Assembly: GCA_021773355.1 (NCBI GenBank)
Contig: JAJFKE010000050.1
Span: forward strand, 248,001 to 312,000
Direction: 5' to 3'
Length of the DNA stretch: 64,000 nt
Origin: Gammaproteobacteria bacterium
GTDB lineage: Bacteria > Pseudomonadota > Gammaproteobacteria > Pseudomonadales > Pseudohongiellaceae
Positions 1 to 64,000 of the stretch are shown piece by piece; position 1 is the first letter of the stretch; the number at the start of each line of letters is the position of its first letter. The translations under genes were made by a program, and so were the position numbers. Below the pieces are notes generated by a model. The model searched no databases and was not told the origin of the DNA. It was given only the letters and a program-made list of their open reading frames with translations.

Positions 1-262
1 CTAAACAATGCTGATGAGTACCTGCCATTTTGGAAATCCAACAGTTTTCAGATGCCTGAGAATGGCTATTCTGGAACATGATTGTCCGCTCGGAATAGGA
101 GAGATTATTCGACAACATATTGCCCACTCCATAGGCCGCGAAGCCGCGCCGATCTTGACATATTCTGGTGCAGTGGTATCGTGTTCGGCCCTTTCTGCAA
201 TGCTCATTTATTGCACAGCCACTCGCATTAAGGGGAACTGATTGAATCGTCAGGCCCTATCA
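1..262. other. Leading stretch without a convincing gene
   Basis: There is an open frame on the plus strand (8–241, 77 codons, preceded by a stop) and an overlapping one on the minus strand (1–207). Neither shows a recognisable domain, signal peptide or strong ribosome-binding site. The plus frame could be the decayed C-terminal tail of a larger protein, but I could not place it in a family. Confidence 0.2.
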
Positions 263-333
263 AGGGAACCTCTGATTAATTATTCATACTCTCTGGCCTG
301 CAGAGAGTATGAATAATTAATCAGAGGTTCCCT
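263..333. repeat. Long perfect hairpin, MITE-like (copy 1)
   Basis: Two perfectly complementary 33-base arms (263–295 and 301–333) are separated by 5 bases. The outer ends read GGAACCTCTGATTAA, matching the ends of the elements at 7934–8098 and 50908–50962 apart from one or two positions. The four bases on each side (CAAG and CTGG) are not an exact duplication, so the target-site evidence is missing for this copy. It lies about 120 bases upstream of gltB and could form a very stable stem if transcribed. Confidence 0.8.
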
Positions 334-450
334 GGACAAATTCAGCAGCGTACTAACATCCTAACCCGAGAGACGAACCTCGATGGGGGATGAAGCTGCG
401 GAAATAAGAAAAGAGATAAACAGCGACTACTGCAAGAGAACTTATTGACT

Positions 451-3400
451 ATGAGCAAGGAAAATCGAATCCCTTTAAAGTTTGGGTATCCTGAAAAAAC
501 AGGACTTTATGACCCAGCTCAGGAAAAGGATTCCTGTGGAGTGGGATTCGTTGCGAATATCAAAGGAAAGCCCAGCCATCAAATAATGCTGGACGCTTAC
601 CATCTAAATTCCCGTATGGACCACCGCGGTGGTTGTGGCTTCGAAGCGAATACTGGCGATGGAGCGGGCATTTTAATGGCGCTTCCCGATAGCTTCTTTC
701 ATAAAATTGCGAAAACAGAATTCGCCACTGATTTGCCCGATGCAGGGCAATTTGCGGTAGGCAACATCTTCCTGCCGCAAGTAGATGAAGAAAGAGAGCA
801 GTGCCGAGAAGCAATTAATCAGATTATTACCGAAGAAGATCAGCAATTGGTGGGTTGGCGAGAAGTTCCTATCGACGCAGAGGGAGCTGACGTAGGCCCC
901 GCTGCCTTGATGGCACAACCGAAAATCGAGCAGCTATTTATCGCCGCTCAAGCTGGTTTAGATCAAGAGCAATTCGAAAGAAAGCTCTACATTATTCGAA
1001 AGCGATTTACTCACCGTCTACGCGGTGATGCAGCGCTTACCGAAGCAAAGCAATTGTATGCTTGTAGCCTTTCTACCAAGGTTATTGTCTACAAGGGTAT
1101 GCTCACACCTGGTCAGTTATTCCCTTTTTATAAAGACCTGACTAACCCCGATTTTGAAACCCATATGGCAATGGTGCATTCACGATTCAGCACCAATACT
1201 TTTCCTTCCTGGGACAGAGCACAGCCAAACCGATTCATGAGTCACAACGGTGAGATTAATACCTTACGTGGCAATGTAAACTCGATGGTGGCGCGACAGG
1301 GCACCGCCAAGACCGATGTCTTTGGCGACAAGCTCGAACAATTGTTCCCGGTAATCGATGACGATTGTTCCGATTCGGGAAGTTTTGATGCCGTGTTGGA
1401 ATTCATGCTGCTCTCCGGCCGATCATTACCTGCATCGGTAATGATGATGATTCCAGAAGCCTGGCAATCAGATGTCAACATGGCGCAGGTCAAAAAAGAT
1501 TTTTACGAATATCATTCAGCCTTGATGGAACCCTGGGATGGGCCTGCTTCCATCGTGTTTTCAGATGGTCACTATATAGGTGCAGTATTAGACAGAAACG
1601 GATTACGCCCCAGTCGTTACTACGTGACCCATGATGACAAGGTCATCATGGCTTCCGAAGTAGGTGTAGTGCACGTTGATCCAGCAAACGTAAAACTGAA
1701 GGGTCGCCTGCAGCCCGGCAAGATGTTCCTGTTGGATTTCGAGGAAGGCAGACTAATTCCTGATGAGGAAGTGAAGCAGACTATCGCCACCAAGAATCCC
1801 TATGGCGAGTGGTTGGCTGAACAGAAAGTCACTCTGGAAAATGTAGCCAGGGGCAGCGCTGCACATTCCCTGGATGGCGAAAATATTCTACAACGCATGC
1901 AGGCCTTCGGTTACACCACCGAGACAATGCAATTCATGCTAATCCCTTTGGTTACTGAATCACGTGACCCGCTAGGCTCGATGGGAAATGATTCCGCGCT
2001 CGCCTGTTTATCCGACAAGCCGCGCATGATTTACGATTACTTCAAGCAACTGTTTGCCCAGGTTACAAATCCGCCAATCGATTCGATTCGTGAAGAAATT
2101 GTAATGTCGCTGCAATGCTTTCTCGGACCAGAAGGTAACTTATTGCAGACAACAGCCGAGCAGGCACATCGACTAAGCCTCGACCACCCGATTCTCTCTA
2201 ATCAACAGCTGTCTGACATAAGAGACATGGACTATCGAGGCATGAAATCCAAGCAAATCGATATTAGCTTTGATAGTAACGAAGAAAACGGTTTCAGCAA
2301 TGCACTGGATAGAATTTGTACGGAAGCAGAGTCGGCGATAGACGATGGCTTTGCATTTGTTATTCTTTCCGACCGCCTCACTTCAGGCACCCGCATTCCG
2401 CTAAGCGCACTACTAGCCTGCGGCGCTGTTCACCAACACCTGATTAGCTCGCGCAAACGAACTCAGATTGGAGTGATTATTGAAACCGGAGAAGCAAGAG
2501 AAGTGCATCATCACTGCTTGTTAACCGGCTATGGCGCCGACGCCATTAACCCCTATCTGGCTTTTGAAGCATTATGGCAGGCACAACAGGACGGTTTATT
2601 AGGAGCCATGTTCGCCGACGAGGACGAACTGGTTTACGGTTATAAGAAGGGTGTTGCCAAAGGCATGCTGAAAGTCATGGCAAAAATGGGCATCTCGACT
2701 CTACAATCCTACAAAGGTGCGCAGATTTTCGAAGCCGTTGGCTTGGCAGACGAAGTAGTGAACCGTTGTTTTTCCGGAACGGCTTCTCGCGTGCAAGGTG
2801 TGAATTTCGATGTACTAATCAAAGAGTCGCGCCGCCGTCACGCTATTGGCTTTCCCAAGCGAGACGGTGATCGCATTCCAGTGTTACCAAATCCAGGCGA
2901 TTTTCATTGGCGCTCTGGCGGTGATTCCCATATGTGGAATCCGAACACCATCGCCAACCTGCAGGTAGCTGCACGTACCAACAGTGCCGAGGCCTATGCC
3001 GCATTCGCCAAGCATTCAAATGAAGACGCGACTCGACGTTGCACTTTCAGAGGGCTGCTAAAATTCAAGCATGGTGTTAACCCTTCTATTTCCATTGACG
3101 AAGTGGAGCCGGCCAGTGAAATTGTAAAACGCTTTGCTACCGGCGCGATGAGCTTTGGTTCTATCTCTGAAGAAAGTCATGAGTCTCTAGCTATTGCCAT
3201 GAATCGTATTGGTGGTAAATCCAATACCGGCGAAGGAGGAGAAGATTCAGAACGGTTTAAGGTAATGGCTAATGGCGATTCAAAGCGCTCGGCCATCAAG
3301 CAGGTTGCCTCTGGAAGATTTGGAGTAACAGCTTGGTATCTTACCAACGCCGATGAACTGCAAATTAAAATTGCGCAAGGTGCGAAACCCGGTGAAGGTG

Positions 3401-4998
3401 GTGAGCTACCGGGCGGCAAAGTTGATGAGAAGATCGCTCGCATTCGTCACTCAACACCAGGCGTGGGACTAATTAGTCCACCGCCACACCACGATATCTA
3501 TTCCATTGAAGATATTGCACAACTTATTCACGATTTGAAGAACGCCAACCGTGAAGCTCGCATCAGTGTGAAACTTGTGGCTGAGGTTGGCGTCGGCACT
3601 ATCGCCGCGGGTGTTACCAAGGCCAAGACCGATCATCTGGTAATTGCTGGACACGATGGTGGCACCGGGGCTTCGCCTCTGACTTCTATCAAGCATGCTG
3701 GCCTACCTTGGGAATTGGGTGTTGCCGAAACTCATCAGACACTTGTTATGAATAACTTGCGTTCTCGCGTGGTATTACAAACCGACGGTCAGCTAAAGAC
3801 TGGTAGAGACATAGCAATAGCTACCCTGCTTGGTGCAGAAGAATACGGTTTTGCCACCGCTCCGCTAATTACTTTGGGCTGCATAATGATGCGTAAGTGT
3901 CATCTGAATACCTGCCCAGTTGGTATTGCTACTCAGGATCCCGATCTGCGTAAGAAATTCAAGGGTAAGCCAGAACACGTGGTCAACTATCTTTTTATGG
4001 TTGCCGAAGAGATGCGCGACATCATGGCTGATTTAGGCGTTCGCACTGTAAATGAAATGATTGGCCGAGTTGATCTATTGCAGGCCGATGATGCCATCAA
4101 TCACTGGAAGGCTGACGGACTTGATTTAAGTGGCATGCTGCAGCCAGCAAAAGTTGTATTCGAAGGCACTGAATTTTACAAGACCATGGATCAAGACCAT
4201 GGCCTCGATATGGCGCTGGATAATGAATTAATACGCCTGTCTAAACTGGCACTGGAGACCGGTGACAAAGTTGAGATCGAGACTGAAATTATCAATACCA
4301 ATCGCGTCGTTGGCACAATGCTCTCCAACGAAGTCGCCAAACGCTGGAAGGAAGCGATGTTGCCGGAAGACACTATTAGCATCAAATTGTCCGGCTCCGC
4401 TGGTCAAAGTCTGGGGGCGTGGCTAGCTAAGGGTATTACTCTTACGGTTGAAGGTGATGCCAATGACTACGTCGGCAAGGGGCTCTCTGGAGGCAAGATT
4501 GTCATCTATCCACCGAAGAACTCCACCTTCAAGGCCGAAGAGAGCGTGATTGCAGGTAATGTGAATCTCTACGGCGCCACGGCAGGCGAGGCCTATTTCC
4601 GGGGAATCGTGGCTGAACGGTTTGCGGTAAGAAACAGTGGAGCGAAAGCCGTGGTAGAAGGTATCGGTGATCATGGCTGTGAGTATATGACCGGCGGACG
4701 CATAGTCATACTCGGCAAAACAGGACGAAACTTCGGTGCCGGAATGAGCGGCGGAATTGCCTATGTTTGGGACCCTGCCTGCGAATTTCCCAGGCAATGC
4801 AATACGGGAACATTCGAGTTGGAGCCTCTCAGCAGCACCGAAGACATCATGGAACTAAAATCAATGATCAAGAAGCATTTCTTGTACACAGATTCGCCTG
4901 TAGCAAAAAATATTTTGGACAACTGGGAAAAGCATCAATCTGAGTTTGTTAAAGTCATGCCCACCGACTACAAGCGTGTGTTGATGAACGCCGTCTAA
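451..4998 (+). CDS. gltB: Glutamate synthase (NADPH) large subunit
   Basis: This is the large subunit of glutamate synthase, which converts 2-oxoglutarate and glutamine to two glutamates in cytoplasmic ammonia assimilation. At 1515 residues it has the family's usual length. The class II glutamine amidotransferase domain is N-terminal. Its nucleophile is Cys29 (DSCGVGF), exposed after removal of a 28-residue propeptide, as is known for the family. A central domain and an FMN-binding synthase domain follow, with the iron-sulfur cysteines in CIMMRKCHLNTCPVG near residues 1145–1156. The C-terminal GXGXG helix domain completes the protein. I take the ATG at 451; a TTG two codons earlier (445) is also possible. 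It is followed by gltD after 104 bases. Confidence 0.97.
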   Translation: MSKENRIPLKFGYPEKTGLYDPAQEKDSCGVGFVANIKGKPSHQIMLDAYHLNSRMDHRGGCGFEANTGDGAGILMALPDSFFHKIAKTEFATDLPDAGQFAVGNIFLPQVDEEREQCREAINQIITEEDQQLVGWREVPIDAEGADVGPAALMAQPKIEQLFIAAQAGLDQEQFERKLYIIRKRFTHRLRGDAALTEAKQLYACSLSTKVIVYKGMLTPGQLFPFYKDLTNPDFETHMAMVHSRFSTNTFPSWDRAQPNRFMSHNGEINTLRGNVNSMVARQGTAKTDVFGDKLEQLFPVIDDDCSDSGSFDAVLEFMLLSGRSLPASVMMMIPEAWQSDVNMAQVKKDFYEYHSALMEPWDGPASIVFSDGHYIGAVLDRNGLRPSRYYVTHDDKVIMASEVGVVHVDPANVKLKGRLQPGKMFLLDFEEGRLIPDEEVKQTIATKNPYGEWLAEQKVTLENVARGSAAHSLDGENILQRMQAFGYTTETMQFMLIPLVTESRDPLGSMGNDSALACLSDKPRMIYDYFKQLFAQVTNPPIDSIREEIVMSLQCFLGPEGNLLQTTAEQAHRLSLDHPILSNQQLSDIRDMDYRGMKSKQIDISFDSNEENGFSNALDRICTEAESAIDDGFAFVILSDRLTSGTRIPLSALLACGAVHQHLISSRKRTQIGVIIETGEAREVHHHCLLTGYGADAINPYLAFEALWQAQQDGLLGAMFADEDELVYGYKKGVAKGMLKVMAKMGISTLQSYKGAQIFEAVGLADEVVNRCFSGTASRVQGVNFDVLIKESRRRHAIGFPKRDGDRIPVLPNPGDFHWRSGGDSHMWNPNTIANLQVAARTNSAEAYAAFAKHSNEDATRRCTFRGLLKFKHGVNPSISIDEVEPASEIVKRFATGAMSFGSISEESHESLAIAMNRIGGKSNTGEGGEDSERFKVMANGDSKRSAIKQVASGRFGVTAWYLTNADELQIKIAQGAKPGEGGELPGGKVDEKIARIRHSTPGVGLISPPPHHDIYSIEDIAQLIHDLKNANREARISVKLVAEVGVGTIAAGVTKAKTDHLVIAGHDGGTGASPLTSIKHAGLPWELGVAETHQTLVMNNLRSRVVLQTDGQLKTGRDIAIATLLGAEEYGFATAPLITLGCIMMRKCHLNTCPVGIATQDPDLRKKFKGKPEHVVNYLFMVAEEMRDIMADLGVRTVNEMIGRVDLLQADDAINHWKADGLDLSGMLQPAKVVFEGTEFYKTMDQDHGLDMALDNELIRLSKLALETGDKVEIETEIINTNRVVGTMLSNEVAKRWKEAMLPEDTISIKLSGSAGQSLGAWLAKGITLTVEGDANDYVGKGLSGGKIVIYPPKNSTFKAEESVIAGNVNLYGATAGEAYFRGIVAERFAVRNSGAKAVVEGIGDHGCEYMTGGRIVILGKTGRNFGAGMSGGIAYVWDPACEFPRQCNTGTFELEPLSSTEDIMELKSMIKKHFLYTDSPVAKNILDNWEKHQSEFVKVMPTDYKRVLMNAV

Positions 4999-5024
4999 GA
5001 GACGTCAAGACATGAAAATTAATT

Positions 5025-5057
5025 TTAGCTAATCCAGCAATAAACTGGATTAGCTAA
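5025..5057 (+). terminator. Perfect hairpin between gltB and gltD
   Basis: Thirteen-base perfect arms (5025–5037 and 5045–5057, TTAGCTAATCCAG and its complement) flank a 7-base loop. No T-run follows, so it is a weak candidate for intrinsic termination. A partial attenuator or an mRNA-stabilising stem that adjusts the gltB:gltD ratio is equally possible. Confidence 0.4.
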
Positions 5058-5102
5058 TTGAGGTGAACCTCGATAGTAACCGATGAGCTGGTAGGAAGTT
5101 TA

Positions 5103-6542
5103 ATGGGAAAGCCAACAGGATTTAAGGAATTTGATCGACAGACCGAACCCTATCGCAACGCGATGGATAGGTTGATGGACTATAAAGAAATTTATACTAA
5201 CCACAACGACGATCTTCTAAATAATCAAGGCGCACGCTGCATGGACTGCGGCGTACCTTTCTGCCAGTCTGAAGAAGGCTGCCCTGTTTACAATCTTATT
5301 CCCGAATGGAACGACCTGGTGTACAAGAACCGCTGGCAAGAAGCGCTGGACCGCCTGCACAAAACTAATAATTTCCCGGAATTTACCGGTCGCGTTTGTC
5401 CCGCTCCTTGCGAAGGTGCCTGTGTTCTTGGGGTTAACGAACCAGCGGTTACCATTAAGAACATCGAATGCGCAATCGCCGACAAAGGTTTCGAAAACGG
5501 CTGGGTGCTGGCCAAACCTCCACTTGAGCGAAGCGACAAGAAAGTTGCGATTGTGGGATCTGGACCCGCTGGCCTTGCTGCGGCAGCGCAATTAAATCAT
5601 GCGGGTCACAACGTAACTGTCTATGAAAGAGATGATCGTATTGGCGGACTGTTGATGTACGGCATTCCTAATATGAAACTCGATAAAGACATCGTCGATC
5701 GCCGCGTAAGCTTGCTGAAAGAAGAAGGTGTTAACTTCACCGTCAATGCCGACGTTGGTGGCAGTGGTGAAAACAAGGTCGACATTGATCGACTGCTTAA
5801 TGAGAACGACGCCCTGATACTTGCAACTGGCGCGACTACTGCACGTGACTTAAATATTCCGAATCGTGAAGGAGACGGTATTCATTTAGCTATGGAATTC
5901 CTCCACAAGAACACCAAGAGTCTTTTGGACTCCGATCTTGAGGACGGTGGCTATCTGAGCGCTAAAGACAAGAAGGTTATTGTCATCGGGGGCGGTGACA
6001 CCGGAACAGATTGTATCGCTACTGCACTAAGGCACGGCTGTCAGTCTCTGGTGAATTTTGAGATTATGCCGATACCCCCTCTGCATAGAGCTCCGGACAA
6101 CCCATGGCCCCTATGGCCAAAAATTTACAGAGTTGATTACGGGCATCAAGAGGCAGCTGAAAAATTTGGTCAAGACCCTAGAGTCTTTTCAATTTCCGGC
6201 AAAGATCTGGTGCGCGACGACGAAGGACGCCTGCTAGGAATCAACACGGTTAACGTCGATGAGAATTTCAAAGAAGTTCCTGGCACAGAACAATTCTGGG
6301 AAGCTGATTTGATTTTGCTGTCCATGGGTTTTCTAGGTCCGGAGCATTATCTCAGCGATGCGCTAGGCTTAGAGTTAGATGACCGCTCAAACTACAAAGC
6401 AGAATATCGAGATTTTCGAACATCTAAGGCAAAAGTATTTGCGGCTGGCGATTGCCGACGCGGACAGTCACTGGTGGTTCGTGCTATCGACGAAGGTCGA
6501 CTGGTAGCCGAACAGATCGATCGATTACTCAGCGGCGAATAG
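5103..6542 (+). CDS. gltD: Glutamate synthase (NADPH) small subunit
   Basis: This is the FAD- and NADPH-binding partner of GltB, which passes electrons from NADPH to the large subunit. Its 479 residues fit the family. The N-terminal cysteine clusters ([16 protein letters not shown] near residue 46 and [12 protein letters not shown] near residue 98) bind 4Fe-4S centres. Two Rossmann motifs follow: [14 protein letters not shown] near residue 149 for FAD and [12 protein letters not shown] near residue 298 for NADPH. The ATG at 5103 follows a TAGGAAG ribosome-binding site. It lies 104 bases after gltB in the same direction and very probably belongs to the same operon, with a stable hairpin in the gap. 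Confidence 0.97.
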
Positions 6543-6554
6543 CTTTTCAGAACG

Positions 6555-6587
6555 AGCGGTCGCCTTCGGGGGATGAAGACGACCGCT
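6555..6587 (+). terminator. Possible terminator after gltD
   Basis: An AGCGGTCG/CGACCGCT stem (6555–6562 with 6580–6587) lies 13 bases after the gltD stop. No T-run follows, so intrinsic termination is uncertain. Confidence 0.35.
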
Positions 6588-6670
6588 AACCCACTGCCCT
6601 GCTCGAACCTCTTACTTCAAGCCGGTGTCCAAGCTGTCTCAATAATCCAAGGCGAAACAGCCAATTCTAA

Positions 6671-7795
6671 TTAGGAACCCGGCGTAAAGTCCTGCAACTC
6701 AAGGCGCTCTTCACTATCTGGCTTGGTTTCGAGAATCAGGCCGGTTCCCGGTTTGTAGTACTTATTCTCTTGTTCTCCGGGTTCAATTGGCGTGTACTCG
6801 AGATTCTGTAAACATGCTCCCTCACAGTCGAAACCTGAAGAAGTTGACTCGCTGGCGGTAATGCTCACAGTTTCCCCAATATCTTCAGCTTCACCGATAC
6901 GGTACTCCTGTCTGAGAGTCTCGCCCACAACAGGCATACTTCTGAACAAAATACCCGCCTTGGCGCCGTCAACGCCAGCCTCCCAGGAACCGTCAATGTC
7001 TGTAAGCTCCCCATCTTCAAAATTTCGGGAGAGTTCACCCATGTACCAAACATTGCCGTCGGAATCCTGCCCATACCAATCGAAGGTGTCTTCAATGATT
7101 TCACCGTCTTCTTCCACGACGTCCTGCACGACAATTGCCTCAATTCCCTCAATCTCTCTGGTTTCATCTAGGACTGTAACGGTGATGACTTCGCCGTCTC
7201 CTTCGTATACCCAAACATTACCTACTACCAGTGGGAAGAATGGGTTTGGGTTCGCCGCAATCTCCTCGACAGTTAGAAATGTGAGTGAATCAAGATCAGG
7301 ATCATAAGGGTCTTCACCAAAGATAGCGCAGAGCTTGTCGTGCTCCTCTTCAATATCGCCACATTCCTCTAATGCTTCCACACGCTCTTCTGCTGCTTCT
7401 GAAAAACATTCCTGCTGTTCATCAATATCCGCGAAGTTGAAGCAGTTCCCCTGCCTTTCAAAATACTCTTCCTGAACTTCTGACTTGCAGGACAATAGTT
7501 GTGCATTGGTAGTTCTTGAACAGGCACCCTCGCCACTTACCATCGCTGGCGCATCGACGTCCACATCGCTTAGTGAGGATTCGTTGAGTGAGAAACTTAT
7601 CTCGCTACTGTTTTTAGAAGCAACCAATTCGGCAGAAAGCGCTCTTGTTTCGCCTTCACCGTCTTCGTATTCAAGATACGGAATATCGATAATAAAATTA
7701 TCATCGTCTTCTGTAACCTGTGGATATTGTTGCGCGACGGCGGCTGTAGTAAACAACCAGCCTACTGCCAAAAGTGTAATTTTTTGTCTATTCAT
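6671..7795 (-). CDS. Acidic secreted protein of unknown function
   Basis: I do not recognise a named function. The 374-residue protein begins with a clear Sec signal peptide ending near AVAQQ, so it is exported. The mature part is strikingly acidic, with EEDGE- and EEEH-type runs. It has two regions: a cysteine-containing N-terminal half with CX6–15C pairs between about residues 90 and 155, and a C-terminal beta-rich half that starts at PFFPLVVGNVWVYEG. That half contains DTFDWYGQDSDGNVWYMGE, a motif I associate with a widespread family of uncharacterised exported proteins. It is transcribed away from a MITE (7930–8102) and carries an inverted repeat upstream that also occurs upstream of the porin at 8124–9200. 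Confidence 0.8.
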   Translation of the reverse strand: MNRQKITLLAVGWLFTTAAVAQQYPQVTEDDDNFIIDIPYLEYEDGEGETRALSAELVASKNSSEISFSLNESSLSDVDVDAPAMVSGEGACSRTTNAQLLSCKSEVQEEYFERQGNCFNFADIDEQQECFSEAAEERVEALEECGDIEEEHDKLCAIFGEDPYDPDLDSLTFLTVEEIAANPNPFFPLVVGNVWVYEGDGEVITVTVLDETREIEGIEAIVVQDVVEEDGEIIEDTFDWYGQDSDGNVWYMGELSRNFEDGELTDIDGSWEAGVDGAKAGILFRSMPVVGETLRQEYRIGEAEDIGETVSITASESTSSGFDCEGACLQNLEYTPIEPGEQENKYYKPGTGLILETKPDSEERLELQDFTPGS

Positions 7796-7913
7796 AGCAA
7801 ATCTCCAGGGTGAGGAAAAAAATCTCGACGAGCAAGATTGGGATCCTCTGATCCCTATGCTTCACGAGTTTTCCTATCCTAATGAATGAACCTAACCAGA
7901 GACTTACCGGAGG

Positions 7914-7929
7914 ATTACCAAATGGTTAT
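7914..7929. promoter_or_regulatory. Inverted-repeat operator candidate, site A
   Basis: The sequence ATTACCA-AA-TGGTTAT is a 7-2-7 inverted repeat with one mismatch, flanked by G and C. It lies 119 bases upstream of the start of the secreted-protein gene (7795). The same motif in perfect form lies at 9283–9298. A two-component regulator is encoded beside the second copy. Confidence 0.45.
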
Positions 7930-8102
7930 CTAGGGACCCTCTGATTAACTCCAACACCTCTGCGTGACCTGAAGCGTACAGATTCTAGACACCGTTTGCC
8001 GCTAATGGTCACTCCCTTAGCAACAACGGCAACGACGAAGATGGGCGCTTCAGGCCGCGCCCTTCGGGGCATTTGGTTTGGAGTTAATCAGAGGGTCCCT
8101 AG
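7930..8102. mobile_element. MITE with IS5-like ends and CTAG duplication (copy 2)
   Basis: The element spans 7934–8098 (165 bases). Its ends, GGACCCTCTGATTAACTCCAA and the exact complement, are flanked by CTAG on both sides (7930–7933 and 8099–8102). Including the duplication, the arms match over 25 bases. A second inner inverted pair (CCTGAAGCG/CGCTTCAGG) is present. There is no transposase frame inside. CTAG fits the YTAR target preference known for part of the IS5 family, so a non-autonomous IS5-type derivative is the best reading. Confidence 0.75.
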
Positions 8103-8123
8103 CGTAGTAAAAGATCGGAGATT

Positions 8124-9200
8124 TCAGAATTCGAAGGCGAACCAAATAGCGATTGTATTTCCCTTGGTAAGGAAAATGTCATCGTCTTCTTCGACGAATC
8201 CTTTTTTATAATCTGACTTAAGATATTCAGCAGTCATGCTGATTCTGTTGGGCAATCGCCAGGTGAACGCGATACCAATTTGCTGTTCAGGAGCATCAAT
8301 CAATTCCTTGCTCCGCTCATATCTGAAGGCTACTTCAAAACTGCTATTAGGAAAATAGGCTGCCTCGATGTTCCAGGATTCGGGTCGGTCTTCACTAATA
8401 TCGAATTCCCGAAACTGCTCCAATGCCTTTAACACTTCAAACGATACGTCCCAGCTATTCGCTTCATAAACGGCATAGGCATTCCAGGCGCCGACCTTTT
8501 TTTGATAAATATTATTCTCTTCACGTAGAAATTCTTCATCGGATTCCGCAAGATTGGAGATGTAGCCTGCACCAACATTCAAGCGTCCATCCAGTAGCAA
8601 TGCATCTACCGCTGCTCCCCAACCTACATCATCTTTTGATTCACCCAGCTTTCTTGTTTCGCCATCGAATGCAAACACAGCAAATTCCACGACATCCAAT
8701 AAGTCATAATCTACCTGAAACATGTCGCGGCGAGTTTCTGCGAATTCCAATAGAGGACCGGTGACAAAATGACTGTAGTACAGTCCGAAAGGAGCATAGA
8801 AACGCCCTGCACTGAAGCCAATGTCACCTACATCAGCGGCTACTATTAGCTCATCCATGATTGGGTCGCGACTGTCTTCGGTGTATTCAAGAATTAGCTC
8901 GGCTTCGAAAATATCCATAATCGAGATATCGAACGCAGCTTGTACGGAAGGGTCAGTACTAAAGTCATAGTGATCAGATAGCTCGACATCGAAATTGCTT
9001 ACTTCGCGAATAGATTCAGCTTCCACCAAGCCTGAAAACGTGAGCCAGTCCGTAAGTTCGGTTCCAAGGCCGGCCTCCCGTCGTTCCTCTCTGGTTCTAT
9101 AGTTTCCAGCTCTTTCTGCATCGAGACCGGATTCCGCTTGCTGCTGGGCATAGACTACGGGCGCAAACACGAGCAGTGTGGACAGGAAAAGCCTTTTCAT
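8124..9200 (-). CDS. Outer-membrane beta-barrel protein, LbtU/porin-like
   Basis: This 358-residue protein has a Sec signal peptide (cleavage near VYAQQ). It then shows a long series of alternating hydrophobic and polar strands and ends in a C-terminal phenylalanine (WFAFEF), as outer-membrane barrels do. The segment with GRFYAPFGLYYSHFVTGPLL and the general pattern resemble the LbtU-type siderophore porins, but substrate cannot be told from sequence. A region near residue 25–45 (ERAGNYRTREERREAGLG) may be a short periplasmic helix. The gene is divergent from an OmpR-type regulator, with a 181-base shared intergenic region holding an inverted repeat, so control by that regulator is likely but inferred. 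Confidence 0.75.
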   Translation of the reverse strand: MKRLFLSTLLVFAPVVYAQQQAESGLDAERAGNYRTREERREAGLGTELTDWLTFSGLVEAESIREVSNFDVELSDHYDFSTDPSVQAAFDISIMDIFEAELILEYTEDSRDPIMDELIVAADVGDIGFSAGRFYAPFGLYYSHFVTGPLLEFAETRRDMFQVDYDLLDVVEFAVFAFDGETRKLGESKDDVGWGAAVDALLLDGRLNVGAGYISNLAESDEEFLREENNIYQKKVGAWNAYAVYEANSWDVSFEVLKALEQFREFDISEDRPESWNIEAAYFPNSSFEVAFRYERSKELIDAPEQQIGIAFTWRLPNRISMTAEYLKSDYKKGFVEEDDDIFLTKGNTIAIWFAFEF

Positions 9201-9282
9201 TTGTATCTCAGTTTCTATTCAACGGTAAATTTGACCAATTTAGTTGGAAATATATCCTCAACCAGGACACTGTTGAACTTCG

Positions 9283-9298
9283 ATTACCAAATGGTAAT
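9283..9298. promoter_or_regulatory. Inverted-repeat operator candidate, site B
   Basis: ATTACCA-AA-TGGTAAT is a perfect 7-2-7 inverted repeat. It sits between the divergent porin (start 9200) and response-regulator (start 9382) genes, about 84 bases from each. It matches site A at 7914–7929 in 15 of 16 positions. Confidence 0.5.
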
Positions 9299-9381
9299 GT
9301 TAAGTAGAATGCCACATTACTGATGAAAATACAGACTATGGTAAACTTTGATCAGTACTGCCTGCTGAACTGTAAAGAGAC

Positions 9382-10071
9382 ATGAGTCATACGATGCGCG
9401 TTATATTGATTGAAGACGATGTAAAAATTGCCTCTTTTGTAATCAAAGGTTTAAAAGAAGCCGGCTACATTGTTGATCATTACATAAACGGTAGTGAGGG
9501 ATTAGCGGCTGCGAAACAAGAGTCCTATGATGCCGGGATTATAGATATTATGTTACCGGGCATGGATGGCCTAAGTATCATTGATGAGCTACGAAGTAAT
9601 AATATCAATCTGCCAGTATTGATACTGAGTGCAAAGCGTTCGGTAGATGATCGAGTTAAAGGCTTCGATAGAGGCGGCGATGACTATCTTACTAAACCCT
9701 TCGCCTTCTCTGAATTGCTCGCTCGCTTGCAGGCGCTCATTAGACGAGCCAATCATATTGTCGAACCTAATAACCTGACAGTGCACGACCTCAGCATCGA
9801 CATTAGAACACGCAAAGTAAAACGCGGTGAAAAGAAGATTATATTACAACCCCGCGAGTTCAGTTTACTCGAATACTTAATGCGCAACGCCGAACGCATT
9901 GTGTCTAAATCCATGATTATGGAACATGTTTGGGACTATAACTTCGATCCGCACACGAATGTCGTTGAAGCTAGAGTTTGTCGATTGCGAGAGAAGATCG
10001 ACAAAGATTTTGAAATTCCTCTTATACATACGATTCGTGGCGTAGGCTATGTTCTTAAGCACGATGTATAA
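9382..10071 (+). CDS. OmpR/PhoB-family response regulator
   Basis: This DNA-binding response regulator has 229 residues. The receiver domain is N-terminal, with the acidic pair in LIEDDVKIA, the phospho-acceptor Asp55 in [11 protein letters not shown], and the conserved Lys in [10 protein letters not shown]. The winged-helix domain follows from about residue 135 ([15 protein letters not shown] and [14 protein letters not shown]) and ends in the family-typical [12 protein letters not shown] second ATG lies four codons in (9394), but the AAAGAGA upstream favours 9382. It overlaps the start of the histidine kinase by 8 bases, so the two are translationally coupled. Likely targets are the neighbouring barrel gene and the secreted-protein gene, which share an inverted repeat. 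Confidence 0.93.
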
Positions 10072-11455
10072 ACCACCCTCATTAGCAGGCCGTCTGACCG
10101 TCTGGTACACACTGGTATCGACGAGTCTATTTGCTTTGACAATCGCTTTGATTTATTTCCTAACAGCAGCAGCGCTTCTCAATCAAGTGGATGAAGACCT
10201 GGAAGAAGATGTGGCTGAATTCAACTTTATACTAAGGGAACAAGGACTGGAAGGTTTATGGGCGGACCTGCGCCAGGAAGCAGAGGCCGACGGTTCCTCC
10301 CAGATTTTGTTCAGACTGTATAACGACCAAGGCGAGATAATTCGCAACAGCGATGATGGTCACTGGGCTGAATATCTGCCCGACCCGGATTTTCAATATA
10401 GTTTGGACTCCGAATTCGTGGTTGAAGGTATACATTTACCACAACACGAATTTCCTGCCCGGACCATCTATGGAAATCTGGCGGCAACAGACAGAAATTA
10501 CATGATACAGATTACCGAGTCTCTTGAAGAACGTGCCGATGTATTGGAGATATTCCAACTTACTTCTCTCTTCAGTTTGCCATTTTTAATTCTGTTCTCA
10601 TTATCGGCTGGCTGGTTCATGTCCAGGAAGTCTTTAGCGGGGGTGGAACAAGTTACCAACACAGCGATCGATATTAGCAATGGTGCTCTTGGCGAGAGAG
10701 TCAATTTGTCCAATCAAGGAGTGGAAATAGATCGCCTGGCAGAAACATTTAATAGCATGTTGGATAAGATCCAGCTTCTCATTCGTGGCATGCGTGAGAT
10801 GAATGACAATATCGCCCACGACCTGAAGAGCCCCTTGGCGAGGATTAGAGGCATTGCCGAAACTACCCTAACCGGCGATCAATCCAACGGCCAGTATCAG
10901 CAGCTCGCAGGTAGCACTATCGAAGAGTGTGATCGCTTGTTGCATTTAATCAACACCATGCTGGATTTGGCCGAGACCGAAGCTGGACTTACTCCCACCA
11001 TGGAAGCCTTGAACCTGAGCGAACTGATTGATGATGCCTGCGATCTTTACCAACCACTTGCCACAGAAAATGGGCTGGTTTTGGAAAGCAATCTGATCGA
11101 TAAAATTATTATCAATGGCAATAAACAATTTCTGCAGAGACTGATTAGCAATTTGCTGGATAATGCCATTAAGTACACTCCCTCTGGCGGGAGGATAAAT
11201 ATCGATCAAGAAATTGTAGGCTCTGATGTGCTAATCCGTATCGCAGACACAGGAATGGGTATTAGTCAGGAAGATCTGCCCAATATATTCGAGCGCTTCT
11301 ACCGCTGCGATCAAAGCAGAAGCAAACCCGGAACTGGGCTTGGTTTATGCCTGGCGCTGGCAATCGCTAAAGCCCACTGGGGAAATATCTCAGTAAAAAG
11401 CACCATAGACGAAGGCACACAGTTCACAGTCTCTCTACCCATGGGGGCTAACTAG
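10064..11455 (+). CDS. Sensor histidine kinase (HAMP–HisKA–HATPase)
   Basis: This inner-membrane sensor kinase is partner to the regulator just upstream. A first membrane segment lies near residues 14–38. A periplasmic domain of about 125 residues rich in acidic groups follows. A second membrane segment lies near residues 165–185, then a HAMP linker. The phospho-acceptor His252 is in [16 protein letters not shown]. The ATP-binding boxes are [16 protein letters not shown] and [10 protein letters not shown] use the ATG at 10064 that overlaps the regulator's stop; an ATG five codons earlier (10049) is also possible. The signal sensed cannot be deduced. Confidence 0.92.
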
Positions 11456-11514
11456 CTCCCGAAACTGAGTTACAGCACTTGTTTTCCATCTATTGATGGT
11501 TTCTGACATACTAG

Positions 11515-11541
11515 CTCAGGTATTTCTCTGCTGAGTTTTTT
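11515..11541 (+). terminator. Weak terminator-like hairpin before the ABC gene
   Basis: A short CTCAG/CTGAG stem (11515–11519 with 11531–11535) is followed directly by six T. It ends three bases before the ATG of the downstream ATPase. It could end the kinase transcript, or hide the start region of the ATPase, which has no clear ribosome-binding site. Confidence 0.35.
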
Positions 11542-11543
11542 AG

Positions 11544-12530
11544 ATGGATCATGTCGCTGTTAACGCTATTCCTTGCGCCGAAATTGATTCGGTTCTAAGT
11601 CTACAAAACGTCATTAAAACCTACGGCGATTTCACCGCGGTGGACGATATTAGTCTGTCGATTCCGAAAGGCTCAATCTATGGTTTTTTGGGTCCAAACG
11701 GCGCAGGCAAGACCACTACTATTCGCATGATTCTGGAGATAATAAAACCGACTAGCGGCAACATCAGTGTACTCGGTCATCCTTCTGCTCTGGATGTTCG
11801 CAATCGCGTCGGCTATCTGCCAGAAGAAAAGGGTCTCTACAAGAAGATGAAGGTTTGGGCCCTTATTCAATACTTTGCCATGTTGAAAGGCATGAAAAAA
11901 CAAGACGCAAAAGAGCAGGCATGGCATCTGCTGGAAAAATACGGCTTAAAAGATTTTGCCGAATCGAAGGTTGAATCTCTATCCAAGGGCATGGGACAAA
12001 AGGTTCAAGTGCTCTCCGCAGTGGCACACGAACCCGAGTTAGTCATTCTGGATGAACCTTTTTCTGGCCTTGATCCCGTCAATCAGTCTGTATTGGAAGA
12101 ACTTATAACCGACATGGCCGACAACGGCCAGACTGTAATTTTTTCTACGCATGTGATGCAACACGCCGAACGTCTCTGTGATCACATTCTGTTAATAGCA
12201 AAAGGGCGCAAAGTGTTTGATGGCACAGTTGCTGAAGCCAAGGCAACTATACCCAGGCGTGTGACTCTCGAAACTTCAGATGACATTGCATCACTGAATT
12301 CACTCGATGGTGTTGCCGAAATTATTCAAGTGGAGCCATCAGATACTACCGAGCAAAACAAGCCGCAGTGGCAGTTACAAATTAGCGAACAGCTAAATCC
12401 ACAAGACATTTTGCGCACCTGTTTCGAACGCAATATTTCCCTAAGCCGATTCGAATTCACCGAACCCAGCCTGCACGATGTATTTGTTCATCTTGTAGGC
12501 GACGATGCTAGAGAGCATGCATTCAGATGA
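11544..12530 (+). CDS. ABC transporter ATP-binding protein, NatA-like
   Basis: This 328-residue ATPase belongs to the exporter class that pairs with ABC-2 permeases. It has Walker A (GPNGAGKTTT) near residue 51, a variant signature LSKGMGQKVQ in place of LSGGQ, and Walker B with LVILDEPFSGLDP. A C-terminal extension of about 100 residues follows the ATPase core. The variant signature and the split permease partner are typical of NatA-type proteins. The coding end overlaps the permease start by 4 bases (ATGA), indicating coupled translation. The start at 11544 has no obvious Shine-Dalgarno but no later in-frame ATG precedes the ATPase fold. Substrate is unknown; sodium is only a family-level possibility. 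Confidence 0.88.
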   Translation: MDHVAVNAIPCAEIDSVLSLQNVIKTYGDFTAVDDISLSIPKGSIYGFLGPNGAGKTTTIRMILEIIKPTSGNISVLGHPSALDVRNRVGYLPEEKGLYKKMKVWALIQYFAMLKGMKKQDAKEQAWHLLEKYGLKDFAESKVESLSKGMGQKVQVLSAVAHEPELVILDEPFSGLDPVNQSVLEELITDMADNGQTVIFSTHVMQHAERLCDHILLIAKGRKVFDGTVAEAKATIPRRVTLETSDDIASLNSLDGVAEIIQVEPSDTTEQNKPQWQLQISEQLNPQDILRTCFERNISLSRFEFTEPSLHDVFVHLVGDDAREHAFR

Positions 12531-14107
12531 ATATGATCCGCTTGATCGCCTGGCGCGAGTATATGGAGAACGTAAAGACCAAGGGTTTCTGGGTAGGAAT
12601 CATGATTTTCCCGATTATTTTTACCGGCATGTATTTTCTGCAAACCGCACTCTCCAATGCGACACCGACCCGTTACTATATTTTTATCGATCAGTCGGGC
12701 CAGTACCAACAGGCTGTTGATACAGCAATCGAAAGAGATCATCAGCAACGAATACTGCGAGAGTTTGTCAGCTACTTACTGGAAAATCGCAAGGAGACTG
12801 ATTTGGAGTTTACCGCAGCCGCGGGAAGTAGCGCTGCTGATCAACTGATAGATAGCGCCGATGCGGACGAAGTAGCGGCTCTTGAACAATGGCTAGACAG
12901 CGGCGGCCTGGATTTTGCTGTGACCATGGCCAGTCCTTATCTACGAGAGAACGTTCCTCCCTTCGAACAACCTTCCAGGCAATTTATCGCTGCCCCTATT
13001 CCCGAAGAAGTAGATAGCACGGCATCACCCACTGAGATTGCAAATGCATTAAGACCCTATCTAAGCGGCGAAAAGAAAATTCTGGTTGAATCCGAAGCAA
13101 ATGATCTGTTCGCACTCATTCTAATTCCAGCCAATGTAAATCAAGACATCTCGCGACCCGGCAATATCCCTCAGGTAGCTGAAGGGCACCGTGGAATACA
13201 ATACTGGGCGAGAAACCTTACTGATTCCCGGCTGCCCGATGCAATTATTAGTAGCGTCAATGCGGAAATCCGAAATCGTGAGTACGTCGATCTTGGGGTG
13301 GACAATCAGATCGTACGAAACGTACAACGCACCAGGATGCCCCTCAGTCAGCTGGACCCCACAGCAGCGGAGGGAGAAGAACAAGTTAGCATGGCGGACA
13401 CCTTTCGACAGTTAGCACCAATTGGTTTTGTGTATTTGATGTTCGTTTCTCTTATGCAGAGTGTTCAATACCTATTGAGTAATACCATCGAAGAAAAATC
13501 GAACCGCATTATAGAAGTATTGCTGGCCTCTGTTACGGCGGGCGAGTTAATGATGGGGAAATTAGTTGGCATAGGTATGTCCGGTCTGACCACTATTGGA
13601 GTTTGGCTGCTGTCTTTCTTCCTGTTCATCACACTTTATCAAAGTAGCCAAACTGAACTGATTGGCCAAATTCTGGATGTTATTCTCGGATCGGAGTTAA
13701 TTCCCTGGTTTGTGTTCTATTACTTTGCTGGCTACGCGCTTTATTCTGGTGTATTCCTCGCCATCGGTAGCCTTTGTAATACATTGAAGGAAGCACAAGC
13801 CATGATGATGCCTATGATCATGATTCAAGTAGTGCCGTTGGCGATGATGGTATTCGTCGTACGCGACCCCAACAACACTATCGTACGCGCGATGTCATGG
13901 TTTCCGCTATTTACACCCTACCTAATGATGAATCGTGCTGCTGCAGACCCTCCCCTCATCGATGTAGTAGGCACTACTATCATGTTGGTACTTAGCATTG
14001 TTTTTGTAATCTGGCTTTCAGGAAAAGTATTTCGAATGGGTGTATTGAGGACTGGTCAGCCCCCGAAATTGATGGAACTGTTGCGGATAATGCGTCAGGG
14101 AAGCTAA
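12527..14107 (+). CDS. ABC-2 type permease, NatB-like
   Basis: This 526-residue membrane partner of the upstream ATPase has a first membrane helix near residues 25–45 (FWVGIMIFPIIFTGMYFL). A large extracytoplasmic domain of roughly 250 residues follows. Then comes a bundle of five or six helices between about residues 300 and 505, including SNTIEEKSNRIIEVLLASVTAGELMMGK, which is characteristic of ABC-2 permeases. The start overlaps the ATPase stop by 4 bases. The gene ends directly against a solitary MITE end (14108). It faces, tail to tail, a minus-strand operon. Confidence 0.88.
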   Translation: MNMIRLIAWREYMENVKTKGFWVGIMIFPIIFTGMYFLQTALSNATPTRYYIFIDQSGQYQQAVDTAIERDHQQRILREFVSYLLENRKETDLEFTAAAGSSAADQLIDSADADEVAALEQWLDSGGLDFAVTMASPYLRENVPPFEQPSRQFIAAPIPEEVDSTASPTEIANALRPYLSGEKKILVESEANDLFALILIPANVNQDISRPGNIPQVAEGHRGIQYWARNLTDSRLPDAIISSVNAEIRNREYVDLGVDNQIVRNVQRTRMPLSQLDPTAAEGEEQVSMADTFRQLAPIGFVYLMFVSLMQSVQYLLSNTIEEKSNRIIEVLLASVTAGELMMGKLVGIGMSGLTTIGVWLLSFFLFITLYQSSQTELIGQILDVILGSELIPWFVFYYFAGYALYSGVFLAIGSLCNTLKEAQAMMMPMIMIQVVPLAMMVFVVRDPNNTIVRAMSWFPLFTPYLMMNRAAADPPLIDVVGTTIMLVLSIVFVIWLSGKVFRMGVLRTGQPPKLMELLRIMRQGS

Positions 14108-14122
14108 GGAGCCTCTGAACAA
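14108..14122. repeat. Solitary MITE end
   Basis: GGAGCCTCTGAACAA is identical to the end of the element at 50908–50962. It is preceded by CTAA, which fits the YTAR target motif and includes the stop codon of the permease gene. No matching inverted end is visible nearby, so this looks like a remnant after deletion of the rest. Confidence 0.5.
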
Positions 14123-14127
14123 AATGG

Positions 14128-14499
14128 TTAGTCTTTTGAACTAAAATTGGCGGAAGAAGAAGGCTGCTGGCAATGAACACACTTTGTCGTCAGTAGGTTC
14201 AGAAAAATGCTCTTCACGTAAAACTGATGGTGACAAACCGGACAGTGGCGCATCGACATATCAATCGCAAACCCCGCATACACGGCCATGTAAATCCACA
14301 TCATTGAATCAATGTTGCGCCCGTTATTGAGCAACACCCAAATGGCCACTATATAAACAGGCAGAGTCCAAAAGCATACGAGTAGTCTGGTACGTGTTCT
14401 TCTGATTCTGCGTAGAGCCTTATAAAAGCCTGGTTTATTAGGGCTATTGGCGTTGCGTTTTGCAGGTGGCTGCTGAGACATGAGACTCATAAAACTCAC
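14128..14499 (-). CDS. Small membrane protein with C-terminal zinc ribbon
   Basis: This 123-residue hypothetical protein has a basic N-terminus and two membrane helices, near residues 39–57 (LLVCFWTLPVYIVAIWVLL) and 65–82. They are followed by a CPVCH-X21-CVHC pair that looks like a zinc ribbon facing the cytoplasm. Three Met codons lie in the first seven residues (MSFMSLM), and the start at 14499 is the longest choice. It is the third gene of a minus-strand run (ABC exporter, LysE, this gene), 7 bases after the LysE gene, so cotranscription is likely. Function is unknown. Confidence 0.65.
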   Translation of the reverse strand: MSFMSLMSQQPPAKRNANSPNKPGFYKALRRIRRTRTRLLVCFWTLPVYIVAIWVLLNNGRNIDSMMWIYMAVYAGFAIDMSMRHCPVCHHQFYVKSIFLNLLTTKCVHCQQPSSSANFSSKD

Positions 14500-14506
14500 T
14501 GTTGGT

Positions 14507-15139
14507 CTAGACTATTACTGAATTTACCGCGTTCCACCCCTGACTTAAACCAATAAATAGCAGAATTCCCGCCAACAAACGGTTCACTAATGTGCTGCTT
14601 TCTTGTAGATGCGCTTTCAAGTAGGTACTGCCTACAACGAAGCCATATAGCGCGAGTAACTTGCCGGCAAAAACTCCCAGCAGAAAGCTTGCCAGATAGA
14701 CACCAATATATTGGAACTCGAAATACTGGCTAATTGTAGCCAGCGCGAATATCCAGAATGGGACTGCCTGGGGATTCAGACCAGCGATTATTAACCCATT
14801 CCTAAAGAAAGAAGAGGGCCGATCTCCGTCGTTCTGCAAAGTAGGTTTGGGCTTGCGTGTGAATATGAATATCGCTAGAGCGATAAATATAAACGCCAGG
14901 AAAAACTTAATTACTACATTGGAATCAAGATAGGAACTGATGAGCATGCCGAAGCAAATAGCAATAAGAGCTTGCAACATTTCAACCAGAGATGCAGCCA
15001 AAGCGATTTCGCTGCCACTGCGGCGATCATAGTCGACGGTGGTTTTTACCACAGCCAGATTAATGGGACCAAAGGGAATAGTGCCGATGAAACAAGCCAG
15101 AAAACCAACCAGCAAATACAGAAATGCACTGTCCATCAT
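14507..15139 (-). CDS. LysE/RhtB-family amino-acid exporter
   Basis: This inner-membrane transporter of 210 residues has about six hydrophobic segments. The N-terminal signature IPFGPINLAVVKTTV resembles the LysE-fold motif, in which a Gly-Pro helix break is typical. Members export amino acids or similar small polar molecules; the substrate here is not predictable. Its start codon overlaps the last base of the upstream ABC exporter's stop (TAATG), so the two are translationally coupled. Confidence 0.83.
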   Translation of the reverse strand: MMDSAFLYLLVGFLACFIGTIPFGPINLAVVKTTVDYDRRSGSEIALAASLVEMLQALIAICFGMLISSYLDSNVVIKFFLAFIFIALAIFIFTRKPKPTLQNDGDRPSSFFRNGLIIAGLNPQAVPFWIFALATISQYFEFQYIGVYLASFLLGVFAGKLLALYGFVVGSTYLKAHLQESSTLVNRLLAGILLFIGLSQGWNAVNSVIV

Positions 15140-16968
15140 TATTGATAGCCCTTGGCTTGTAGCTTAAACAAGGTTGCATACTGACCATCTCGATCCAATA
15201 ATTGTTGGTGGCTTCCTTGCTCCAAAACCTCTCCTTTGTCTAACACAATGATGTAATCAGCCATGCGCACGGTAGAAAACCTATGGGAAATAATAATTGA
15301 GATTCGATTATCAGTGAGCTCACCAAAATGGGCGAAGATTTCTGCTTCCGCTCGCGCATCGATTGCGGCTGTGGGTTCATCCAATATCAGAATGTCCGCC
15401 TGGCTGCGCATAAATGCTCTGGATAAAGCGATCTTCTGCCATTGCCCCCCGGATAGCTCCTTGCCGTCTTTAAACCAAGTTCCTAGCTGTGTCTTATAAT
15501 TCAGCGGCAAATCTTTAACGAATTCTTCTGCCATACCTTTTCGGGCCGCTTCGGAAATTTGATTCTCTTCACCAATATTTTCCACGTCACCGATGCCAAT
15601 ATTTTCTCCTACAATCAGTTGATAGCGAGCGAAGTCCTGAAAAATTACACCAATCTTCTGCCGAATCGCATCAGTATCCCATTCCTGTAAATCCATGCCA
15701 TCAACTGTTATGTGACCTTCGGTGGGTGTATAAAGCCGGGTTAGCAATTTGATCAGCGTTGTCTTGCCACTGCCGTTCTCCCCGACAATGGCCAAACTCT
15801 CTCCCGGTGTTATGTGTAGATTGATCCTATTCAGTGCCGGTGTCTCGGCACCCGGGTAGTAGAAGCTAACATTCTCGAAGCGAATGCCATCTCTAGGCAT
15901 GGGCCCCACAGTTTTGACGCCAGTCTGTTCGGGTACCTTGTGTTCCAGGTATTCGGTTAGGTTCGACAGATAGAGATTATCTTCATACATGCCATTAATA
16001 GAGGTAAGACTATTGGTGACGGAGTTTTGCCCCAGGCGAAATTGTGCAATATACATGGTCATCTGACCAATGGTAATTGAACCTGCGATGGCCGCGAAAC
16101 CAACCCAACCGTAGGCGAAATAGAATGCGGCGCTGGCGAGCAAACCCAAGATATATCCCCAGAATCCACGCCGCAGCACTAGCGATCTATCTTCTTTGTA
16201 GATATTGAGAAATATATCTATATAACGCTGCAGAAATAACTTGCCGAGCTGTAATAGTTTAACTTCCTTTACCCCATCCTCTCGGGTAAGCACCATCTCC
16301 AAATAAATTTGCATACGGCGTTCGGCCGATCGGCGACGGTGAATTCGGAAGGCTTCGCCAGAAAACTTTGCCTCGGCAAGAAACGCAGGCACGCCAGCTA
16401 AAGCGAGCAGCAATACCGCATAGGGAGAGAACTGAAACAGCCATATGCCGATAGTCACCAGGGCGATAATATCTCTAAACAGATCGAAGGTCTTAATGAC
16501 GAGACTCAATGGCCGACTAGATGCTTCTCTACGTGCCCTGACCAATTTGTCGTAGTACTCAGCGTCTTCGAAATGTGCTAGCTCAAGAGTCAATGCTTTC
16601 TCAAGAATCATTACATTAATTTTGTTTCCCAACAACACACGTAATATGGATTGACAGATCGTACTAATTCTTTGCGCACCCGTCATTAGAACTACTAATC
16701 CAGCTTCCAAAAATACGTAGTACAGCGCATCACTACGAAACTGTTCTGCAGAACTACCGTTGTCTTGATAGGCGTTGGATACAACGTCGACGAATAAGCC
16801 CCCTACCGAAGCTATTGCTGCCGGTAGTACACCCGAGACCAACGTGGTCAAGGCCATGACTATTGTCAACTTGGCACTGGTGCTCCAGACGATTTCCAAG
16901 GCAACACCGCTGTATTGAAAAACAGAAACAAATTTCTTAATCGGGTTTTGTGAATCTTGATTATCCAA
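15139..16968 (-). CDS. ABC exporter, fused membrane and ATPase domains
   Basis: This 609-residue half-transporter has a six-helix membrane domain over about residues 30–330, then an ATPase domain. The ATPase carries Walker A (GENGSGKTTLIKLL near residue 390), signature LSGGQWQKIALSRAF, Walker B (ADILILDEPTAAIDAR) and the switch histidine in IIISHRFSTVR. There is no N-terminal C39 peptidase domain, so it is not a bacteriocin-processing exporter. It heads a three-gene minus-strand operon with a LysE transporter and a zinc-ribbon membrane protein. The substrate may be a lipid, peptide or drug and cannot be told from sequence. Confidence 0.88.
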   Translation of the reverse strand: MDNQDSQNPIKKFVSVFQYSGVALEIVWSTSAKLTIVMALTTLVSGVLPAAIASVGGLFVDVVSNAYQDNGSSAEQFRSDALYYVFLEAGLVVLMTGAQRISTICQSILRVLLGNKINVMILEKALTLELAHFEDAEYYDKLVRARREASSRPLSLVIKTFDLFRDIIALVTIGIWLFQFSPYAVLLLALAGVPAFLAEAKFSGEAFRIHRRRSAERRMQIYLEMVLTREDGVKEVKLLQLGKLFLQRYIDIFLNIYKEDRSLVLRRGFWGYILGLLASAAFYFAYGWVGFAAIAGSITIGQMTMYIAQFRLGQNSVTNSLTSINGMYEDNLYLSNLTEYLEHKVPEQTGVKTVGPMPRDGIRFENVSFYYPGAETPALNRINLHITPGESLAIVGENGSGKTTLIKLLTRLYTPTEGHITVDGMDLQEWDTDAIRQKIGVIFQDFARYQLIVGENIGIGDVENIGEENQISEAARKGMAEEFVKDLPLNYKTQLGTWFKDGKELSGGQWQKIALSRAFMRSQADILILDEPTAAIDARAEAEIFAHFGELTDNRISIIISHRFSTVRMADYIIVLDKGEVLEQGSHQQLLDRDGQYATLFKLQAKGYQ

Positions 16969-17003
16969 ACTACACTCGGAGTACTAACTAAAACAGAGGA
17001 ACG

Positions 17004-17037
17004 AAAAAAGGGTCTTAGTTTTGCACCAAGACCCTTT
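17004..17037 (-). terminator. Intrinsic terminator after the methyltransferase-like gene
   Basis: Read on the minus strand, an AAAGGGTCTT stem pairs with AAGACCCTTT and is followed by a run of T. It lies about 47 bases after the stop at 17084, which is the classical geometry. Confidence 0.78.
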
Positions 17038-17083
17038 ACATTTCTGGCTAACTAAAAATTACAAAATTTTTATAATTTACAAT

Positions 17084-17791
17084 TTATAACTTCACAAATT
17101 TAAGTACGATGCGGTCAGTGTTTCTACCTAATGACGGATCGAATGGTCCAACCGAATGATCATCTGCCTCGTTATCCAGAACTTCGCTGGAACCTGCTAA
17201 TACGAATCCAGATTGAAGAATTGCTTTTACAGCTTCATCAAATGCGATTCTGTGCAAAGTGGCATTGTCGGCACCCGGCGTTCCTTCGTGATCAATTACC
17301 CCCAATATTCCGCCGGGCTTTAAGGCACCCATGACCTGACCAAGAATTCCTTGGGCGGCAGCCGGATTGGAATTATGGAAGTCGTGAAAGTTCAATGCAG
17401 TGATGGAGAAATCCACGGAATTAGCTGGGATTTCAGAAATCGGGGTAAGCCACTCATCGACATTAGCCAATCTTGTTGCTCTGGCGGTCGCTGCCTCTGC
17501 GGCTCGGCCGCCGGGGCGATTCTGCATAAGAACCTTACCATTTGGTCCTACCGCATAGGACAAAACTTCCGTATACCAACCACCGGAGGCGTTGATATCT
17601 AAAACAGTCATGCCGGCTTCCAGTCCCAGGAAGTCCAACACTGCCGGAGCCTGTCGGCTGGCGTCTCTTTCTTTATCGGCGGCTGGGCGATCGGGGCTTG
17701 CCATAGCTCTTTCTAGAGCCGCGATATCCAGCGCTGAAGCGCTGCTACAAACCAAGCTGCAAAATGCGAGCAAAGATAATACGGATTTCAT
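17084..17791 (-). CDS. Exported methyltransferase-like protein
   Basis: A Rossmann-type SAM methyltransferase fold is visible (VLDINASGGWYTEVLSYAVGPNGKV, then LKPGGILGVIDHEG). It is of the group annotated as predicted methyltransferases in COG4798. It carries a Sec signal peptide (MKSVLSLLAFCSLVCSSASA), implying a periplasmic location, which is odd for a SAM-dependent enzyme because SAM is not expected there. The start at 17791 follows an AAAAGGG ribosome-binding site and gives 235 residues; a longer frame opens at 17833. It may have lost methyltransferase activity. A strong terminator follows. Confidence 0.75.
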   Translation of the reverse strand: MKSVLSLLAFCSLVCSSASALDIAALERAMASPDRPAADKERDASRQAPAVLDFLGLEAGMTVLDINASGGWYTEVLSYAVGPNGKVLMQNRPGGRAAEAATARATRLANVDEWLTPISEIPANSVDFSITALNFHDFHNSNPAAAQGILGQVMGALKPGGILGVIDHEGTPGADNATLHRIAFDEAVKAILQSGFVLAGSSEVLDNEADDHSVGPFDPSLGRNTDRIVLKFVKL

Positions 17792-17992
17792 AGTAATAAC
17801 CCTTTTGTTAGTTCCTAGTGTTGTTCCTGCCAATTGATTCCCGTGACTGCTTTCGACTGGAAAATCTCGCTAAAAGCGCCTATTTTTATAAACAGGGCAT
17901 AGGAGCATAAACCAAGCACGACATGGAGTACACTGTTAATCGATGAGTCGAAACCTGCCTAAGTGGACGCTGCAGCGGCTGTTTAAATGGGC

Positions 17993-18181
17993 TTAATGCA
18001 GGCGACGTTCAACTTTTAGTTCAGACTCAAAGAAAGCCTTAACCTGCCGCAGTTGGGTGATGTCACCCTCGCTCTCCATTAGCGGCATATGCATTTCAAT
18101 ATCATTGAGGATGTTGGTGATACTGCCCGTATCCAGAGTGCTGAGATCCAGATCGAAGGGGAAATTGGATTCCTTTGACAT
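17993..18181 (-). CDS. Small conserved-looking protein, 62 residues
   Basis: This short acidic protein (begins MSKESNFPFDLDLSTLDTGS) is predicted to be mainly helical, with no cysteine or membrane segment. An AGGGAG sequence lies about 13 bases before the ATG at 18181. It stands alone between a methyltransferase-like gene on the same strand and a divergent exporter operon. I do not recognise the family. Confidence 0.5.
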   Translation of the reverse strand: MSKESNFPFDLDLSTLDTGSITNILNDIEMHMPLMESEGDITQLRQVKAFFESELKVERRLH

Positions 18182-18270
18182 AGCGAATGACTACTCCCTG
18201 TGGTGCTCAGGCCTCGGTATAGCCCGAATTTTCGCACAAGGATAGTATCGACTGACTTTAAGAAATCTTC

Positions 18271-18285
18271 ATAAGAATTTCTTAT
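18271..18285. promoter_or_regulatory. Palindrome upstream of the RND operon
   Basis: ATAAGAA-T-TTCTTAT is a perfect 7-1-7 inverted repeat about 185 bases before the exporter start. The operon's last gene encodes a TetR-family repressor, and such repressors usually bind palindromes of this size, so this is a candidate operator. The link is inferred. A short tandem repeat of GCTCG (18397–18414, about 3.6 units) lies between it and the start. Confidence 0.3.
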
Positions 18286-18468
18286 ATATAGAGTTTTTCG
18301 ATTTTTGCTGGATATAGTAGATATTTACAGTGTTAACTTTACGCGGTTAACATCTGGTATTACACTAACCCCCGAAGTTGGTGAATTCGCTTCTCTGCTC
18401 GGCTCGGCTCGGCTAATAATTACAAGAAAAAGGACAGCTTCGTCCTACCATGTTTGAGGAGTTTCAGG

Positions 18469-20820
18469 ATGACAGCTCTCATCAACGCCTGGGCAAATTT
18501 TGTTATTGCCAACAGACTCTATGTCATTATGGGGTCAATATTATTGCTTGCTGGCATTTTGCTTACTGGCAAAACCATACCCTTCGATAACAGCACCGAA
18601 CGTTATTTCGTAGCCGGCGACCCAACCTTGGTCGAATACGACAATCTAATAGAACTCTTCGGAGATAATGAGTATCTCATTGTTGGCTTCGAGGCCGCGC
18701 CTGATGAAGCAGATATTTTTAACGAAGACACTTTGCGAGACATAGCCCGTGTTTCAGATTTTCTTGAATACCATGACTACATTACCCAGCTGCGCTCGAT
18801 TACAAATTTTCAGTATATTCACGCTGACGATGATGACTTACGCACGGACTATCTAATAGAAGATGTTGAGGATTTAATAGACAACCCGAATGCCATCGAA
18901 AATGTAAAAAGTATTCTAAACAGCGAACCACTTGCTCTGGATACTTTGATCACCAGAGATTTTCGACATACCAGGATTGCCGCCCGCGTCGAGTATCGCG
19001 ACGATACATCGGAAACAAAGGTTCAACTAGTTCAAGATCTTTATCGTTTTGTCGAAGAAGAAAACCTAAGCTCCGACAGCTATATCCTGCACCTTTCTGG
19101 TTACCCGCTTGCACAGGAGCGTTTTGAAACCGTTTCAGCAGGAGACATCGATATTCTTATTCCAGTCATGGTCATATTGATGGCGCTAATTCTCTTTTTA
19201 AGCTTTCGGTCCCTAATAGCAACCATAGCTCCATGGTTAGTGATTGCCTGCGGGATTCTTTTAGTTCTGGAAATTCAGGGTTATCTGAAAATTCCACATA
19301 CCACCATAGACTCTGGGGCTCTGGCCCCAACGCTTATAATAATCGGAATCGGAATTACCGTTCACGTTCTGCTTGAGTTTTTCCAATTTATGCACGACGG
19401 CAGGAGTGGTATCGAATCGGCTCGCTCTACTATCATTTATATATGGCGCCCTGCTTTTTTTACTGCCATTACAACCTCAGCAGGATTCTACTCACTGTCT
19501 ATAACTAAAATCATGCCTATCAGAGAGTTCGCTTTGCTGGGCGCGATCGGCCCTATCGCTCTGTTTTTATTTGCGCTGACAGCGTTACCAGCAGTGCTTA
19601 GTTATATGAAGAAGGTGCCGGGTAAAACAAACGAGGTTCTCGATACTGGTATAATTTCTAAAATTACAAGGAAGGTGCCAGATTTCACATTAAGAAATAG
19701 AAATAGAATTTTAGTCGCCGGTCTTATTGCACTGATATTTTCTATCTGGAATATCCCCAATATTAAAATAGATTCGAACTACGTTACTATATTCAAAGAA
19801 AATAGTCAGACTCGACTGGATATCGTGTACTTCGATGATGTCTATCGCGGCATGATGAATCTTGACATTATCCTCGATTCTGGCGAAACAGAGGGAATCA
19901 AAAATCCCGCATTTTTGAAACAGCTAGATGAAATTGAAGATTGGCTATTGCAGCGGGAGGCGCTTGGCCCAGTCAATTCACTGGTGGATTATCTAAAAGA
20001 AATCAATCAGGCACTGAATGGAGATAACCCTGAGTTCTATCGAATCCCTGAAAGCAGGGAGATGACGGCTCAGTATCTGTTGTTATACGAAAGCTCCGGT
20101 GCCGATGAAGATCTTTCCGATATTAAAGATTTTGATAACCGTCAATCACGTCTAGTTGTCCCCGTGGTCAATCTGAAAGCGTCAGACATGCAAACAGAGC
20201 TGGATAGCATAAGAGCCCATTTAGACGAAAATTACCCACAACTCCAATCGATAGTTACGGGCACAATGGCCCTATATACCGTTCAAGACACCTATATCTC
20301 ACAAGGCATGGCTCAGTCCTTTATCATCGCGCTGCTGGTTATAACATTATTTTTTATTGTCCTATTCAAGTCTATCAAATACGGGCTGCTCTCTATTATC
20401 CCCAGCGTGTTGCCGATAATTTTGGCAGGAAGCATTGCTGGCTGGCTTGGGATATTGCTGGATCAGAGTGCTGTCATCGTGTTTGCTATGACCATGGGTA
20501 TGGCAGTTGACGACGCCATCCACGTTATGAGCCGCTATCTTCTGGCCAAAAACTCCGGGTCCAATACCAAACAATCAATTGAAAGGGCAATGAACGAATC
20601 GGGTCGAGCCGTTGTCTTTAGTTCAATAGTGCTGGTTTTTGGATTCAGCGTATTATGCTTTGCGTCTTTCACAACGATAATCTATGTAGGTTTATTTGGT
20701 TCTATTATCATGACTCTGGCCTTGGTGGGTGATCTCATTGTTCTACCCGCCATCTTATATCTAGTGGACGGAATCGAAGAAGACGGTTCCAGCATCGTCT
20801 CTACTAAAGTAGACGCTTAA
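18469..20820 (+). CDS. RND/MMPL-family exporter
   Basis: This 783-residue inner-membrane transporter has the duplicated RND layout. One membrane helix near residue 20 is followed by a periplasmic loop to about residue 225, then five helices (sterol-sensing-domain-like) to about residue 380. A second copy of helix, loop and five helices follows. The conserved acidic residues of the proton path appear in AMTMGMAVDDAIHVMSRY. A GAGGAG site 7 bases before the ATG at 18469 sets the start; the frame also opens at TTG 18454. It leads an operon with a LolA-like protein, a DUF1302-like barrel and a TetR regulator. Substrates may be lipids or other hydrophobic molecules (inference). Confidence 0.9.
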   Translation: MTALINAWANFVIANRLYVIMGSILLLAGILLTGKTIPFDNSTERYFVAGDPTLVEYDNLIELFGDNEYLIVGFEAAPDEADIFNEDTLRDIARVSDFLEYHDYITQLRSITNFQYIHADDDDLRTDYLIEDVEDLIDNPNAIENVKSILNSEPLALDTLITRDFRHTRIAARVEYRDDTSETKVQLVQDLYRFVEEENLSSDSYILHLSGYPLAQERFETVSAGDIDILIPVMVILMALILFLSFRSLIATIAPWLVIACGILLVLEIQGYLKIPHTTIDSGALAPTLIIIGIGITVHVLLEFFQFMHDGRSGIESARSTIIYIWRPAFFTAITTSAGFYSLSITKIMPIREFALLGAIGPIALFLFALTALPAVLSYMKKVPGKTNEVLDTGIISKITRKVPDFTLRNRNRILVAGLIALIFSIWNIPNIKIDSNYVTIFKENSQTRLDIVYFDDVYRGMMNLDIILDSGETEGIKNPAFLKQLDEIEDWLLQREALGPVNSLVDYLKEINQALNGDNPEFYRIPESREMTAQYLLLYESSGADEDLSDIKDFDNRQSRLVVPVVNLKASDMQTELDSIRAHLDENYPQLQSIVTGTMALYTVQDTYISQGMAQSFIIALLVITLFFIVLFKSIKYGLLSIIPSVLPIILAGSIAGWLGILLDQSAVIVFAMTMGMAVDDAIHVMSRYLLAKNSGSNTKQSIERAMNESGRAVVFSSIVLVFGFSVLCFASFTTIIYVGLFGSIIMTLALVGDLIVLPAILYLVDGIEEDGSSIVSTKVDA

Positions 20821-20840
20821 ATATTGTGGAGTGCGCCAAT

Positions 20841-21680
20841 ATGAATCTTCCAACAAAGTATTTTCAACTACTTGTCGCAGTGCTTGGTTCAACCTATTCT
20901 CTATTATTTGTTTCCTCCAGTTTGAGTGCAGCCGAGTATACGGCACAGGAAGTCATGTACATGGCAGACCAACGTTACGATGGCGACTCTTCGGTCGCAG
21001 AAATCACCATGGTGTTGATCGATCGAAGGGACCGCCAGCGAGTTCGAGATTTAAGATTGTATTCAAAGGACTATGGAGTAGATACAAAGACACTATCACT
21101 GTTTGAGTCACCGGCGGATATTCGCGGTACAGCCTATTTAAATTTCGATTGGAAAGAAACCCAGCGAGATGATGATTCATGGCTGTATTTACCTGCACTG
21201 CAGAGAGTAAAACGCTTAGCGAGTAGTGACACTTCAGATTCTTTTTTGGGCAGCGATTTTACTTATGCAGACATCAACGGCATTGAAGTGGATTGGTATG
21301 ATTACAATTTTATAAATGAATCAGAAATGGTCGATGGAGAGGACTGCTGGGTAATTGAAATAATTCCTAAACCCGCATTCAAAGACCGTGCCGAAGAAGC
21401 TACCGGTTATTCGAAGATGCAAAGCTGGATTAGTAAGGAAAAAATATTACAGATGCGCGGCCAGGTATGGGAACTTCGGGGGAACCGGATAAAATTTTTT
21501 ACCTCTTCTGAAGTTGAGGAGGTCGAAGGCATTTGGACAGTAAAGAGATTGCAGGCAGTTACGACCAGAAACAATCGGCAGGAACACGCCAGCGTTCTTC
21601 AAATCAACTCTATCGATTACAACGTTGATGTTAGTGATGAACTACTTACTACTGAATCTATGCAACGCGGGTTCGATTAG
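20841..21680 (+). CDS. LolA-like outer-membrane lipoprotein-sorting protein
   Basis: This 279-residue periplasmic protein has a signal peptide ending around SLSAAEY. The mature part matches the LolA-like family annotated as outer-membrane lipoprotein-sorting protein, with the motif DSFLGSDFTYADI typical of that group and a WLYLPALQRVKRL segment before it. These proteins fold as an open beta-barrel that shields a lipid chain. Beside an RND/MMPL exporter it probably carries a hydrophobic cargo across the periplasm. I chose the ATG at 20841 with GGAG upstream; a GTG at 20826 is the alternative. Confidence 0.85.
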   Translation: MNLPTKYFQLLVAVLGSTYSLLFVSSSLSAAEYTAQEVMYMADQRYDGDSSVAEITMVLIDRRDRQRVRDLRLYSKDYGVDTKTLSLFESPADIRGTAYLNFDWKETQRDDDSWLYLPALQRVKRLASSDTSDSFLGSDFTYADINGIEVDWYDYNFINESEMVDGEDCWVIEIIPKPAFKDRAEEATGYSKMQSWISKEKILQMRGQVWELRGNRIKFFTSSEVEEVEGIWTVKRLQAVTTRNNRQEHASVLQINSIDYNVDVSDELLTTESMQRGFD

Positions 21681-21710
21681 AGGGTCGAAACATTGGTTCA
21701 ATCCGAAGCA

Positions 21711-23090
21711 ATGAGAATATCTACTAGAAGCATTTCTCTGCTTCTAGTCATTGTTATTGCAAGTCTCTCCCAAATTAGTAATGCGCAGAATGATTTTTTC
21801 AACAGCATCGACGTAGATATTAGGCGAGAAGATTCGCGCTCCGGGGCAAATTATTCAGTTATTGGCTGGATAACTCAAAAAATTTCGCAGGGAATTGAAC
21901 GTCCTGGGCCTCAATTTAGCCGGCGCGAGCGCGAGCTGAATAAGATTGAGACCAGCCTGTTTGGTCAAATAGATTCAGGACTTGGCGAGAACTTTAACTT
22001 CCGTGTTAGCGGGAAGGCTTACCATGATGAGATTTATCGAATCAATGATGATACAAATTACAGTGCGGACGAACGTAATAAATTTCGAAACCGGATCGAG
22101 CTAAAAGATTTTTACATAGAGAGACAGTTCACTAATGGATTCTATTTTAAGGCAGGCAATCAAATTCTGGCCTGGGGTATGGCTGAGTATTCTCGAGTCA
22201 CCGATCTCATAAACACAGAAGATCAATATACTTTTGGCCAACAAGATCTAGAAGATATACGCCTGCAGGTGCCGGCAGTTCTGCTGAGTTATTCAAGCGC
22301 TGACTGGACCTTCGACGGGGTTATTACCCATCGAGCGGGGAGAAATGATACCGCACCTGCTGGAGATGAATTTGATCAACTAATTGGACTACGTCAATCG
22401 GGCCTCAGCCTTGAGCGAGCCGACCCTGAGGATGAGCAGGAATATTTCTTCCGAGCATCCACTCACCTAAGCCAAGGGGATCTGCAACTCGTCGCTGGCG
22501 AGTTCAATGACAACGCTCTCAGCCTCGAACAGGTTGCCGCCATACGCTCCATAGCACCGCGTTTTCAGTACGGTCAGAATCGAATGCGTGCAATAGGCGT
22601 AGCAGCGAATTGGGCTGATGGATTGTGGTTGGTGTTTGGAGAGCTGGGTATGCATTTTGACAAGGCTGTAATTCCAAGTGCCGATTCGGTCTTCAGACAA
22701 GTAGGCGGATGGGATGAGAAAGATCAGGTATTGTCGGTTCTTGGGATTGAATACAATGGCTTTAGGAATTTGCTTTTAAGTTTCGAGATAGACCGTACTC
22801 GAACGAAAAACCATGATGATTTTATGTATGCCGACAAGAACCAGACTAGCTTTGGCTCGAGGATTTATTGGACAGCATTAAATGAAAAACTGCAGGTACT
22901 AGCGGTGAGGAACGAACTAGCTAATCGATCTGGTCAGGTCAGTAGAGTTTCTGTGGACTATAGTTGGTCCGATAATCTCGAATTGGGCCTACTCTGGGTT
23001 GATTACGGCAGTAGGGAGCAATCTAATTTCTACGATTTTAGAAACAACGATGTGCTGCAACTACATCTGCGTTATAACTTTCAAATATAG
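21711..23090 (+). CDS. DUF1302-like outer-membrane protein
   Basis: This exported protein of about 459 residues has a signal peptide (cleavage near ISNAQ) and many amphipathic beta-strands. The segment KAGNQILAWGMAEYSRVTDLIN resembles the DUF1302 family, in which a similar tryptophan-containing turn precedes a DxxNP-type motif. It ends RYNFQI rather than in a terminal Phe or Trp. DUF1302 proteins commonly sit with LolA-like and RND/MMPL genes, as here, suggesting an outer-membrane outlet for the system. The ATG at 21711 gives the better signal peptide, but a TTG at 21693 has the better ribosome-binding site (AGGG), so the start is uncertain. Confidence 0.75.
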   Translation: MRISTRSISLLLVIVIASLSQISNAQNDFFNSIDVDIRREDSRSGANYSVIGWITQKISQGIERPGPQFSRRERELNKIETSLFGQIDSGLGENFNFRVSGKAYHDEIYRINDDTNYSADERNKFRNRIELKDFYIERQFTNGFYFKAGNQILAWGMAEYSRVTDLINTEDQYTFGQQDLEDIRLQVPAVLLSYSSADWTFDGVITHRAGRNDTAPAGDEFDQLIGLRQSGLSLERADPEDEQEYFFRASTHLSQGDLQLVAGEFNDNALSLEQVAAIRSIAPRFQYGQNRMRAIGVAANWADGLWLVFGELGMHFDKAVIPSADSVFRQVGGWDEKDQVLSVLGIEYNGFRNLLLSFEIDRTRTKNHDDFMYADKNQTSFGSRIYWTALNEKLQVLAVRNELANRSGQVSRVSVDYSWSDNLELGLLWVDYGSREQSNFYDFRNNDVLQLHLRYNFQI

Positions 23091-23116
23091 TCAGACTTAA
23101 CCCTCTGGAGGCGAGA

Positions 23117-23803
23117 ATGTTGATCGATCCACAGAACACGAGCCCCAATTACCATCATGGTAATGTCAAAGAAGCATTGTTAGATGCTGCCCAGCATCAC
23201 ATTGAGAGCAACAATGGCGAGATGATATCGCTGCGGGGATTATCGAAAGAAGTGGGAGTTACACCGTCTGCCGTATATAACCATTTTGCCGATAAAAACA
23301 CATTAATGCTGGCGATTAAGCTTCGAATCTATGGAATCTTCAATGATTTTTTTGAAGAAAATTGCGTCTCAACCAAGAACCCAGAACAATCGTTGTTAGA
23401 AATGTGTTTGGCCTATTTCCACTTTTCAAGAAGGTACCCGGCGCAATTTCGATTTCTGTTTAGTTCATCACTTCCCAAAGAATGGTCAACAAAGGAAATT
23501 GTCGATGTATCGGGCCGCAGCATAGTGAAGACACGGCGTCTTATTTTGGATATTCATAATGAATATAAAATCCAATGTAGTGAGGAAGAAGTTGTAAATG
23601 TGACCTTACTGCTTTGGTCACAATTGCATGGCATCGTTATGCTGCGAAATTCTGGATCGATTGCTGCCGCCGTAAGCCATCAGAATTGGCCATCTGTCTG
23701 TGCGCTATCTGAAGACGTTGAAGTCGAAAAACTCATCGAATCTCACATACGGAAAATGGTAACAGGTATACGGAGCAGCTCTGAAAGTACAAATCAGCAT
23801 TAA
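23117..23803 (+). CDS. TetR/AcrR-family regulator
   Basis: This 228-residue repressor-type protein has an N-terminal helix-turn-helix (ISLRGLSKEVGVTPSAVYNHFADKNTLM, residues about 37–64). The C-terminal domain resembles the WHG-type TetR ligand domain (RRYPAQFRFLF, then a tryptophan-containing LLWSQLHGIVML). CTGGAGG precedes the ATG at 23117. As the last gene of the RND/LolA/DUF1302 operon it is the likely local regulator, with the palindrome at 18271–18285 a candidate site. Confidence 0.88.
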   Translation: MLIDPQNTSPNYHHGNVKEALLDAAQHHIESNNGEMISLRGLSKEVGVTPSAVYNHFADKNTLMLAIKLRIYGIFNDFFEENCVSTKNPEQSLLEMCLAYFHFSRRYPAQFRFLFSSSLPKEWSTKEIVDVSGRSIVKTRRLILDIHNEYKIQCSEEEVVNVTLLLWSQLHGIVMLRNSGSIAAAVSHQNWPSVCALSEDVEVEKLIESHIRKMVTGIRSSSESTNQH

Positions 23804-23822
23804 GGCCAGTCAAACTATTTGT

Positions 23823-25073
23823 TCATCTATCCAGCCCCATGGCTCGACGAATCATCTGATTTTTTATGGGCGTAAGTTTATCGACTGAATTCATTCCCAC
23901 GTTGCGCAACCATCGTACGGTCAGATTTTGTTCGGCAAACAAGCGCTTGAAGCCTTCCATTAGCCACATCATCGAAAGATTATTTCCTTTTCGCTTGCGC
24001 TGGTAACGAAGCAGTACCGTGGGATCGGAGATGGATCGACCAGCTTTAAGCCCACGCATGATTTCCTCAGCCAGGACCCTAGCGTCCAGCAATCCCAGGT
24101 TCACTCCCTGGCCCGCCAGAGGATGGATTGTGTGGGCGGCGTCACCTGCCAGCACTATATTATCCTTTACATATTCAACTGCATGACGTTGTCGAAGGGG
24201 AAACGAGAATCGCCTATCACACCATTCGATGTTGCCAAGTTTAAATTCAATAGCGGCAGCAAGCTCTTTTTTAAATTCAACATCACTAAGCGCCATTATC
24301 CTCTCGGCTTTTTCCGGTAACATAGACCAAACAATAGAGCAATAATGCTGATCATCATCATGCGCGGTAACACGCAGCGGCAGAAACGCTAAAGGCCCCG
24401 TTTCCAGAAATCGCTGCCAAGCCGTTTCGCAGTGCGGGTGCTGTGTTCGCACAGTAGTCACCAGTGCCTGATGCTCATAGTCCCACTCTCTGCAGCTAAA
24501 ACCCGCAAGTTGCCTGACTTTCGAATTTGCGCCATCGGCAGCAATAACGAGAGCGGCACGAATAGATTGGCCGTCCTCGGAATTAAGTTGCACCAGGTGT
24601 TTTCCGTCACACTCAATATTCGTTAGCGATTCAATGGTAAAAGGTGAAACGATGTGCAGATTATTGTACTGGCTCAATTTTCCCTGAAGTGCGGTGGTGA
24701 GAATCGAGTTTTCTACAATATTTCCCAATTCTGGCTGATTAATATCCGCGGCGGAAAAATGAATTGACCCAGTTCCTTCCGCATCCCAAACCTGCATTTC
24801 TCGATAACTACAAACTCTTCTGGCAACTACATCTTGCCAAACGCCTAGTTCGACGAATAAGTTCTTGGAGGCTTGGCTTATTGCACTTACTCGTGGATCA
24901 AACTTCTCAGATTTTCGCTCTGTCTGTGCTATGGAACCGGTGTTTGTGAGTGGTTCTCTGTCCAGCAGTGCAATGCGCAAGGAAGACTCTGCCAACAGAC
25001 AGGCAAGACTTGCTCCAACCATTCCCGCCCCGGCTATTACGATATCAAATTCACTAATTTTGCTGTCAGACAT
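23823..25073 (-). CDS. ubiI: Ubiquinone-biosynthesis FAD hydroxylase, UbiI-like
   Basis: This flavoprotein monooxygenase of the UbiH/UbiF/VisC/COQ6 family adds a hydroxyl to the ubiquinone ring. The dinucleotide motif is IVIAGAGMVGASLACLL near residue 10. The RVSAISQASKNLFVELGVWQDV segment and GDAAHTIHPLAGQGVNLGLLDARV, near residue 300, are close to those of E. coli UbiI. At 416 residues it has normal length. In E. coli and Pseudomonas it lies directly after ubiH. Here five plus-strand genes have come between them, so it has its own promoter region, divergent from the MaoC gene. Confidence 0.87.
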   Translation of the reverse strand: MSDSKISEFDIVIAGAGMVGASLACLLAESSLRIALLDREPLTNTGSIAQTERKSEKFDPRVSAISQASKNLFVELGVWQDVVARRVCSYREMQVWDAEGTGSIHFSAADINQPELGNIVENSILTTALQGKLSQYNNLHIVSPFTIESLTNIECDGKHLVQLNSEDGQSIRAALVIAADGANSKVRQLAGFSCREWDYEHQALVTTVRTQHPHCETAWQRFLETGPLAFLPLRVTAHDDDQHYCSIVWSMLPEKAERIMALSDVEFKKELAAAIEFKLGNIEWCDRRFSFPLRQRHAVEYVKDNIVLAGDAAHTIHPLAGQGVNLGLLDARVLAEEIMRGLKAGRSISDPTVLLRYQRKRKGNNLSMMWLMEGFKRLFAEQNLTVRWLRNVGMNSVDKLTPIKNQMIRRAMGLDR

Positions 25074-25204
25074 GGGTTCATATTATAGGACGAGATTGAT
25101 ATATCCCCTAACCGTGTTCTGGTTTCGTGCAATGTCAATTACTGCTAGACTGCTTCGCCTGTGGTTATATGCCGAATCTACATCTAGTAAATGGAGATAT
25201 GAAA

Positions 25205-25669
25205 ATGAGTAATGTGGTAAGTGCCGATCAAGTGAGCAATTACTTAGGCCAAGAAGTTGGAGTAACAGATTGGATCGAGATAGATCAAGACAGAATCAAT
25301 AAGTTTGCGGATGCCACAGGGGATCATCAGTATATTCATATTGACCCAGAGCGCGCCGCTCAAACGCCGTTTGGGACAACTATCGCCCATGGCTTTCTAA
25401 CCCTATCCCTAATGAGTATGCTAAGCGCCGATAATGGAGGCATCAAACTCGAGAACGCTGTGATGGGTATAAATTATGGTTTGGACAAAGTCAGATTTAT
25501 TAATCCGGTGAAGGTTGGCAGTAGAATTCGAGCTAGATTCGAATTAGTCAGCGCCGAGGAAAAGAAGCCAAATCACTATCTTATGAAACACAACGTTACT
25601 ATCGATATTGAAGGCGAAGACAAACCAGCCCTAATCGCTGAATGGTTGGGCATGACGGTTATAGCCTGA
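25205..25669 (+). CDS. MaoC-like (R)-specific enoyl-CoA hydratase
   Basis: This 154-residue hot-dog-fold protein carries the hydratase-2 signature FADATGDHQYIHIDPERA. It supplies the catalytic Asp and His, followed by FGTTIAHGFLTLSLM. Members hydrate trans-2-enoyl-CoA to (R)-3-hydroxyacyl-CoA, or are MaoC dehydratases with related substrates. The ATG at 25205 lies 8 bases after GGAG; ATG 25199 and a longer frame from 25127 are less likely. It is a single cytoplasmic enzyme gene between ubiI and a DUF1499 lipoprotein, without a clear pathway partner nearby. Confidence 0.88.
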   Translation: MSNVVSADQVSNYLGQEVGVTDWIEIDQDRINKFADATGDHQYIHIDPERAAQTPFGTTIAHGFLTLSLMSMLSADNGGIKLENAVMGINYGLDKVRFINPVKVGSRIRARFELVSAEEKKPNHYLMKHNVTIDIEGEDKPALIAEWLGMTVIA

Positions 25670-25774
25670 AGCAAGCGTGCAGTGTGTTAAGAAAATAAGC
25701 TTAGTAAAGATGTTAAAGTGTGCGGGTTCAACAGATGCAAAGGATTAATTGCTAAACATTAGAGAGATCGCTTC

Positions 25775-26179
25775 ATGAAGAAATCACTGCTTGCCCTACT
25801 TCCCCTTCTTACAGCCTGCGCTGGAGAGCCACCTCAGGACATCGGTATCAGAGATGGTAGACTAAGCCCCTGCCCGGAATCTCCTAATTGCGTTTCCAGC
25901 TTCGAAAGCAGTGAAGAACATTCGATTGAACCTCTTGCCGCCAGCTTAGAACAAATACAACAGGTTCTGCTGGGAATGGATGCGGCCAATATAGTAGAAG
26001 CGTCGGCTGGATATCTGTACGCTGAATTTACAAGCCCTATCATGGGCTATGTTGATGACGTGGAATTCTTAACCGACCCGGCGAGTAATAGAACCCATGT
26101 TAGATCCGCTTCTCGCTTAGGTTATAGTGATCTTGGCGCCAATCGCAAGCGTATCGAAGCAATTCGAGCTCAGTTATAA
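25775..26179 (+). CDS. DUF1499 lipoprotein
   Basis: This 134-residue protein has a lipobox at LLTAC (residues about 11–15), so it is probably a membrane-anchored lipoprotein. The motif SPCPESPNCVSSF and the later VDDVEFLTDPASNRTHVRSASRLGYSDLGANRKRIE are diagnostic of DUF1499, whose function is unknown. The length is normal. It stands alone between MaoC and the BlaI gene. Confidence 0.88.
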   Translation: MKKSLLALLPLLTACAGEPPQDIGIRDGRLSPCPESPNCVSSFESSEEHSIEPLAASLEQIQQVLLGMDAANIVEASAGYLYAEFTSPIMGYVDDVEFLTDPASNRTHVRSASRLGYSDLGANRKRIEAIRAQL

Positions 26180-26333
26180 CACACTGATTTAAAACAATTT
26201 TCTGTAATATTTGATAGATTTATCGCCGCCAGAGGCGATGATGCTTGACTTTTCGCCCATAGGTGCTATTTTTTCAGCATAGTGCTGTTTTTTCAGCAGT
26301 AGCAATAGGCACAGATTCGTAAGGGGGAATAAT

Positions 26334-26735
26334 ATGCCAATGTCATCACAGCTCAGTCGTCGAGAGCGCCAAATCATGGATATAGTGTATGAGTTGAGTG
26401 AGGCCTCTGCTAAAGATATCGAGGCTCATCTGCCCAATCCCCCTGGCTACTCCGCTATCCGAGCCACCATGAATAAGCTAGAAACCAAGGGTTTTCTGGC
26501 TCATCGAGAGAGGGACCTAAAATACGTGTATTACCCGTTAATTGACCATCAACAGGCACGCGCATCTGCTCTGCAGCGCCTACTTAAAACATTTTTCGAA
26601 GGTTCAGCATCCCAAGCCATGAGTACACTTCTGGATTTGTCAAAAGACAGCGTAACCGAGAAAGAATTAGATGAACTAAACACGCTGTTGGAAAATGCAA
26701 TGCAAGAGAAGACAAAAAAAGGAAAGCAGAAATAG
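26334..26735 (+). CDS. BlaI/MecI/CopY-family repressor
   Basis: This 133-residue winged-helix repressor has LSRRERQIMDIVYEL, then the recognition helix region GYSAIRATMNKLETKGFLAHRERDLKYVYYPL, followed by a helical dimerisation tail. A GGGGGAAT site precedes the ATG at 26334; ATG 26340 is a near alternative. In the known systems the repressor is cleaved when its M56 membrane partner is activated. It leads an operon with an M56 peptidase and a TonB-like protein, and no beta-lactamase gene is adjacent. Confidence 0.9.
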   Translation: MPMSSQLSRRERQIMDIVYELSEASAKDIEAHLPNPPGYSAIRATMNKLETKGFLAHRERDLKYVYYPLIDHQQARASALQRLLKTFFEGSASQAMSTLLDLSKDSVTEKELDELNTLLENAMQEKTKKGKQK

Positions 26736-26811
26736 AGAGTATTGAATAGAGCCAAGCAAACCTGAGAACCCAAACTCGAGGAGAATATCGACTTCGAGGA
26801 GGAAAATAATA

Positions 26812-27945
26812 ATGACAGCAATCTCAATAGTCGCTGCGTTGAATGTCCTTGAACAACAGCATCAATTGTTGCACTTCTTGATCGACCTAAGTTTCAAGTC
26901 TTCACTCATTTTGATATTGGCGTTTTCGATTCAGTTATATTTAGGCACTCGTGCAGCTTCGCTAAAAAGCATAGTTTGGATGATGGTGTTCGCTGCTCTT
27001 ATTTTCCTGCCATTGTTTCATGAAATTTTTCCGCGGATATCGCTCCCAATTAACTATGATTCTACAGCACTTGCTGTGGCTCATTCCAATACAGCACTGG
27101 TAGCGGAAAACTTCGAAACTAAAATTAATTCATTTGCCAGCAGCCTATTCGGTGCAGCTCTAGGCTACTTACTGATATGTGGCTTGCTGATTAGTTATTT
27201 ACTGTCCGGAATATTGAAGGTCGTCTTTCTCACTCGACTAGCCAAGCCATTCAAACATGAAGTAGCTCAACAAAAATTACAGCAGCTAAAACAACTCAAC
27301 GGTGTTGATAGGCCCATTGATTTGTTGGTGAGTCCTACTATTTCTTCGCCTTTAACTTGGGGAATATGGCGGCACAAAATCATCTTCCCCTTGGCTGCTA
27401 ATGGATGGAGCGCTGAGTTATTTGAGCAATCAATTAGTCATGAGCTAGGTCATATTCAGCGCAGCGATTGGATACTACAAATTCTTGCAAGAACTGCGGT
27501 TAGTTTATATTGGATTAATCCATTGATTTGGCTGGCTCATCGAAATTTATTAATCGAAAGCGAGAAGGCCTGTGATGATGTTGCCGTGGACAATACTGGC
27601 TGCGCTCTGTCCTATGCCCAGAATTTATTGCAACTCGCAACTAGTTTTAATTCTCAAAAACCTCTGCTTGCACCTGCACTTTTGGGAGTTAGGTCAAGCT
27701 TGTCGCATCGTATTAGACACATCTTGAAGCAAGAAAGAACTGGTAGAAGTAGTGACACGAGTAGCATTTTACCAGGCCTATTTTGGGCGGCTTTGGTTGT
27801 GGCACCTTTTTCATCAATGAGCATAACTTTGCAAGAAATGAAATTGCCCGTAGTTCAGTACGTCACAATTTACGTAACAATCCCAGTGTCTTTCTTCCCG
27901 AATAATTCTAAAGAATTTTCCTATCTAATGGCTGAATTTCAATAG
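26812..27945 (+). CDS. BlaR1-like M56 membrane metallopeptidase
   Basis: This 377-residue inner-membrane protein has four main hydrophobic segments and a zinc-binding HELGH at residues 210–214 (ISHELGHIQRSDW). The third ligand is in LLIESEKACDDVAV. It matches the peptidase half of BlaR1/MecR1 but lacks the extracellular penicillin-binding sensor domain. Only a hydrophobic stretch and a short tail follow residue 310. GAGGAGG precedes the ATG. It lies 76 bases after the BlaI-type gene and 23 bases before a TonB-like gene. Confidence 0.88.
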   Translation: MTAISIVAALNVLEQQHQLLHFLIDLSFKSSLILILAFSIQLYLGTRAASLKSIVWMMVFAALIFLPLFHEIFPRISLPINYDSTALAVAHSNTALVAENFETKINSFASSLFGAALGYLLICGLLISYLLSGILKVVFLTRLAKPFKHEVAQQKLQQLKQLNGVDRPIDLLVSPTISSPLTWGIWRHKIIFPLAANGWSAELFEQSISHELGHIQRSDWILQILARTAVSLYWINPLIWLAHRNLLIESEKACDDVAVDNTGCALSYAQNLLQLATSFNSQKPLLAPALLGVRSSLSHRIRHILKQERTGRSSDTSSILPGLFWAALVVAPFSSMSITLQEMKLPVVQYVTIYVTIPVSFFPNNSKEFSYLMAEFQ

Positions 27946-27968
27946 TTCTAAGTTAAGAAGACACGACG

Positions 27969-28592
27969 ATGACATCTATTAGCCAAAATTTCTTCAAGCT
28001 TAATACCGCAGTAATCTTAGGTGCTTTGGTTACCTTACTGCTTTTTTATTTTATGCAATATCTAATCGAAACGGAATCAGATCGACCCCAAGTACTGAAC
28101 ATCACCAAGATATTTGATGCCACGATGCCGGAAATTGTCGAGACATTGATAACTGAAGAACAAAGACCTGAACCAATAGTTCCCGAAGAGTTACCCATTG
28201 TAAGTCAGCCAAGCAGAGAATCAGACCTGCCCATTGGGCTGGCTATCAGACTTCCGGAAACGAAAGTCATCCTGGAAGCCTCACCAATCGGAGTAACTCC
28301 CATAGCCAATAATATTATGGTGCCATTAATACGCACCACGGCACCCTACCCAAATCGCGCATTACAAAGAGGAGTGGAAGGTTTCGTGGAGCTTTCATTC
28401 ACTGTGGACAGATTTGGAAGTGTAGTCGACCCAGTCGTACTGAATGCGGTACCCGAAGGTTATTTTGAAAGATCAGCACTTCAAGCAATACGCAAATGGA
28501 GATATGCAGCAGCTGTTGAAAATGGTGAGCCGGTTGCCACCTACGATGTACGACAACGCATTGTTTTTCAGATAGACCCGTCTTCCCGGTAA
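27969..28592 (+). CDS. TonB-family energy-transducer-like protein
   Basis: This 207-residue protein has one N-terminal membrane helix (residues about 13–31), a proline- and glutamate-containing periplasmic linker, and a C-terminal TonB domain. The domain contains APYPNRALQRGVEGFVELSFTVDRFGSV and ERSALQAIRKWRYAAAVENG. The linker is short compared with classical TonB. It ends an operon with BlaI- and M56-type genes, a combination that suggests a role in envelope sensing rather than iron uptake. No exbB/exbD is nearby. Confidence 0.87.
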   Translation: MTSISQNFFKLNTAVILGALVTLLLFYFMQYLIETESDRPQVLNITKIFDATMPEIVETLITEEQRPEPIVPEELPIVSQPSRESDLPIGLAIRLPETKVILEASPIGVTPIANNIMVPLIRTTAPYPNRALQRGVEGFVELSFTVDRFGSVVDPVVLNAVPEGYFERSALQAIRKWRYAAAVENGEPVATYDVRQRIVFQIDPSSR

Positions 28593-28671
28593 CTAACCTT
28601 ACCTATTCTTGGTCCAGGGATGGACTACTTTTTATAGATCTGCATTGGCCGTTCTTGTTGTTTTATTACAG

Positions 28672-29910
28672 CTAAGCCCTGTTTTTTAAACCCATGGCCT
28701 GCTCAGCAAAACCTCGTCGAAGTCTTGGCACTAGTTCTATTGCTATAAGGCCAAATTTCCTCAACCAGGCTTTCACTTCGTTGTTGCTTGAAAATAGTTG
28801 AGTAATTGTGTGGGTGAATTGTGCTGTCTGAACCTGATCTTGTTCCCTACGTTTTAAATAGTCCAATAAGGTATACATCTGTCCCAGAGGGGCTGACTGC
28901 CGCCATGCGCTAGACAATACATCAACCAACACCTCTGTGTCCCTGAGAGCCAAATTTAGTCCCTGACCTGCTACCGGATGTAGAGTATGCGCAACATTGC
29001 CCAATAAGACGATGCCCGGACGTATCTGTTCCTTCGCCAATGAAAGACTTAATGGATAAACGAATTTTTCACCAATGGCGCGTATTTTTCCTAGCCTGCA
29101 ACCAAAGCGTTCCTGTAATTTTCCAAGTAGAATTTCCTCACTTAAGTTCGGAAATTCTACAGCCTCATTTTCCGTAAGGGTCCATACCAGCGAACCTCGA
29201 TTCTTTGCATCGATTGGTTCTAATGGCAAAACGGCTAAAGGGCCCGTATCGGTAAATCTTTCAAAGGCGATATTGTTATGTGGCTTTTCAAAAACAATAT
29301 TTGATATCAGAGCATGCTGGTCGTAACGTTCAACTGATCGTTCGATTCCCAGTTGCTTACATACAGGAGATTTTCCTCCGTCTGCAAGAACTACAAGAGC
29401 TGTGTCAACGGTAAATTCCTGCTCTGAACAAACTAACTCCAGGCTCATGCCATTCTGTATAGCTTGAATCGACGACACCGAAGCCGGACACAGTAAGCTT
29501 ATGATTGAGGACTCCTCCATTGCAGAATTCAGAATATGTCCCAGATCCTGATTCTGAACAACATAGCCCAAGGCATCTACGTTGTGCTCTTCACGACTCA
29601 GCTTTACAGAACCTAAACGGCCTTTATCCGAAACATGAATCTGATGGATGAGGGTAACTGCATCTTGTAGCTGTTGCCACAAACCCATTTTGTCGAATAT
29701 TTTACCGGAACCGTAAGATAGCGCGGTTGATCTTGCGTCGAAACTGGATTGCCTGGCTAAGTCATTATCTGGGGTTACTGCCTCTATAACGAGTATGGAA
29801 AATTTTTCCTCATCAATAGCAGCAGCCAAAGCGCAGGAAAAACTCGCGCCCACCATTCCACCACCTACAACTATTAGGTCATAGTGCTTTTCGGGTCTGG
29901 TAATTTGCAT
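28672..29910 (-). CDS. ubiH: 2-octaprenyl-6-methoxyphenol hydroxylase, UbiH
   Basis: This is an FAD-dependent ring hydroxylase of ubiquinone biosynthesis, 412 residues. The N-terminal FAD motif is VVGGGMVGASFSCAL. The C-terminal motif reads GNVAHTLHPVAGQGLNLALRD. The Asn in place of the family's usual Asp after Gly is also found in E. coli UbiH, which supports this assignment over UbiF or UbiI. It starts 3 bases after the pepP stop, so the two form an operon, as in enterobacteria and pseudomonads. Confidence 0.9.
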   Translation of the reverse strand: MQITRPEKHYDLIVVGGGMVGASFSCALAAAIDEEKFSILVIEAVTPDNDLARQSSFDARSTALSYGSGKIFDKMGLWQQLQDAVTLIHQIHVSDKGRLGSVKLSREEHNVDALGYVVQNQDLGHILNSAMEESSIISLLCPASVSSIQAIQNGMSLELVCSEQEFTVDTALVVLADGGKSPVCKQLGIERSVERYDQHALISNIVFEKPHNNIAFERFTDTGPLAVLPLEPIDAKNRGSLVWTLTENEAVEFPNLSEEILLGKLQERFGCRLGKIRAIGEKFVYPLSLSLAKEQIRPGIVLLGNVAHTLHPVAGQGLNLALRDTEVLVDVLSSAWRQSAPLGQMYTLLDYLKRREQDQVQTAQFTHTITQLFSSNNEVKAWLRKFGLIAIELVPRLRRGFAEQAMGLKNRA

Positions 29911-29913
29911 AAA

Positions 29914-31236
29914 TTAGTGAATAGCTCTCGACATAAATGTTTCAATCTCTTCAACTGTCTTCGGAATTCCTTTGCTCAAAACTCTGTTCCCTTGCTTGGT
30001 CACCAAAACATCGTCTTCAATTCGCACACCAATGCCACGCCAACGCTTCTCGACCTTCTTGTTTTCTGGAGATATATATATTCCTGGCTCAATTGTGGTC
30101 ACCATGCCGGGTTCCATCAAACGCCAGTTATCATCTATTTTGTAATCACCTACATCGTGAACATCCATACCAATCCAGTGACCAACTCGATGCATATAGA
30201 AATCACGATAGGCCTCTGCTTTAATAAGTTGACTGACCCGACCTTTTAACAATCCTAATTTCACTAAGCCTTGCGTAATAATCTTTACAGATATGTTATG
30301 AGGCTCATCCCAGTGCGCACCCGGGGCTACTGCCGCTATAGCCGCATCCTGTGCATGTAATACCAGTTCATAAATCGCTTTTTGTTCTGGCGAAAACTTT
30401 CCGCTTACAGGAAAGGTACGAGTGATATCTGACGCATAGTATTCGTACTCGCAACCAGCATCAATAAGTACCAGGTCACCTTCTTTAACCTCTGCATCAT
30501 TGCTGTTGTAATGTAGAATGCAGGCATTTCCGCCTGCAGCAACTATGGAGCTATAAGCAGGAGCCCTGCTTCCACTACGGGTGAACTCATAGAGAAGCTC
30601 TGCTTCCATCTCATACTCTTTAATCCCTGGTTTGCAACAGGCCATAGCTCGTTTATGGCCCTCAGCTGAAATTTTTGCGGCCTGCTCCATCAATTTTATT
30701 TCGCTAGCACTCTTGAATAAGCGTAACTCATGCAATAGATGATCGAGAACTAGAAACTCCCCCGGTGGATGCGCACCTATCTTTGCCTTGCTGCGAATAA
30801 CTTTGACCCAATCCATGACTTGATTATCGAATTGGTCGTCTTTGCCCATAGAGTAGTAAACCCGATCACGACCTTCGATCAGGCCCGGCAGAATGTCATC
30901 GATATCGCTAATCGGAAACGCATCATCGAATTCGAATTCCACACAGGCAGCCTCCGGGCCTTTCAAAATACCGGTCCATAGCTCCTTCTGCTTGTCCTTT
31001 TCCTGACAAAACAGCACCGCTTCGCCCTTCTTGCGCCCAGGAATAAGTGCCAGTAGAGCATGCTCTTCAGTAAATCCAGTTAAATAGTAGAAATCACTAT
31101 TCTGTCGATACAGGTACTCCGCATCGTTGTTGCGCAGACGAGGCGGTGCCGAAGCCAGCAATGCGATGCTATTTGGCTCCATCTGGGTCATTAATTCCTT
31201 TCGGCGAAGCTTCATTTCGCGATACTTACTACTCAT
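29914..31236 (-). CDS. pepP: Xaa-Pro aminopeptidase P
   Basis: This M24B metallopeptidase removes an N-terminal residue that precedes proline. Its 440 residues match E. coli PepP. The N-terminal domain (NDAEYLYRQNSDFYYLTGF) is followed by the pita-bread domain. The dinuclear manganese ligands are in LIDAGCEYEYYASDITRTF (two Asp), HRVGHWIGMDVHD (His), TIEPGIYI (Glu) and GIGVRIEDDVLVT (Glu). It is transcribed toward ubiH with 3 bases between the genes. It is divergent from the small coiled-coil gene at 31449. Confidence 0.94.
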   Translation of the reverse strand: MSSKYREMKLRRKELMTQMEPNSIALLASAPPRLRNNDAEYLYRQNSDFYYLTGFTEEHALLALIPGRKKGEAVLFCQEKDKQKELWTGILKGPEAACVEFEFDDAFPISDIDDILPGLIEGRDRVYYSMGKDDQFDNQVMDWVKVIRSKAKIGAHPPGEFLVLDHLLHELRLFKSASEIKLMEQAAKISAEGHKRAMACCKPGIKEYEMEAELLYEFTRSGSRAPAYSSIVAAGGNACILHYNSNDAEVKEGDLVLIDAGCEYEYYASDITRTFPVSGKFSPEQKAIYELVLHAQDAAIAAVAPGAHWDEPHNISVKIITQGLVKLGLLKGRVSQLIKAEAYRDFYMHRVGHWIGMDVHDVGDYKIDDNWRLMEPGMVTTIEPGIYISPENKKVEKRWRGIGVRIEDDVLVTKQGNRVLSKGIPKTVEEIETFMSRAIH

Positions 31237-31448
31237 TCCTACCTCGATGGCCTGCTCTTAAATTCAGCGCACAAGCATATAGCTGTCTTATAAGGGAGCC
31301 AAGTACCAATTTTTACAATTCCATTATTGACCCATTTACTACACAGCTCTATAGTTAGGGCATTGTTAATGTAAATCCTAAACTAATGCCAATAGTGCGT
31401 TGCAGGCATTAAGAATTAGCTCTAGTTAGGAATAAGAGAAAAAGCGGC

Positions 31449-31655
31449 ATGAGTGAAGACAGATTCCAATCTCTTAGTGAGAAAGTCGATGATCTTATCG
31501 ATCTTTGCGCGGATATGAAGCGCGAAAATCAAATACTGAAAGCCGGGGAGAATTCCTGGCAATCTGAACGCAAGCAGTTGATGGATAAGAATAAAGAAAC
31601 CAAGTCGAAATTGGAATCTATCCTGGTCCGCTTGAAAGCCATGGATCAATCCTAG
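31449..31655 (+). CDS. ZapB-like coiled-coil protein (TIGR02449 type)
   Basis: This 68-residue cytoplasmic protein is almost wholly coiled coil with heptad leucines and isoleucines (FQSLSEKVDDLIDLCADMKRE). Its position directly before zapA matches the TIGR02449 family seen in pseudomonads, which resembles the cell-division factor ZapB. It lies 63 bases before zapA in the same direction and is probably cotranscribed with it. A role in Z-ring organisation is inferred from family and context. Confidence 0.82.
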   Translation: MSEDRFQSLSEKVDDLIDLCADMKRENQILKAGENSWQSERKQLMDKNKETKSKLESILVRLKAMDQS

Positions 31656-31718
31656 TCTCCATTCTGGCTTACTGCTTGTTTAGGCGTAGTTATCAAGTAA
31701 ATTTATTTGGGTGAAGTG

Positions 31719-32033
31719 ATGAGCGATCAAAGTACATCGGTACAAGTGAAAATTCTAGATAAAGAGTATCAGGTAAATTGCCCGCCATCGGATCAGGAAG
31801 CACTGATTAAGTCAGCTCGATACCTCGATGAGAATATGCGCAAGATTAAAGGCCGAGGTAATATCCACGGTGTTGAGAAGATTGCGGTGATGGCAGCTCT
31901 GAACATCACTCACGATATGCTACGCAAAAACCGCCTTATCAATGAGACCCGCCACACTACAGCACAACAAGTGCAGAGTTTGGAAGCAAAAATCGACTCA
32001 GCCATTGCCCATAGTCGACAGCTTGAGATTTGA
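31719..32033 (+). CDS. zapA: Cell division protein ZapA
   Basis: This 104-residue FtsZ-binding protein bundles FtsZ filaments. The N-terminal beta-hairpin region (VQVKILDKEYQVNCP) is followed by a long helix (KIAVMAALNITHDMLR) and a C-terminal coiled coil, as in the family. The ATG at 31719 follows GGTGAAG; a TTG at 31707 gives a longer frame. The zapA–6S RNA–fau order downstream is conserved in gammaproteobacteria and supports the call. Confidence 0.92.
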   Translation: MSDQSTSVQVKILDKEYQVNCPPSDQEALIKSARYLDENMRKIKGRGNIHGVEKIAVMAALNITHDMLRKNRLINETRHTTAQQVQSLEAKIDSAIAHSRQLEI

Positions 32034-32090
32034 TAGAACTCTTATCTCGTCGAATCTGGGTTCAGAGTGAATCCAGGGTTTCACGAAAAT

Positions 32091-32462
32091 GGGGTCAGAG
32101 TAAAAATTCTTATAACTAGTTAGCTGCTGCCATCAATGTGTCAGAGTTTTTACTCTGACCCTGAGATATCCCCGGAAAATATTGAGCCAACTCAATAAAT
32201 TAACTTGTTTTGAGCTGCTGTTTTCTGCTCAGCCGTTAAATTTTGAAAAATGAGCCAACAACAGACCAGTTTCTGGCGGCTGGATTGGACAGAATACCTC
32301 ATCGCCCGCTGTAACGCAGATGTTTCCTGGGAACAATCAGGGCCAAGGGCCCGTGAGCAGGGAGTATCTGCGTTACAGCGGTCTTACTTCAGCGTTGAAT
32401 TCAAAACAAAACTGTTCCAGCATTTTTCAAAATTTTGTGGGGATATCTCAGACTCTGACCCC
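32091..32462. repeat. REP-bounded composite inverted-repeat block
   Basis: The block starts with GGGGTCAGAG and ends with its complement, CTCTGACCCC. Inside there are nested inverted pairs: GGGTCAGAGTAAAAA (32092–32106) with its complement (32147–32161), CTGAGATATCCCC (32161–32173) with 32439–32451, TTTTGAAAAATG with CATTTTTCAAAA (around 32238 and 32421), and GCTGTAACGCAGAT with ATCTGCGTTACAGC. The outer sequence resembles repeats linked with REP-associated tyrosine transposases. The open frame at 32250–32552 runs across these repeats and into the 6S promoter, so I do not treat it as a gene. Confidence 0.7.
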
Positions 32463-32543
32463 CATTTTAGTCCCTTCCCGCACACACTAAAGCTATGCAG
32501 GCTTAGTTGGCTTTCTGACTATCCTTATTGTCGCCGACCGATA

Positions 32544-32549
32544 TATACT
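32544..32549 (+). promoter_or_regulatory. -10 element of the 6S RNA gene
   Basis: TATACT lies about 7 bases before the inferred 5' end of 6S RNA. No convincing -35 hexamer at the usual spacing was found. Confidence 0.45.
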
Positions 32550-32555
32550 TGATCT

Positions 32556-32736
32556 CAGGTTCCCTAGGACATTTGCCAATCAAAAGTGTTCTTGAGCCGA
32601 TATCTTTACCACCGGAGGCCACTCGATAGGTGTTGTTGTGCACGTCCGCTAGTCGGAAAGCCTTATGCATCGCGGGAGCCACCACCTGAACTTTTGGGTT
32701 CAGGGCAAATTTGGTAGCGGTGTTCCGGGGAGCTTC
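32556..32736 (+). ncRNA. ssrS: 6S RNA
   Basis: This is the global RNA regulator that binds the sigma-70 holoenzyme by mimicking an open promoter. Position (between zapA and fau) and sequence both support it. TTGAGCCGATAT matches the E. coli segment TGAGCCGATAT, and CACCTGAACTTTTGGGTTCAGGGC corresponds to the E. coli 3' hairpin. The 5' part GTTCCCTAGGACAT pairs with GTGTTCCGGGGAGC near the 3' end to form the closing stem. The ends are approximate. The gene fau follows after about 30 bases and is usually cotranscribed. Confidence 0.9.
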
Positions 32737-32767
32737 ACAGTTTTTAACAAATCATTAGCATTCTTCT

Positions 32768-33361
32768 ATGACTGATACCCGCAATACGATTAGAACTTCG
32801 TTGCGAGAAGCCCGCCAGAAACTGAGCCCGGATCAGCAGGAAACTGCTGCGGCAGCCCTGTTCAATCAATTGGGGAATCAGGATTTTTTCCGTGTTGCAC
32901 AACGAATAGCGTTCTATCAGGTCGCCGATGGTGAGATCGATCCTCGAATGCTGCTCGATTTAGCCCTTAGCGAAGGCAAGTCCTGTTTTTTGCCTGTCAT
33001 TGCACAGGATAATCCCGAATTCGTTTCTTTCTCTCCCTATGATGCCAGCACCGAGCTGGTTCCTAATAAGTGGGGAATAGCAGAACCGCCCGTACCGGAA
33101 GTTATAGTCTCTCCGACTAACTTCGATGTGGTTTTTGTGCCTCTGGTAGGATTCAGTGCAGATTGTTATCGATTGGGAATGGGCAAGGGTTTCTATGACC
33201 GGACTTTCAGTTTCAAGATCTTTAATCGCCGTAGTAGCCCGCTACTAGTGGGACTAGCCCATGAAAACCAATTGATTGATTCATTTGCGGTGGAAAGTTG
33301 GGATGTGCGATTGGATGCGGTCGCCACAGATAAAAAAATATACCGCCCCGATACTGCATAG
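32768..33361 (+). CDS. fau: 5-formyltetrahydrofolate cyclo-ligase
   Basis: This enzyme converts 5-formyl-tetrahydrofolate to 5,10-methenyl-tetrahydrofolate with ATP (also called ygfA). Its 197 residues are typical. Conserved parts are the N-terminal basic segment TIRTSLREARQKLSP, and the C-terminal nucleotide-binding motif VPLVGFSADCYRLGMGKGFYDRTF followed by WDVRLDAVATD. It lies directly after the 6S RNA gene, as in many gammaproteobacteria. Confidence 0.93.
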   Translation: MTDTRNTIRTSLREARQKLSPDQQETAAAALFNQLGNQDFFRVAQRIAFYQVADGEIDPRMLLDLALSEGKSCFLPVIAQDNPEFVSFSPYDASTELVPNKWGIAEPPVPEVIVSPTNFDVVFVPLVGFSADCYRLGMGKGFYDRTFSFKIFNRRSSPLLVGLAHENQLIDSFAVESWDVRLDAVATDKKIYRPDTA

Positions 33362-33432
33362 GGCGGAATACTAGCTAACTACCTATCCTTGGCCATCTTC
33401 CTTTTTCGTTATCTTGAAACTGGTGAAACCGG

Positions 33433-33498
33433 GGTCAGAGTAAAAATTCTGGCACATCGTTGGCAGAGGCCGATTTATTTAGAATTTTTACTCTGACC
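33433..33498. repeat. REP-type hairpin
   Basis: GGTCAGAGTAAAAATTCT (33433–33450) pairs perfectly over 18 bases with 33481–33498, with a 30-base loop. The arm matches the outer repeat of the block at 32091–32462, so this is a second copy of the same REP family. It lies 71 bases after the fau stop. Confidence 0.78.
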
Positions 33499-33523
33499 TC
33501 CCCTTTTTGAGCCCTTTCTGCTG

Positions 33524-33535
33524 CCCCCCCCCCCC
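33524..33535. repeat. Run of 12 C
   Basis: This homopolymer of twelve C lies between the REP hairpin and the stop of the small peptide gene at 33542. Such tracts slip during replication, but no promoter or reading frame crosses this one. The length may also be a sequencing error. Confidence 0.8.
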
Positions 33536-33541
33536 TTCTTC

Positions 33542-33634
33542 CTATAGCAATGCGCTTTGGGCAAGGCTGCTAGCCAATACACTCACCACAAACAGGGCGA
33601 TAACTACCATAACCATATCTGGTTTTTTATTCAT
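33542..33634 (-). CDS. Small single-helix membrane peptide, 30 residues
   Basis: A short frame reads MNKKPDMVMVVIALFVVSVL and then ten residues ending SALL. It has a lysine-rich N-terminus and one hydrophobic helix over residues 8–24. GGAG lies 6 bases before the ATG, which is a good ribosome-binding site. The N-in, positive-then-hydrophobic layout is that of a small membrane protein, or of a bare signal sequence. It is divergent from imuA across a 195-base gap. It is too short for usual gene callers. I recognise no named family. Confidence 0.55.
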   Translation of the reverse strand: MNKKPDMVMVVIALFVVSVLASSLAQSALL

Positions 33635-33741
33635 TTCTATCTCCAGCCTTTCTACGCTCAAGAGCTTTAACGTCTGTTCTTTCTAAAGCTTTAATTTCCT
33701 CGAAAAAACAATTGATTAGCGAAAGAACCTCTGTTCAATTA

Positions 33742-33755
33742 TTGAAAATTTTCAA
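33742..33755. promoter_or_regulatory. Palindrome in the imuA/small-peptide gap
   Basis: TTGAAAATTTTCAA is a perfect 14-base palindrome just upstream of the imuA -35 region. It could be an operator for either divergent gene; an A/T-rich palindrome of this size can also occur by chance. Confidence 0.25.
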
Positions 33756-33762
33756 ATTTCTA

Positions 33763-33807
33763 TTGCGCTCAAAAAATTGCCCCCTATAATACTGGACAAA
33801 CATACAG
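33763..33807 (+). promoter_or_regulatory. imuA promoter with LexA box
   Basis: A -35-like TTGCGC (33763–33768) and a perfect -10 TATAAT (33785–33790) are 16 bases apart. Directly after lies CTGG-ACAAACAT-ACAG (33792–33807), one base off the LexA consensus CTGT-N8-ACAG. Repression by LexA and induction by DNA damage are expected. The imuA ATG is 23 bases beyond the box. Confidence 0.8.
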
Positions 33808-33829
33808 TATTAATCAGGTCGATTTTAAA

Positions 33830-34561
33830 ATGACTATTATTCGAAATCATTCAAAACAGCAGTTGCAATGCCAGGGGCAATACCAGCCATCTCAAGTAAA
33901 AGCCTTAGATGGCGAGGGCTCTAGGGACATAGACGAGCTTGTTCACAGCAATCCTGGCCTATGGCGTGGCTGCGATATGGCAGCTCAGGGCTTGCACGAA
34001 CACAGCACCGGTTTTGCGCAACTGGACGCTATTCTTCCTGGACGTGGATGGCCTAATAAAGGTCTGGTGGAAGTCATCACACCCTACTGGGGTATGGGTG
34101 AACTACAGTTATTAATTCCGCTTATGCGTTCAATTGTTGAACAAGGGAAGTGGATATTATGGATATCTCCTCCTTATCTGCTGTATGCACCCGCTTTGGT
34201 GCAAGCGGGTATTAATACCGAACAGCTGTTGGTGGTAAAGCTGGATACCTCTTGCAAGGATGCCTTGTGGAGTATGGAAAAGGCTTTGCAGACCGAAAAC
34301 TGCGGCTTGGTATTAGCCTGGCAAAACTGGCTACCTCGTAAAGTATTGCGGCGCTTGCAACTGGCAGCAGACACTGGAGACACTCTTGGGGTATTGTTTA
34401 AGAATAATGATAGTGAGCACTCACCATCGTCTACACGCCTTAAAATAGAGGATTCTTGGTCTGAAAACGCTGGATTTAACGAATCTGAAGTGACCCTGAT
34501 CAAGGCCCGTGGCAATTTCCGCCCTCTCAGCGCGAATATCAATCTTTACCAACAAGCCTGA
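33830..34561 (+). CDS. imuA: Mutasome protein ImuA (RecA-like)
   Basis: This 243-residue RecA/SulA-related protein is an accessory factor of the ImuB–DnaE2 translesion system. Family features are HSTGFAQLDAILPGRGWPNKGLVEVIT, corresponding to the RecA-type nucleotide region but without a standard Walker A, and WILWISPPYLLYAPALVQAGI. The start at 33830 lies just after a LexA-controlled promoter. imuB follows after 18 bases. The third partner, dnaE2, is encoded on the opposite strand downstream. Confidence 0.87.
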   Translation: MTIIRNHSKQQLQCQGQYQPSQVKALDGEGSRDIDELVHSNPGLWRGCDMAAQGLHEHSTGFAQLDAILPGRGWPNKGLVEVITPYWGMGELQLLIPLMRSIVEQGKWILWISPPYLLYAPALVQAGINTEQLLVVKLDTSCKDALWSMEKALQTENCGLVLAWQNWLPRKVLRRLQLAADTGDTLGVLFKNNDSEHSPSSTRLKIEDSWSENAGFNESEVTLIKARGNFRPLSANINLYQQA

Positions 34562-34579
34562 CTCGTCTGGAGCAAAACC

Positions 34580-36076
34580 TTGGAATATCCAGACAGTGAG
34601 GCACAACTCCCTCTGCCCACTTTAGAATCCAAACCTGAGGCCCAGATTACTAAACTACCTACCCGGCCTAGGACTGTATTTAAAAACCAGCTTGTGGATT
34701 CCACAAAAAGTTCTGGAAGTGCCGGCCTTGCTAACAAGAAATGCAGGGCGCGCAGTCTCTGGTATGCACTCTATCTTCCCCAACTGAGCAATCTGGATCC
34801 ATCACAACAAGAAAAATATCTGAATCAGCTAGCCGGACTAATGCAAAGTGTCAGCTCTACCGTGAGTTTTCATCCTCAGGCACTAATCTGTGAGATCCGC
34901 AGCAGCTTGAAATATTTTGCCGGCATCGATGTTATTCATCAAAAACTACAACTACTACTTGAAGAACAATTACAGCAGTGGGGTTTGCTTGATGGTTTTT
35001 TGTACGCAGCCAGTCCCACGGTTACTGGCAGCCTGCTGCTAGCCAAGTCCGGGCATAATACGCTGGTTTATCAGAAAGATAATTTGCGTTCAGCATTGGG
35101 CGGGCTCTGCACAGATGTATTAGATTTGGACAAGGAGCAGCGGCGGCGGCTTCACAATATGGGGGTTCGTTATTTAAGGGACATCTGGCGCTTACCTAGC
35201 AATGGCCTATGTAAACGTTTTGGCAGTAACTTCGTTAATCAACTAAACAAGGCCTTAGGAAAAGCCCCCGAACCGACGTGCAACTATATAGCTCCGCCAA
35301 TCTTCATTACTTCTTATGAACTTCCCTATGAATTAGAAAACCTGGACCGACTATTACCAATAGCAGATGAAATTCTCGCACAGCTTTGTGACTTCTTGCG
35401 ACGGCGGGATCTTAGTACCAGTCACTTACACTTCTCTTTGCTTCACGAGAAACGAGATCACACTGAAATTCATATAGGCTTACGACAAGCAAGTCGTTCA
35501 CAACAACATCTCATGCTATTGCTGGAAACACATTTTAATAGGCTCACTATCCCCGCTCCCGTAATTGCAGTTAGGGTTGAAGTTAAAAATTTTGATGCTT
35601 TTTTTGGCCACAGTAATTCTTTACTGGAAACGAATAGCCTAGATGCCACCCATTACAAGGACAGCAAGCTCATACAGTTTATAGAAGAACTGCAGGCAAG
35701 ATTAGGAGAAGACCATGTGAAGTATGTTAGTTGTGCAGCACAGCATTGTCCGGAACATGCCAATATGCAGCTCGACTATAGAGGGAGTTCTAAGCCTAGA
35801 TTGAAAAAAAGCAGCGCGGGAAGTATTTCTCGAAACCCTAGACCCTTATGGCTTTTGCAAGACCCTGTACGCCTTAATATAAACAAAGGCAGGCTTTTTC
35901 ATCGCAGGGTAATCTCTATAATAAGTGGCCCAGAGCGTATAGAAACTCACTGGTGGTCAGGAGCCGATGTTCGTCGAGACTATTATGTAGCTAAAGAGCT
36001 CAAAGGTAGCAGGCTATGGATCTATCGAGAAAAAGGCGGCGAAAGAGGCTGGTACCTTCACGGAATTTTTGCATAA
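34580..36076 (+). CDS. imuB: Y-family polymerase-like protein ImuB
   Basis: This 498-residue protein has the Y-family polymerase fold but lacks the acidic catalytic residues, as is usual for ImuB. At the position of the first catalytic Asp the sequence reads SLWYALYLPQLSNL. ImuB acts as a hub that links the sliding clamp, ImuA and the DnaE2 polymerase. The finger and little-finger regions are seen in LHNMGVRYLRDIWRLPSNGL, and a late segment ETHWWSGADVRRDYYVAKE is typical of the C-terminal part. It is 18 bases after imuA. Its start at 34580 is TTG. Confidence 0.87.
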   Translation: MEYPDSEAQLPLPTLESKPEAQITKLPTRPRTVFKNQLVDSTKSSGSAGLANKKCRARSLWYALYLPQLSNLDPSQQEKYLNQLAGLMQSVSSTVSFHPQALICEIRSSLKYFAGIDVIHQKLQLLLEEQLQQWGLLDGFLYAASPTVTGSLLLAKSGHNTLVYQKDNLRSALGGLCTDVLDLDKEQRRRLHNMGVRYLRDIWRLPSNGLCKRFGSNFVNQLNKALGKAPEPTCNYIAPPIFITSYELPYELENLDRLLPIADEILAQLCDFLRRRDLSTSHLHFSLLHEKRDHTEIHIGLRQASRSQQHLMLLLETHFNRLTIPAPVIAVRVEVKNFDAFFGHSNSLLETNSLDATHYKDSKLIQFIEELQARLGEDHVKYVSCAAQHCPEHANMQLDYRGSSKPRLKKSSAGSISRNPRPLWLLQDPVRLNINKGRLFHRRVISIISGPERIETHWWSGADVRRDYYVAKELKGSRLWIYREKGGERGWYLHGIFA

Positions 36077-36113
36077 ATAACTCCGCTTTCTATCTTAAGA
36101 TGAAAAGCCCAAA

Positions 36114-39100
36114 TTAAGTAAAATCTCGTGACGATAAATCCATCGCTCCCAACCAATGGCTGAGGTTCACTAGATGCCTGGCAACAAGATGAATAACCCC
36201 ATCGCTTTTCTGAACGTGGCCTACCACACCAATGAGCATTGCCTGTCTTACAATCGGACGCTGTTTCTCTCCTAGACTTGGCCAGACAACTACATTAACA
36301 AAACCACTTTCATCTTCTAAAGTGATGAATGTAACTCCTGCTGCAGTTTGTGGCCGCTGCCGACTGGTAACAATGCCTACTGCTTTAATAGCACTTTTAT
36401 CTTTTGTATCAGGAAGATACTTAGCCGCTGTTACGCAGTACAAATCAAGATGAGGCCGCAATAGAGCGATGGGATGCCTGCGTAATGTGAGACCTGTACT
36501 AGAGTAATCCGCCATTATATTGTTAGCCTCGCTCGGCACTGGCAACAAAACATCGATACCGAAGTCACAATCCTGCACATCAAGCTCCTGCCCAGCAGAA
36601 AATGCCAGGGCCTTATCGGCTCCAGCCACAGTCCAGAAAGCCCTATGCCTATCTCCACTAAGCTTCTTTAATGCATCAGCTGCCGCCAGGCTTTCGATAT
36701 CTTTCTTGTTTAGTACAGCTCTGCTAAGCAAATCTTGTACACTTTCAAAGTGTTTCAAACCTCGTGCCACACAAATCGCTTCCGCCCCCATAACAGACAA
36801 ACTTTTTATCAATCTGAAACCCAAACGTAGAGAAGGCTTTCCACTCTTTCCATTGTCAAATTCAAGTGTCGAGTCGTAACAGCTTTCATTCACATCAACC
36901 GGCAAAATCACAGCACCATGACGCTTGGCATCCTGCACCAACTGCGCGGGAGGATAAAACCCCATCGGCTGACTATTAAGCAAGGCACAGCAAAACGCCG
37001 CCGGATGATAATGTTTCAACCAGCAAGACACATAGGCCAGTAAAGCAAAGCTGGCAGAGTGGGATTCTGGAAAGCCGTACTCTCCAAAGCCTTTAATCTG
37101 ATTGTAAATACGTATGGCAAAATCTTCAGAGTAGCCACGAACCGTCATTCCTGAAACCAGTCTTTCCTTAAAAGGTTCTAGGCCCCCCTTTTTCTTCCAG
37201 GCTGCCATGGCACGCCGTAATTGATCAGCCTCCCCGGCCGTGAACCCTGCGGCAACCATGGCTAGTTTCATGACTTGCTCTTGAAAGATAGGAACGCCCA
37301 GAGTGCGTTCTAAGGTTTCTCTTATAGCTTCGCTTTCATAGTTTACCTTTAACGGGTTCTTACGACGTTCAAGATAAGGATGTACCATATCTCCCTGGAT
37401 GGGACCCGGCCTAACAATAGCTATCTGAATTACAAGATCATAGTAGTTACGAGGCTTTAGTCTAGGTAGCATACTCATCTGAGCACGGGACTCTATCTGA
37501 AAAACCCCAACAGTATCGGCCTCACAAATCATGTCGTAGACTTTGCTGTCTTCCCCCTGAGAAATCTTGTCCATGGCTATTTGCTCACTGCTATAGCTAT
37601 TAACCAGATCAATCGCTTTATGAATCGCACTCAGCATTCCTAGTGCTAACACATCGACTTTTAGCAAGCCCAAGGATTCTAGATCGTCTTTATCCCATTG
37701 GATAATTGTCCTATCAGGCATAGCAGCATTTTCTATAGGAACCAAATGGGACAGAGGCCCTTTGCTAATAACAAAACCACCGACGTGTTGGGAGAGATGA
37801 CGAGGAAAGCCAATTAACGACTGAGCTAGATGAACTAAGGTTTGAATTTTTGGATCGGAATGATCAACACCCGAATCGGATAATTGTTCATGTAGATTTT
37901 CGCCCCACCAAAAAATAGACTTGGCAAGGTGAGCGATAAGCTCTGTGCCAAGACCTAGAGCTTTTCCGACATCGCGAACAGCGCTACGGGACCGGTAAGT
38001 GATAACAGTAGCAGCAATGGCGGTACGAGAATGACCATATTTTTGATAAATGTGTTGTATGACTTCTTCACGGCGACTATTTTCAAAATCCACATCTATG
38101 TCAGGTGGTTCATAGCGCTCGGGTGAAAGAAATCTCTCAAAAAGTAGTTGAGTCTTGTCAGGGCTTACCTCCGTTATACCTAAGCAATAACACACTGCTG
38201 AATTAGCAGCAGAGCCTCTGCCTTGGCAGTAAATATTTTCACTCTTAGCAAAACAAACGATTTCGTGAACTGTCAGGAAAAAATGCTCATAAGATAGCTT
38301 TTTTATTAGCTCCATCTCGTGTTTGATTATTTCTCTATTTTTTTTTGAAATTCCTAGGGGCCAGCGTTTTTTTATTCCTTCTTCTGTGAGATCCCATAGC
38401 CATGAGTGGGCTGTATGACCGTGCGGAACAAGTTCAGAAGGATATTCATAACGAAGCTCATCCAAAGAGAAGTCACAACTGTTTGCAATCGCTAAGGTCT
38501 CTTCGAGTAATTGACTCGGATATAATTTTTCTAGCTGCTCAATAGAGCGTAGATGTCTTTGCGAATTAGGCTCCGCATCAAAACCGAGTTCTGTCAAAGG
38601 TTTAACTAGTCGTATTGCAGTTAATGTGTCCTGCACAATACGTCGCTCAGCTTCGTGCATATAAACCCCGCCGGCAGCGCAGACAGGAATATCAAATTTT
38701 TCCCCTAGCTTTAGCAAGCGTCTTAGCTTTAAACGATCGTCTCCTCTTAATAGCAGTTCAGCGGCAATCCATAATTTTCTGGAAAGCAAGCCACTTAGGT
38801 ATACAGCTTGCGATTCGACATGCTCCGCGGCCTGCCGCAAATCAGGCACCCACAGAAGCAAGCAATCGCTTGGGAAATTGTCTGCAAGCATGCGCTTATC
38901 AATTTTGTACTCTCCTTTCTTCGCCTCCCTTCGAGCGCAAGTAATGAGATAACTAAGCTCGCCATAGCCTTTGCGGTTACATGCTAGTAGAACTATTCTC
39001 AAACCGCTGTCTACATTAGCTGCCTTACTTTCTTCAGCATCATTAACACCCTGCTCCTGCAAGATGAACTCACTACCAATAATTAATTTAATATTCCGTC

Positions 39101-39389
39101 GCTTGGCAGCCATATGAGCTCGAACTACTCCAGATAAGGAGCATTCGTCGGTAATGGCAATGGCGCTATATCCCAATAGTTTCGCTGTTTCTACCAACTC
39201 CTCAGGGAATGACGCGCCACGCAAAAAAGTGAAGTTTGAAATGCAATGCAATTCAGCATAATTAGGCAAAGGCTTTGACTGGCTTGCGGTTTTCTCTACA
39301 GCTGTGTCGTAGCTAGCGCCATGGTTATGCGCGGTCCTTGTTTTAAGCTGGGGAACAAGTTCGGATGTTATTGAATACTTTGGGGTCAT
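36114..39389 (-). CDS. dnaE2: Error-prone DNA polymerase DnaE2 (ImuC)
   Basis: This 1091-residue C-family polymerase makes the actual lesion-bypass synthesis in the ImuABC mutasome. It has an N-terminal PHP domain (YAELHCISNFTFLRGASFPEEL), the polymerase palm with catalytic aspartates in PPDIDVDFENSRREE, fingers (VYDMICEADTVGVFQIESRAQM and LRRAMAAWKKKGGLEPF), and a C-terminal OB-fold (IKAVGIVTSRQRPQTAAGVTFITLEDE). Family members usually follow imuB in one operon. Here the gene is convergent with imuB, 37 bases apart at the stops, and has its own perfect LexA box. Confidence 0.95.
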   Translation of the reverse strand: MTPKYSITSELVPQLKTRTAHNHGASYDTAVEKTASQSKPLPNYAELHCISNFTFLRGASFPEELVETAKLLGYSAIAITDECSLSGVVRAHMAAKRRNIKLIIGSEFILQEQGVNDAEESKAANVDSGLRIVLLACNRKGYGELSYLITCARREAKKGEYKIDKRMLADNFPSDCLLLWVPDLRQAAEHVESQAVYLSGLLSRKLWIAAELLLRGDDRLKLRRLLKLGEKFDIPVCAAGGVYMHEAERRIVQDTLTAIRLVKPLTELGFDAEPNSQRHLRSIEQLEKLYPSQLLEETLAIANSCDFSLDELRYEYPSELVPHGHTAHSWLWDLTEEGIKKRWPLGISKKNREIIKHEMELIKKLSYEHFFLTVHEIVCFAKSENIYCQGRGSAANSAVCYCLGITEVSPDKTQLLFERFLSPERYEPPDIDVDFENSRREEVIQHIYQKYGHSRTAIAATVITYRSRSAVRDVGKALGLGTELIAHLAKSIFWWGENLHEQLSDSGVDHSDPKIQTLVHLAQSLIGFPRHLSQHVGGFVISKGPLSHLVPIENAAMPDRTIIQWDKDDLESLGLLKVDVLALGMLSAIHKAIDLVNSYSSEQIAMDKISQGEDSKVYDMICEADTVGVFQIESRAQMSMLPRLKPRNYYDLVIQIAIVRPGPIQGDMVHPYLERRKNPLKVNYESEAIRETLERTLGVPIFQEQVMKLAMVAAGFTAGEADQLRRAMAAWKKKGGLEPFKERLVSGMTVRGYSEDFAIRIYNQIKGFGEYGFPESHSASFALLAYVSCWLKHYHPAAFCCALLNSQPMGFYPPAQLVQDAKRHGAVILPVDVNESCYDSTLEFDNGKSGKPSLRLGFRLIKSLSVMGAEAICVARGLKHFESVQDLLSRAVLNKKDIESLAAADALKKLSGDRHRAFWTVAGADKALAFSAGQELDVQDCDFGIDVLLPVPSEANNIMADYSSTGLTLRRHPIALLRPHLDLYCVTAAKYLPDTKDKSAIKAVGIVTSRQRPQTAAGVTFITLEDESGFVNVVVWPSLGEKQRPIVRQAMLIGVVGHVQKSDGVIHLVARHLVNLSHWLGAMDLSSRDFT

Positions 39390-39409
39390 GATGCGATGAA
39401 ATATTTATA

Positions 39410-39425
39410 CTGTATGTATATACAG
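39410..39425 (-). promoter_or_regulatory. LexA box upstream of dnaE2
   Basis: CTGT-ATGTATAT-ACAG is a perfect match to the gammaproteobacterial LexA consensus, inside the 20-base palindrome-like TACTGTATGTATATACAGTA. It lies 21 bases before the dnaE2 start. Confidence 0.9.
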
Positions 39426-39610
39426 TATTTTGAGATAGACTAAAAGTCAACTCATTAAGCAAGTGATTACTTTCAACACATCATTAGGAGAGCTCGCAGA
39501 AAATATTCGCAAGAGGTGGAAGATTTGCAACGAGAACAAAGCGGGGAAAAATCCTTATGTGTCACTGTGCCAAGCAGGAGCCGCCCAATTATTTTGCCGA
39601 TTCCCGAAAT

Positions 39611-39636
39611 AAAAAACGGCCCAAGCAGGACCGTTT
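39611..39636 (-). terminator. Intrinsic terminator after the gene at 39656
   Basis: On the minus strand AACGGTCC pairs with GGGCCGTT around a short loop and is followed by six T. It lies about 20 bases after the stop at 39656. Confidence 0.78.
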
Positions 39637-39655
39637 AATAATGAGGTAGAAAAAG

Positions 39656-40660
39656 TTAATGAGCGCCGGATTCTTCTGCCATTTTTTCTGCTATACGCTC
39701 GCCACGCAAAATATTCTGCATACCGTAATTGCCTTCATGACAGGCATATTCATAGAGCTGACCACCGACTTTTGTCATCGGCACAATAGCGGTTATCTTA
39801 TCGGTAAAAGTAGACGGGTCTTCCAGGGTCCATTCATAATTTACAGTATAAGGATTTATCCGATAGAATTTTTCAGTAAGCAGCTTATCCCCAGAATCAC
39901 CGAAGACACTGTAGCTTTGCGTTAGACCATTAAAGTTACGCGTTTCTACTACCAGCGTATCACCGTCGTAATAGCCTCTTGAATCTCCGGTCCATAATCC
40001 AATATTCTCATCCAGAGGAGGGCGATCTCCAATTTGCACCACACGAGCATCGTGAATCATCTCGGTAAGTATCACAGCCGTGTTTTTGTTCTGAAAAATC
40101 TGCACATTGTTATTGTAGAGGCTGGGAACAAAAGGCGGGCCTGAATTAAATCCCACTATACAACGCTCAGACAGGCCCCGGTCTTCCGGACCATCTTTTG
40201 CTATGCCTCCCACCACAAATCGTACTGGACGATCACCGGGAACGTCAGGTCCGAGGCCACCAAATGCGATATCTACACCCTCGACTCTGGCAGGAAGCCG
40301 ACCATTAGTCGGATAAACAATGTGAGAGGTTCGAATCTGATCAGTTATGCCAGCACTCTCCACCCAAAAATCATTGTAACCGCCGGGACCGCCCTCGGAC
40401 TGGGGTACCGCTTGGTCGGATGCGGCATCTCGAGCCGCCAGGCGAGCACGTAATTCTTCGACTTCTTCAACAGTCATGAATTCCCTGTCACCGAAGCGCT
40501 CCGGTCGTTCCATGGGCACATTGGAAGAGAAGTTCCATACACCCTGAAGATCGGGTTGACCCCATTCAGTTCTGGGTGGCGTGAACTCATCGGCAGCGAG
40601 ACTGGCGAGACAAAAGCTCGATGTAACGGCTAAAAGGCCAAAGTTAAATACTTTTTTCAT
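39656..40660 (-). CDS. Secreted protein of unknown function
   Basis: This exported protein of 334 residues has a signal peptide (cleavage near ASLAADE) and no membrane anchor. The mature N-terminus WGQPDLQGVWNFSSNVPMERPE is a motif I associate with uncharacterised secreted proteins found in marine proteobacteria and acidobacteria. It also contains RCIVGFNSGPPFVPSLYNNN and GYYDGDTLVVETRNFNG. No catalytic motif is recognised. It is downstream of an NHL-repeat protein on the same strand with a 107-base gap, and the two may act together. Confidence 0.78.
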   Translation of the reverse strand: MKKVFNFGLLAVTSSFCLASLAADEFTPPRTEWGQPDLQGVWNFSSNVPMERPERFGDREFMTVEEVEELRARLAARDAASDQAVPQSEGGPGGYNDFWVESAGITDQIRTSHIVYPTNGRLPARVEGVDIAFGGLGPDVPGDRPVRFVVGGIAKDGPEDRGLSERCIVGFNSGPPFVPSLYNNNVQIFQNKNTAVILTEMIHDARVVQIGDRPPLDENIGLWTGDSRGYYDGDTLVVETRNFNGLTQSYSVFGDSGDKLLTEKFYRINPYTVNYEWTLEDPSTFTDKITAIVPMTKVGGQLYEYACHEGNYGMQNILRGERIAEKMAEESGAH

Positions 40661-40767
40661 GACTACTCCTTGGAGAATCAGTATTACTAGAATTATGGTT
40701 TCTTCTGGAAATCAAGGTAATTGCTTTACCTCAGGGAATCAAGCAACTGCTGTGCTATTCAGCTCGG

Positions 40768-41973
40768 CTAATTACCATTCAGGCGAATAAATTTTTGCAC
40801 CCTATGCCCTGTTTGTACCTCACCGGTATACAGGTTGCCGTTAGAATCGAATGCCATATAGTGCAACCAATCGAACTGCCCGGCCTGCCTACCGCCTGTT
40901 CCCCAGGAATACACAGGCTCCAGAGTGGCTCTGTCGAGGGTCCATACCTTATTATTTGTACCATCTGGTACATAGAGAAATCTCTGCTGGGTGTCCAGGG
41001 GATCAAATTCTGCACCCCAGGTAGAACCCGGACCGTAGGTCTGCGGTGCCAACACACTTTCGAATAAATAGGTGCCATCCGCCTCAAATACTTGAAATCT
41101 ATTGCTGGGTCTATCGCTTACATAAACTTTTCCATCGTTTGCAATTGCCAATCCATGTACCGGGGTCCTCCAGGTTCTGCTGGGCGGCGCACCGGCAACG
41201 TAGGGGCCCGGGTCTTCATCTATCGGTGCTTCGCCGTAGGCACCCCAATGTCGCAAGTACTCACCGCTATCGGCATCGAATACAACCAGGCGTCGATTAC
41301 CGTAACCATCTGCAACATATAGCTCGTTGGTATCAGGATCCACTTCCATGGTGGCTGTGCGATTAACTGAATCGGTGTCATTGCTGCCACCACTTACGCC
41401 CACATCACCAATCTTCAGAACCAGGTCTCCTTCTTTAGTGAACTTCATCATGTGATGGTCATCACTGCCATTACCGGCTACCCAAATGAAGCCGTTTGGG
41501 TCAGCATGAATACCGTGTTCGCTATTAAACCACTGGTACTCACCAGTGGGATGGTCTCCCCCCCAGGCATGAATAACGTTTCCCTCGGGGTCAAAAGCCA
41601 ATACCGGCGGCGCAGTAGTACAACAGATTGATTGTAATGGGTCATGACCCCAACTTTGATCGCGAGTCGTTTGACTCGGGGTCGAACCGGCGTTTGTGTT
41701 TTGCACAGTCCAGGGTCGATGAATAATCCACAGATTGTCATCGGCATCAACACTGGTGCCGGCTACTTGACCAATTATCCAATTATTAGGCAGTGGCTTG
41801 GGCCAAAACGGATCTACCGCAAACTGCGCCACTCCTTCAGGTACCTGAGGACCGGACGCATCAGGGGGCATATTGGGATAGCTCTGGGCGCTACCGAATT
41901 GAGGCAGCATTAGTACGAGACTTAAGCCACCGCAGGCGAGTAATTTTTTGCTGTTAGATTCGAACTTGCCCAT
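40768..41973 (-). CDS. Secreted NHL-repeat beta-propeller protein
   Basis: This 401-residue exported protein begins with a signal peptide (near FGSAQS). It contains repeated NHL-type blades such as DPNGFIWVAGNG, DPDTNELYVADGYGNRRLVVFD, ANDGKVYVSDRPSNRFQVFEADG and DSNGNLYTGEV, which build a six-bladed propeller. A CCTTAPPVLAFDPEGN segment brings a Cys-Cys pair. Similar proteins are often annotated as peptidyl-alpha-hydroxyglycine lyase-like, but no catalytic assignment can be made here. Confidence 0.83.
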   Translation of the reverse strand: MGKFESNSKKLLACGGLSLVLMLPQFGSAQSYPNMPPDASGPQVPEGVAQFAVDPFWPKPLPNNWIIGQVAGTSVDADDNLWIIHRPWTVQNTNAGSTPSQTTRDQSWGHDPLQSICCTTAPPVLAFDPEGNVIHAWGGDHPTGEYQWFNSEHGIHADPNGFIWVAGNGSDDHHMMKFTKEGDLVLKIGDVGVSGGSNDTDSVNRTATMEVDPDTNELYVADGYGNRRLVVFDADSGEYLRHWGAYGEAPIDEDPGPYVAGAPPSRTWRTPVHGLAIANDGKVYVSDRPSNRFQVFEADGTYLFESVLAPQTYGPGSTWGAEFDPLDTQQRFLYVPDGTNNKVWTLDRATLEPVYSWGTGGRQAGQFDWLHYMAFDSNGNLYTGEVQTGHRVQKFIRLNGN

Positions 41974-42140
41974 GACGAGTTATACCTTTGCAGACTGGGA
42001 ATAAATCAATTCAGGCAGAGTACTCCTTTGCCTTTACTCAGGCAAACCGCAGCAGTTTTAAGACGATGCCTGCATCTAACGATCTGTTGTAACTGTCTAC
42101 AATATCTGAAACAGCTATCAGCCTTGCAGCTAAACTCCAC

Positions 42141-42166
42141 AAAAAAGGCTCCCGCAGGAGCCTTCT
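42141..42166 (-). terminator. Intrinsic terminator after the TorF-like gene
   Basis: On the minus strand GGCTCC-TGCG-GGAGCC is followed by six T. It lies about 28 bases after the stop at 42194. Confidence 0.85.
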
Positions 42167-42193
42167 TCAGAATACATACTTGCTATTGTTCGA

Positions 42194-42841
42194 TTAGAAA
42201 CTCTTACTTATTGAAAATACCAAGGCTTCACTTTCCTCGGGTGAGCCTGATGAACTAAGTTGATCAGAGAGTTCGTCACTGCTGAAAATCGCCGCTATAC
42301 CAAAGTCGATTTCGGAGATGGTAGTGCCCCAGCCCAGCTCAAGATATTCACCATCGAATTCATCGCCAAAAGTACCGAAGGTACCGTATAGGCCATTTTC
42401 GCCGGCAATAGTCAGTGCAAGAAAATCATAATCCGCCTCCGTACCAAAGCCCTGCCATTCGCCTACGGAGTATTCGAGGCTAAACATTCCATAGCCAGCA
42501 TTCAGATTGATTTCCTCGTAAGTATCATCGAATTCACCCGTGTAGTAGTAACCGGTAAAGCCAGCACTAAGAGTGAAACCAGATTCGGTTTCTATGCCAT
42601 AGCCAAAATAGCCATCCACTTCCAAGCCATCGCCTACGTCAGCTGTCCATGCACCGGCGTAGAATCCGCCTTCTTCATAATCAATACCAGCACTGCCGGA
42701 CGAGTTCTTTTGCAGAATACCGCGGTAGTAGTATTCAGATGTCCAACCTATGTTGTACGAAACTTCGGCTGACGCAGAAGCGGCAAATAGGGCGCTTGAG
42801 GCCAGTGTCATCGCAGCAACAATGTGGGTTAATTTCTTCAT
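42194..42841 (-). CDS. TorF-family putative porin (TIGR02001 type)
   Basis: This small outer-membrane beta-barrel of 215 residues has a signal peptide (cleavage near ASASAEV) and the family opening VSYNIGWTSEYYYRGI. It has regular Gly- and Tyr-rich strands and a terminal Phe (SISKSF). GGAGGAA precedes the ATG at 42841; a longer frame opens four codons earlier. A strong terminator follows. Substrate is unknown. It is a single-gene unit. Confidence 0.88.
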   Translation of the reverse strand: MKKLTHIVAAMTLASSALFAASASAEVSYNIGWTSEYYYRGILQKNSSGSAGIDYEEGGFYAGAWTADVGDGLEVDGYFGYGIETESGFTLSAGFTGYYYTGEFDDTYEEINLNAGYGMFSLEYSVGEWQGFGTEADYDFLALTIAGENGLYGTFGTFGDEFDGEYLELGWGTTISEIDFGIAAIFSSDELSDQLSSSGSPEESEALVFSISKSF

Positions 42842-43227
42842 GTCTTCCTCCAAAAATAGAATTTGATAGTTTTATCAACTGGGGTTTAAAGTTTTTATTT
42901 ACGTCCTGGCTATGAAATAGCAAGGATTGAGCCAATATTGGAAACTACAGGTATTTAGTGGCATACAGGGCTACATCGCCACTGCGGGAAGGAACAGGCG
43001 CCACAATATGGTGCGTTTTTGGGAAAGGCTTTTTGTTGCGCACCATAAAGCGGCACAGCGAATCAGCCTTGGGAATTCCGCAGAAACAACGTCAGCCTGC
43101 GCAACACAGCTGTGCGAAGTCCCGTCCAGGATGGACGCTTTGAGGAAGTGTCTGTCTAACTTTGCGGCGCGGAAAACTGCTACCGATCAATTCTAAGTTG
43201 GCAAGTGACGATGCTGAAGAAGAAGCT
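42842..43227. other. Gap without a convincing gene, with inverted GCACCATA repeats
   Basis: No frame here has a recognisable domain. The region holds TATGGTGCG (43007–43015) and its complement CGCACCATA (43039–43047), 23 bases apart. This resembles paired NtrC-type half-sites (TGCACCA/TGGTGCA), but no sigma-54 promoter with correct spacing and no nitrogen gene follow. It may be a remnant regulatory region. Confidence 0.35.
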
Positions 43228-43485
43228 CTAGTTCAATTCGGCGTGGGGGTCCCTAGTTAGCGGTTTGGACTTGGATGTGCAGCTGAGCTTGGCACGATTA
43301 ATCACCATGCGCTCATGTAATTTGCTCACTATGTGACTACCGCTGCTTTCAAACAGAAACGGCAGAAAGGCATGGACAAGACAGCAAGCGGCCCCCACAA
43401 ACATGTCCACAGTGAAACTGAGTGCATGTCGCATATGCTGAAAATAACTCTCATTGACACTCTGTAGGTGTGTATTCCTGTTCAC
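43228..43485 (-). CDS. DUF6356-family small membrane protein
   Basis: This 85-residue protein carries the motif SYFQHMRHALSFTVDMFVGAACCLVHAFLPFLFE, broken here by length only, and SSGSHIVSKLHERMV. These match the DUF6356 family of short proteins with one or two membrane helices and unknown function. The start at 43485 is a GTG with only a weak ribosome-binding site; a later ATG at 43434 would cut into the conserved part. It is divergent from an Lrp-type regulator. Confidence 0.72.
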   Translation of the reverse strand: MNRNTHLQSVNESYFQHMRHALSFTVDMFVGAACCLVHAFLPFLFESSGSHIVSKLHERMVINRAKLSCTSKSKPLTRDPHAELN

Positions 43486-43625
43486 TGCTGCATATCCCCG
43501 TCACTGACTTAGTCCAAAGCTAAATATAGCAAAGCTAGTGTAAATTTAGATTGCAAAATTACTGTATATATCGCGATAATTGGAATTATTTCCTATTTAA
43601 TTCGATTTACTGAGATATTTTTACC

Positions 43626-44090
43626 ATGAATAGAATAGATCGCAATATACTCAAACTACTGCAGGAGGATTCGACTCTCTCCACTGCTGATATTGCGAAT
43701 CAAGTAGGACTATCAACTACTCCCTGCTGGCGAAGAATCCAGCGATTGGAAGAATCCGGGGTTATTCGCAAGAAAGTAGCCCTATTATCCAGAGACAAAT
43801 TGAACCTGGGTGTGAATGTCTTTGTTGCGGTAAAGACTAATCAGCACAATTGGGAATGGTTGGAAAAATTCTCCGAGGCAGTAACTCAATTTCCGGAGGT
43901 GGTTGAATTCTATCGCATGGCGGGAGAATCCGACTATTTGCTGCGTGTGGTGGTTCCAGACATCCCGGCTTTCGACTCCTTCTATAAAAAGTTAGTACAA
44001 ACAACAGACCTCTCAGATGTGTCCTCAAGCTTCGCCATGGAGCAAATTAAGTACACAACCTCTCTGCCACTGGAATACGCTGTGGACTAA
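43626..44090 (+). CDS. Lrp/AsnC-family transcriptional regulator
   Basis: This 154-residue regulator has an N-terminal helix-turn-helix (IDRNILKLLQEDSTLSTADIANQVGLSTTPCWRRIQRLEESGVI). A C-terminal RAM domain follows (VVEFYRMAGESDYLLRVVVPDIPAFDSFYKKL), which binds amino acids and drives octamer formation in relatives. No metabolic gene is adjacent, so the target is unknown. A TATCGCGATA palindrome lies about 48 bases upstream (43569–43578) and could be a self-operator. Confidence 0.9.
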   Translation: MNRIDRNILKLLQEDSTLSTADIANQVGLSTTPCWRRIQRLEESGVIRKKVALLSRDKLNLGVNVFVAVKTNQHNWEWLEKFSEAVTQFPEVVEFYRMAGESDYLLRVVVPDIPAFDSFYKKLVQTTDLSDVSSSFAMEQIKYTTSLPLEYAVD

Positions 44091-44235
44091 GTCTGAATAG
44101 TTAATTTTGTTGGCCATACAGCAATCCATCGCATCAAAAAACCATTCCGTATGATTCCCCCACATCTTGTGTAAACCAATGTCCCGACTCTGCGTTTGAA
44201 GTAGTTGAAGAGCTTTAATATTTGAAGGAATCAAT

Positions 44236-46035
44236 ATGCCTCATAAAAATTTACGCAGAACTTCCAATACAATCAGAAACACTCTTGGACTCTTTTTATT
44301 ATTTTTCTCCACTGCCATCTTTGCTCAAGGCGGAGGTGGGCCCGGAGGTGGCCCTAATAATAATGGCGGCCAGAACCTTCAGCCTCTCGGCGACGCGCCA
44401 GTCCCTGATGAAAATCCTTTTACAGATTCAAAACGAGTTCTAGGCAAAATTCTATTCTGGGACGAGCAGCTTTCTAGTGATAATACTGTGGCATGTGGCA
44501 CCTGTCATAAACCAGCAGCCGGTGGCTCTGACACCCGACTGGCTATCAATCCAGGCTTTGATCAAATATTTGGTAGCGCGGACGACATCGTGGGTTCGCC
44601 TGGTATTCGTGCCTTAGATGAAAATGGTCTGCAGCTTAATGATCCCATGTTCAGTCATGACCCTCAGGTTACTGGCAGAGCAACACCGTCATTTCTTACT
44701 TCGATGTTTGCCGATAGCAATTTCTGGGATGGACGTGCTACTGATGAATTCGTTGATCCTTTAAATCCCGGAAACACCATCATCGAACAGGGTGGCGCTC
44801 TTGAAAGCCAGGCAGTGGGGCCAATCCTCAGCACCGTTGAAATGGCACAACAGGGACGGGACTGGTCGGATGTTGTTAGCAAACTGGAGCAAGTGTCGCC
44901 GCTATCTTTGGCCTCGAATATTCCTGCAGATATGACGGATGCCTTACAAGGAGGCAGCAACTATTCGCAGTTATTCAATGCCGCTTTCGGCGATGCCGAG
45001 ATTACGCCCGCTAGAATTGCGATGGCGATTGCTACCTATGAAAGAACTCTGGTTCCCAATGAAACTCCCTGGGATCTATTCATTGCCGGTGACAATAACG
45101 CGATGACTAGTGATCAGATAACCGGATGGGACTTATTCAACAACCAGACTCCCTGTGCCAATTGTCATGAACCGCCACTGTTTAGCGACGACAATTTCAG
45201 AAACATCGGTTTGCGTCCGGCCAATGAAGACCTTGGACAATTCGAAGTGACTGGGCAGAACAACGATAGAGGAGATTTCAAGACGCCTTCATTGAGAAAC
45301 GTTGGCCTGCGCAGCGCACTGATGCATGTCGGTTGGATAACTGATGTGTCCGACGCTATCGATTTTTACAATGCCGGTACAAATAACACCGGGCATGTTC
45401 AGTTCACTCAGGATCAATCTGGAATCCCAGACAGCAATCTGGATATAGATGAGATAGATGTTTTCGGTGACGACCCGGTTAAACGTGGGCAGATTATCGA
45501 ATTCTTGGTGAATGGTCTAACCGACCCTCGGGTCGCTTCCGAATCCTTTCCCTTTGATAGACCAACCCTTGCCAGTGAACTTCAATCAAGTGATGCGAGT
45601 GTCAGTATTAATACGGATATCGCGGGGCTAAGTTCAGACGGTTCTAACACGGCTGCTGTATTCAGTGGTTCAGTAGTAAACACCAACGGCAGTAACAACA
45701 GCGGAATTTTTCAGGCTGGAGAAGTACTCGCTATTACTGCGAGAATTGAAGTTGATCCCTCCGATATAGGTGACAGTGGCAACATCTATTGTGTTATTTT
45801 TTATCAGGGCAGTTTCTATGCATTGAACAGTAATGGGAATTACCAATTATGGAACGGCGATGCCTCATCACTGCCTGCAATGGAAGCAACAGCAACCCTT
45901 GGTAGCGTTGAGAATATTTCCATCGCTGAGCAGCTATCCCAACTCACTGGCGAGTTTGCAATCTATATCGCCTATGACACTAGCGATGGGGTGCTGCGCT
46001 ATAACTCCGAAGCCATTCAATTTACCGTGCAATAA
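44236..46035 (+). CDS. Dihaem cytochrome-c peroxidase/MauG-like protein with C-terminal extension
   Basis: This periplasmic c-type cytochrome of 599 residues has a signal peptide (near FAQGGG), a Gly/Asn-rich stretch, and a dihaem peroxidase core. The haem-binding motifs are CGTCH (residues 87–91) and CANCH (307–311). Relatives reduce hydrogen peroxide or oxidise protein substrates. About 140 residues after the core (from around 460, NTDIAGLSSDG onward) form a beta-rich Ser/Asn-containing domain not part of the standard peroxidase, which is usually nearer 350 residues. A serine hydrolase gene follows in the same direction. Confidence 0.85.
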   Translation: MPHKNLRRTSNTIRNTLGLFLLFFSTAIFAQGGGGPGGGPNNNGGQNLQPLGDAPVPDENPFTDSKRVLGKILFWDEQLSSDNTVACGTCHKPAAGGSDTRLAINPGFDQIFGSADDIVGSPGIRALDENGLQLNDPMFSHDPQVTGRATPSFLTSMFADSNFWDGRATDEFVDPLNPGNTIIEQGGALESQAVGPILSTVEMAQQGRDWSDVVSKLEQVSPLSLASNIPADMTDALQGGSNYSQLFNAAFGDAEITPARIAMAIATYERTLVPNETPWDLFIAGDNNAMTSDQITGWDLFNNQTPCANCHEPPLFSDDNFRNIGLRPANEDLGQFEVTGQNNDRGDFKTPSLRNVGLRSALMHVGWITDVSDAIDFYNAGTNNTGHVQFTQDQSGIPDSNLDIDEIDVFGDDPVKRGQIIEFLVNGLTDPRVASESFPFDRPTLASELQSSDASVSINTDIAGLSSDGSNTAAVFSGSVVNTNGSNNSGIFQAGEVLAITARIEVDPSDIGDSGNIYCVIFYQGSFYALNSNGNYQLWNGDASSLPAMEATATLGSVENISIAEQLSQLTGEFAIYIAYDTSDGVLRYNSEAIQFTVQ

Positions 46036-46080
46036 GTACCGTTATTTCTTAATTCCTGCCTACTTAGGGTAGTCAATCAT

Positions 46081-46114
46081 AGCGCAGGGGGGTTAATATC
46101 AAGCTCCCTGCGCT
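46081..46114 (+). terminator. Possible terminator after the peroxidase gene
   Basis: AGCGCAGGG pairs with CCCTGCGCT over 9 bases, 46 bases after the stop. No T-run follows. Confidence 0.4.
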
Positions 46115-46211
46115 GTGTCTGTATCCAGGGTCAGCATAAGTTTCGGGCTCGCTCGAAGCGGCAGGCAGCGATATGTGGGCATAAGATAAAAGAACCGGTG
46201 GAGAGCGGATT

Positions 46212-47528
46212 ATGAATATTCAAAATTTGAGTAGTTGGCTGAGAGCATTGCTTGTACTGGCGATCAGCATTGCCTTTATTGCTGGCGTGCAGGCTGACAC
46301 ATCCTGGCCGCAGAAAGAAGCTGGCGCTGCAGCGGCAGGATTCAGCGAAGAAGGCATACAGGCATTGGATGCCGCTATGGAGAAAATAGTAGCCGACCAA
46401 GACGTCGCCGGCATGGTATGGCTACTCGCGAAAGATGGCGAAGTCGCCACTTTCGAAACGACTGGATTGGCCAGAGTCGACGACCAAGCACCTATGCAAT
46501 TGGATTCTTTGTTTCGAATTTATTCAATGACCAAACCAGTCACTGGTGTGGCACTGATGAAGCTGCACGAGCAGGGACTTTGGGAATTCGATGACCCTGT
46601 TGACAAGCATGTACCGGAACTGGCTAATCTACGAATCATGAGCAGTTATAACGATGACGGTGAAATGGAATTGCTATCACCCAGTCGCGAACCCACTATG
46701 CGTGAGCTGCTGAACCATTCAGCGGGATTTGGTTACGGCTTAAGCGGAAGCGATCCGGTTAATAGCAAATTCCGAGACACCGCAGTGCTAGCCTCTGCTG
46801 ACCTGGATGAACTCATCGAGAAGGTCGCCGATATTCCCTTACTGTTTCAGCCAGGCGAACAGTGGTCATATTCAGTGGCTGTTGATATACAGGGTTATAT
46901 TGTTCAAAAACTGTCTGCTATGCCCTTCGGTGAATTTCTGGAGCAGGAAATTTTTCAACCGTTGGCCATGGACGACACGCGCTTCTACGTCAAGCCTGAG
47001 GATATCAGCCGTTTCGCTGAAGTACATAATTGGGATGCCGAGCGCAATCGACTCGTACAACGACCACATCGAACTGATCGACCTAGCTATCTAGATCCAG
47101 AACGACTGGAATCTGGTGGTGGTGGACTAGTTTCCTCTACTCATGACTATGCGCGTTTCTTGCAGATGCTGGTCAATGAAGGTGAGCTTGATGGACAGAA
47201 AATTCTCTCTCCCGAATCGGTTCGTATTATGAGAACCAATAGCTTGAGAGATGAACTCAATCTACGTGGTACGGCAACCAATGCAGGTCAGGCTGGTCAG
47301 GGATTTGGCGTCGACTTTGCCGTCATCTACGATCCAGAGAAAGCGAATTCCCCGCACAGCCCGGGCACCTATTATTGGAGCGGTGCAGCTGGAACCTGGT
47401 TTTGGGTAGATCCGGTCGAAGACATGTTTCTGATTGGCATGATCCAGGCTCAGGGAGAGCGCAGACCAGGTGCCGCAAATATGCGTAATGTCGCCCGAGA
47501 TATTATCTACGAGAGCCTGGTAGATTAA
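46212..47528 (+). CDS. Serine hydrolase, class C beta-lactamase family
   Basis: This 438-residue exported protein has a signal peptide (near GVQAD) and the fold of class C beta-lactamases and DD-peptidases. The nucleophile motif is SMTK (near residue 104, LFRIYSMTKPVTGVALMKL). The second motif position reads YSVAVD in place of Tyr-X-Asn. The third region is HSPGTYYWSGAAGTWFWVDP. Such proteins are mostly esterases or peptidases, and true beta-lactamase activity is not implied. It converges with a glutathione S-transferase gene at a long perfect hairpin. Confidence 0.87.
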   Translation: MNIQNLSSWLRALLVLAISIAFIAGVQADTSWPQKEAGAAAAGFSEEGIQALDAAMEKIVADQDVAGMVWLLAKDGEVATFETTGLARVDDQAPMQLDSLFRIYSMTKPVTGVALMKLHEQGLWEFDDPVDKHVPELANLRIMSSYNDDGEMELLSPSREPTMRELLNHSAGFGYGLSGSDPVNSKFRDTAVLASADLDELIEKVADIPLLFQPGEQWSYSVAVDIQGYIVQKLSAMPFGEFLEQEIFQPLAMDDTRFYVKPEDISRFAEVHNWDAERNRLVQRPHRTDRPSYLDPERLESGGGGLVSSTHDYARFLQMLVNEGELDGQKILSPESVRIMRTNSLRDELNLRGTATNAGQAGQGFGVDFAVIYDPEKANSPHSPGTYYWSGAAGTWFWVDPVEDMFLIGMIQAQGERRPGAANMRNVARDIIYESLVD

Positions 47529-47552
47529 CGACGTCACACTGCGACTACGACT

Positions 47553-47594
47553 AAATGACTGGAGTTAAATACTAGAATTTAACTCCAGTCATTT
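47553..47594. terminator. Bidirectional terminator between convergent genes
   Basis: Eighteen-base perfect arms (47553–47570 and 47577–47594, AAATGACTGGAGTTAAAT and its complement) surround a 6-base loop between two convergent stops (47528 and 47605). A-rich and T-rich outer ends suit termination in both directions. Confidence 0.75.
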
Positions 47595-47604
47595 ATCCAA
47601 ATAT

Positions 47605-48261
47605 CTAATCGGGCATCGGCACGGTTAAGGTATGGTCAGGCACGGCATAACCTTTTTGTACAGCTGGCCTTGCGGCAATTAGCAAATACCAGCGCTTCAG
47701 ATTCGGATAATCGGTTAAATTCATTTGCTGAAATTCGAAACGTGATATCCACGGCCAAGTAGCAATATCTACAATCGAATACTCATCACAAATATAGTCT
47801 CTTCCCTGCAATCTTTTATCAAGCACCTGGTAGAGACGAGCGTTCTCGGTGCTGTACCGTTCCTCAGCATAAGGCGACTTGCCAGGATTAAATTTCACAA
47901 AATGGTGAGTTTGTCCCAACATAGGGCCCACATGCCCCATCTGAAACATCAGCCATTCCATTTGTTCCCAGTATTTTGTACTAACTGTACTTAGTAGTTT
48001 TCCAGTCTTGTTCGCCAGATACATTAGAATTGCACCTGACTCCATTAATTGAATTCCTGTTTCGTGGTCCACTATGGCAGGAATTTTGTTATTCGGACTC
48101 AAGGCCAAATATTCAGGCTGATGTTGATCGCCCCTTGTAATATCAATCGGGAAAACTGTATAGGGTAATCCTAATTCTTCCAGCATGATGGAAATCTTGC
48201 GCCCATTTGGAGTATTCCAGGTATAAAGATCGATTCCCTTATTGTCTGCTTGTGCGCTCAC
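47605..48261 (-). CDS. Glutathione S-transferase, YfcG/YghU-like
   Basis: This 218-residue cytoplasmic enzyme has an N-terminal thioredoxin-like domain (IDLYTWNTPNGRKISIMLEELGLPY) with the TPNG motif typical of the Nu-class proteins YfcG and YghU, which have disulfide-bond reductase activity. A glutathione-binding segment (NKIPAIVD, then LMESGAILMYLA) follows. The C-terminal helical domain includes YSIVDIATWPWI. The start at 48261 is GTG with GAGGA just upstream. It is divergent from the ParB-like gene, with overlapping upstream regions. Confidence 0.9.
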   Translation of the reverse strand: MSAQADNKGIDLYTWNTPNGRKISIMLEELGLPYTVFPIDITRGDQHQPEYLALSPNNKIPAIVDHETGIQLMESGAILMYLANKTGKLLSTVSTKYWEQMEWLMFQMGHVGPMLGQTHHFVKFNPGKSPYAEERYSTENARLYQVLDKRLQGRDYICDEYSIVDIATWPWISRFEFQQMNLTDYPNLKRWYLLIAARPAVQKGYAVPDHTLTVPMPD

Positions 48262-48313
48262 ATCATATCCTCGTAGAATTGTCTACAACTCTGTTCCCAG
48301 AGCTCCGCCAATC

Positions 48314-48739
48314 ATGCCGACTAATCAAGCACCGTTAAAGGTATCCAACACTTCTAATGTGCCTGGGCATACAATGTACGGAGATTGGGCACTGCCTGGG
48401 CGTAAGTATAGCTATATTGCCTTGCGCGAGCTTGCAAAAAAACACATGCCTGGCAAACAAGCCCAGCTGATTCAATTCAGCAATATCTGTGCAAAACCCG
48501 GAAGCTGGTTTGGCGACGATGACTTCTCCGGCCCGAGATTCGACGCGGCTGACACCAAATATCCTGGAATGCTAATACGCTCGATGCCCAATCCTTGTGG
48601 ACTAGCTTATCGCATGGTGGACGGTAGACGTCGATTAGAAAAACTGAAACGAGCAGGATTTGACACCGGATACTTTTTTGTTTTCGAATATGCAGATTGC
48701 GAAGAGTTTATCTTCGATTTCGAGCTTGAGACAAGTTGA
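48314..48739 (+). CDS. ParB-like-domain protein of unknown function
   Basis: This 141-residue protein ends in a stretch resembling the ParB/sulfiredoxin-type fold: CGLAYRMVDGRRRLEKLKRAG then GYFFVFEYADCEEFIFDFE. The DGRRR core is the part conserved in ParB-like nucleotide-binding domains. The first 40 residues are variable. No partition partner (ParA) is present. The ATG at 48314 has only a weak ribosome-binding site; a frame opens at 48242 and another Met lies at 48371, so the start is uncertain. Confidence 0.55.
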   Translation: MPTNQAPLKVSNTSNVPGHTMYGDWALPGRKYSYIALRELAKKHMPGKQAQLIQFSNICAKPGSWFGDDDFSGPRFDAADTKYPGMLIRSMPNPCGLAYRMVDGRRRLEKLKRAGFDTGYFFVFEYADCEEFIFDFELETS

Positions 48740-48769
48740 GCTAAGCGAGGACAGATTCTCGCCCAGGTT

Positions 48770-48807
48770 AGTTGGATCAGCCATGAGAACTCATACCCGA
48801 TCCAACT
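48770..48807. terminator. Hairpin between convergent genes
   Basis: AGTTGGATC (48770–48778) pairs with GATCCAACT (48799–48807), and an inner ATGAG/CTCAT stem lies within the loop. It separates the ParB-like gene from the convergent immunity-like gene. No T-run follows. Confidence 0.4.
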
Positions 48808-48821
48808 GAATGGTGTGGGCC

Positions 48822-49109
48822 CTACACCAGCCAGATATAGAGAATTGCAGACAGCATGAGCAAATGGTATGCAGGAAAACCGCAGATATATTTCTTGTCG
48901 CGAGACTTGTCGGCAAGCTCTCCGAATTCATCCCATGATTTCGCCAGCATCATATCCGGGTTCCGATATAAAAAGTAGAAAGCGGACGCCGAAGATATTC
49001 CAATCATTGCACCAATATAACTCTGGTCGAAAAAAGTATGAAGAATCGCGAGACCTACTGATGTGCCACCCATAATGACAATGACTATTGTTGCAGTTTT
49101 CAGCTTCAT
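48822..49109 (-). CDS. Small membrane protein, candidate bacteriocin immunity protein
   Basis: This 95-residue protein has about three hydrophobic helices (residues roughly 5–22, 27–46 and 75–94), a basic N-terminus and a charged cytoplasmic-type loop (WDEFGELADKSRDKKYICG). It starts 24 bases after the stop of a double-glycine bacteriocin precursor and is almost certainly cotranscribed. Small multi-helix membrane proteins in this position are the usual immunity proteins of class II bacteriocins and microcins. No sequence family is recognised, so immunity is an inference from size, topology and position. A TTG at 49136 opens a longer frame, but the ATG at 49109 is preferred. Confidence 0.65.
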   Translation of the reverse strand: MKLKTATIVIVIMGGTSVGLAILHTFFDQSYIGAMIGISSASAFYFLYRNPDMMLAKSWDEFGELADKSRDKKYICGFPAYHLLMLSAILYIWLV

Positions 49110-49132
49110 ACAATACTTGCCCTGTCTGTAGA

Positions 49133-49348
49133 TCAAGATAGCCAGTCGTATAATGCAGTTCCAGCAGAGAAACCTACTCCAAAGGAGGCTCCTACTAGTG
49201 CACCGCCGAGACCTCCGCGGGCTGCTCCTCCGATGGTATTGGTCGCCAAGGTGCCCAATATCGACCCCAATGCGCCTCCGTCAGCAGCCCAGTCGCCAAT
49301 AGACCCACCACTGACCTGTTCAATTTCTTGCTCTGTCAGTTCTCTCAT
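49133..49348 (-). CDS. Double-glycine leader bacteriocin (class II/microcin-like) precursor
   Basis: This 71-residue precursor has a 15-residue leader MRELTEQEIEQVSGG. It carries the classic ELTxxEIxxVxGG pattern cut by C39-peptidase ABC exporters. The predicted mature peptide of 56 residues is Gly/Ala-rich with GxxxG spacing (GGLGGALVGASFGVGF), as in pore-forming class II bacteriocins, and has no cysteine. GGAG lies 7 bases before the ATG. A small membrane protein gene follows, but no C39 exporter or membrane-fusion gene is in the window, so processing must come from elsewhere. Direct repeats upstream (49494–49512) may be regulatory. Confidence 0.82.
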   Translation of the reverse strand: MRELTEQEIEQVSGGSIGDWAADGGALGSILGTLATNTIGGAARGGLGGALVGASFGVGFSAGTALYDWLS

Positions 49349-49493
49349 TTTGAATCTCCATTACTAAATTAAGTTTTTGAATATTCCTACTTTCCTGAAG
49401 GAATAAGCTAAGCGTAGTAAGGATATTTTCGATCCGCCAATATCTGCGAAAATTTGACTAGTGAAAACTAACTGGCTTTCCCCGGGAAAACTA

Positions 49494-49512
49494 GTTTACA
49501 AATGGTTTACAA
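49494..49512 (-). promoter_or_regulatory. Direct repeats GTTTACAA, 11 bases apart
   Basis: Two exact copies of GTTTACAA (49494–49501 and 49505–49512) start 11 bases apart, about one helical turn. They lie about 150 bases upstream of the bacteriocin start. Such spacing is typical of sites for regulators that bind as tandem dimers, including those of peptide-pheromone systems. The link is inferred. Confidence 0.35.
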
Positions 49513-49601
49513 GTCGGGGCAGTGGCTGAGATGACCAAGAAACTTTAAGTGTCTAGCAGGGTGACTATGGGGAGGAAATTGGACGAATGACTTTCCTTAG
49601 C

Positions 49602-49623
49602 GGGCGATACCAGAGCATCGCCC
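49602..49623 (-). terminator. Hairpin after thrC
   Basis: GGGCGAT pairs with ATCGCCC around an 8-base loop, 22 bases beyond the thrC stop. The run of T lies on the plus-strand side, so termination of thrC is uncertain. Confidence 0.35.
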
Positions 49624-49644
49624 TCTTTATTAGTTAATTTGAGA

Positions 49645-50874
49645 TTAACAATCTCTAATGAAATCAAAGTCAATCGGCTTTGCTAGATCGATCTTATGAT
49701 GGCTAGATGGCATCGGATATTTCAGGCCGGTTGCACAATTGAAAAGCATGACCTGTTCATCATCTTTTATGCGGCCGCTTTTTAATTCTTGTTTCAATGC
49801 GGCGAGTGTTGCCGCGCCTTCAGGGCAGAACAAAATACCTTCTTTGAGCGCACATTCTTGATGCGCAGAGACTATAGACTCATCACTCACCGCTACGGCG
49901 AAACCTTTGCTTTCACGCACGGCATCCAAGATCAAGAAATCGCCCACCGCAGCCGGAACCCGAATACCGGAAGCAATAGTATGAGCATCAATCCAGGGTT
50001 CCGCATGTCGGGTACCTTCATCGAAAGCTTTCACAATCGGGGCGCAGCCTTCGGCCTGCACTGCGACCATACGCGGCCGCTTTGACCCTATCCAGCCAAT
50101 TGCTTCCAGTTCATTGAAAGCCTTCCACATGCCGATCAAGCCGGTGCCACCACCGGTGGGATAGAGAATAACATCGGGAAGCTGCCAATCCAGTTGCTCG
50201 GCCAATTCCAAACCCATGGTTTTTTTGCCCTCGATTCGATACGGCTCCTTCAAGGTGGATGCATCAAACCAATTCATCTTCTCCTTGCCTTCGCCAACGA
50301 TGCGGCCACAGTCGTTAATATAGCCATTGGCTAGAAAAGTTTTGCCGCCTTGAAACGCAATCTCCGCAATATTTATCCTGGGAGTATCTTCCGGACAGAA
50401 CACATAGGTTTCAATATCTGCTGCCGAACAGTAAGCAGCCAGTGCAGCACCGGCGTTGCCGTTTGTCGGCATCGCCATGCGTTTTACCCCTAGCTCCTTT
50501 GCCATAGCGACAGCCAACGCTAGGCCCCTGGCCTTGAATGAGCCAGTCGGTAATCTTCCTTCATCTTTGATCAGGATTTCACCGCAACCATACTCGTTCT
50601 GCAATTTCTCCGCAGGCAGTATTGGTGTCATTACCTCACCCAGACGAACAATATTGCTGGCCTTTCTTACGGGTAGAAACTCGCGATATCGCCAAAATTC
50701 GGGAATTCGTGTCTCCAAATCTTCTTTGCATACGGCTTTAGAAAGAGCTTCTAAATCGTATTTAACCAGTAGAGGTTTGCCAGCTTCTGACAGGCCATGT
50801 AGTTGGTCTGCCGGATATGTCTTGCCTGTGTAACTACATTCCAGATGAGTTACAAAAGTGTCAATTTCCTTCAT
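49645..50874 (-). CDS. thrC: Threonine synthase
   Basis: This PLP enzyme converts O-phosphohomoserine to threonine. At 409 residues it belongs to the shorter fold-type II threonine synthase group with an N-terminal zinc-ribbon-like start (LECSYTGKTYPADQLHGL). The PLP lysine is in LPTGSFKARGLALA near residue 116. The phosphate-binding glycine loop is YPTGGGTGLIGMWKA, near residue 235. The downstream gene is the bacteriocin precursor, unrelated in function. A miniature element lies in its upstream region (50904–50966). No other threonine gene is nearby. Confidence 0.88.
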   Translation of the reverse strand: MKEIDTFVTHLECSYTGKTYPADQLHGLSEAGKPLLVKYDLEALSKAVCKEDLETRIPEFWRYREFLPVRKASNIVRLGEVMTPILPAEKLQNEYGCGEILIKDEGRLPTGSFKARGLALAVAMAKELGVKRMAMPTNGNAGAALAAYCSAADIETYVFCPEDTPRINIAEIAFQGGKTFLANGYINDCGRIVGEGKEKMNWFDASTLKEPYRIEGKKTMGLELAEQLDWQLPDVILYPTGGGTGLIGMWKAFNELEAIGWIGSKRPRMVAVQAEGCAPIVKAFDEGTRHAEPWIDAHTIASGIRVPAAVGDFLILDAVRESKGFAVAVSDESIVSAHQECALKEGILFCPEGAATLAALKQELKSGRIKDDEQVMLFNCATGLKYPMPSSHHKIDLAKPIDFDFIRDC

Positions 50875-50903
50875 TTGCTTATCTCGTGTGTTTTAATGAG
50901 ATT

Positions 50904-50966
50904 TTAGGGAGCCTCTGAACAAGTCTATAGCCAGAGTGGCCATAGACTTGTTCAGAGGCTCCTTAG
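50904..50966. mobile_element. Miniature element, 55 bases with TTAG duplication (copy 3)
   Basis: GGAGCCTCTGAACAAGTCTA and its complement form 25-base arms with a single mismatch around a 5-base loop (50908–50962). They are flanked on both sides by TTAG (50904–50907 and 50963–50966). TTAG fits the YTAR target of IS5-type elements. The element is nearly all inverted repeat, carries no gene and lies directly beside the cytochrome b561 stop. Confidence 0.78.
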
Positions 50967-50967
50967 A

Positions 50968-51546
50968 TTAGTTAGGGCGAAACATTTTTTCGATCATGCC
51001 ATCGTTGTTGAATGCATGATAGAGCGCCGCAGCAATGTGCAATATTAGCACCACCAACAATGCCCAGCAGGTCCACATATGAATATCGGAAAATACTATG
51101 TTCAATTCATCGTTTTCTGCGGTCCAGGCTGGAATTTCTATTAGCCACCACAGAGTTGTCTGCCAACCGCTATAAGATGAAGAGATATAGCCGCTGAGAC
51201 AGCAGACCAATAGTAGGAAGTAGATGAGAAGATGTTCCAAAAATACCAGCCTTTGCATCCAGCTCTGGGCGACACTTGCTTGTCCCAGAGTGGTAACCAT
51301 ACGCACAGAAACCATCAACACAGCAATCAGGAACAGGCTGATGCCAATATTCTTGTGCAATTGAAACGGCAATTCTCTGTAAGTGAAATCCTCCGAGGGC
51401 AGTGGTAGAGAAAGCATCCACCAGCTGGATGCGAAAAGAAAGAAAACCGTGGTAGCCAATAGCCAATGCATCAATACAATTATTCTCGGCATGGCTTGCG
51501 TTTCATCTTCTTGATCAGCAGATGAGTTTCTGGAATTCTTCTGCAT
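50968..51546 (-). CDS. Cytochrome b561-family protein
   Basis: This 192-residue inner-membrane cytochrome has four membrane helices. Conserved histidines suitable for two b-haems are in IVLMHWLLA, QLHKNIGISLF, EHLLIYFLL and LILHIAAALYH. It matches the CybB-type family, which moves electrons between quinol and other carriers, and some members are superoxide:quinone oxidoreductases. It follows a four-helix membrane protein gene by 6 bases, so the two are probably cotranscribed. Confidence 0.87.
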   Translation of the reverse strand: MQKNSRNSSADQEDETQAMPRIIVLMHWLLATTVFFLFASSWWMLSLPLPSEDFTYRELPFQLHKNIGISLFLIAVLMVSVRMVTTLGQASVAQSWMQRLVFLEHLLIYFLLLVCCLSGYISSSYSGWQTTLWWLIEIPAWTAENDELNIVFSDIHMWTCWALLVVLILHIAAALYHAFNNDGMIEKMFRPN

Positions 51547-51552
51547 TGATTG

Positions 51553-52098
51553 CTAAACCTCGGCCGCATTAGTGTTGTTCTTTGCGATGATTACCGCTAT
51601 CAGCATACAAAGATGAATAAAGAACCAAAGTAATAAGGGCCAGAGATATTGAGCGCGTAACAGCGGACCGGTATTTACGGCGGCGATGAATCCTGCGACA
51701 TCTAGCAGCAACAACATGCCAAAGCTAAGCAGCGCCATACTGCCTTTGCCGCCGACCGTACTAGCCAAACTATAGGCGGCAACCAGCGAGAACAGCGCCG
51801 CGGCAATACCTATGCTTGAGAGACTAATTTGAAAAGAACGGAACCATTCAGGACTGGAGGCCAATACAATTTGAACATTGCTCACCATGAGCTGGCATTC
51901 CTGCAGTGACAACTGCTCTTCCTCCAGCTCGTCTTCTCTGCACTGTGCCGCAATGTTCATGTCTGCGCTGGAGCCAGGACTGAGTACAATTTGCTTTAGT
52001 AACTCAGTGCTGTGACTCGCTAGCAGCAATACGCCAAAAAGCACGGCGACCACTCCCAACCATGCGAAATTATTTTTTGCAGTCCCGGTACTACTCAT
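51553..52098 (-). CDS. Four-helix membrane protein of unknown function
   Basis: This 181-residue protein has hydrophobic helices near residues 12–30, 85–106, 115–135 and 150–170. A periplasmic loop between the first two contains two cysteines (AAQCREDELEEEQLSLQECQ). No family is recognised. It lies between a downstream cytochrome b561 gene (6 bases) and an upstream amidohydrolase-like gene (19 bases after its stop), so all may share one transcript. Confidence 0.65.
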   Translation of the reverse strand: MSSTGTAKNNFAWLGVVAVLFGVLLLASHSTELLKQIVLSPGSSADMNIAAQCREDELEEEQLSLQECQLMVSNVQIVLASSPEWFRSFQISLSSIGIAAALFSLVAAYSLASTVGGKGSMALLSFGMLLLLDVAGFIAAVNTGPLLRAQYLWPLLLWFFIHLCMLIAVIIAKNNTNAAEV

Positions 52099-52117
52099 TT
52101 GCTACTAGTTGCTTTGT

Positions 52118-53449
52118 TCATTCAACTTGATTGGAGTACTTGTCACGAAATCGTTCATACAGCTGTTGTTGTGTTCCAAACAAATCGATATCACGACCCT
52201 GAATATAAGCACCCAATATTTGGCTGCTGCGCATATCCAAGGCATCTCCGCTTGAAACAAACAAGGTGGCGTCTTTTCCAACTTCTAAAGTGCCAATTCT
52301 GTCGTCAATGCCGAGAATTTCTGCATTGTTCTTGGTGATTAGCATTAGCGCGGTTTCTTGATCAAGGCCATAGGCGGCCGCAGTGCCCGCCAGAAACGGA
52401 AGATTGCGTTGTCTTTGAATCATGCCGGTGTTGCCGCCACTTAGTCCGATCTTAAGGCCTGCCTCGGTCAAAAGAAATGGCATCTTGTAAGGCTCATCGA
52501 CGTCGTGCCAGGCCATGTCCGGCAGGTTATGTACCGCCTCATAAATAATCGGAATGTCTTCGGCTAGAAGTAAGTCCTTTACCATCAAGGCTTCCCTACC
52601 ACCCACTAGAACCACACCGGCTATAGGATAACTACGTGCGAAGCGTACCGCGCTAATAATTTCTTTTGCCTCATCTGCATGCAGATAAAGCTTCGCAGAA
52701 CCGTTAAATAGTGGCTGCATGGCCTGTAAATTTAGATTTAGACGTTCTCCGGTATATGACTGCGCACTTTGAAAAAGAGAATGTAGTACCTGGACCGCAC
52801 CGGCGTATTCTGGATTATCGATTGTCTCGAACTCGAATGTGTCCGGGTTTCTGCGGCGGGATTTCATGGCCGGCCAATTCAAGTGCATGCCTTCGTCCGA
52901 GCGCAGGGCTGCATCCTCCCAATTCCAGCCATCCAATTTCATCAAACTAGATGAACCAGCGATCAATCCTCCCTGCGGTGTCACTTGCGCCGTGAGAATA
53001 CCGTTAAACCTATGGGTAGAGATAATTTCCGAATCGGTGTTGTACGCTATGGCCGAACGAACACTGGCATTAATATCTCCTTCTTCAACATTATCCTGGG
53101 TTGCTCTACTTGCGCCCACTTCATTCAAGCCCAAGGTAGTGTTGGGCAACACGAAACCCGGATAGACATGCTGGCCTTGCAGGTCAATAACTTGATGATT
53201 TCGTAAATCGATATTGTCACCGGCAGAACCAATTGCCGTTATAACACCTTCATCGAAGGTGATTATTCCGTCGGCAATCACTTCACCGTTACCAACATGG
53301 ATAATTGCACCGGTAATGGCTATTGGACCAGACTGGTCTGCTGCTGGCAGTGGCACAATGGCGCTACTAATAGAGAACAGGGAGATTGCGTAGCAGATGA
53401 AGAATGATAGGACTAGACGCATACAATTGGAGGAAGCCTGAGTATTCAT
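52118..53449 (-). CDS. Exported amidohydrolase-like protein lacking metal ligands
   Basis: This 443-residue secreted protein has the amidohydrolase fold, with the beta-sandwich start AITGAIIHVGNGEVIADG and end IGTLEVGKDATLFVSSGD. The metal-binding HxH expected after PGF is absent: the sequence reads YPGFVLPNTTLGLNE. It may be a non-catalytic partner of the larger protein just upstream. The ATG at 53449 follows GGAGGAGAAC, one base after the upstream stop, so the two are translationally coupled. A longer frame opening at 53545 lies within that gene and is unlikely. Confidence 0.78.
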   Translation of the reverse strand: MNTQASSNCMRLVLSFFICYAISLFSISSAIVPLPAADQSGPIAITGAIIHVGNGEVIADGIITFDEGVITAIGSAGDNIDLRNHQVIDLQGQHVYPGFVLPNTTLGLNEVGASRATQDNVEEGDINASVRSAIAYNTDSEIISTHRFNGILTAQVTPQGGLIAGSSSLMKLDGWNWEDAALRSDEGMHLNWPAMKSRRRNPDTFEFETIDNPEYAGAVQVLHSLFQSAQSYTGERLNLNLQAMQPLFNGSAKLYLHADEAKEIISAVRFARSYPIAGVVLVGGREALMVKDLLLAEDIPIIYEAVHNLPDMAWHDVDEPYKMPFLLTEAGLKIGLSGGNTGMIQRQRNLPFLAGTAAAYGLDQETALMLITKNNAEILGIDDRIGTLEVGKDATLFVSSGDALDMRSSQILGAYIQGRDIDLFGTQQQLYERFRDKYSNQVE

Positions 53450-53450
53450 A

Positions 53451-56384
53451 TTAGTTCTCCTCCCCGGCATTGCCGATGGCCGCAATGATTCTGGCCCGTT
53501 CACTAGCGATTTGCTTTCGCATCTCAATATCTTGTTGACGATCATAATAGGGGGTTCCCTCTATCCAGGTTGTCTCGGCAACTGCATAAATGGATAGCGG
53601 ATGATCCGACCAAAGTACAAGATCGGCATCTTTGCCTTCCCGTATACTGCCCATACGATCATCAAGATGTAGTAATATCGCCGGATTTATAGTCACCTGT
53701 TTGAATGCATCGATCTCATTCATACCGCCATATTTTACTGACTTAGCAGCCTCCTGATTTAGCCTGCGCGACATTTCGGCGTCGTCTGAGTTAATGGCGG
53801 TAACCACACCAGCCTGATGCATCAGAGCGGCATTATAGGGAATCGCCTGAAACGCCTCCCACTTATAACCCCACCAGTCAGCAAAGGTTGAACCACCGGC
53901 ACCATGCAATGCCATCTTGTCAGCAACCTTGTAACCTTCCAATATATGAGTGAAGGTATTGATATTAAAATCGAAACTATCGGCTACGTTCATCAACATA
54001 TTTATTTCTGACTGAACATAGGAATGGCTAGTTACATAACGTTCGCTATTCAGTATCTCCAGCATGGTCTCGTGCACAAGATCTCTTCTCGGAGTTGTTC
54101 TATTGCGCCGTTGCGATCTAGATAGATTGTTATATTCATTCCAGCGTTTCTCGTATTCTCTGGCTTCCGAAAAAGCATTGACGAATACCTGTTCAACTCC
54201 CATTCGAGTTTGTGGATAGCGAATCGACTCGTCGTTGCGGCTACGCTTAACATTTTCTCCCAGAGCAAACTTTATAAACTCGTCGGCATCGGCAATCAGC
54301 AGTTCCTCGGGCGGCAAACCCCAACGCATTTTAATAATCGCCGACTGTCCACCGATAGGGTTTGCTGATCCATGTAACAACTGCGCGGCAGTAACTCCAC
54401 CGGCCAGGTTTCGATAAATATTTATACTTTCTGAATCCACCACATCTTTCATTCGCACCATGCTGGAATTCGTCATGGTCTCGTTGATATTGAAAAGTGC
54501 AATATGTGAATGCTCATCAATAATGCCTGGAGTAAGGTGTTTGCCCCTACCATCGATTTCAACTACACCATTCGCCGACAACTCGTCACCTAGTTCAGCA
54601 ATCTTGCCATCCCTAACCAACACATCGGTGACTAGTGTTCCCTCCGCCTCGTTGGTCCAGACAGTCGCACCTTTTATTAGTAAATCCTGTTGCTCAGGAA
54701 GCTCATCGCGTCCATAGGCAATGAAAGGCAAGCTGATTGGCCCAGGCAAGACAGGAGTAATTGAATCAGGTTCTTCAACCTCGTTAGCGTCCGTGGCATC
54801 AGCGTTTCGACGGAGTACCCAACTAATCAGCTCTCCGCTAGCCGAACGCCCATTGCCACGCCAGCCATTGTCCACAGGCCAGCCGTTAAGCCGACTTCGA
54901 TTAGCAGATGCATCACTCACAAAACTCAATGTTATCAAGTCATCGGAAAGCTCTATATTCACCGGTCTGGTTTCACCGTCATCGATCAATAATTTCGCGT
55001 CGGGACCGCTAGCATCGAAACTAAGATCAAGTTCGTAAGAGATATCTCCGATTAGCAACTGGTAACTACCACCGCGACCATCAAAGTCTGATGCCAGCAC
55101 ATGTCTTTCGCCTCGAATCCAGTTTTCCAACAACAGCGAATCTTCTGCAAATAAGTCACCAGAGCTAATCACAAAATTCGCCAGGGAATTGGGCTGCAAA
55201 TTGCCGACCAATGATTCAACGCCAAGCAGTTCAGCAGGGGTACTGGTTACGGCGGCGATTGCCTTGTCGGCAGCTAATCCGTTTTTCACGGCAGTTCTTA
55301 ATTGTTGCAGGAAGTCTTCCTGTGCATCACTGCTGGTGATAGCAAAGGGCACACCATTCTCGCTGAGCACACGCGGATTAAAGGGTGCCAGTTCCCAATG
55401 CTTTAGTTCGGCAAGCGAAATATCATTCGCGGCTATTACGTCATCTACCTCCGGGGCATCAGGAAAATCTATCGGCACGATTAGCGGCGCCTCAGTGTTT
55501 TTAAGCAGACCGGCACGCTTATAGCTGTCTCCGCTTACCTTCAATATGAATTGAGATTCGAATTCGTCTCCGACCTTGTCCGCCTTTAACGCCTGCTGCC
55601 AATTACTTACTTCCATTATCTGTGGCAATGCCTGGTTGGAAGCCCAGGCCTCAAGAGTCTCGTCGGTAAACGGTCTCGGGTTCTGTGCGGTAAACCAGGC
55701 CGCATCCAGATAAGTCTGTCGCAGCAGGGCGAAGGAACCCATAAGAGAAGATGGCATTGACTGGGTTGACGTTCCCTTTGACAAGGAATAGTGCGCCGCC
55801 GCATCGGGCACGATAATTGACTCATTGGCGCGTTCGTCGCCTAAGGTGATTAGCGCGGAAGTGCCCCTAGCGATACCGTCTGTGCGCAAACTTAGTACGG
55901 TGGAGAAACCGAGTTTACGAAACTTTTGTCTCTCCTCGGAATCTGGAACAAAGGCAGAGCTGGCCCTGAAATTGGAGCGAATAGCATCATTGACGTTTAG
56001 CGCCTGATTGGCGGAAAACAAATTTTCCGCACCGCCGCTACGTGTTTCTCGCTCTAACTGAGGCAGACCATATTGCGTATAGATATCGATGAAGCCCGGA
56101 TAGATGTATCTACCCTGTAGATCAATCTCGAAATATCCTGAGTTTGCTTGCTCCCCGCTACCGACCCGGACTACCCTACCATCACGAATTAACAGAGTTG
56201 CATCGGCAAGGAAGCTGCCATCAGCCTGATAAATATTGGCATGTGTAAATGCGAAAGCATTTTGTCTGTCGTCGGCAATGCCGTTAGGGGTTAAGTTATC
56301 TTGGGCACGGAGAGTAATACCGGAACCGAAAACTAGTAACGCTGTAACTACAGCAGGTACAATTTTTTTAATTTTTCTATTCAT
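53451..56384 (-). CDS. Large exported amidohydrolase with duplicated fold
   Basis: This 977-residue secreted protein has a signal peptide (near TLRAQDN). Two amidohydrolase-like regions are visible. The first (from about residue 45, HANIYQADGSFLADATLLIRDG) has IYPGFIDIYTQYG where active enzymes have an HxH motif, so it probably binds no metal. The second (from about residue 570) retains HLTPGIIDEHSHIALF and later THILEGYKVADKMALHGAG and AINSDDAEMSRRL, with all the expected ligands. The ATG follows GGGAGG. The next gene is another amidohydrolase-like protein without ligands. Substrate is unknown; cyclic amides and dipeptides are family-level options. Confidence 0.82.
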   Translation of the reverse strand: MNRKIKKIVPAVVTALLVFGSGITLRAQDNLTPNGIADDRQNAFAFTHANIYQADGSFLADATLLIRDGRVVRVGSGEQANSGYFEIDLQGRYIYPGFIDIYTQYGLPQLERETRSGGAENLFSANQALNVNDAIRSNFRASSAFVPDSEERQKFRKLGFSTVLSLRTDGIARGTSALITLGDERANESIIVPDAAAHYSLSKGTSTQSMPSSLMGSFALLRQTYLDAAWFTAQNPRPFTDETLEAWASNQALPQIMEVSNWQQALKADKVGDEFESQFILKVSGDSYKRAGLLKNTEAPLIVPIDFPDAPEVDDVIAANDISLAELKHWELAPFNPRVLSENGVPFAITSSDAQEDFLQQLRTAVKNGLAADKAIAAVTSTPAELLGVESLVGNLQPNSLANFVISSGDLFAEDSLLLENWIRGERHVLASDFDGRGGSYQLLIGDISYELDLSFDASGPDAKLLIDDGETRPVNIELSDDLITLSFVSDASANRSRLNGWPVDNGWRGNGRSASGELISWVLRRNADATDANEVEEPDSITPVLPGPISLPFIAYGRDELPEQQDLLIKGATVWTNEAEGTLVTDVLVRDGKIAELGDELSANGVVEIDGRGKHLTPGIIDEHSHIALFNINETMTNSSMVRMKDVVDSESINIYRNLAGGVTAAQLLHGSANPIGGQSAIIKMRWGLPPEELLIADADEFIKFALGENVKRSRNDESIRYPQTRMGVEQVFVNAFSEAREYEKRWNEYNNLSRSQRRNRTTPRRDLVHETMLEILNSERYVTSHSYVQSEINMLMNVADSFDFNINTFTHILEGYKVADKMALHGAGGSTFADWWGYKWEAFQAIPYNAALMHQAGVVTAINSDDAEMSRRLNQEAAKSVKYGGMNEIDAFKQVTINPAILLHLDDRMGSIREGKDADLVLWSDHPLSIYAVAETTWIEGTPYYDRQQDIEMRKQIASERARIIAAIGNAGEEN

Positions 56385-56575
56385 GGCTGAATGCCTCCCA
56401 TGATTCTTGCGATTACCGAGTTCGGGTCATCTTACAGTCATCTATTAGCAATTATAAGAGCAGGAGTTTTTCTGGATTTTTCTGTCCCTGCAGGTATTTG
56501 CAATTCGGGTATAATCTCAGCTCTTATGTGAATAGGGCCACCTATTCTTTCTGAATGCCCATGGGAGAATTACAA

Positions 56576-58684
56576 ATGACGTCACGTTTTAGATTTATTC
56601 TGATTGGTATTTGCTCGTTTCTGGCGGCCTGCGGCAACGAAGAAAATACTGCTGATACAACGGCGGCAATATCAAGCGAGAACAATACCACTGAAACAGA
56701 AATGACTGTTGCAAGCGTTCCCGAACTTGGGAGCTTCGGTGTCGACCTATCCCATCAAGATCCAAATACCAGGCCGGGCGATGATTTTTTCCGCTATATA
56801 AATGGCCACTGGCTAGATACCTATGAGCTGCCCGCCGATCGCAGCAACCACGGATCGTTTATCGCGCTACGGGATCGATCCGACGAGCGCGTTAGGACAA
56901 TAATTAACGATCTGACTTCCATGGAACCCGCTCCGAATTCTATGGAGCAGAAAGTCAGTGACTATTACTTGAGCTATATGGACGTGGATACACTGAATGA
57001 TCTTGGTATTAGTCCATTAATGCCAGGTTTGTCCAGACTCAGCGAAATTGATACGCAGGAAGAATTGGTTGCCGCTTTCGGCCGCTCTCGCATCGACACT
57101 ACGGCAAGCCCGATAAGCTTTGGCGTTGGAAATGATCGTAGCGACCCTGACCGTCATCAGTTAGGAGTGGCCGTGGGTGGCATAGGCCTGCCTGATCGAG
57201 ACTATTACCTGGAAGATACAGAGCAATATATAAGGGTCCGTGAAGAATATGTTGCCCATATAGAGCGACTACTGGACTTTGCAAACATTGACGACAGCGC
57301 TTCCAAAGCCTCCGCAGTGCTGGCTGTGGAGACACGAATTGCTGAATACCTATGGCCAAGAGCCGATAGGCGCAATCGCGATCTCACTTACAATCCCATG
57401 AGCTATCAGGATTTTGTGGCCGCCTATCCCGGGTTCGATTGGGACAATTATTTCAGTGCCGCCGGCATTGATAATCCCACAGATCTCAACGTGTCCTATC
57501 CAAGTGCCATGTCACCCATTATCGATCTAATTTCAGAAATACCGGTAGCGGATTGGAATAGCTACATGACTTATCATTTCATTTCCAATAACGCCAGTTT
57601 GCTCTCAGAAGAAATTGATAAGGAGAATTTTTATTTCTATTCAACGGTGTTGAATGGCGTGCCGGAACAGAGAGAACGCTGGGAACGTGGAGTAGCTCGA
57701 GTAGGCGCTCTAAATAGCCTGGGCGAAGCCGTTGGACAAATTTATGTGCAGCGGCATTTCCCAGAGGCTGCGAAACAGCAGATGGAAGAATTGGTAGAAA
57801 ATCTGCGCGCAGCTTTAGCACAGAGTATCCAAGAACTGGATTGGATGGGAGAAGACACCAAGCACGAGGCAATGCTTAAGCTTAATTCGTTCAGGCCCAA
57901 GATAGCTTACCCCGATGAATGGGAAGATCGCTCCGCCATAGAGATTACTCGCGGTGATTTATTTGCCAATGCCCAGAGTGTTCGTGAATTTAATTACGAA
58001 GACGATCTGAGACGTCTGGGTGAACCTACAAACCGGGAAGAATGGGGCATGACCCCGCAAACCGTGAACGCCTACTACAATTCTTCTTTTAACGAGATAG
58101 TGTTTCCTGCTGCCATTCTACAACCCCCGTTCTTCGATCCAGCCGCTGATATGGCCGTGAATTACGGCGGCATTGGCGCCGTCATCGGTCATGAGATGGG
58201 TCATGGTTTTGACGATCAAGGCTCCAAATCTGACTATCTGGGTGTGCAGCGGAATTGGTGGACGGAAGAAGACCGTAGCAACTTTGAACAACTGACATCC
58301 GCCTTGGCGGAACAGTACAACCAATTCGAACCTGTGCCTGGTTACTATATCGATGGCAATTTTACCCTGGGCGAGAACATAGGTGATCTTGGCGGCCTGT
58401 CTCTGGCATACCGTGCCTACAAAATGGCATTGGGTGGAGAAGAAGCCCCGATCATTGACGGTCTCACGGGCGACCAAAGATTCTTCCTGGCTTTTGGCCA
58501 GATTTGGCAAACAAAAATTCGTGATGACGCATTGATTCAACGCTTAACGTCGGATCCCCATTCGCCTGGAGAATTCCGTGCTAATGGCATAGTTAGAAAT
58601 AATGATCAGTGGTATGAGGCCTTTGACGTCCAGCCCGAAGATGCCCTGTATCTTCCGCCGGAACAACGTATTCAGATTTGGTAG
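56576..58684 (+). CDS. M13-family zinc endopeptidase lipoprotein (PepO-like)
   Basis: This 702-residue neprilysin-type metallopeptidase has a lipobox at FLAAC (residue about 16), so it is membrane-anchored and faces the periplasm or surface. The N-terminal domain contains HQDPNTRPGDDFFRYINGHW. Substrate-binding VNAYYNSSFNEIVFPAAILQPPFF precedes the zinc site VIGHEMGHGFDDQG. The third ligand is in GENIGDLGGLS. The C-terminal tryptophan is usual for M13. GGGAGA lies 8 bases before the ATG at 56576; two earlier ATGs are less likely. The next gene, a D-aminoacylase, starts 14 bases later. Confidence 0.93.
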   Translation: MTSRFRFILIGICSFLAACGNEENTADTTAAISSENNTTETEMTVASVPELGSFGVDLSHQDPNTRPGDDFFRYINGHWLDTYELPADRSNHGSFIALRDRSDERVRTIINDLTSMEPAPNSMEQKVSDYYLSYMDVDTLNDLGISPLMPGLSRLSEIDTQEELVAAFGRSRIDTTASPISFGVGNDRSDPDRHQLGVAVGGIGLPDRDYYLEDTEQYIRVREEYVAHIERLLDFANIDDSASKASAVLAVETRIAEYLWPRADRRNRDLTYNPMSYQDFVAAYPGFDWDNYFSAAGIDNPTDLNVSYPSAMSPIIDLISEIPVADWNSYMTYHFISNNASLLSEEIDKENFYFYSTVLNGVPEQRERWERGVARVGALNSLGEAVGQIYVQRHFPEAAKQQMEELVENLRAALAQSIQELDWMGEDTKHEAMLKLNSFRPKIAYPDEWEDRSAIEITRGDLFANAQSVREFNYEDDLRRLGEPTNREEWGMTPQTVNAYYNSSFNEIVFPAAILQPPFFDPAADMAVNYGGIGAVIGHEMGHGFDDQGSKSDYLGVQRNWWTEEDRSNFEQLTSALAEQYNQFEPVPGYYIDGNFTLGENIGDLGGLSLAYRAYKMALGGEEAPIIDGLTGDQRFFLAFGQIWQTKIRDDALIQRLTSDPHSPGEFRANGIVRNNDQWYEAFDVQPEDALYLPPEQRIQIW

Positions 58685-58698
58685 CCAGGAGAGAACTG

Positions 58699-60291
58699 AT
58701 GCCAGCCAGAAAAGTATTATTCGCTCTACTGTTTCTGGCTATCGGTAACACTGCCGCCCAGGAAAATTATGATCTCATCATCAAGGGCGGCCGCATCATC
58801 GATGGCTCGGGTAATCCCTGGTACGCAGCAGATGTTGGCATACGCGGAGACAGGATTGTCACCATTGGCAATCTAGCCAATGAATCTGCCAGCCGGACAA
58901 TAGATGCCAGCGGTCTCGTCGTCAGCCCCGGCTTCATAGATCCCCATACCCATGCCATTCGAGGCATCTTCGATGTGCCTAACGCAGAAAGTTCATTACT
59001 GCAGGGTGTCACTACACTGACCGAGGGCAATGATGGCAGCTCACCCTTCCCCATCGATGAGCACTATCAAGCTATAACAGAAAAAAGAATCAGCCCTAAT
59101 TGGGCAGTGTTTGTCGGGCAGGGAACCATTCGCTCTCTGGTAATCGGCAGCGACGATCGTCCTGCCAACCCAAGCGAACTGCAACGCATGAAAGACATGG
59201 TTGCCGAAGCCATGCAACAAGGCGCGCTGGGAATTTCTACCGGCCTGTTCTATGTGCCCGGCAGCTTTACGCCAACCGAAGAAGTGGTGGAACTATCAAA
59301 AATCGCTGCAGACTATAAAGGCATCTATATCTCGCATATGCGAGAGGAAGCCGCCCAGCTATTGGATTCTGTGGAAGAAACAATTCGTATCGGAGAAGAA
59401 GCCAATATTCCTGTGCAGATTACCCATCACAAGGTGATTGGTGTGGAGAACTGGGGCGCGTCCATCGATAGTCTGCGTTTGGTAGATGAAGCCAGGGCAG
59501 GGGGGATTGATGTCACTATCGATCAGTATCCCTATACCGCATCGCAAACCGGAATTACCGCGCTGATTCCGCAGTGGGCACAGGAAGGTGGGGAAGCGCG
59601 AATGATTGCGCGTATAGACAGCCCGGAAACTCGACAGACGGTAAAGGCGGCAATCGTTGACAAGATTCTCTACGACCGCGGCGGTGGCGATCCTAAAAAT
59701 GTGTTCATATCCCGCAACCCGCGAGACCGCAGCATGGAAGGTAAGAATCTGGCACAGTTAACCGAGGAGCGTGGCCTTCGCCCCTCAGCAGAAAATGCAG
59801 CAGAGCTGGTCATGGATATCGTCAAAGCAGGCGGCGCAACTGCGGTTTATCACGCCATTGGGCCACAGGATGTAGACCGAATTATGCAACACCCGGCAAC
59901 GGCGATTGGTTCCGATGGGCCGGTTTCAGTGTTTGGAGAAGGCGCACCACATCCGCGACAATACGGTACTTTTGCACGCGTGCTTGGGCACTATGTCAGA
60001 GAGCGCGGCGTTATCACATTGGAACAGGCGGTGCGCAAAATGAGCAGCATGTCCGCGCAACGTTTAGGCATTCGAGATCGCGGCCTGTTGGTTGAAGGTT
60101 ATTTCGCCGATGTGGCAGTGTTCGATGCCGATGAGATAAAAGACATGGCGACCTTCGAGGACCCCCATCAATACGCAGTAGGCATGAAGTATGTATTGGT
60201 TAATGGTGAACTTGTGGTGGAGAACGGGCGGCATACGGGCCGTCATCCTGGAAAAATTCTCTACGGACCGGGTTACACAGGCAACCAATAG
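58699..60291 (+). CDS. Exported D-aminoacylase/N-acyl-D-amino-acid deacylase
   Basis: This 530-residue amidohydrolase has a signal peptide (near NTAAQEN). Zinc ligands are in DPHTHAIRG (HxH, near residue 83) and in later histidines such as ISHMREE and QITHHKVIG. A late Asp lies in AIGSDGPVSVFG. It matches the D-aminoacylase family, which splits N-acyl-D-amino acids or beta-lactam-like amides. GGAGAG precedes the ATG at 58699. It follows the M13 peptidase gene by 14 bases, so both may feed on peptide or peptidoglycan-type debris outside the cytoplasm (inference). Confidence 0.88.
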   Translation: MPARKVLFALLFLAIGNTAAQENYDLIIKGGRIIDGSGNPWYAADVGIRGDRIVTIGNLANESASRTIDASGLVVSPGFIDPHTHAIRGIFDVPNAESSLLQGVTTLTEGNDGSSPFPIDEHYQAITEKRISPNWAVFVGQGTIRSLVIGSDDRPANPSELQRMKDMVAEAMQQGALGISTGLFYVPGSFTPTEEVVELSKIAADYKGIYISHMREEAAQLLDSVEETIRIGEEANIPVQITHHKVIGVENWGASIDSLRLVDEARAGGIDVTIDQYPYTASQTGITALIPQWAQEGGEARMIARIDSPETRQTVKAAIVDKILYDRGGGDPKNVFISRNPRDRSMEGKNLAQLTEERGLRPSAENAAELVMDIVKAGGATAVYHAIGPQDVDRIMQHPATAIGSDGPVSVFGEGAPHPRQYGTFARVLGHYVRERGVITLEQAVRKMSSMSAQRLGIRDRGLLVEGYFADVAVFDADEIKDMATFEDPHQYAVGMKYVLVNGELVVENGRHTGRHPGKILYGPGYTGNQ

Positions 60292-60361
60292 GCGAAGAAC
60301 AAACACACAATATTTCTGAGCGGTAACCACACTAGCAACAACTCTTGCAGAGGTTCTGACT

Positions 60362-60793
60362 ATGATTAAAAGCTTTGTTACAAAAATTCTATTATTAGTA
60401 TTAATCCCTATAGCTGGCGCTGCCCAGGATATTCAGTACCAAGCCATCACCGCAGATGCACTTCGCAGCTCTCCAGCTGGGGCTGGTATTGGTTTTAAGA
60501 TTCTAGTGGACGCTGCAAATCTGGGTAGCAGCGAGACACGAATCGCCGAACTCACGTTTCCTGTTGGCTATGCTGGCCCATCACATCAGCATGACGCTAT
60601 TGAGATTTTCTATGTGCTCAGCGGAACATTTGGGCACAATGTAAACAATGTCGATGGCATTCTCGAAGCGGGTGATGTTGGCATAGTGCGTCCCGGTGAT
60701 TCCATAATTCATTCTGTTATAGGCAGCGAGCCGGCGATTGTGTTGACGATTTGGTTGCCTGGCGGTGCTACGGCGCCTTTTCACTCTCCCTAA
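60362..60793 (+). CDS. Exported cupin-domain protein
   Basis: This 143-residue protein has a signal peptide (near GAAQD) and one cupin fold. The metal-ligand motif appears as PSHQHDAIEIFYVLSGTFG, with GDVGIVRPGDSIIHSVIG completing the second cupin motif. Exported single cupins bind metals and have varied, mostly unknown, roles. It lies 70 bases after the D-aminoacylase gene. Confidence 0.85.
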   Translation: MIKSFVTKILLLVLIPIAGAAQDIQYQAITADALRSSPAGAGIGFKILVDAANLGSSETRIAELTFPVGYAGPSHQHDAIEIFYVLSGTFGHNVNNVDGILEAGDVGIVRPGDSIIHSVIGSEPAIVLTIWLPGGATAPFHSP

Positions 60794-60901
60794 ATTTTTT
60801 GAGGTTCTGCCTAGGGGCATAGAACACTTGTCGAACTGGGAATTATTTGATCAGTGATAGACTCGGAGCCAGTTAAAGCTCAGTAGTGCTTTTATCAAAA
60901 T

Positions 60902-61396
60902 CTATTTTCGAGCCCTGAGTTCCACAATATTTTGCTCGGGATCTCTGATATAGATGGAATTTCCAAAACCCTGTGCGCCATAACGCTCAGAAAACTCCGG
61001 AACTTCAATACCCTGATCCTCGAGGTAGTCACTAATCTCGGATTCTGAGACGGGTTCTATTTGTAGGCAGAAATGGTCCATGTTGTTTTCAGTTAAAGTC
61101 GGTGCGCCACCACCTGGCGCGCCAAGCTGGCTTTCCACTGCGACGATATCGATTAGGGAAGACCCTGCTCTGAGTTGTGTTAGCCCCATTTCAATAGAAG
61201 TTTCTCTTTCGATAGTACAGCCGAGAATTTTTACATAGAAATCTATCATTTCTTGTAAGTGCGTGGTTCTCAGAACTATATGATCAATACCGGCTACTTT
61301 TATCATTTGGATCAACAATTGCTTAGCATTGTGAGTGAAATGGGAAGCAGTCAATTGAATGTGGCGAGTTTCGCTATTTTTAGCGCTTTTCCCCAT
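60902..61396 (-). CDS. VOC-family (glyoxalase/dioxygenase superfamily) protein
   Basis: This 164-residue protein shows the paired beta-alpha-beta modules of the VOC superfamily: VAGIDHIVLRTTHLQEMIDFYVKILG with a metal His, DHFCLQIEPV, and YIRDPEQNIVELRARK with the terminal Glu ligand. The substrate cannot be deduced. GCGAGG lies just before the ATG at 61396. A shorter start at 61306 (MIKVAGIDH) would match family members more closely but has no ribosome-binding site. Confidence 0.82.
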   Translation of the reverse strand: MGKSAKNSETRHIQLTASHFTHNAKQLLIQMIKVAGIDHIVLRTTHLQEMIDFYVKILGCTIERETSIEMGLTQLRAGSSLIDIVAVESQLGAPGGGAPTLTENNMDHFCLQIEPVSESEISDYLEDQGIEVPEFSERYGAQGFGNSIYIRDPEQNIVELRARK

Positions 61397-61536
61397 TTTC
61401 CTCGCTCTACAACTTCTCTATCTTATTGAATTTCATACCTTTATGCAATTGGCACAGAATTCGCACTTAATTAGAAGCTAAAAGCCATTAGCGAATAGTG
61501 CGGTTTTCAGCTAAAGAAGCGGAAACGGAGTTGAAT

Positions 61537-61809
61537 ATGAAGCTATTATCGAATTTACTAGTGATTGTATTGGTTATCATCGGTTTGGTGGCGGTGATCC
61601 CGCTGCTGTCATTTGGCTTTGCTATTCTCGGTGGTGCACTGGTTTTGGCGATATGGATACTTCCGGTTTGGATTATCGCTACTTCCGAGAAAACTACAGG
61701 CTATGAAAAAATAGCCTGGTTGTTGGCGATGTTCTGCCTCTCCTGGTTTGCCTGGGTGTTCTATTTCTTTCTGGCCCCCATCAAACCACGTCATCACTAC
61801 CATTATTAA
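61537..61809 (+). CDS. Small membrane protein (PLDc_N/superinfection-immunity-like)
   Basis: This 90-residue protein has three hydrophobic segments and the motif ATSEKTTGYEKIAWLLAMFCLSWFAWVFYFFLAP, which resembles the small PLDc_N or superinfection-immunity families. It ends in a His-Tyr tail (RHHYHY). A CGGAG site lies before the ATG at 61537; an earlier frame opens at 61498. It is followed by an ABC exporter pair 103 bases later. Function is unknown. Confidence 0.7.
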   Translation: MKLLSNLLVIVLVIIGLVAVIPLLSFGFAILGGALVLAIWILPVWIIATSEKTTGYEKIAWLLAMFCLSWFAWVFYFFLAPIKPRHHYHY

Positions 61810-61912
61810 TAAGCCGTAGCTACTATCCCGCTCAGGACACCATTGTCACAAGTGTGCTTCTAATGTCGCTTAGTTCAGGTATTATACTGAGCAGCACTAG
61901 CAGGACGACTGA

Positions 61913-62677
61913 ATGCCTATTATTGATGTAAAAGATCTCGCGAAGAAATATCCGCTTCCCGACAATAAATCTGAATTTTTCTACGCCGTAGATGGCATTT
62001 CTCTCAGCATTGAAGCTGGAGAAATTTTTGGCATCTTAGGGCCAAACGGCGCCGGCAAAACAACAACGCTTGAAATGTTGGAAGGGCTTAATGATATCGA
62101 TGGCGGCAGCGCTTTTATCGATGGTATAGATGTCGCTGCCGACCCCTACAAAGTCAAAGAGATAATTGGTGTACAACTACAAGCCAATGAATATTTCGAC
62201 AATGTATCATTAGTTGAACTTCTTACCTTATTTGCCGCACTCTACAGCTGCGAGGTCGACGCAAAAGAATTGTTAGCCAAAGTTAATCTGTTGGATAAGG
62301 CACAGGCCAAGCCTGCCAATCTTTCCGGGGGGCAACAACAACGCTTCTCAATCGCCTGCGCCTTGGTCAATAGCCCCAAAGTTTTATTTCTCGACGAACC
62401 GACCACTGGTTTAGACCCTCAGGCGAAACACAATCTTTGGGACCTGGTGCGCGAACTAAACAGTGCAGGGATGACCATTGTGCTTACTACTCATAACATG
62501 GAAGAAGCAGAGTCACTGTGCCAACGCATCGCTATCATGGATCACGGTAAATTGGTTGCCGAAGATACACCGCAAAATTTGATTTTAAAACATGCCCCCG
62601 AGCCTCCGAAGGCTCCGCTGCATGGAAATATAGAAGACGTGTTCCTGGCCTTAACCGGTCATGGATTGAGAGACTAA
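61913..62677 (+). CDS. ABC transporter ATP-binding protein, CcmA/ABC-2 type
   Basis: This 254-residue ATPase has Walker A (GPNGAGKTTTLEML, near residue 44), Q-loop, signature LSGGQQQRFSIA, Walker B (VLFLDEPTTGLDPQ) and switch His (TTHNMEEAESL). It is of the class that powers ABC-2 permeases for drugs, polysaccharides or antibiotics. The permease gene starts one base after its stop codon (62677/62679), so they form one unit. Substrate is unknown. Confidence 0.93.
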   Translation: MPIIDVKDLAKKYPLPDNKSEFFYAVDGISLSIEAGEIFGILGPNGAGKTTTLEMLEGLNDIDGGSAFIDGIDVAADPYKVKEIIGVQLQANEYFDNVSLVELLTLFAALYSCEVDAKELLAKVNLLDKAQAKPANLSGGQQQRFSIACALVNSPKVLFLDEPTTGLDPQAKHNLWDLVRELNSAGMTIVLTTHNMEEAESLCQRIAIMDHGKLVAEDTPQNLILKHAPEPPKAPLHGNIEDVFLALTGHGLRD

Positions 62678-62678
62678 A

Positions 62679-63770
62679 ATGCCAACTAGGTTACAATTGC
62701 ATCTGGCCAAGGTATTTCTAAAGATTTTTCTTAGAGACAGGCAATCTATTTTCTTTAGTCTCTTCTTCCCAATTATTTTCATGACGGTATTCGGGTTTGT
62801 GAATAGTGGGGAAGTCGATCCAATCGAGCTGGGAATCGTGAATAATTCCCCCAGCACGGTCGCTACTGATTTCGCACAGATGCTAATCGACAACCCTCTT
62901 TTTACCGTCACCATGGGGGAAGAAACCCGACTGCGCACAGAATTGGTAGAGGGTGACCAGACTATGGTGCTGATCCTGCCAGAGAGTTTCGATGCGCAAA
63001 GTAATGGTGCCGAGTTGCAGCTATTAGTCGATGCCGCACAAGTGCAGCAACTAGGATTGATAATGCCGTTGTTGGAACAGACGCTGATATCCATCGAGCG
63101 CGAGTTTCGAAACATAGAACCGATGTTCACTCTTACAGTAGAAGATGTGCAAGCACGTTCGCAGCGTTACCTCGATTTTCTACTACCGGGTTTAATGGCC
63201 TTTACTCTTATGCAACTCAGCATAGCCGGCAGTGGATTTAACATTGTTGAGTATAGACGCAAGGGTGTTTTGAAAAGGCTATTTGTTACGCCTATCAGGC
63301 CTCGTGATTTTATAACTTCCATAGTACTTGCCAGAATGGCAATCGTACTCATCCAACTAACGGTACTAATTGCTTTCGCCGTGCTCGCGCTGGATGTGAA
63401 TATCGTGGGTAACTTTGCATCATTCTATTTCATCGTAATGCTGGGGACATTCATATTTCTCTGTCTCGGCTTCTGTCTTGGCAGCATCGCCAAAACGCAG
63501 CAGGCTGTGATGGCAGTGGGTAATATCGTTATCTTTCCGCAAATATTTTTATCTGGTGTTTTTTATCCCATAGAGTCTATGCCGGAATTAATTCAACCGA
63601 TTGCGAAAATATTACCACTGAGTTTCGTGTCCACCGCTATGCGTGAAATAGCTAACAACGGAGCGAGTCTGATTGCAATTATGCCAAGCCTGATTGGCAT
63701 TGCAGTTTGGTTTATCATCGGTTTTATTCTAGCGACAAGACTTTTTGTTTGGAAGGAAGTTGCGAATTAG
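62679..63770 (+). CDS. ABC-2 type permease
   Basis: This 363-residue membrane partner of the preceding ATPase has one helix near residues 25–45 (IFFSLFFPIIFMTVFGFV), an extracytoplasmic domain of about 130 residues, then five helices to the C-terminus. SGSGFN-type spacing is absent, but SIAGSGFNIVEYRRKGVLKRLFVTPIRP is the conserved ABC-2 segment. FLSGVFYPIESMPELIQ is typical of the daunorubicin-type permeases. Confidence 0.9.
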   Translation: MPTRLQLHLAKVFLKIFLRDRQSIFFSLFFPIIFMTVFGFVNSGEVDPIELGIVNNSPSTVATDFAQMLIDNPLFTVTMGEETRLRTELVEGDQTMVLILPESFDAQSNGAELQLLVDAAQVQQLGLIMPLLEQTLISIEREFRNIEPMFTLTVEDVQARSQRYLDFLLPGLMAFTLMQLSIAGSGFNIVEYRRKGVLKRLFVTPIRPRDFITSIVLARMAIVLIQLTVLIAFAVLALDVNIVGNFASFYFIVMLGTFIFLCLGFCLGSIAKTQQAVMAVGNIVIFPQIFLSGVFYPIESMPELIQPIAKILPLSFVSTAMREIANNGASLIAIMPSLIGIAVWFIIGFILATRLFVWKEVAN

Positions 63771-63813
63771 CCTAGGCCGCCTTGCCATGAACTAGAACAG
63801 TTTTCACTCTACA

Positions 63814-64000
63814 ATGAAATCAGTTTTCTACACATGCGTAACCGGGCCCGATAGTGGTTATGTGCACGATGTTTCTTCTCTTAGTTCGATCGATTTCGAT
63901 TTTGTTGCGCTACATGATTCTCATCGCCAGGTTTTTCCAGGTTGGACATCGGTTAATCTGGACGATTTCTACCCCCACAAACTCGATCAATATGGCCATA
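63814..64000 (+). CDS. Start of a gene cut by the window end
   Basis: An open frame of 62 codons without stop begins at ATG 63814 and runs off the end. The protein starts MKSVFYTCVTGPDSGYVHDV and continues with SHRQVFPGWTSVNL. Beginnings of this type are seen in proteins that act on glycans or in uncharacterised DUF616-type glycosyltransferases, but the fragment is too short to classify. It is 43 bases after the ABC permease stop. Confidence 0.5.
   Translation, partial: MKSVFYTCVTGPDSGYVHDVSSLSSIDFDFVALHDSHRQVFPGWTSVNLDDFYPHKLDQYGH

Follow-up and report, generated by a model that had tools for sequence, protein, structure and literature searches.

The window, a 64,000-nucleotide stretch of contig JAJFKE010000050.1 from a gammaproteobacterium of the Pseudohongiellaceae, carries on its minus strand two small genes lying one behind the other, with the following features.

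49133..49348, minus strand: precursor gene, 71 aa, a conserved family under purifying selection
49304..49348, minus strand: codons of the 15-residue double-glycine leader MRELTEQEIEQVSGG, with GG in 20 of 23 visible leaders
49136..49303, minus strand: codons of the 56-residue Gly/Ala-rich core, a predicted helical hairpin
49356..49359, minus strand: GGAG ribosome-binding site of the precursor
49110..49132, minus strand: gap of 23 nt between precursor stop and partner start
48822..49109, minus strand: partner gene, a 95-aa membrane protein from ATG, candidate immunity protein
49400..49419, minus strand: upstream element around CTTAGCTTATTCCT, alike in 11 of 11 aligned upstream regions

The gene pair and its family

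The division of the 71-aa precursor into a 15-residue double-glycine leader and a Cys-free 56-residue core, which in the window copy ends in GTALYDWLS, is as the first-pass annotation of this DNA described it, and only the spacing to the partner, given there as 24 bases, is corrected to 23 nt. An alternative TTG start would give the partner 104 aa and overlap the precursor stop; homologues align from the ATG. A promoter scan of 48600-49700 yielded a single match, which falls within the partner gene. Upstream of the precursor, positions 49400-49500 hold a CTTAGnTTATTCCT-like element and TGTAAAC motifs common to 11 aligned upstream regions.

Orthologous pairs in relatives, the GGAG site and an excess of synonymous over non-synonymous change identify both frames as real genes, beyond chance. 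Against 13 homologues, the window copy of the precursor has pN values of 0.13-0.32 and pS values of 0.71-0.89; for the partner, compared with 9 homologues, the ranges are 0.17-0.24 and 0.70-0.85, and in both sets of comparisons dS is mostly saturated. Closer pairs agree, with dN 0.089 vs dS 0.613 for the precursors of genomes G080 and G091, dN 0.058 vs dS 0.472 for their partners, and dN 0.055 vs dS 0.152 in the least clear pair, G077/G101. Purifying selection acts on precursor and partner alike. The core is of low complexity and the window copy scores below the cut-off of every curated family, as might be expected of chance open reading frames in a Gly/Ala-rich stretch; that reading carries a negligible probability in the face of these substitution patterns, and conservation and selection rule it out.

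In the predicted structure of the precursor, a leader helix (residues 6-13) precedes a core hairpin (17-36 and 39-70), with a mean pLDDT of 82 and a range of 55 to 82 over five models. The three helices ascribed to the partner in the first-pass annotation reappear as three long helices in its AlphaFold2 model (3-28, 31-49 and 79-94; mean pLDDT 73), the last at low confidence, with values that drop to the 50s beyond residue 70. Neither model matched a PDB entry in Foldseek at E 0.001. The pair had also been said to belong to no recognised family, which stands insofar as every match of the window copies remains below its cut-off and needs qualifying for the precursor, as weak matches do exist. 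The window precursor scores 22.2 bits against Pfam MccV (PF17508; curated cut-off 27; match over residues 1-62) and 19.8 bits against Bacteriocin_IIc (PF10439; curated cut-off 27.1), and within the family 8 of 17 members match MccV at E 0.01 (best E 0.00013) and 7 of 17 match Bacteriocin_IIc (best E 1.8e-5). Other weak matches occur among family members, and the NCBIfam E492 group gives the window precursor 13.1 bits against a cut-off of 50. For the partner, no curated family exceeded its cut-off with the window copy, and one weak match was seen among 17 partners. Because the MccV cut-off is missed, the peptide is kept out of that family and called class IIa-like; precursor and partner are best read as a new family.

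A first scan of genome contigs with the precursor as query confirmed no relative. A single-sequence precursor search matched 12 of 58 relatives, all within the genus and three of them weakly, and a profile search gave matches in 37 of 84 genus genomes at E 0.01. Matches at E 2.1e-20 or better comprise 23 copies in 22 genomes; together with G060, whose copy is cut by a contig end, these are referred to as module genomes (23 of 84, with 24 precursor copies). Matches lacking leader cover in G067, G032 and G092, and a second one in G103, were not counted as precursors. The partner search found 18 copies in 17 of 61 genomes, every copy on the same strand and directly behind a precursor, and the wider set added the partner or its remains in five further module genomes. 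Thus a partner, intact or damaged, adjoins 23 of the 24 precursor copies; the exception is G103, where the precursor is truncated and the partner lost. Three partners are damaged, by an internal TAG (G035), a frameshift (G023), or loss of the start and an early stop (G098). One genome, G017, holds a tandem pair of diverged modules (L064 159-1423).

In 13 genomes, the window genome among them, the module adjoins the same 409-aa gene, presumably threonine-synthase-like; G060 and G063 show its other flank, and in eight genomes neither flank lies in the fetched stretch. Nine named loci stem from metagenome assemblies. Within the samples searched the family is seen in this genus only: with the partner profile, the window genome was the sole match among 293 genomes of the order, three of them from this genus. 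Phage and plasmid origins were considered and set aside, as no partner match was found in viral contigs (with patterns taken from close relatives only) or among 72,556 plasmid records.

Conservation within the precursor is highest in the leader. Across 17 aligned precursors M1, R2, E3, L4, T5, E8 and V12 are invariant, so that the MRELT start is kept in all. Conservation of the double glycine, on which the first-pass annotation had staked its reading, was borne out: among 23 visible leaders 20 end in GG, the others being those of G073 (GA), G012 (SRAG) and G079 (RGRG). In another 11 genomes like leaders stand before clearly different cores, six of these genomes carrying exactly MRELTYEEMEQVDGG, and this occurrence of a conserved leader on unrelated cores fits recognition by an exporter. 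Such precursors with different cores lie at loci L071-L073, L129-L137 and L173; no exporter genes were found close by L071-L073 and L129-L137 (12 loci). In the window genome the leader profile finds one precursor (E 6.5e-12), the next match being at E 4.1.

An unlinked C39 exporter operon

The first-pass annotation had found no C39 domain among the ABC exporters of the window and had advised a search for one elsewhere in the genome, holding that its absence would count against the proposed function. PF03412 has one match in the window genome, at C44:197607-197987 on another contig than the module, and hence the window itself has no stretch that qualifies as a C39 domain. Its ABC exporter at 15-16 kb resembles the C39 exporter in the ATPase half only. 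The PF03412 match falls in a 694-aa C39 ABC exporter that forms part of a conserved operon, with genes for HlyD (419 aa), for an 85-aa acyl carrier protein (22.2 bits to PP-binding, cut-off 20.8) and for a 347-aa acyltransferase (29.7 bits to Lip_A_acyltrans, cut-off 22.3) upstream, and genes for 249-aa and 328-aa proteins, neither with a family over cut-off, downstream. The carrier protein and the lipid-A-type acyltransferase thus lie inside the exporter operon (L002 7937-12633; G000:C44). The 249-aa protein (L002 7149-7898 in the window genome), which may be a degenerate REP-associated transposase, is present in 15 of 16 further exporter loci, again without a family match. The genome also has 17 TolC-type OEP domain matches.

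Across the genus, PF03412 has matches in 31 of 61 genomes. The 16 further exporter loci show the operon in 15 cases (G067 has an unrelated exporter instead), with gcvP in view in 14 and pepQ in 14, and five additional operon loci were added, in one of which (G091) the contig ends before gcvP. The C39 Cys, His and Asp are retained in 21 of 21 syntenic exporters, including that of the window genome. The acyltransferase is found with its histidine in 20 of 21 operons (G061 is cut), and the carrier protein with its serine in 14 of 21, with a similar open reading frame in three more; it was not found in the operons of G065, G102 and G079, and that of G061 is cut.

Searches of 17 exporter loci, and of another 12 loci beside gcvP of which five have the operon, turned up no leader-bearing open reading frame. 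Exporter genes were likewise not seen at 34 loci with a module or another precursor, some of these loci being short contigs. Among the 16 module genomes with HlyD, module and HlyD lie on separate contigs in 13 and on one contig, 198 to 263 kb apart, in G011, G012 and G013.

Co-occurrence and loss of the exporter

HlyD relatives (E 1e-10 or better) are present in 35 of 84 genomes. With kinship ignored, HlyD occurs in 16 of 23 module genomes vs 19 of 61 others (p 0.0017), in 10 of 11 genomes with other precursors, and in 26 of 34 genomes with any GG-leader precursor vs 9 of 50 without (p 9e-8). In the 48 genomes that are at least 90% complete, and with kinship again ignored, the association with any GG-leader precursor persists (20 of 24 vs 6 of 24, p 6e-5), while for module genomes alone the link is weak (11 of 15 vs 15 of 33, p 0.07).

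Seven of the 23 module genomes are without HlyD, and in six of the seven the exporter is visibly deleted at the gcvP locus. At that site G003, G098 and G080 retain relics of the 328-aa gene, G023 has fragments of that gene and of the acyltransferase gene, and G087 has a piece of the 249-aa gene; nothing of the operon is left in G103, and in G101 the contig ends at this locus. PF03412 had no match in G003, G023 and G080, the three of these seven genomes covered by that search. In G012 the HlyD reading frame is broken and the leader is without GG. When G012 is added to the seven HlyD-less genomes as exporter-impaired, the module is damaged in four of eight (G023, G098, G103, G012) vs 1 of 15 with HlyD intact (p 0.03); the exception is G035, where the exporter is present and the partner has an internal stop. 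If the G079 leader, which has neither GG nor GA beside an intact exporter, is counted as damage, the latter figure becomes 2 of 15 (p 0.08). Module damage accompanying exporter loss suggests dependence on the exporter.

A microcin-like module and its possible modification

Class II microcins are described, in passages of PMC9746304 and PMC10233263, by five components: a precursor, an immunity protein, a C39 ABC exporter, an HlyD-type adaptor and TolC. The leader is defined in a passage of PMC10233263 as 15-18 N-terminal residues ending in GG or GA; that of the window has 15 residues and ends in GG, and 21 of 23 visible leaders end in GG or GA. A gene for a small membrane protein with predicted helices (95 aa) lies 23 nt downstream of the precursor, and the C39 ABC exporter with its catalytic triad and the fusion protein are encoded in the genome, unlinked. 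The Gly/Ser-rich C-terminus of the class IIb siderophore motif is absent from the window core. The microcin-like system suggested by the first-pass annotation gains from the conservation of the GG and from the single unlinked C39 exporter, with killing and immunity as predictions, and the pair is probably a class IIa-like microcin/immunity module exported in trans. The genome's one C39 peptidase-ABC exporter, working with the HlyD adaptor, would recognise the leader and cleave it behind GG, and a TolC-like protein would complete secretion. The mature Gly/Ala-rich helical hairpin may then kill closely related cells by entering their inner membrane, with the 95-aa partner presumably shielding the producer. 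Against a microcin count the weak link between module and HlyD among near-complete genomes, the G079 leader that ends in neither GG nor GA beside an intact exporter, the broken G035 partner in a genome with an exporter, and the missed MccV cut-off. So do the seven module genomes that are without HlyD, at least three of which (G003, G080 and G087) still have both genes of the pair intact.

Those three genomes, with the exporter missing from its usual site, are also what would be expected of an intracellular membrane toxin-antitoxin or stress pair that is never exported, as is the hydrophobic, Gly-rich core. Such a pair is improbable, as it gives no reason for a leader that is better conserved than the rest of the precursor and that also heads unrelated cores. 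A peptide that leaves by the same exporter and works among the producers themselves, in signalling, autolysis or biofilm formation with the partner as receptor or modulator, has rather more in its favour, since GG-leader peptides with such roles are described in a passage of PMC11798529 and in PMC4997328. The former reports gonococcal Nap peptides, which have class II microcin features and, according to that passage, promote self-lysis and do not kill competitors; the latter reports GG proteins involved in Synechococcus biofilm. The Nap peptides are likewise small GG peptides of a Gram-negative host, but the Nap island has its own C39 peptidase and a FapF-like channel. The strict pairing with a small membrane protein, the 35-50% identity of distant partners and the varied cores under one leader fit toxin and immunity better, and a role within the population is therefore unlikely.

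The class IIa-like microcin remains the preferred reading, and its closest counterparts are the class IIa microcins of the microcin V type, which have in common with it the GG leader, the small core, the adjacent small membrane protein and, in the genome, a C39 exporter with its adaptor, along with the weak MccV match. It differs from them in missing the MccV cut-off, in the distance of the exporter genes from the module, in an exporter operon that includes an acyltransferase and a carrier protein, and in an activity that is predicted only. Export of peptides encoded elsewhere has precedents: two pairs of verified microcins each use a common export system (passages of PMC9746304 and PMC10233263), and pneumococcal C39 exporters handle double-glycine peptides of other loci, such as BriC by ComAB (passage of PMC7595303). 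The pneumococcal case is Gram-positive, and its exporters have cognate peptides at their own locus, of which none was found here. The exporter also resembles those of NHLP bacteriocin export, scoring 433.7 bits against TIGR03796, with HlyD at 55 bits against TIGR03794. These scores are far under the curated cut-offs of 853.3 and 156.2, and the precursor leader is of the short GG type.

The presence of a carrier protein and an acyltransferase beside a peptide exporter suggests lipidation of the cargo; an envelope lipid is just as possible a substrate for the two. Five of six genomes sampled from the sister genus (g23) have the acyltransferase, and in two of them (G305 and G264) the operon order is AMP-binding enzyme, carrier protein, acyltransferase, HlyD and C39 ABC. 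No GG-leader precursor is visible near these two operons (L169 4378-10777 and L170 4950-11501). It is possible, as a tentative proposal, that this is a fatty-acylated microcin system, in which carrier and acyltransferase would acylate GG-leader peptides before or during export, one operon would serve scattered and diverse precursor cassettes, and in the sister genus an AMP-binding ligase would load the carrier. The window core has no lysine and no cysteine, so that an acyl group could be placed only on Ser/Thr or on the new N-terminus, and no carrier was seen in the operons of G065, G102 and G079. A literature search found no description of a lipidated-microcin system or of such an acylation/export operon.

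Validated class II microcins number ten, mostly from E. coli, according to the abstract of PMC9746304. Here, in a genus outside the Enterobacterales, a single exporter operon occupies a constant position and GG-leader peptides of several types are encoded elsewhere in the genome, and as exporter and precursors are unlinked, searches for linked clusters would miss these peptides. The repeated deletion of the exporter provides a natural test of their dependence on it. Should the carrier protein and the acyltransferase modify the peptide, the product would be a lipidated microcin.
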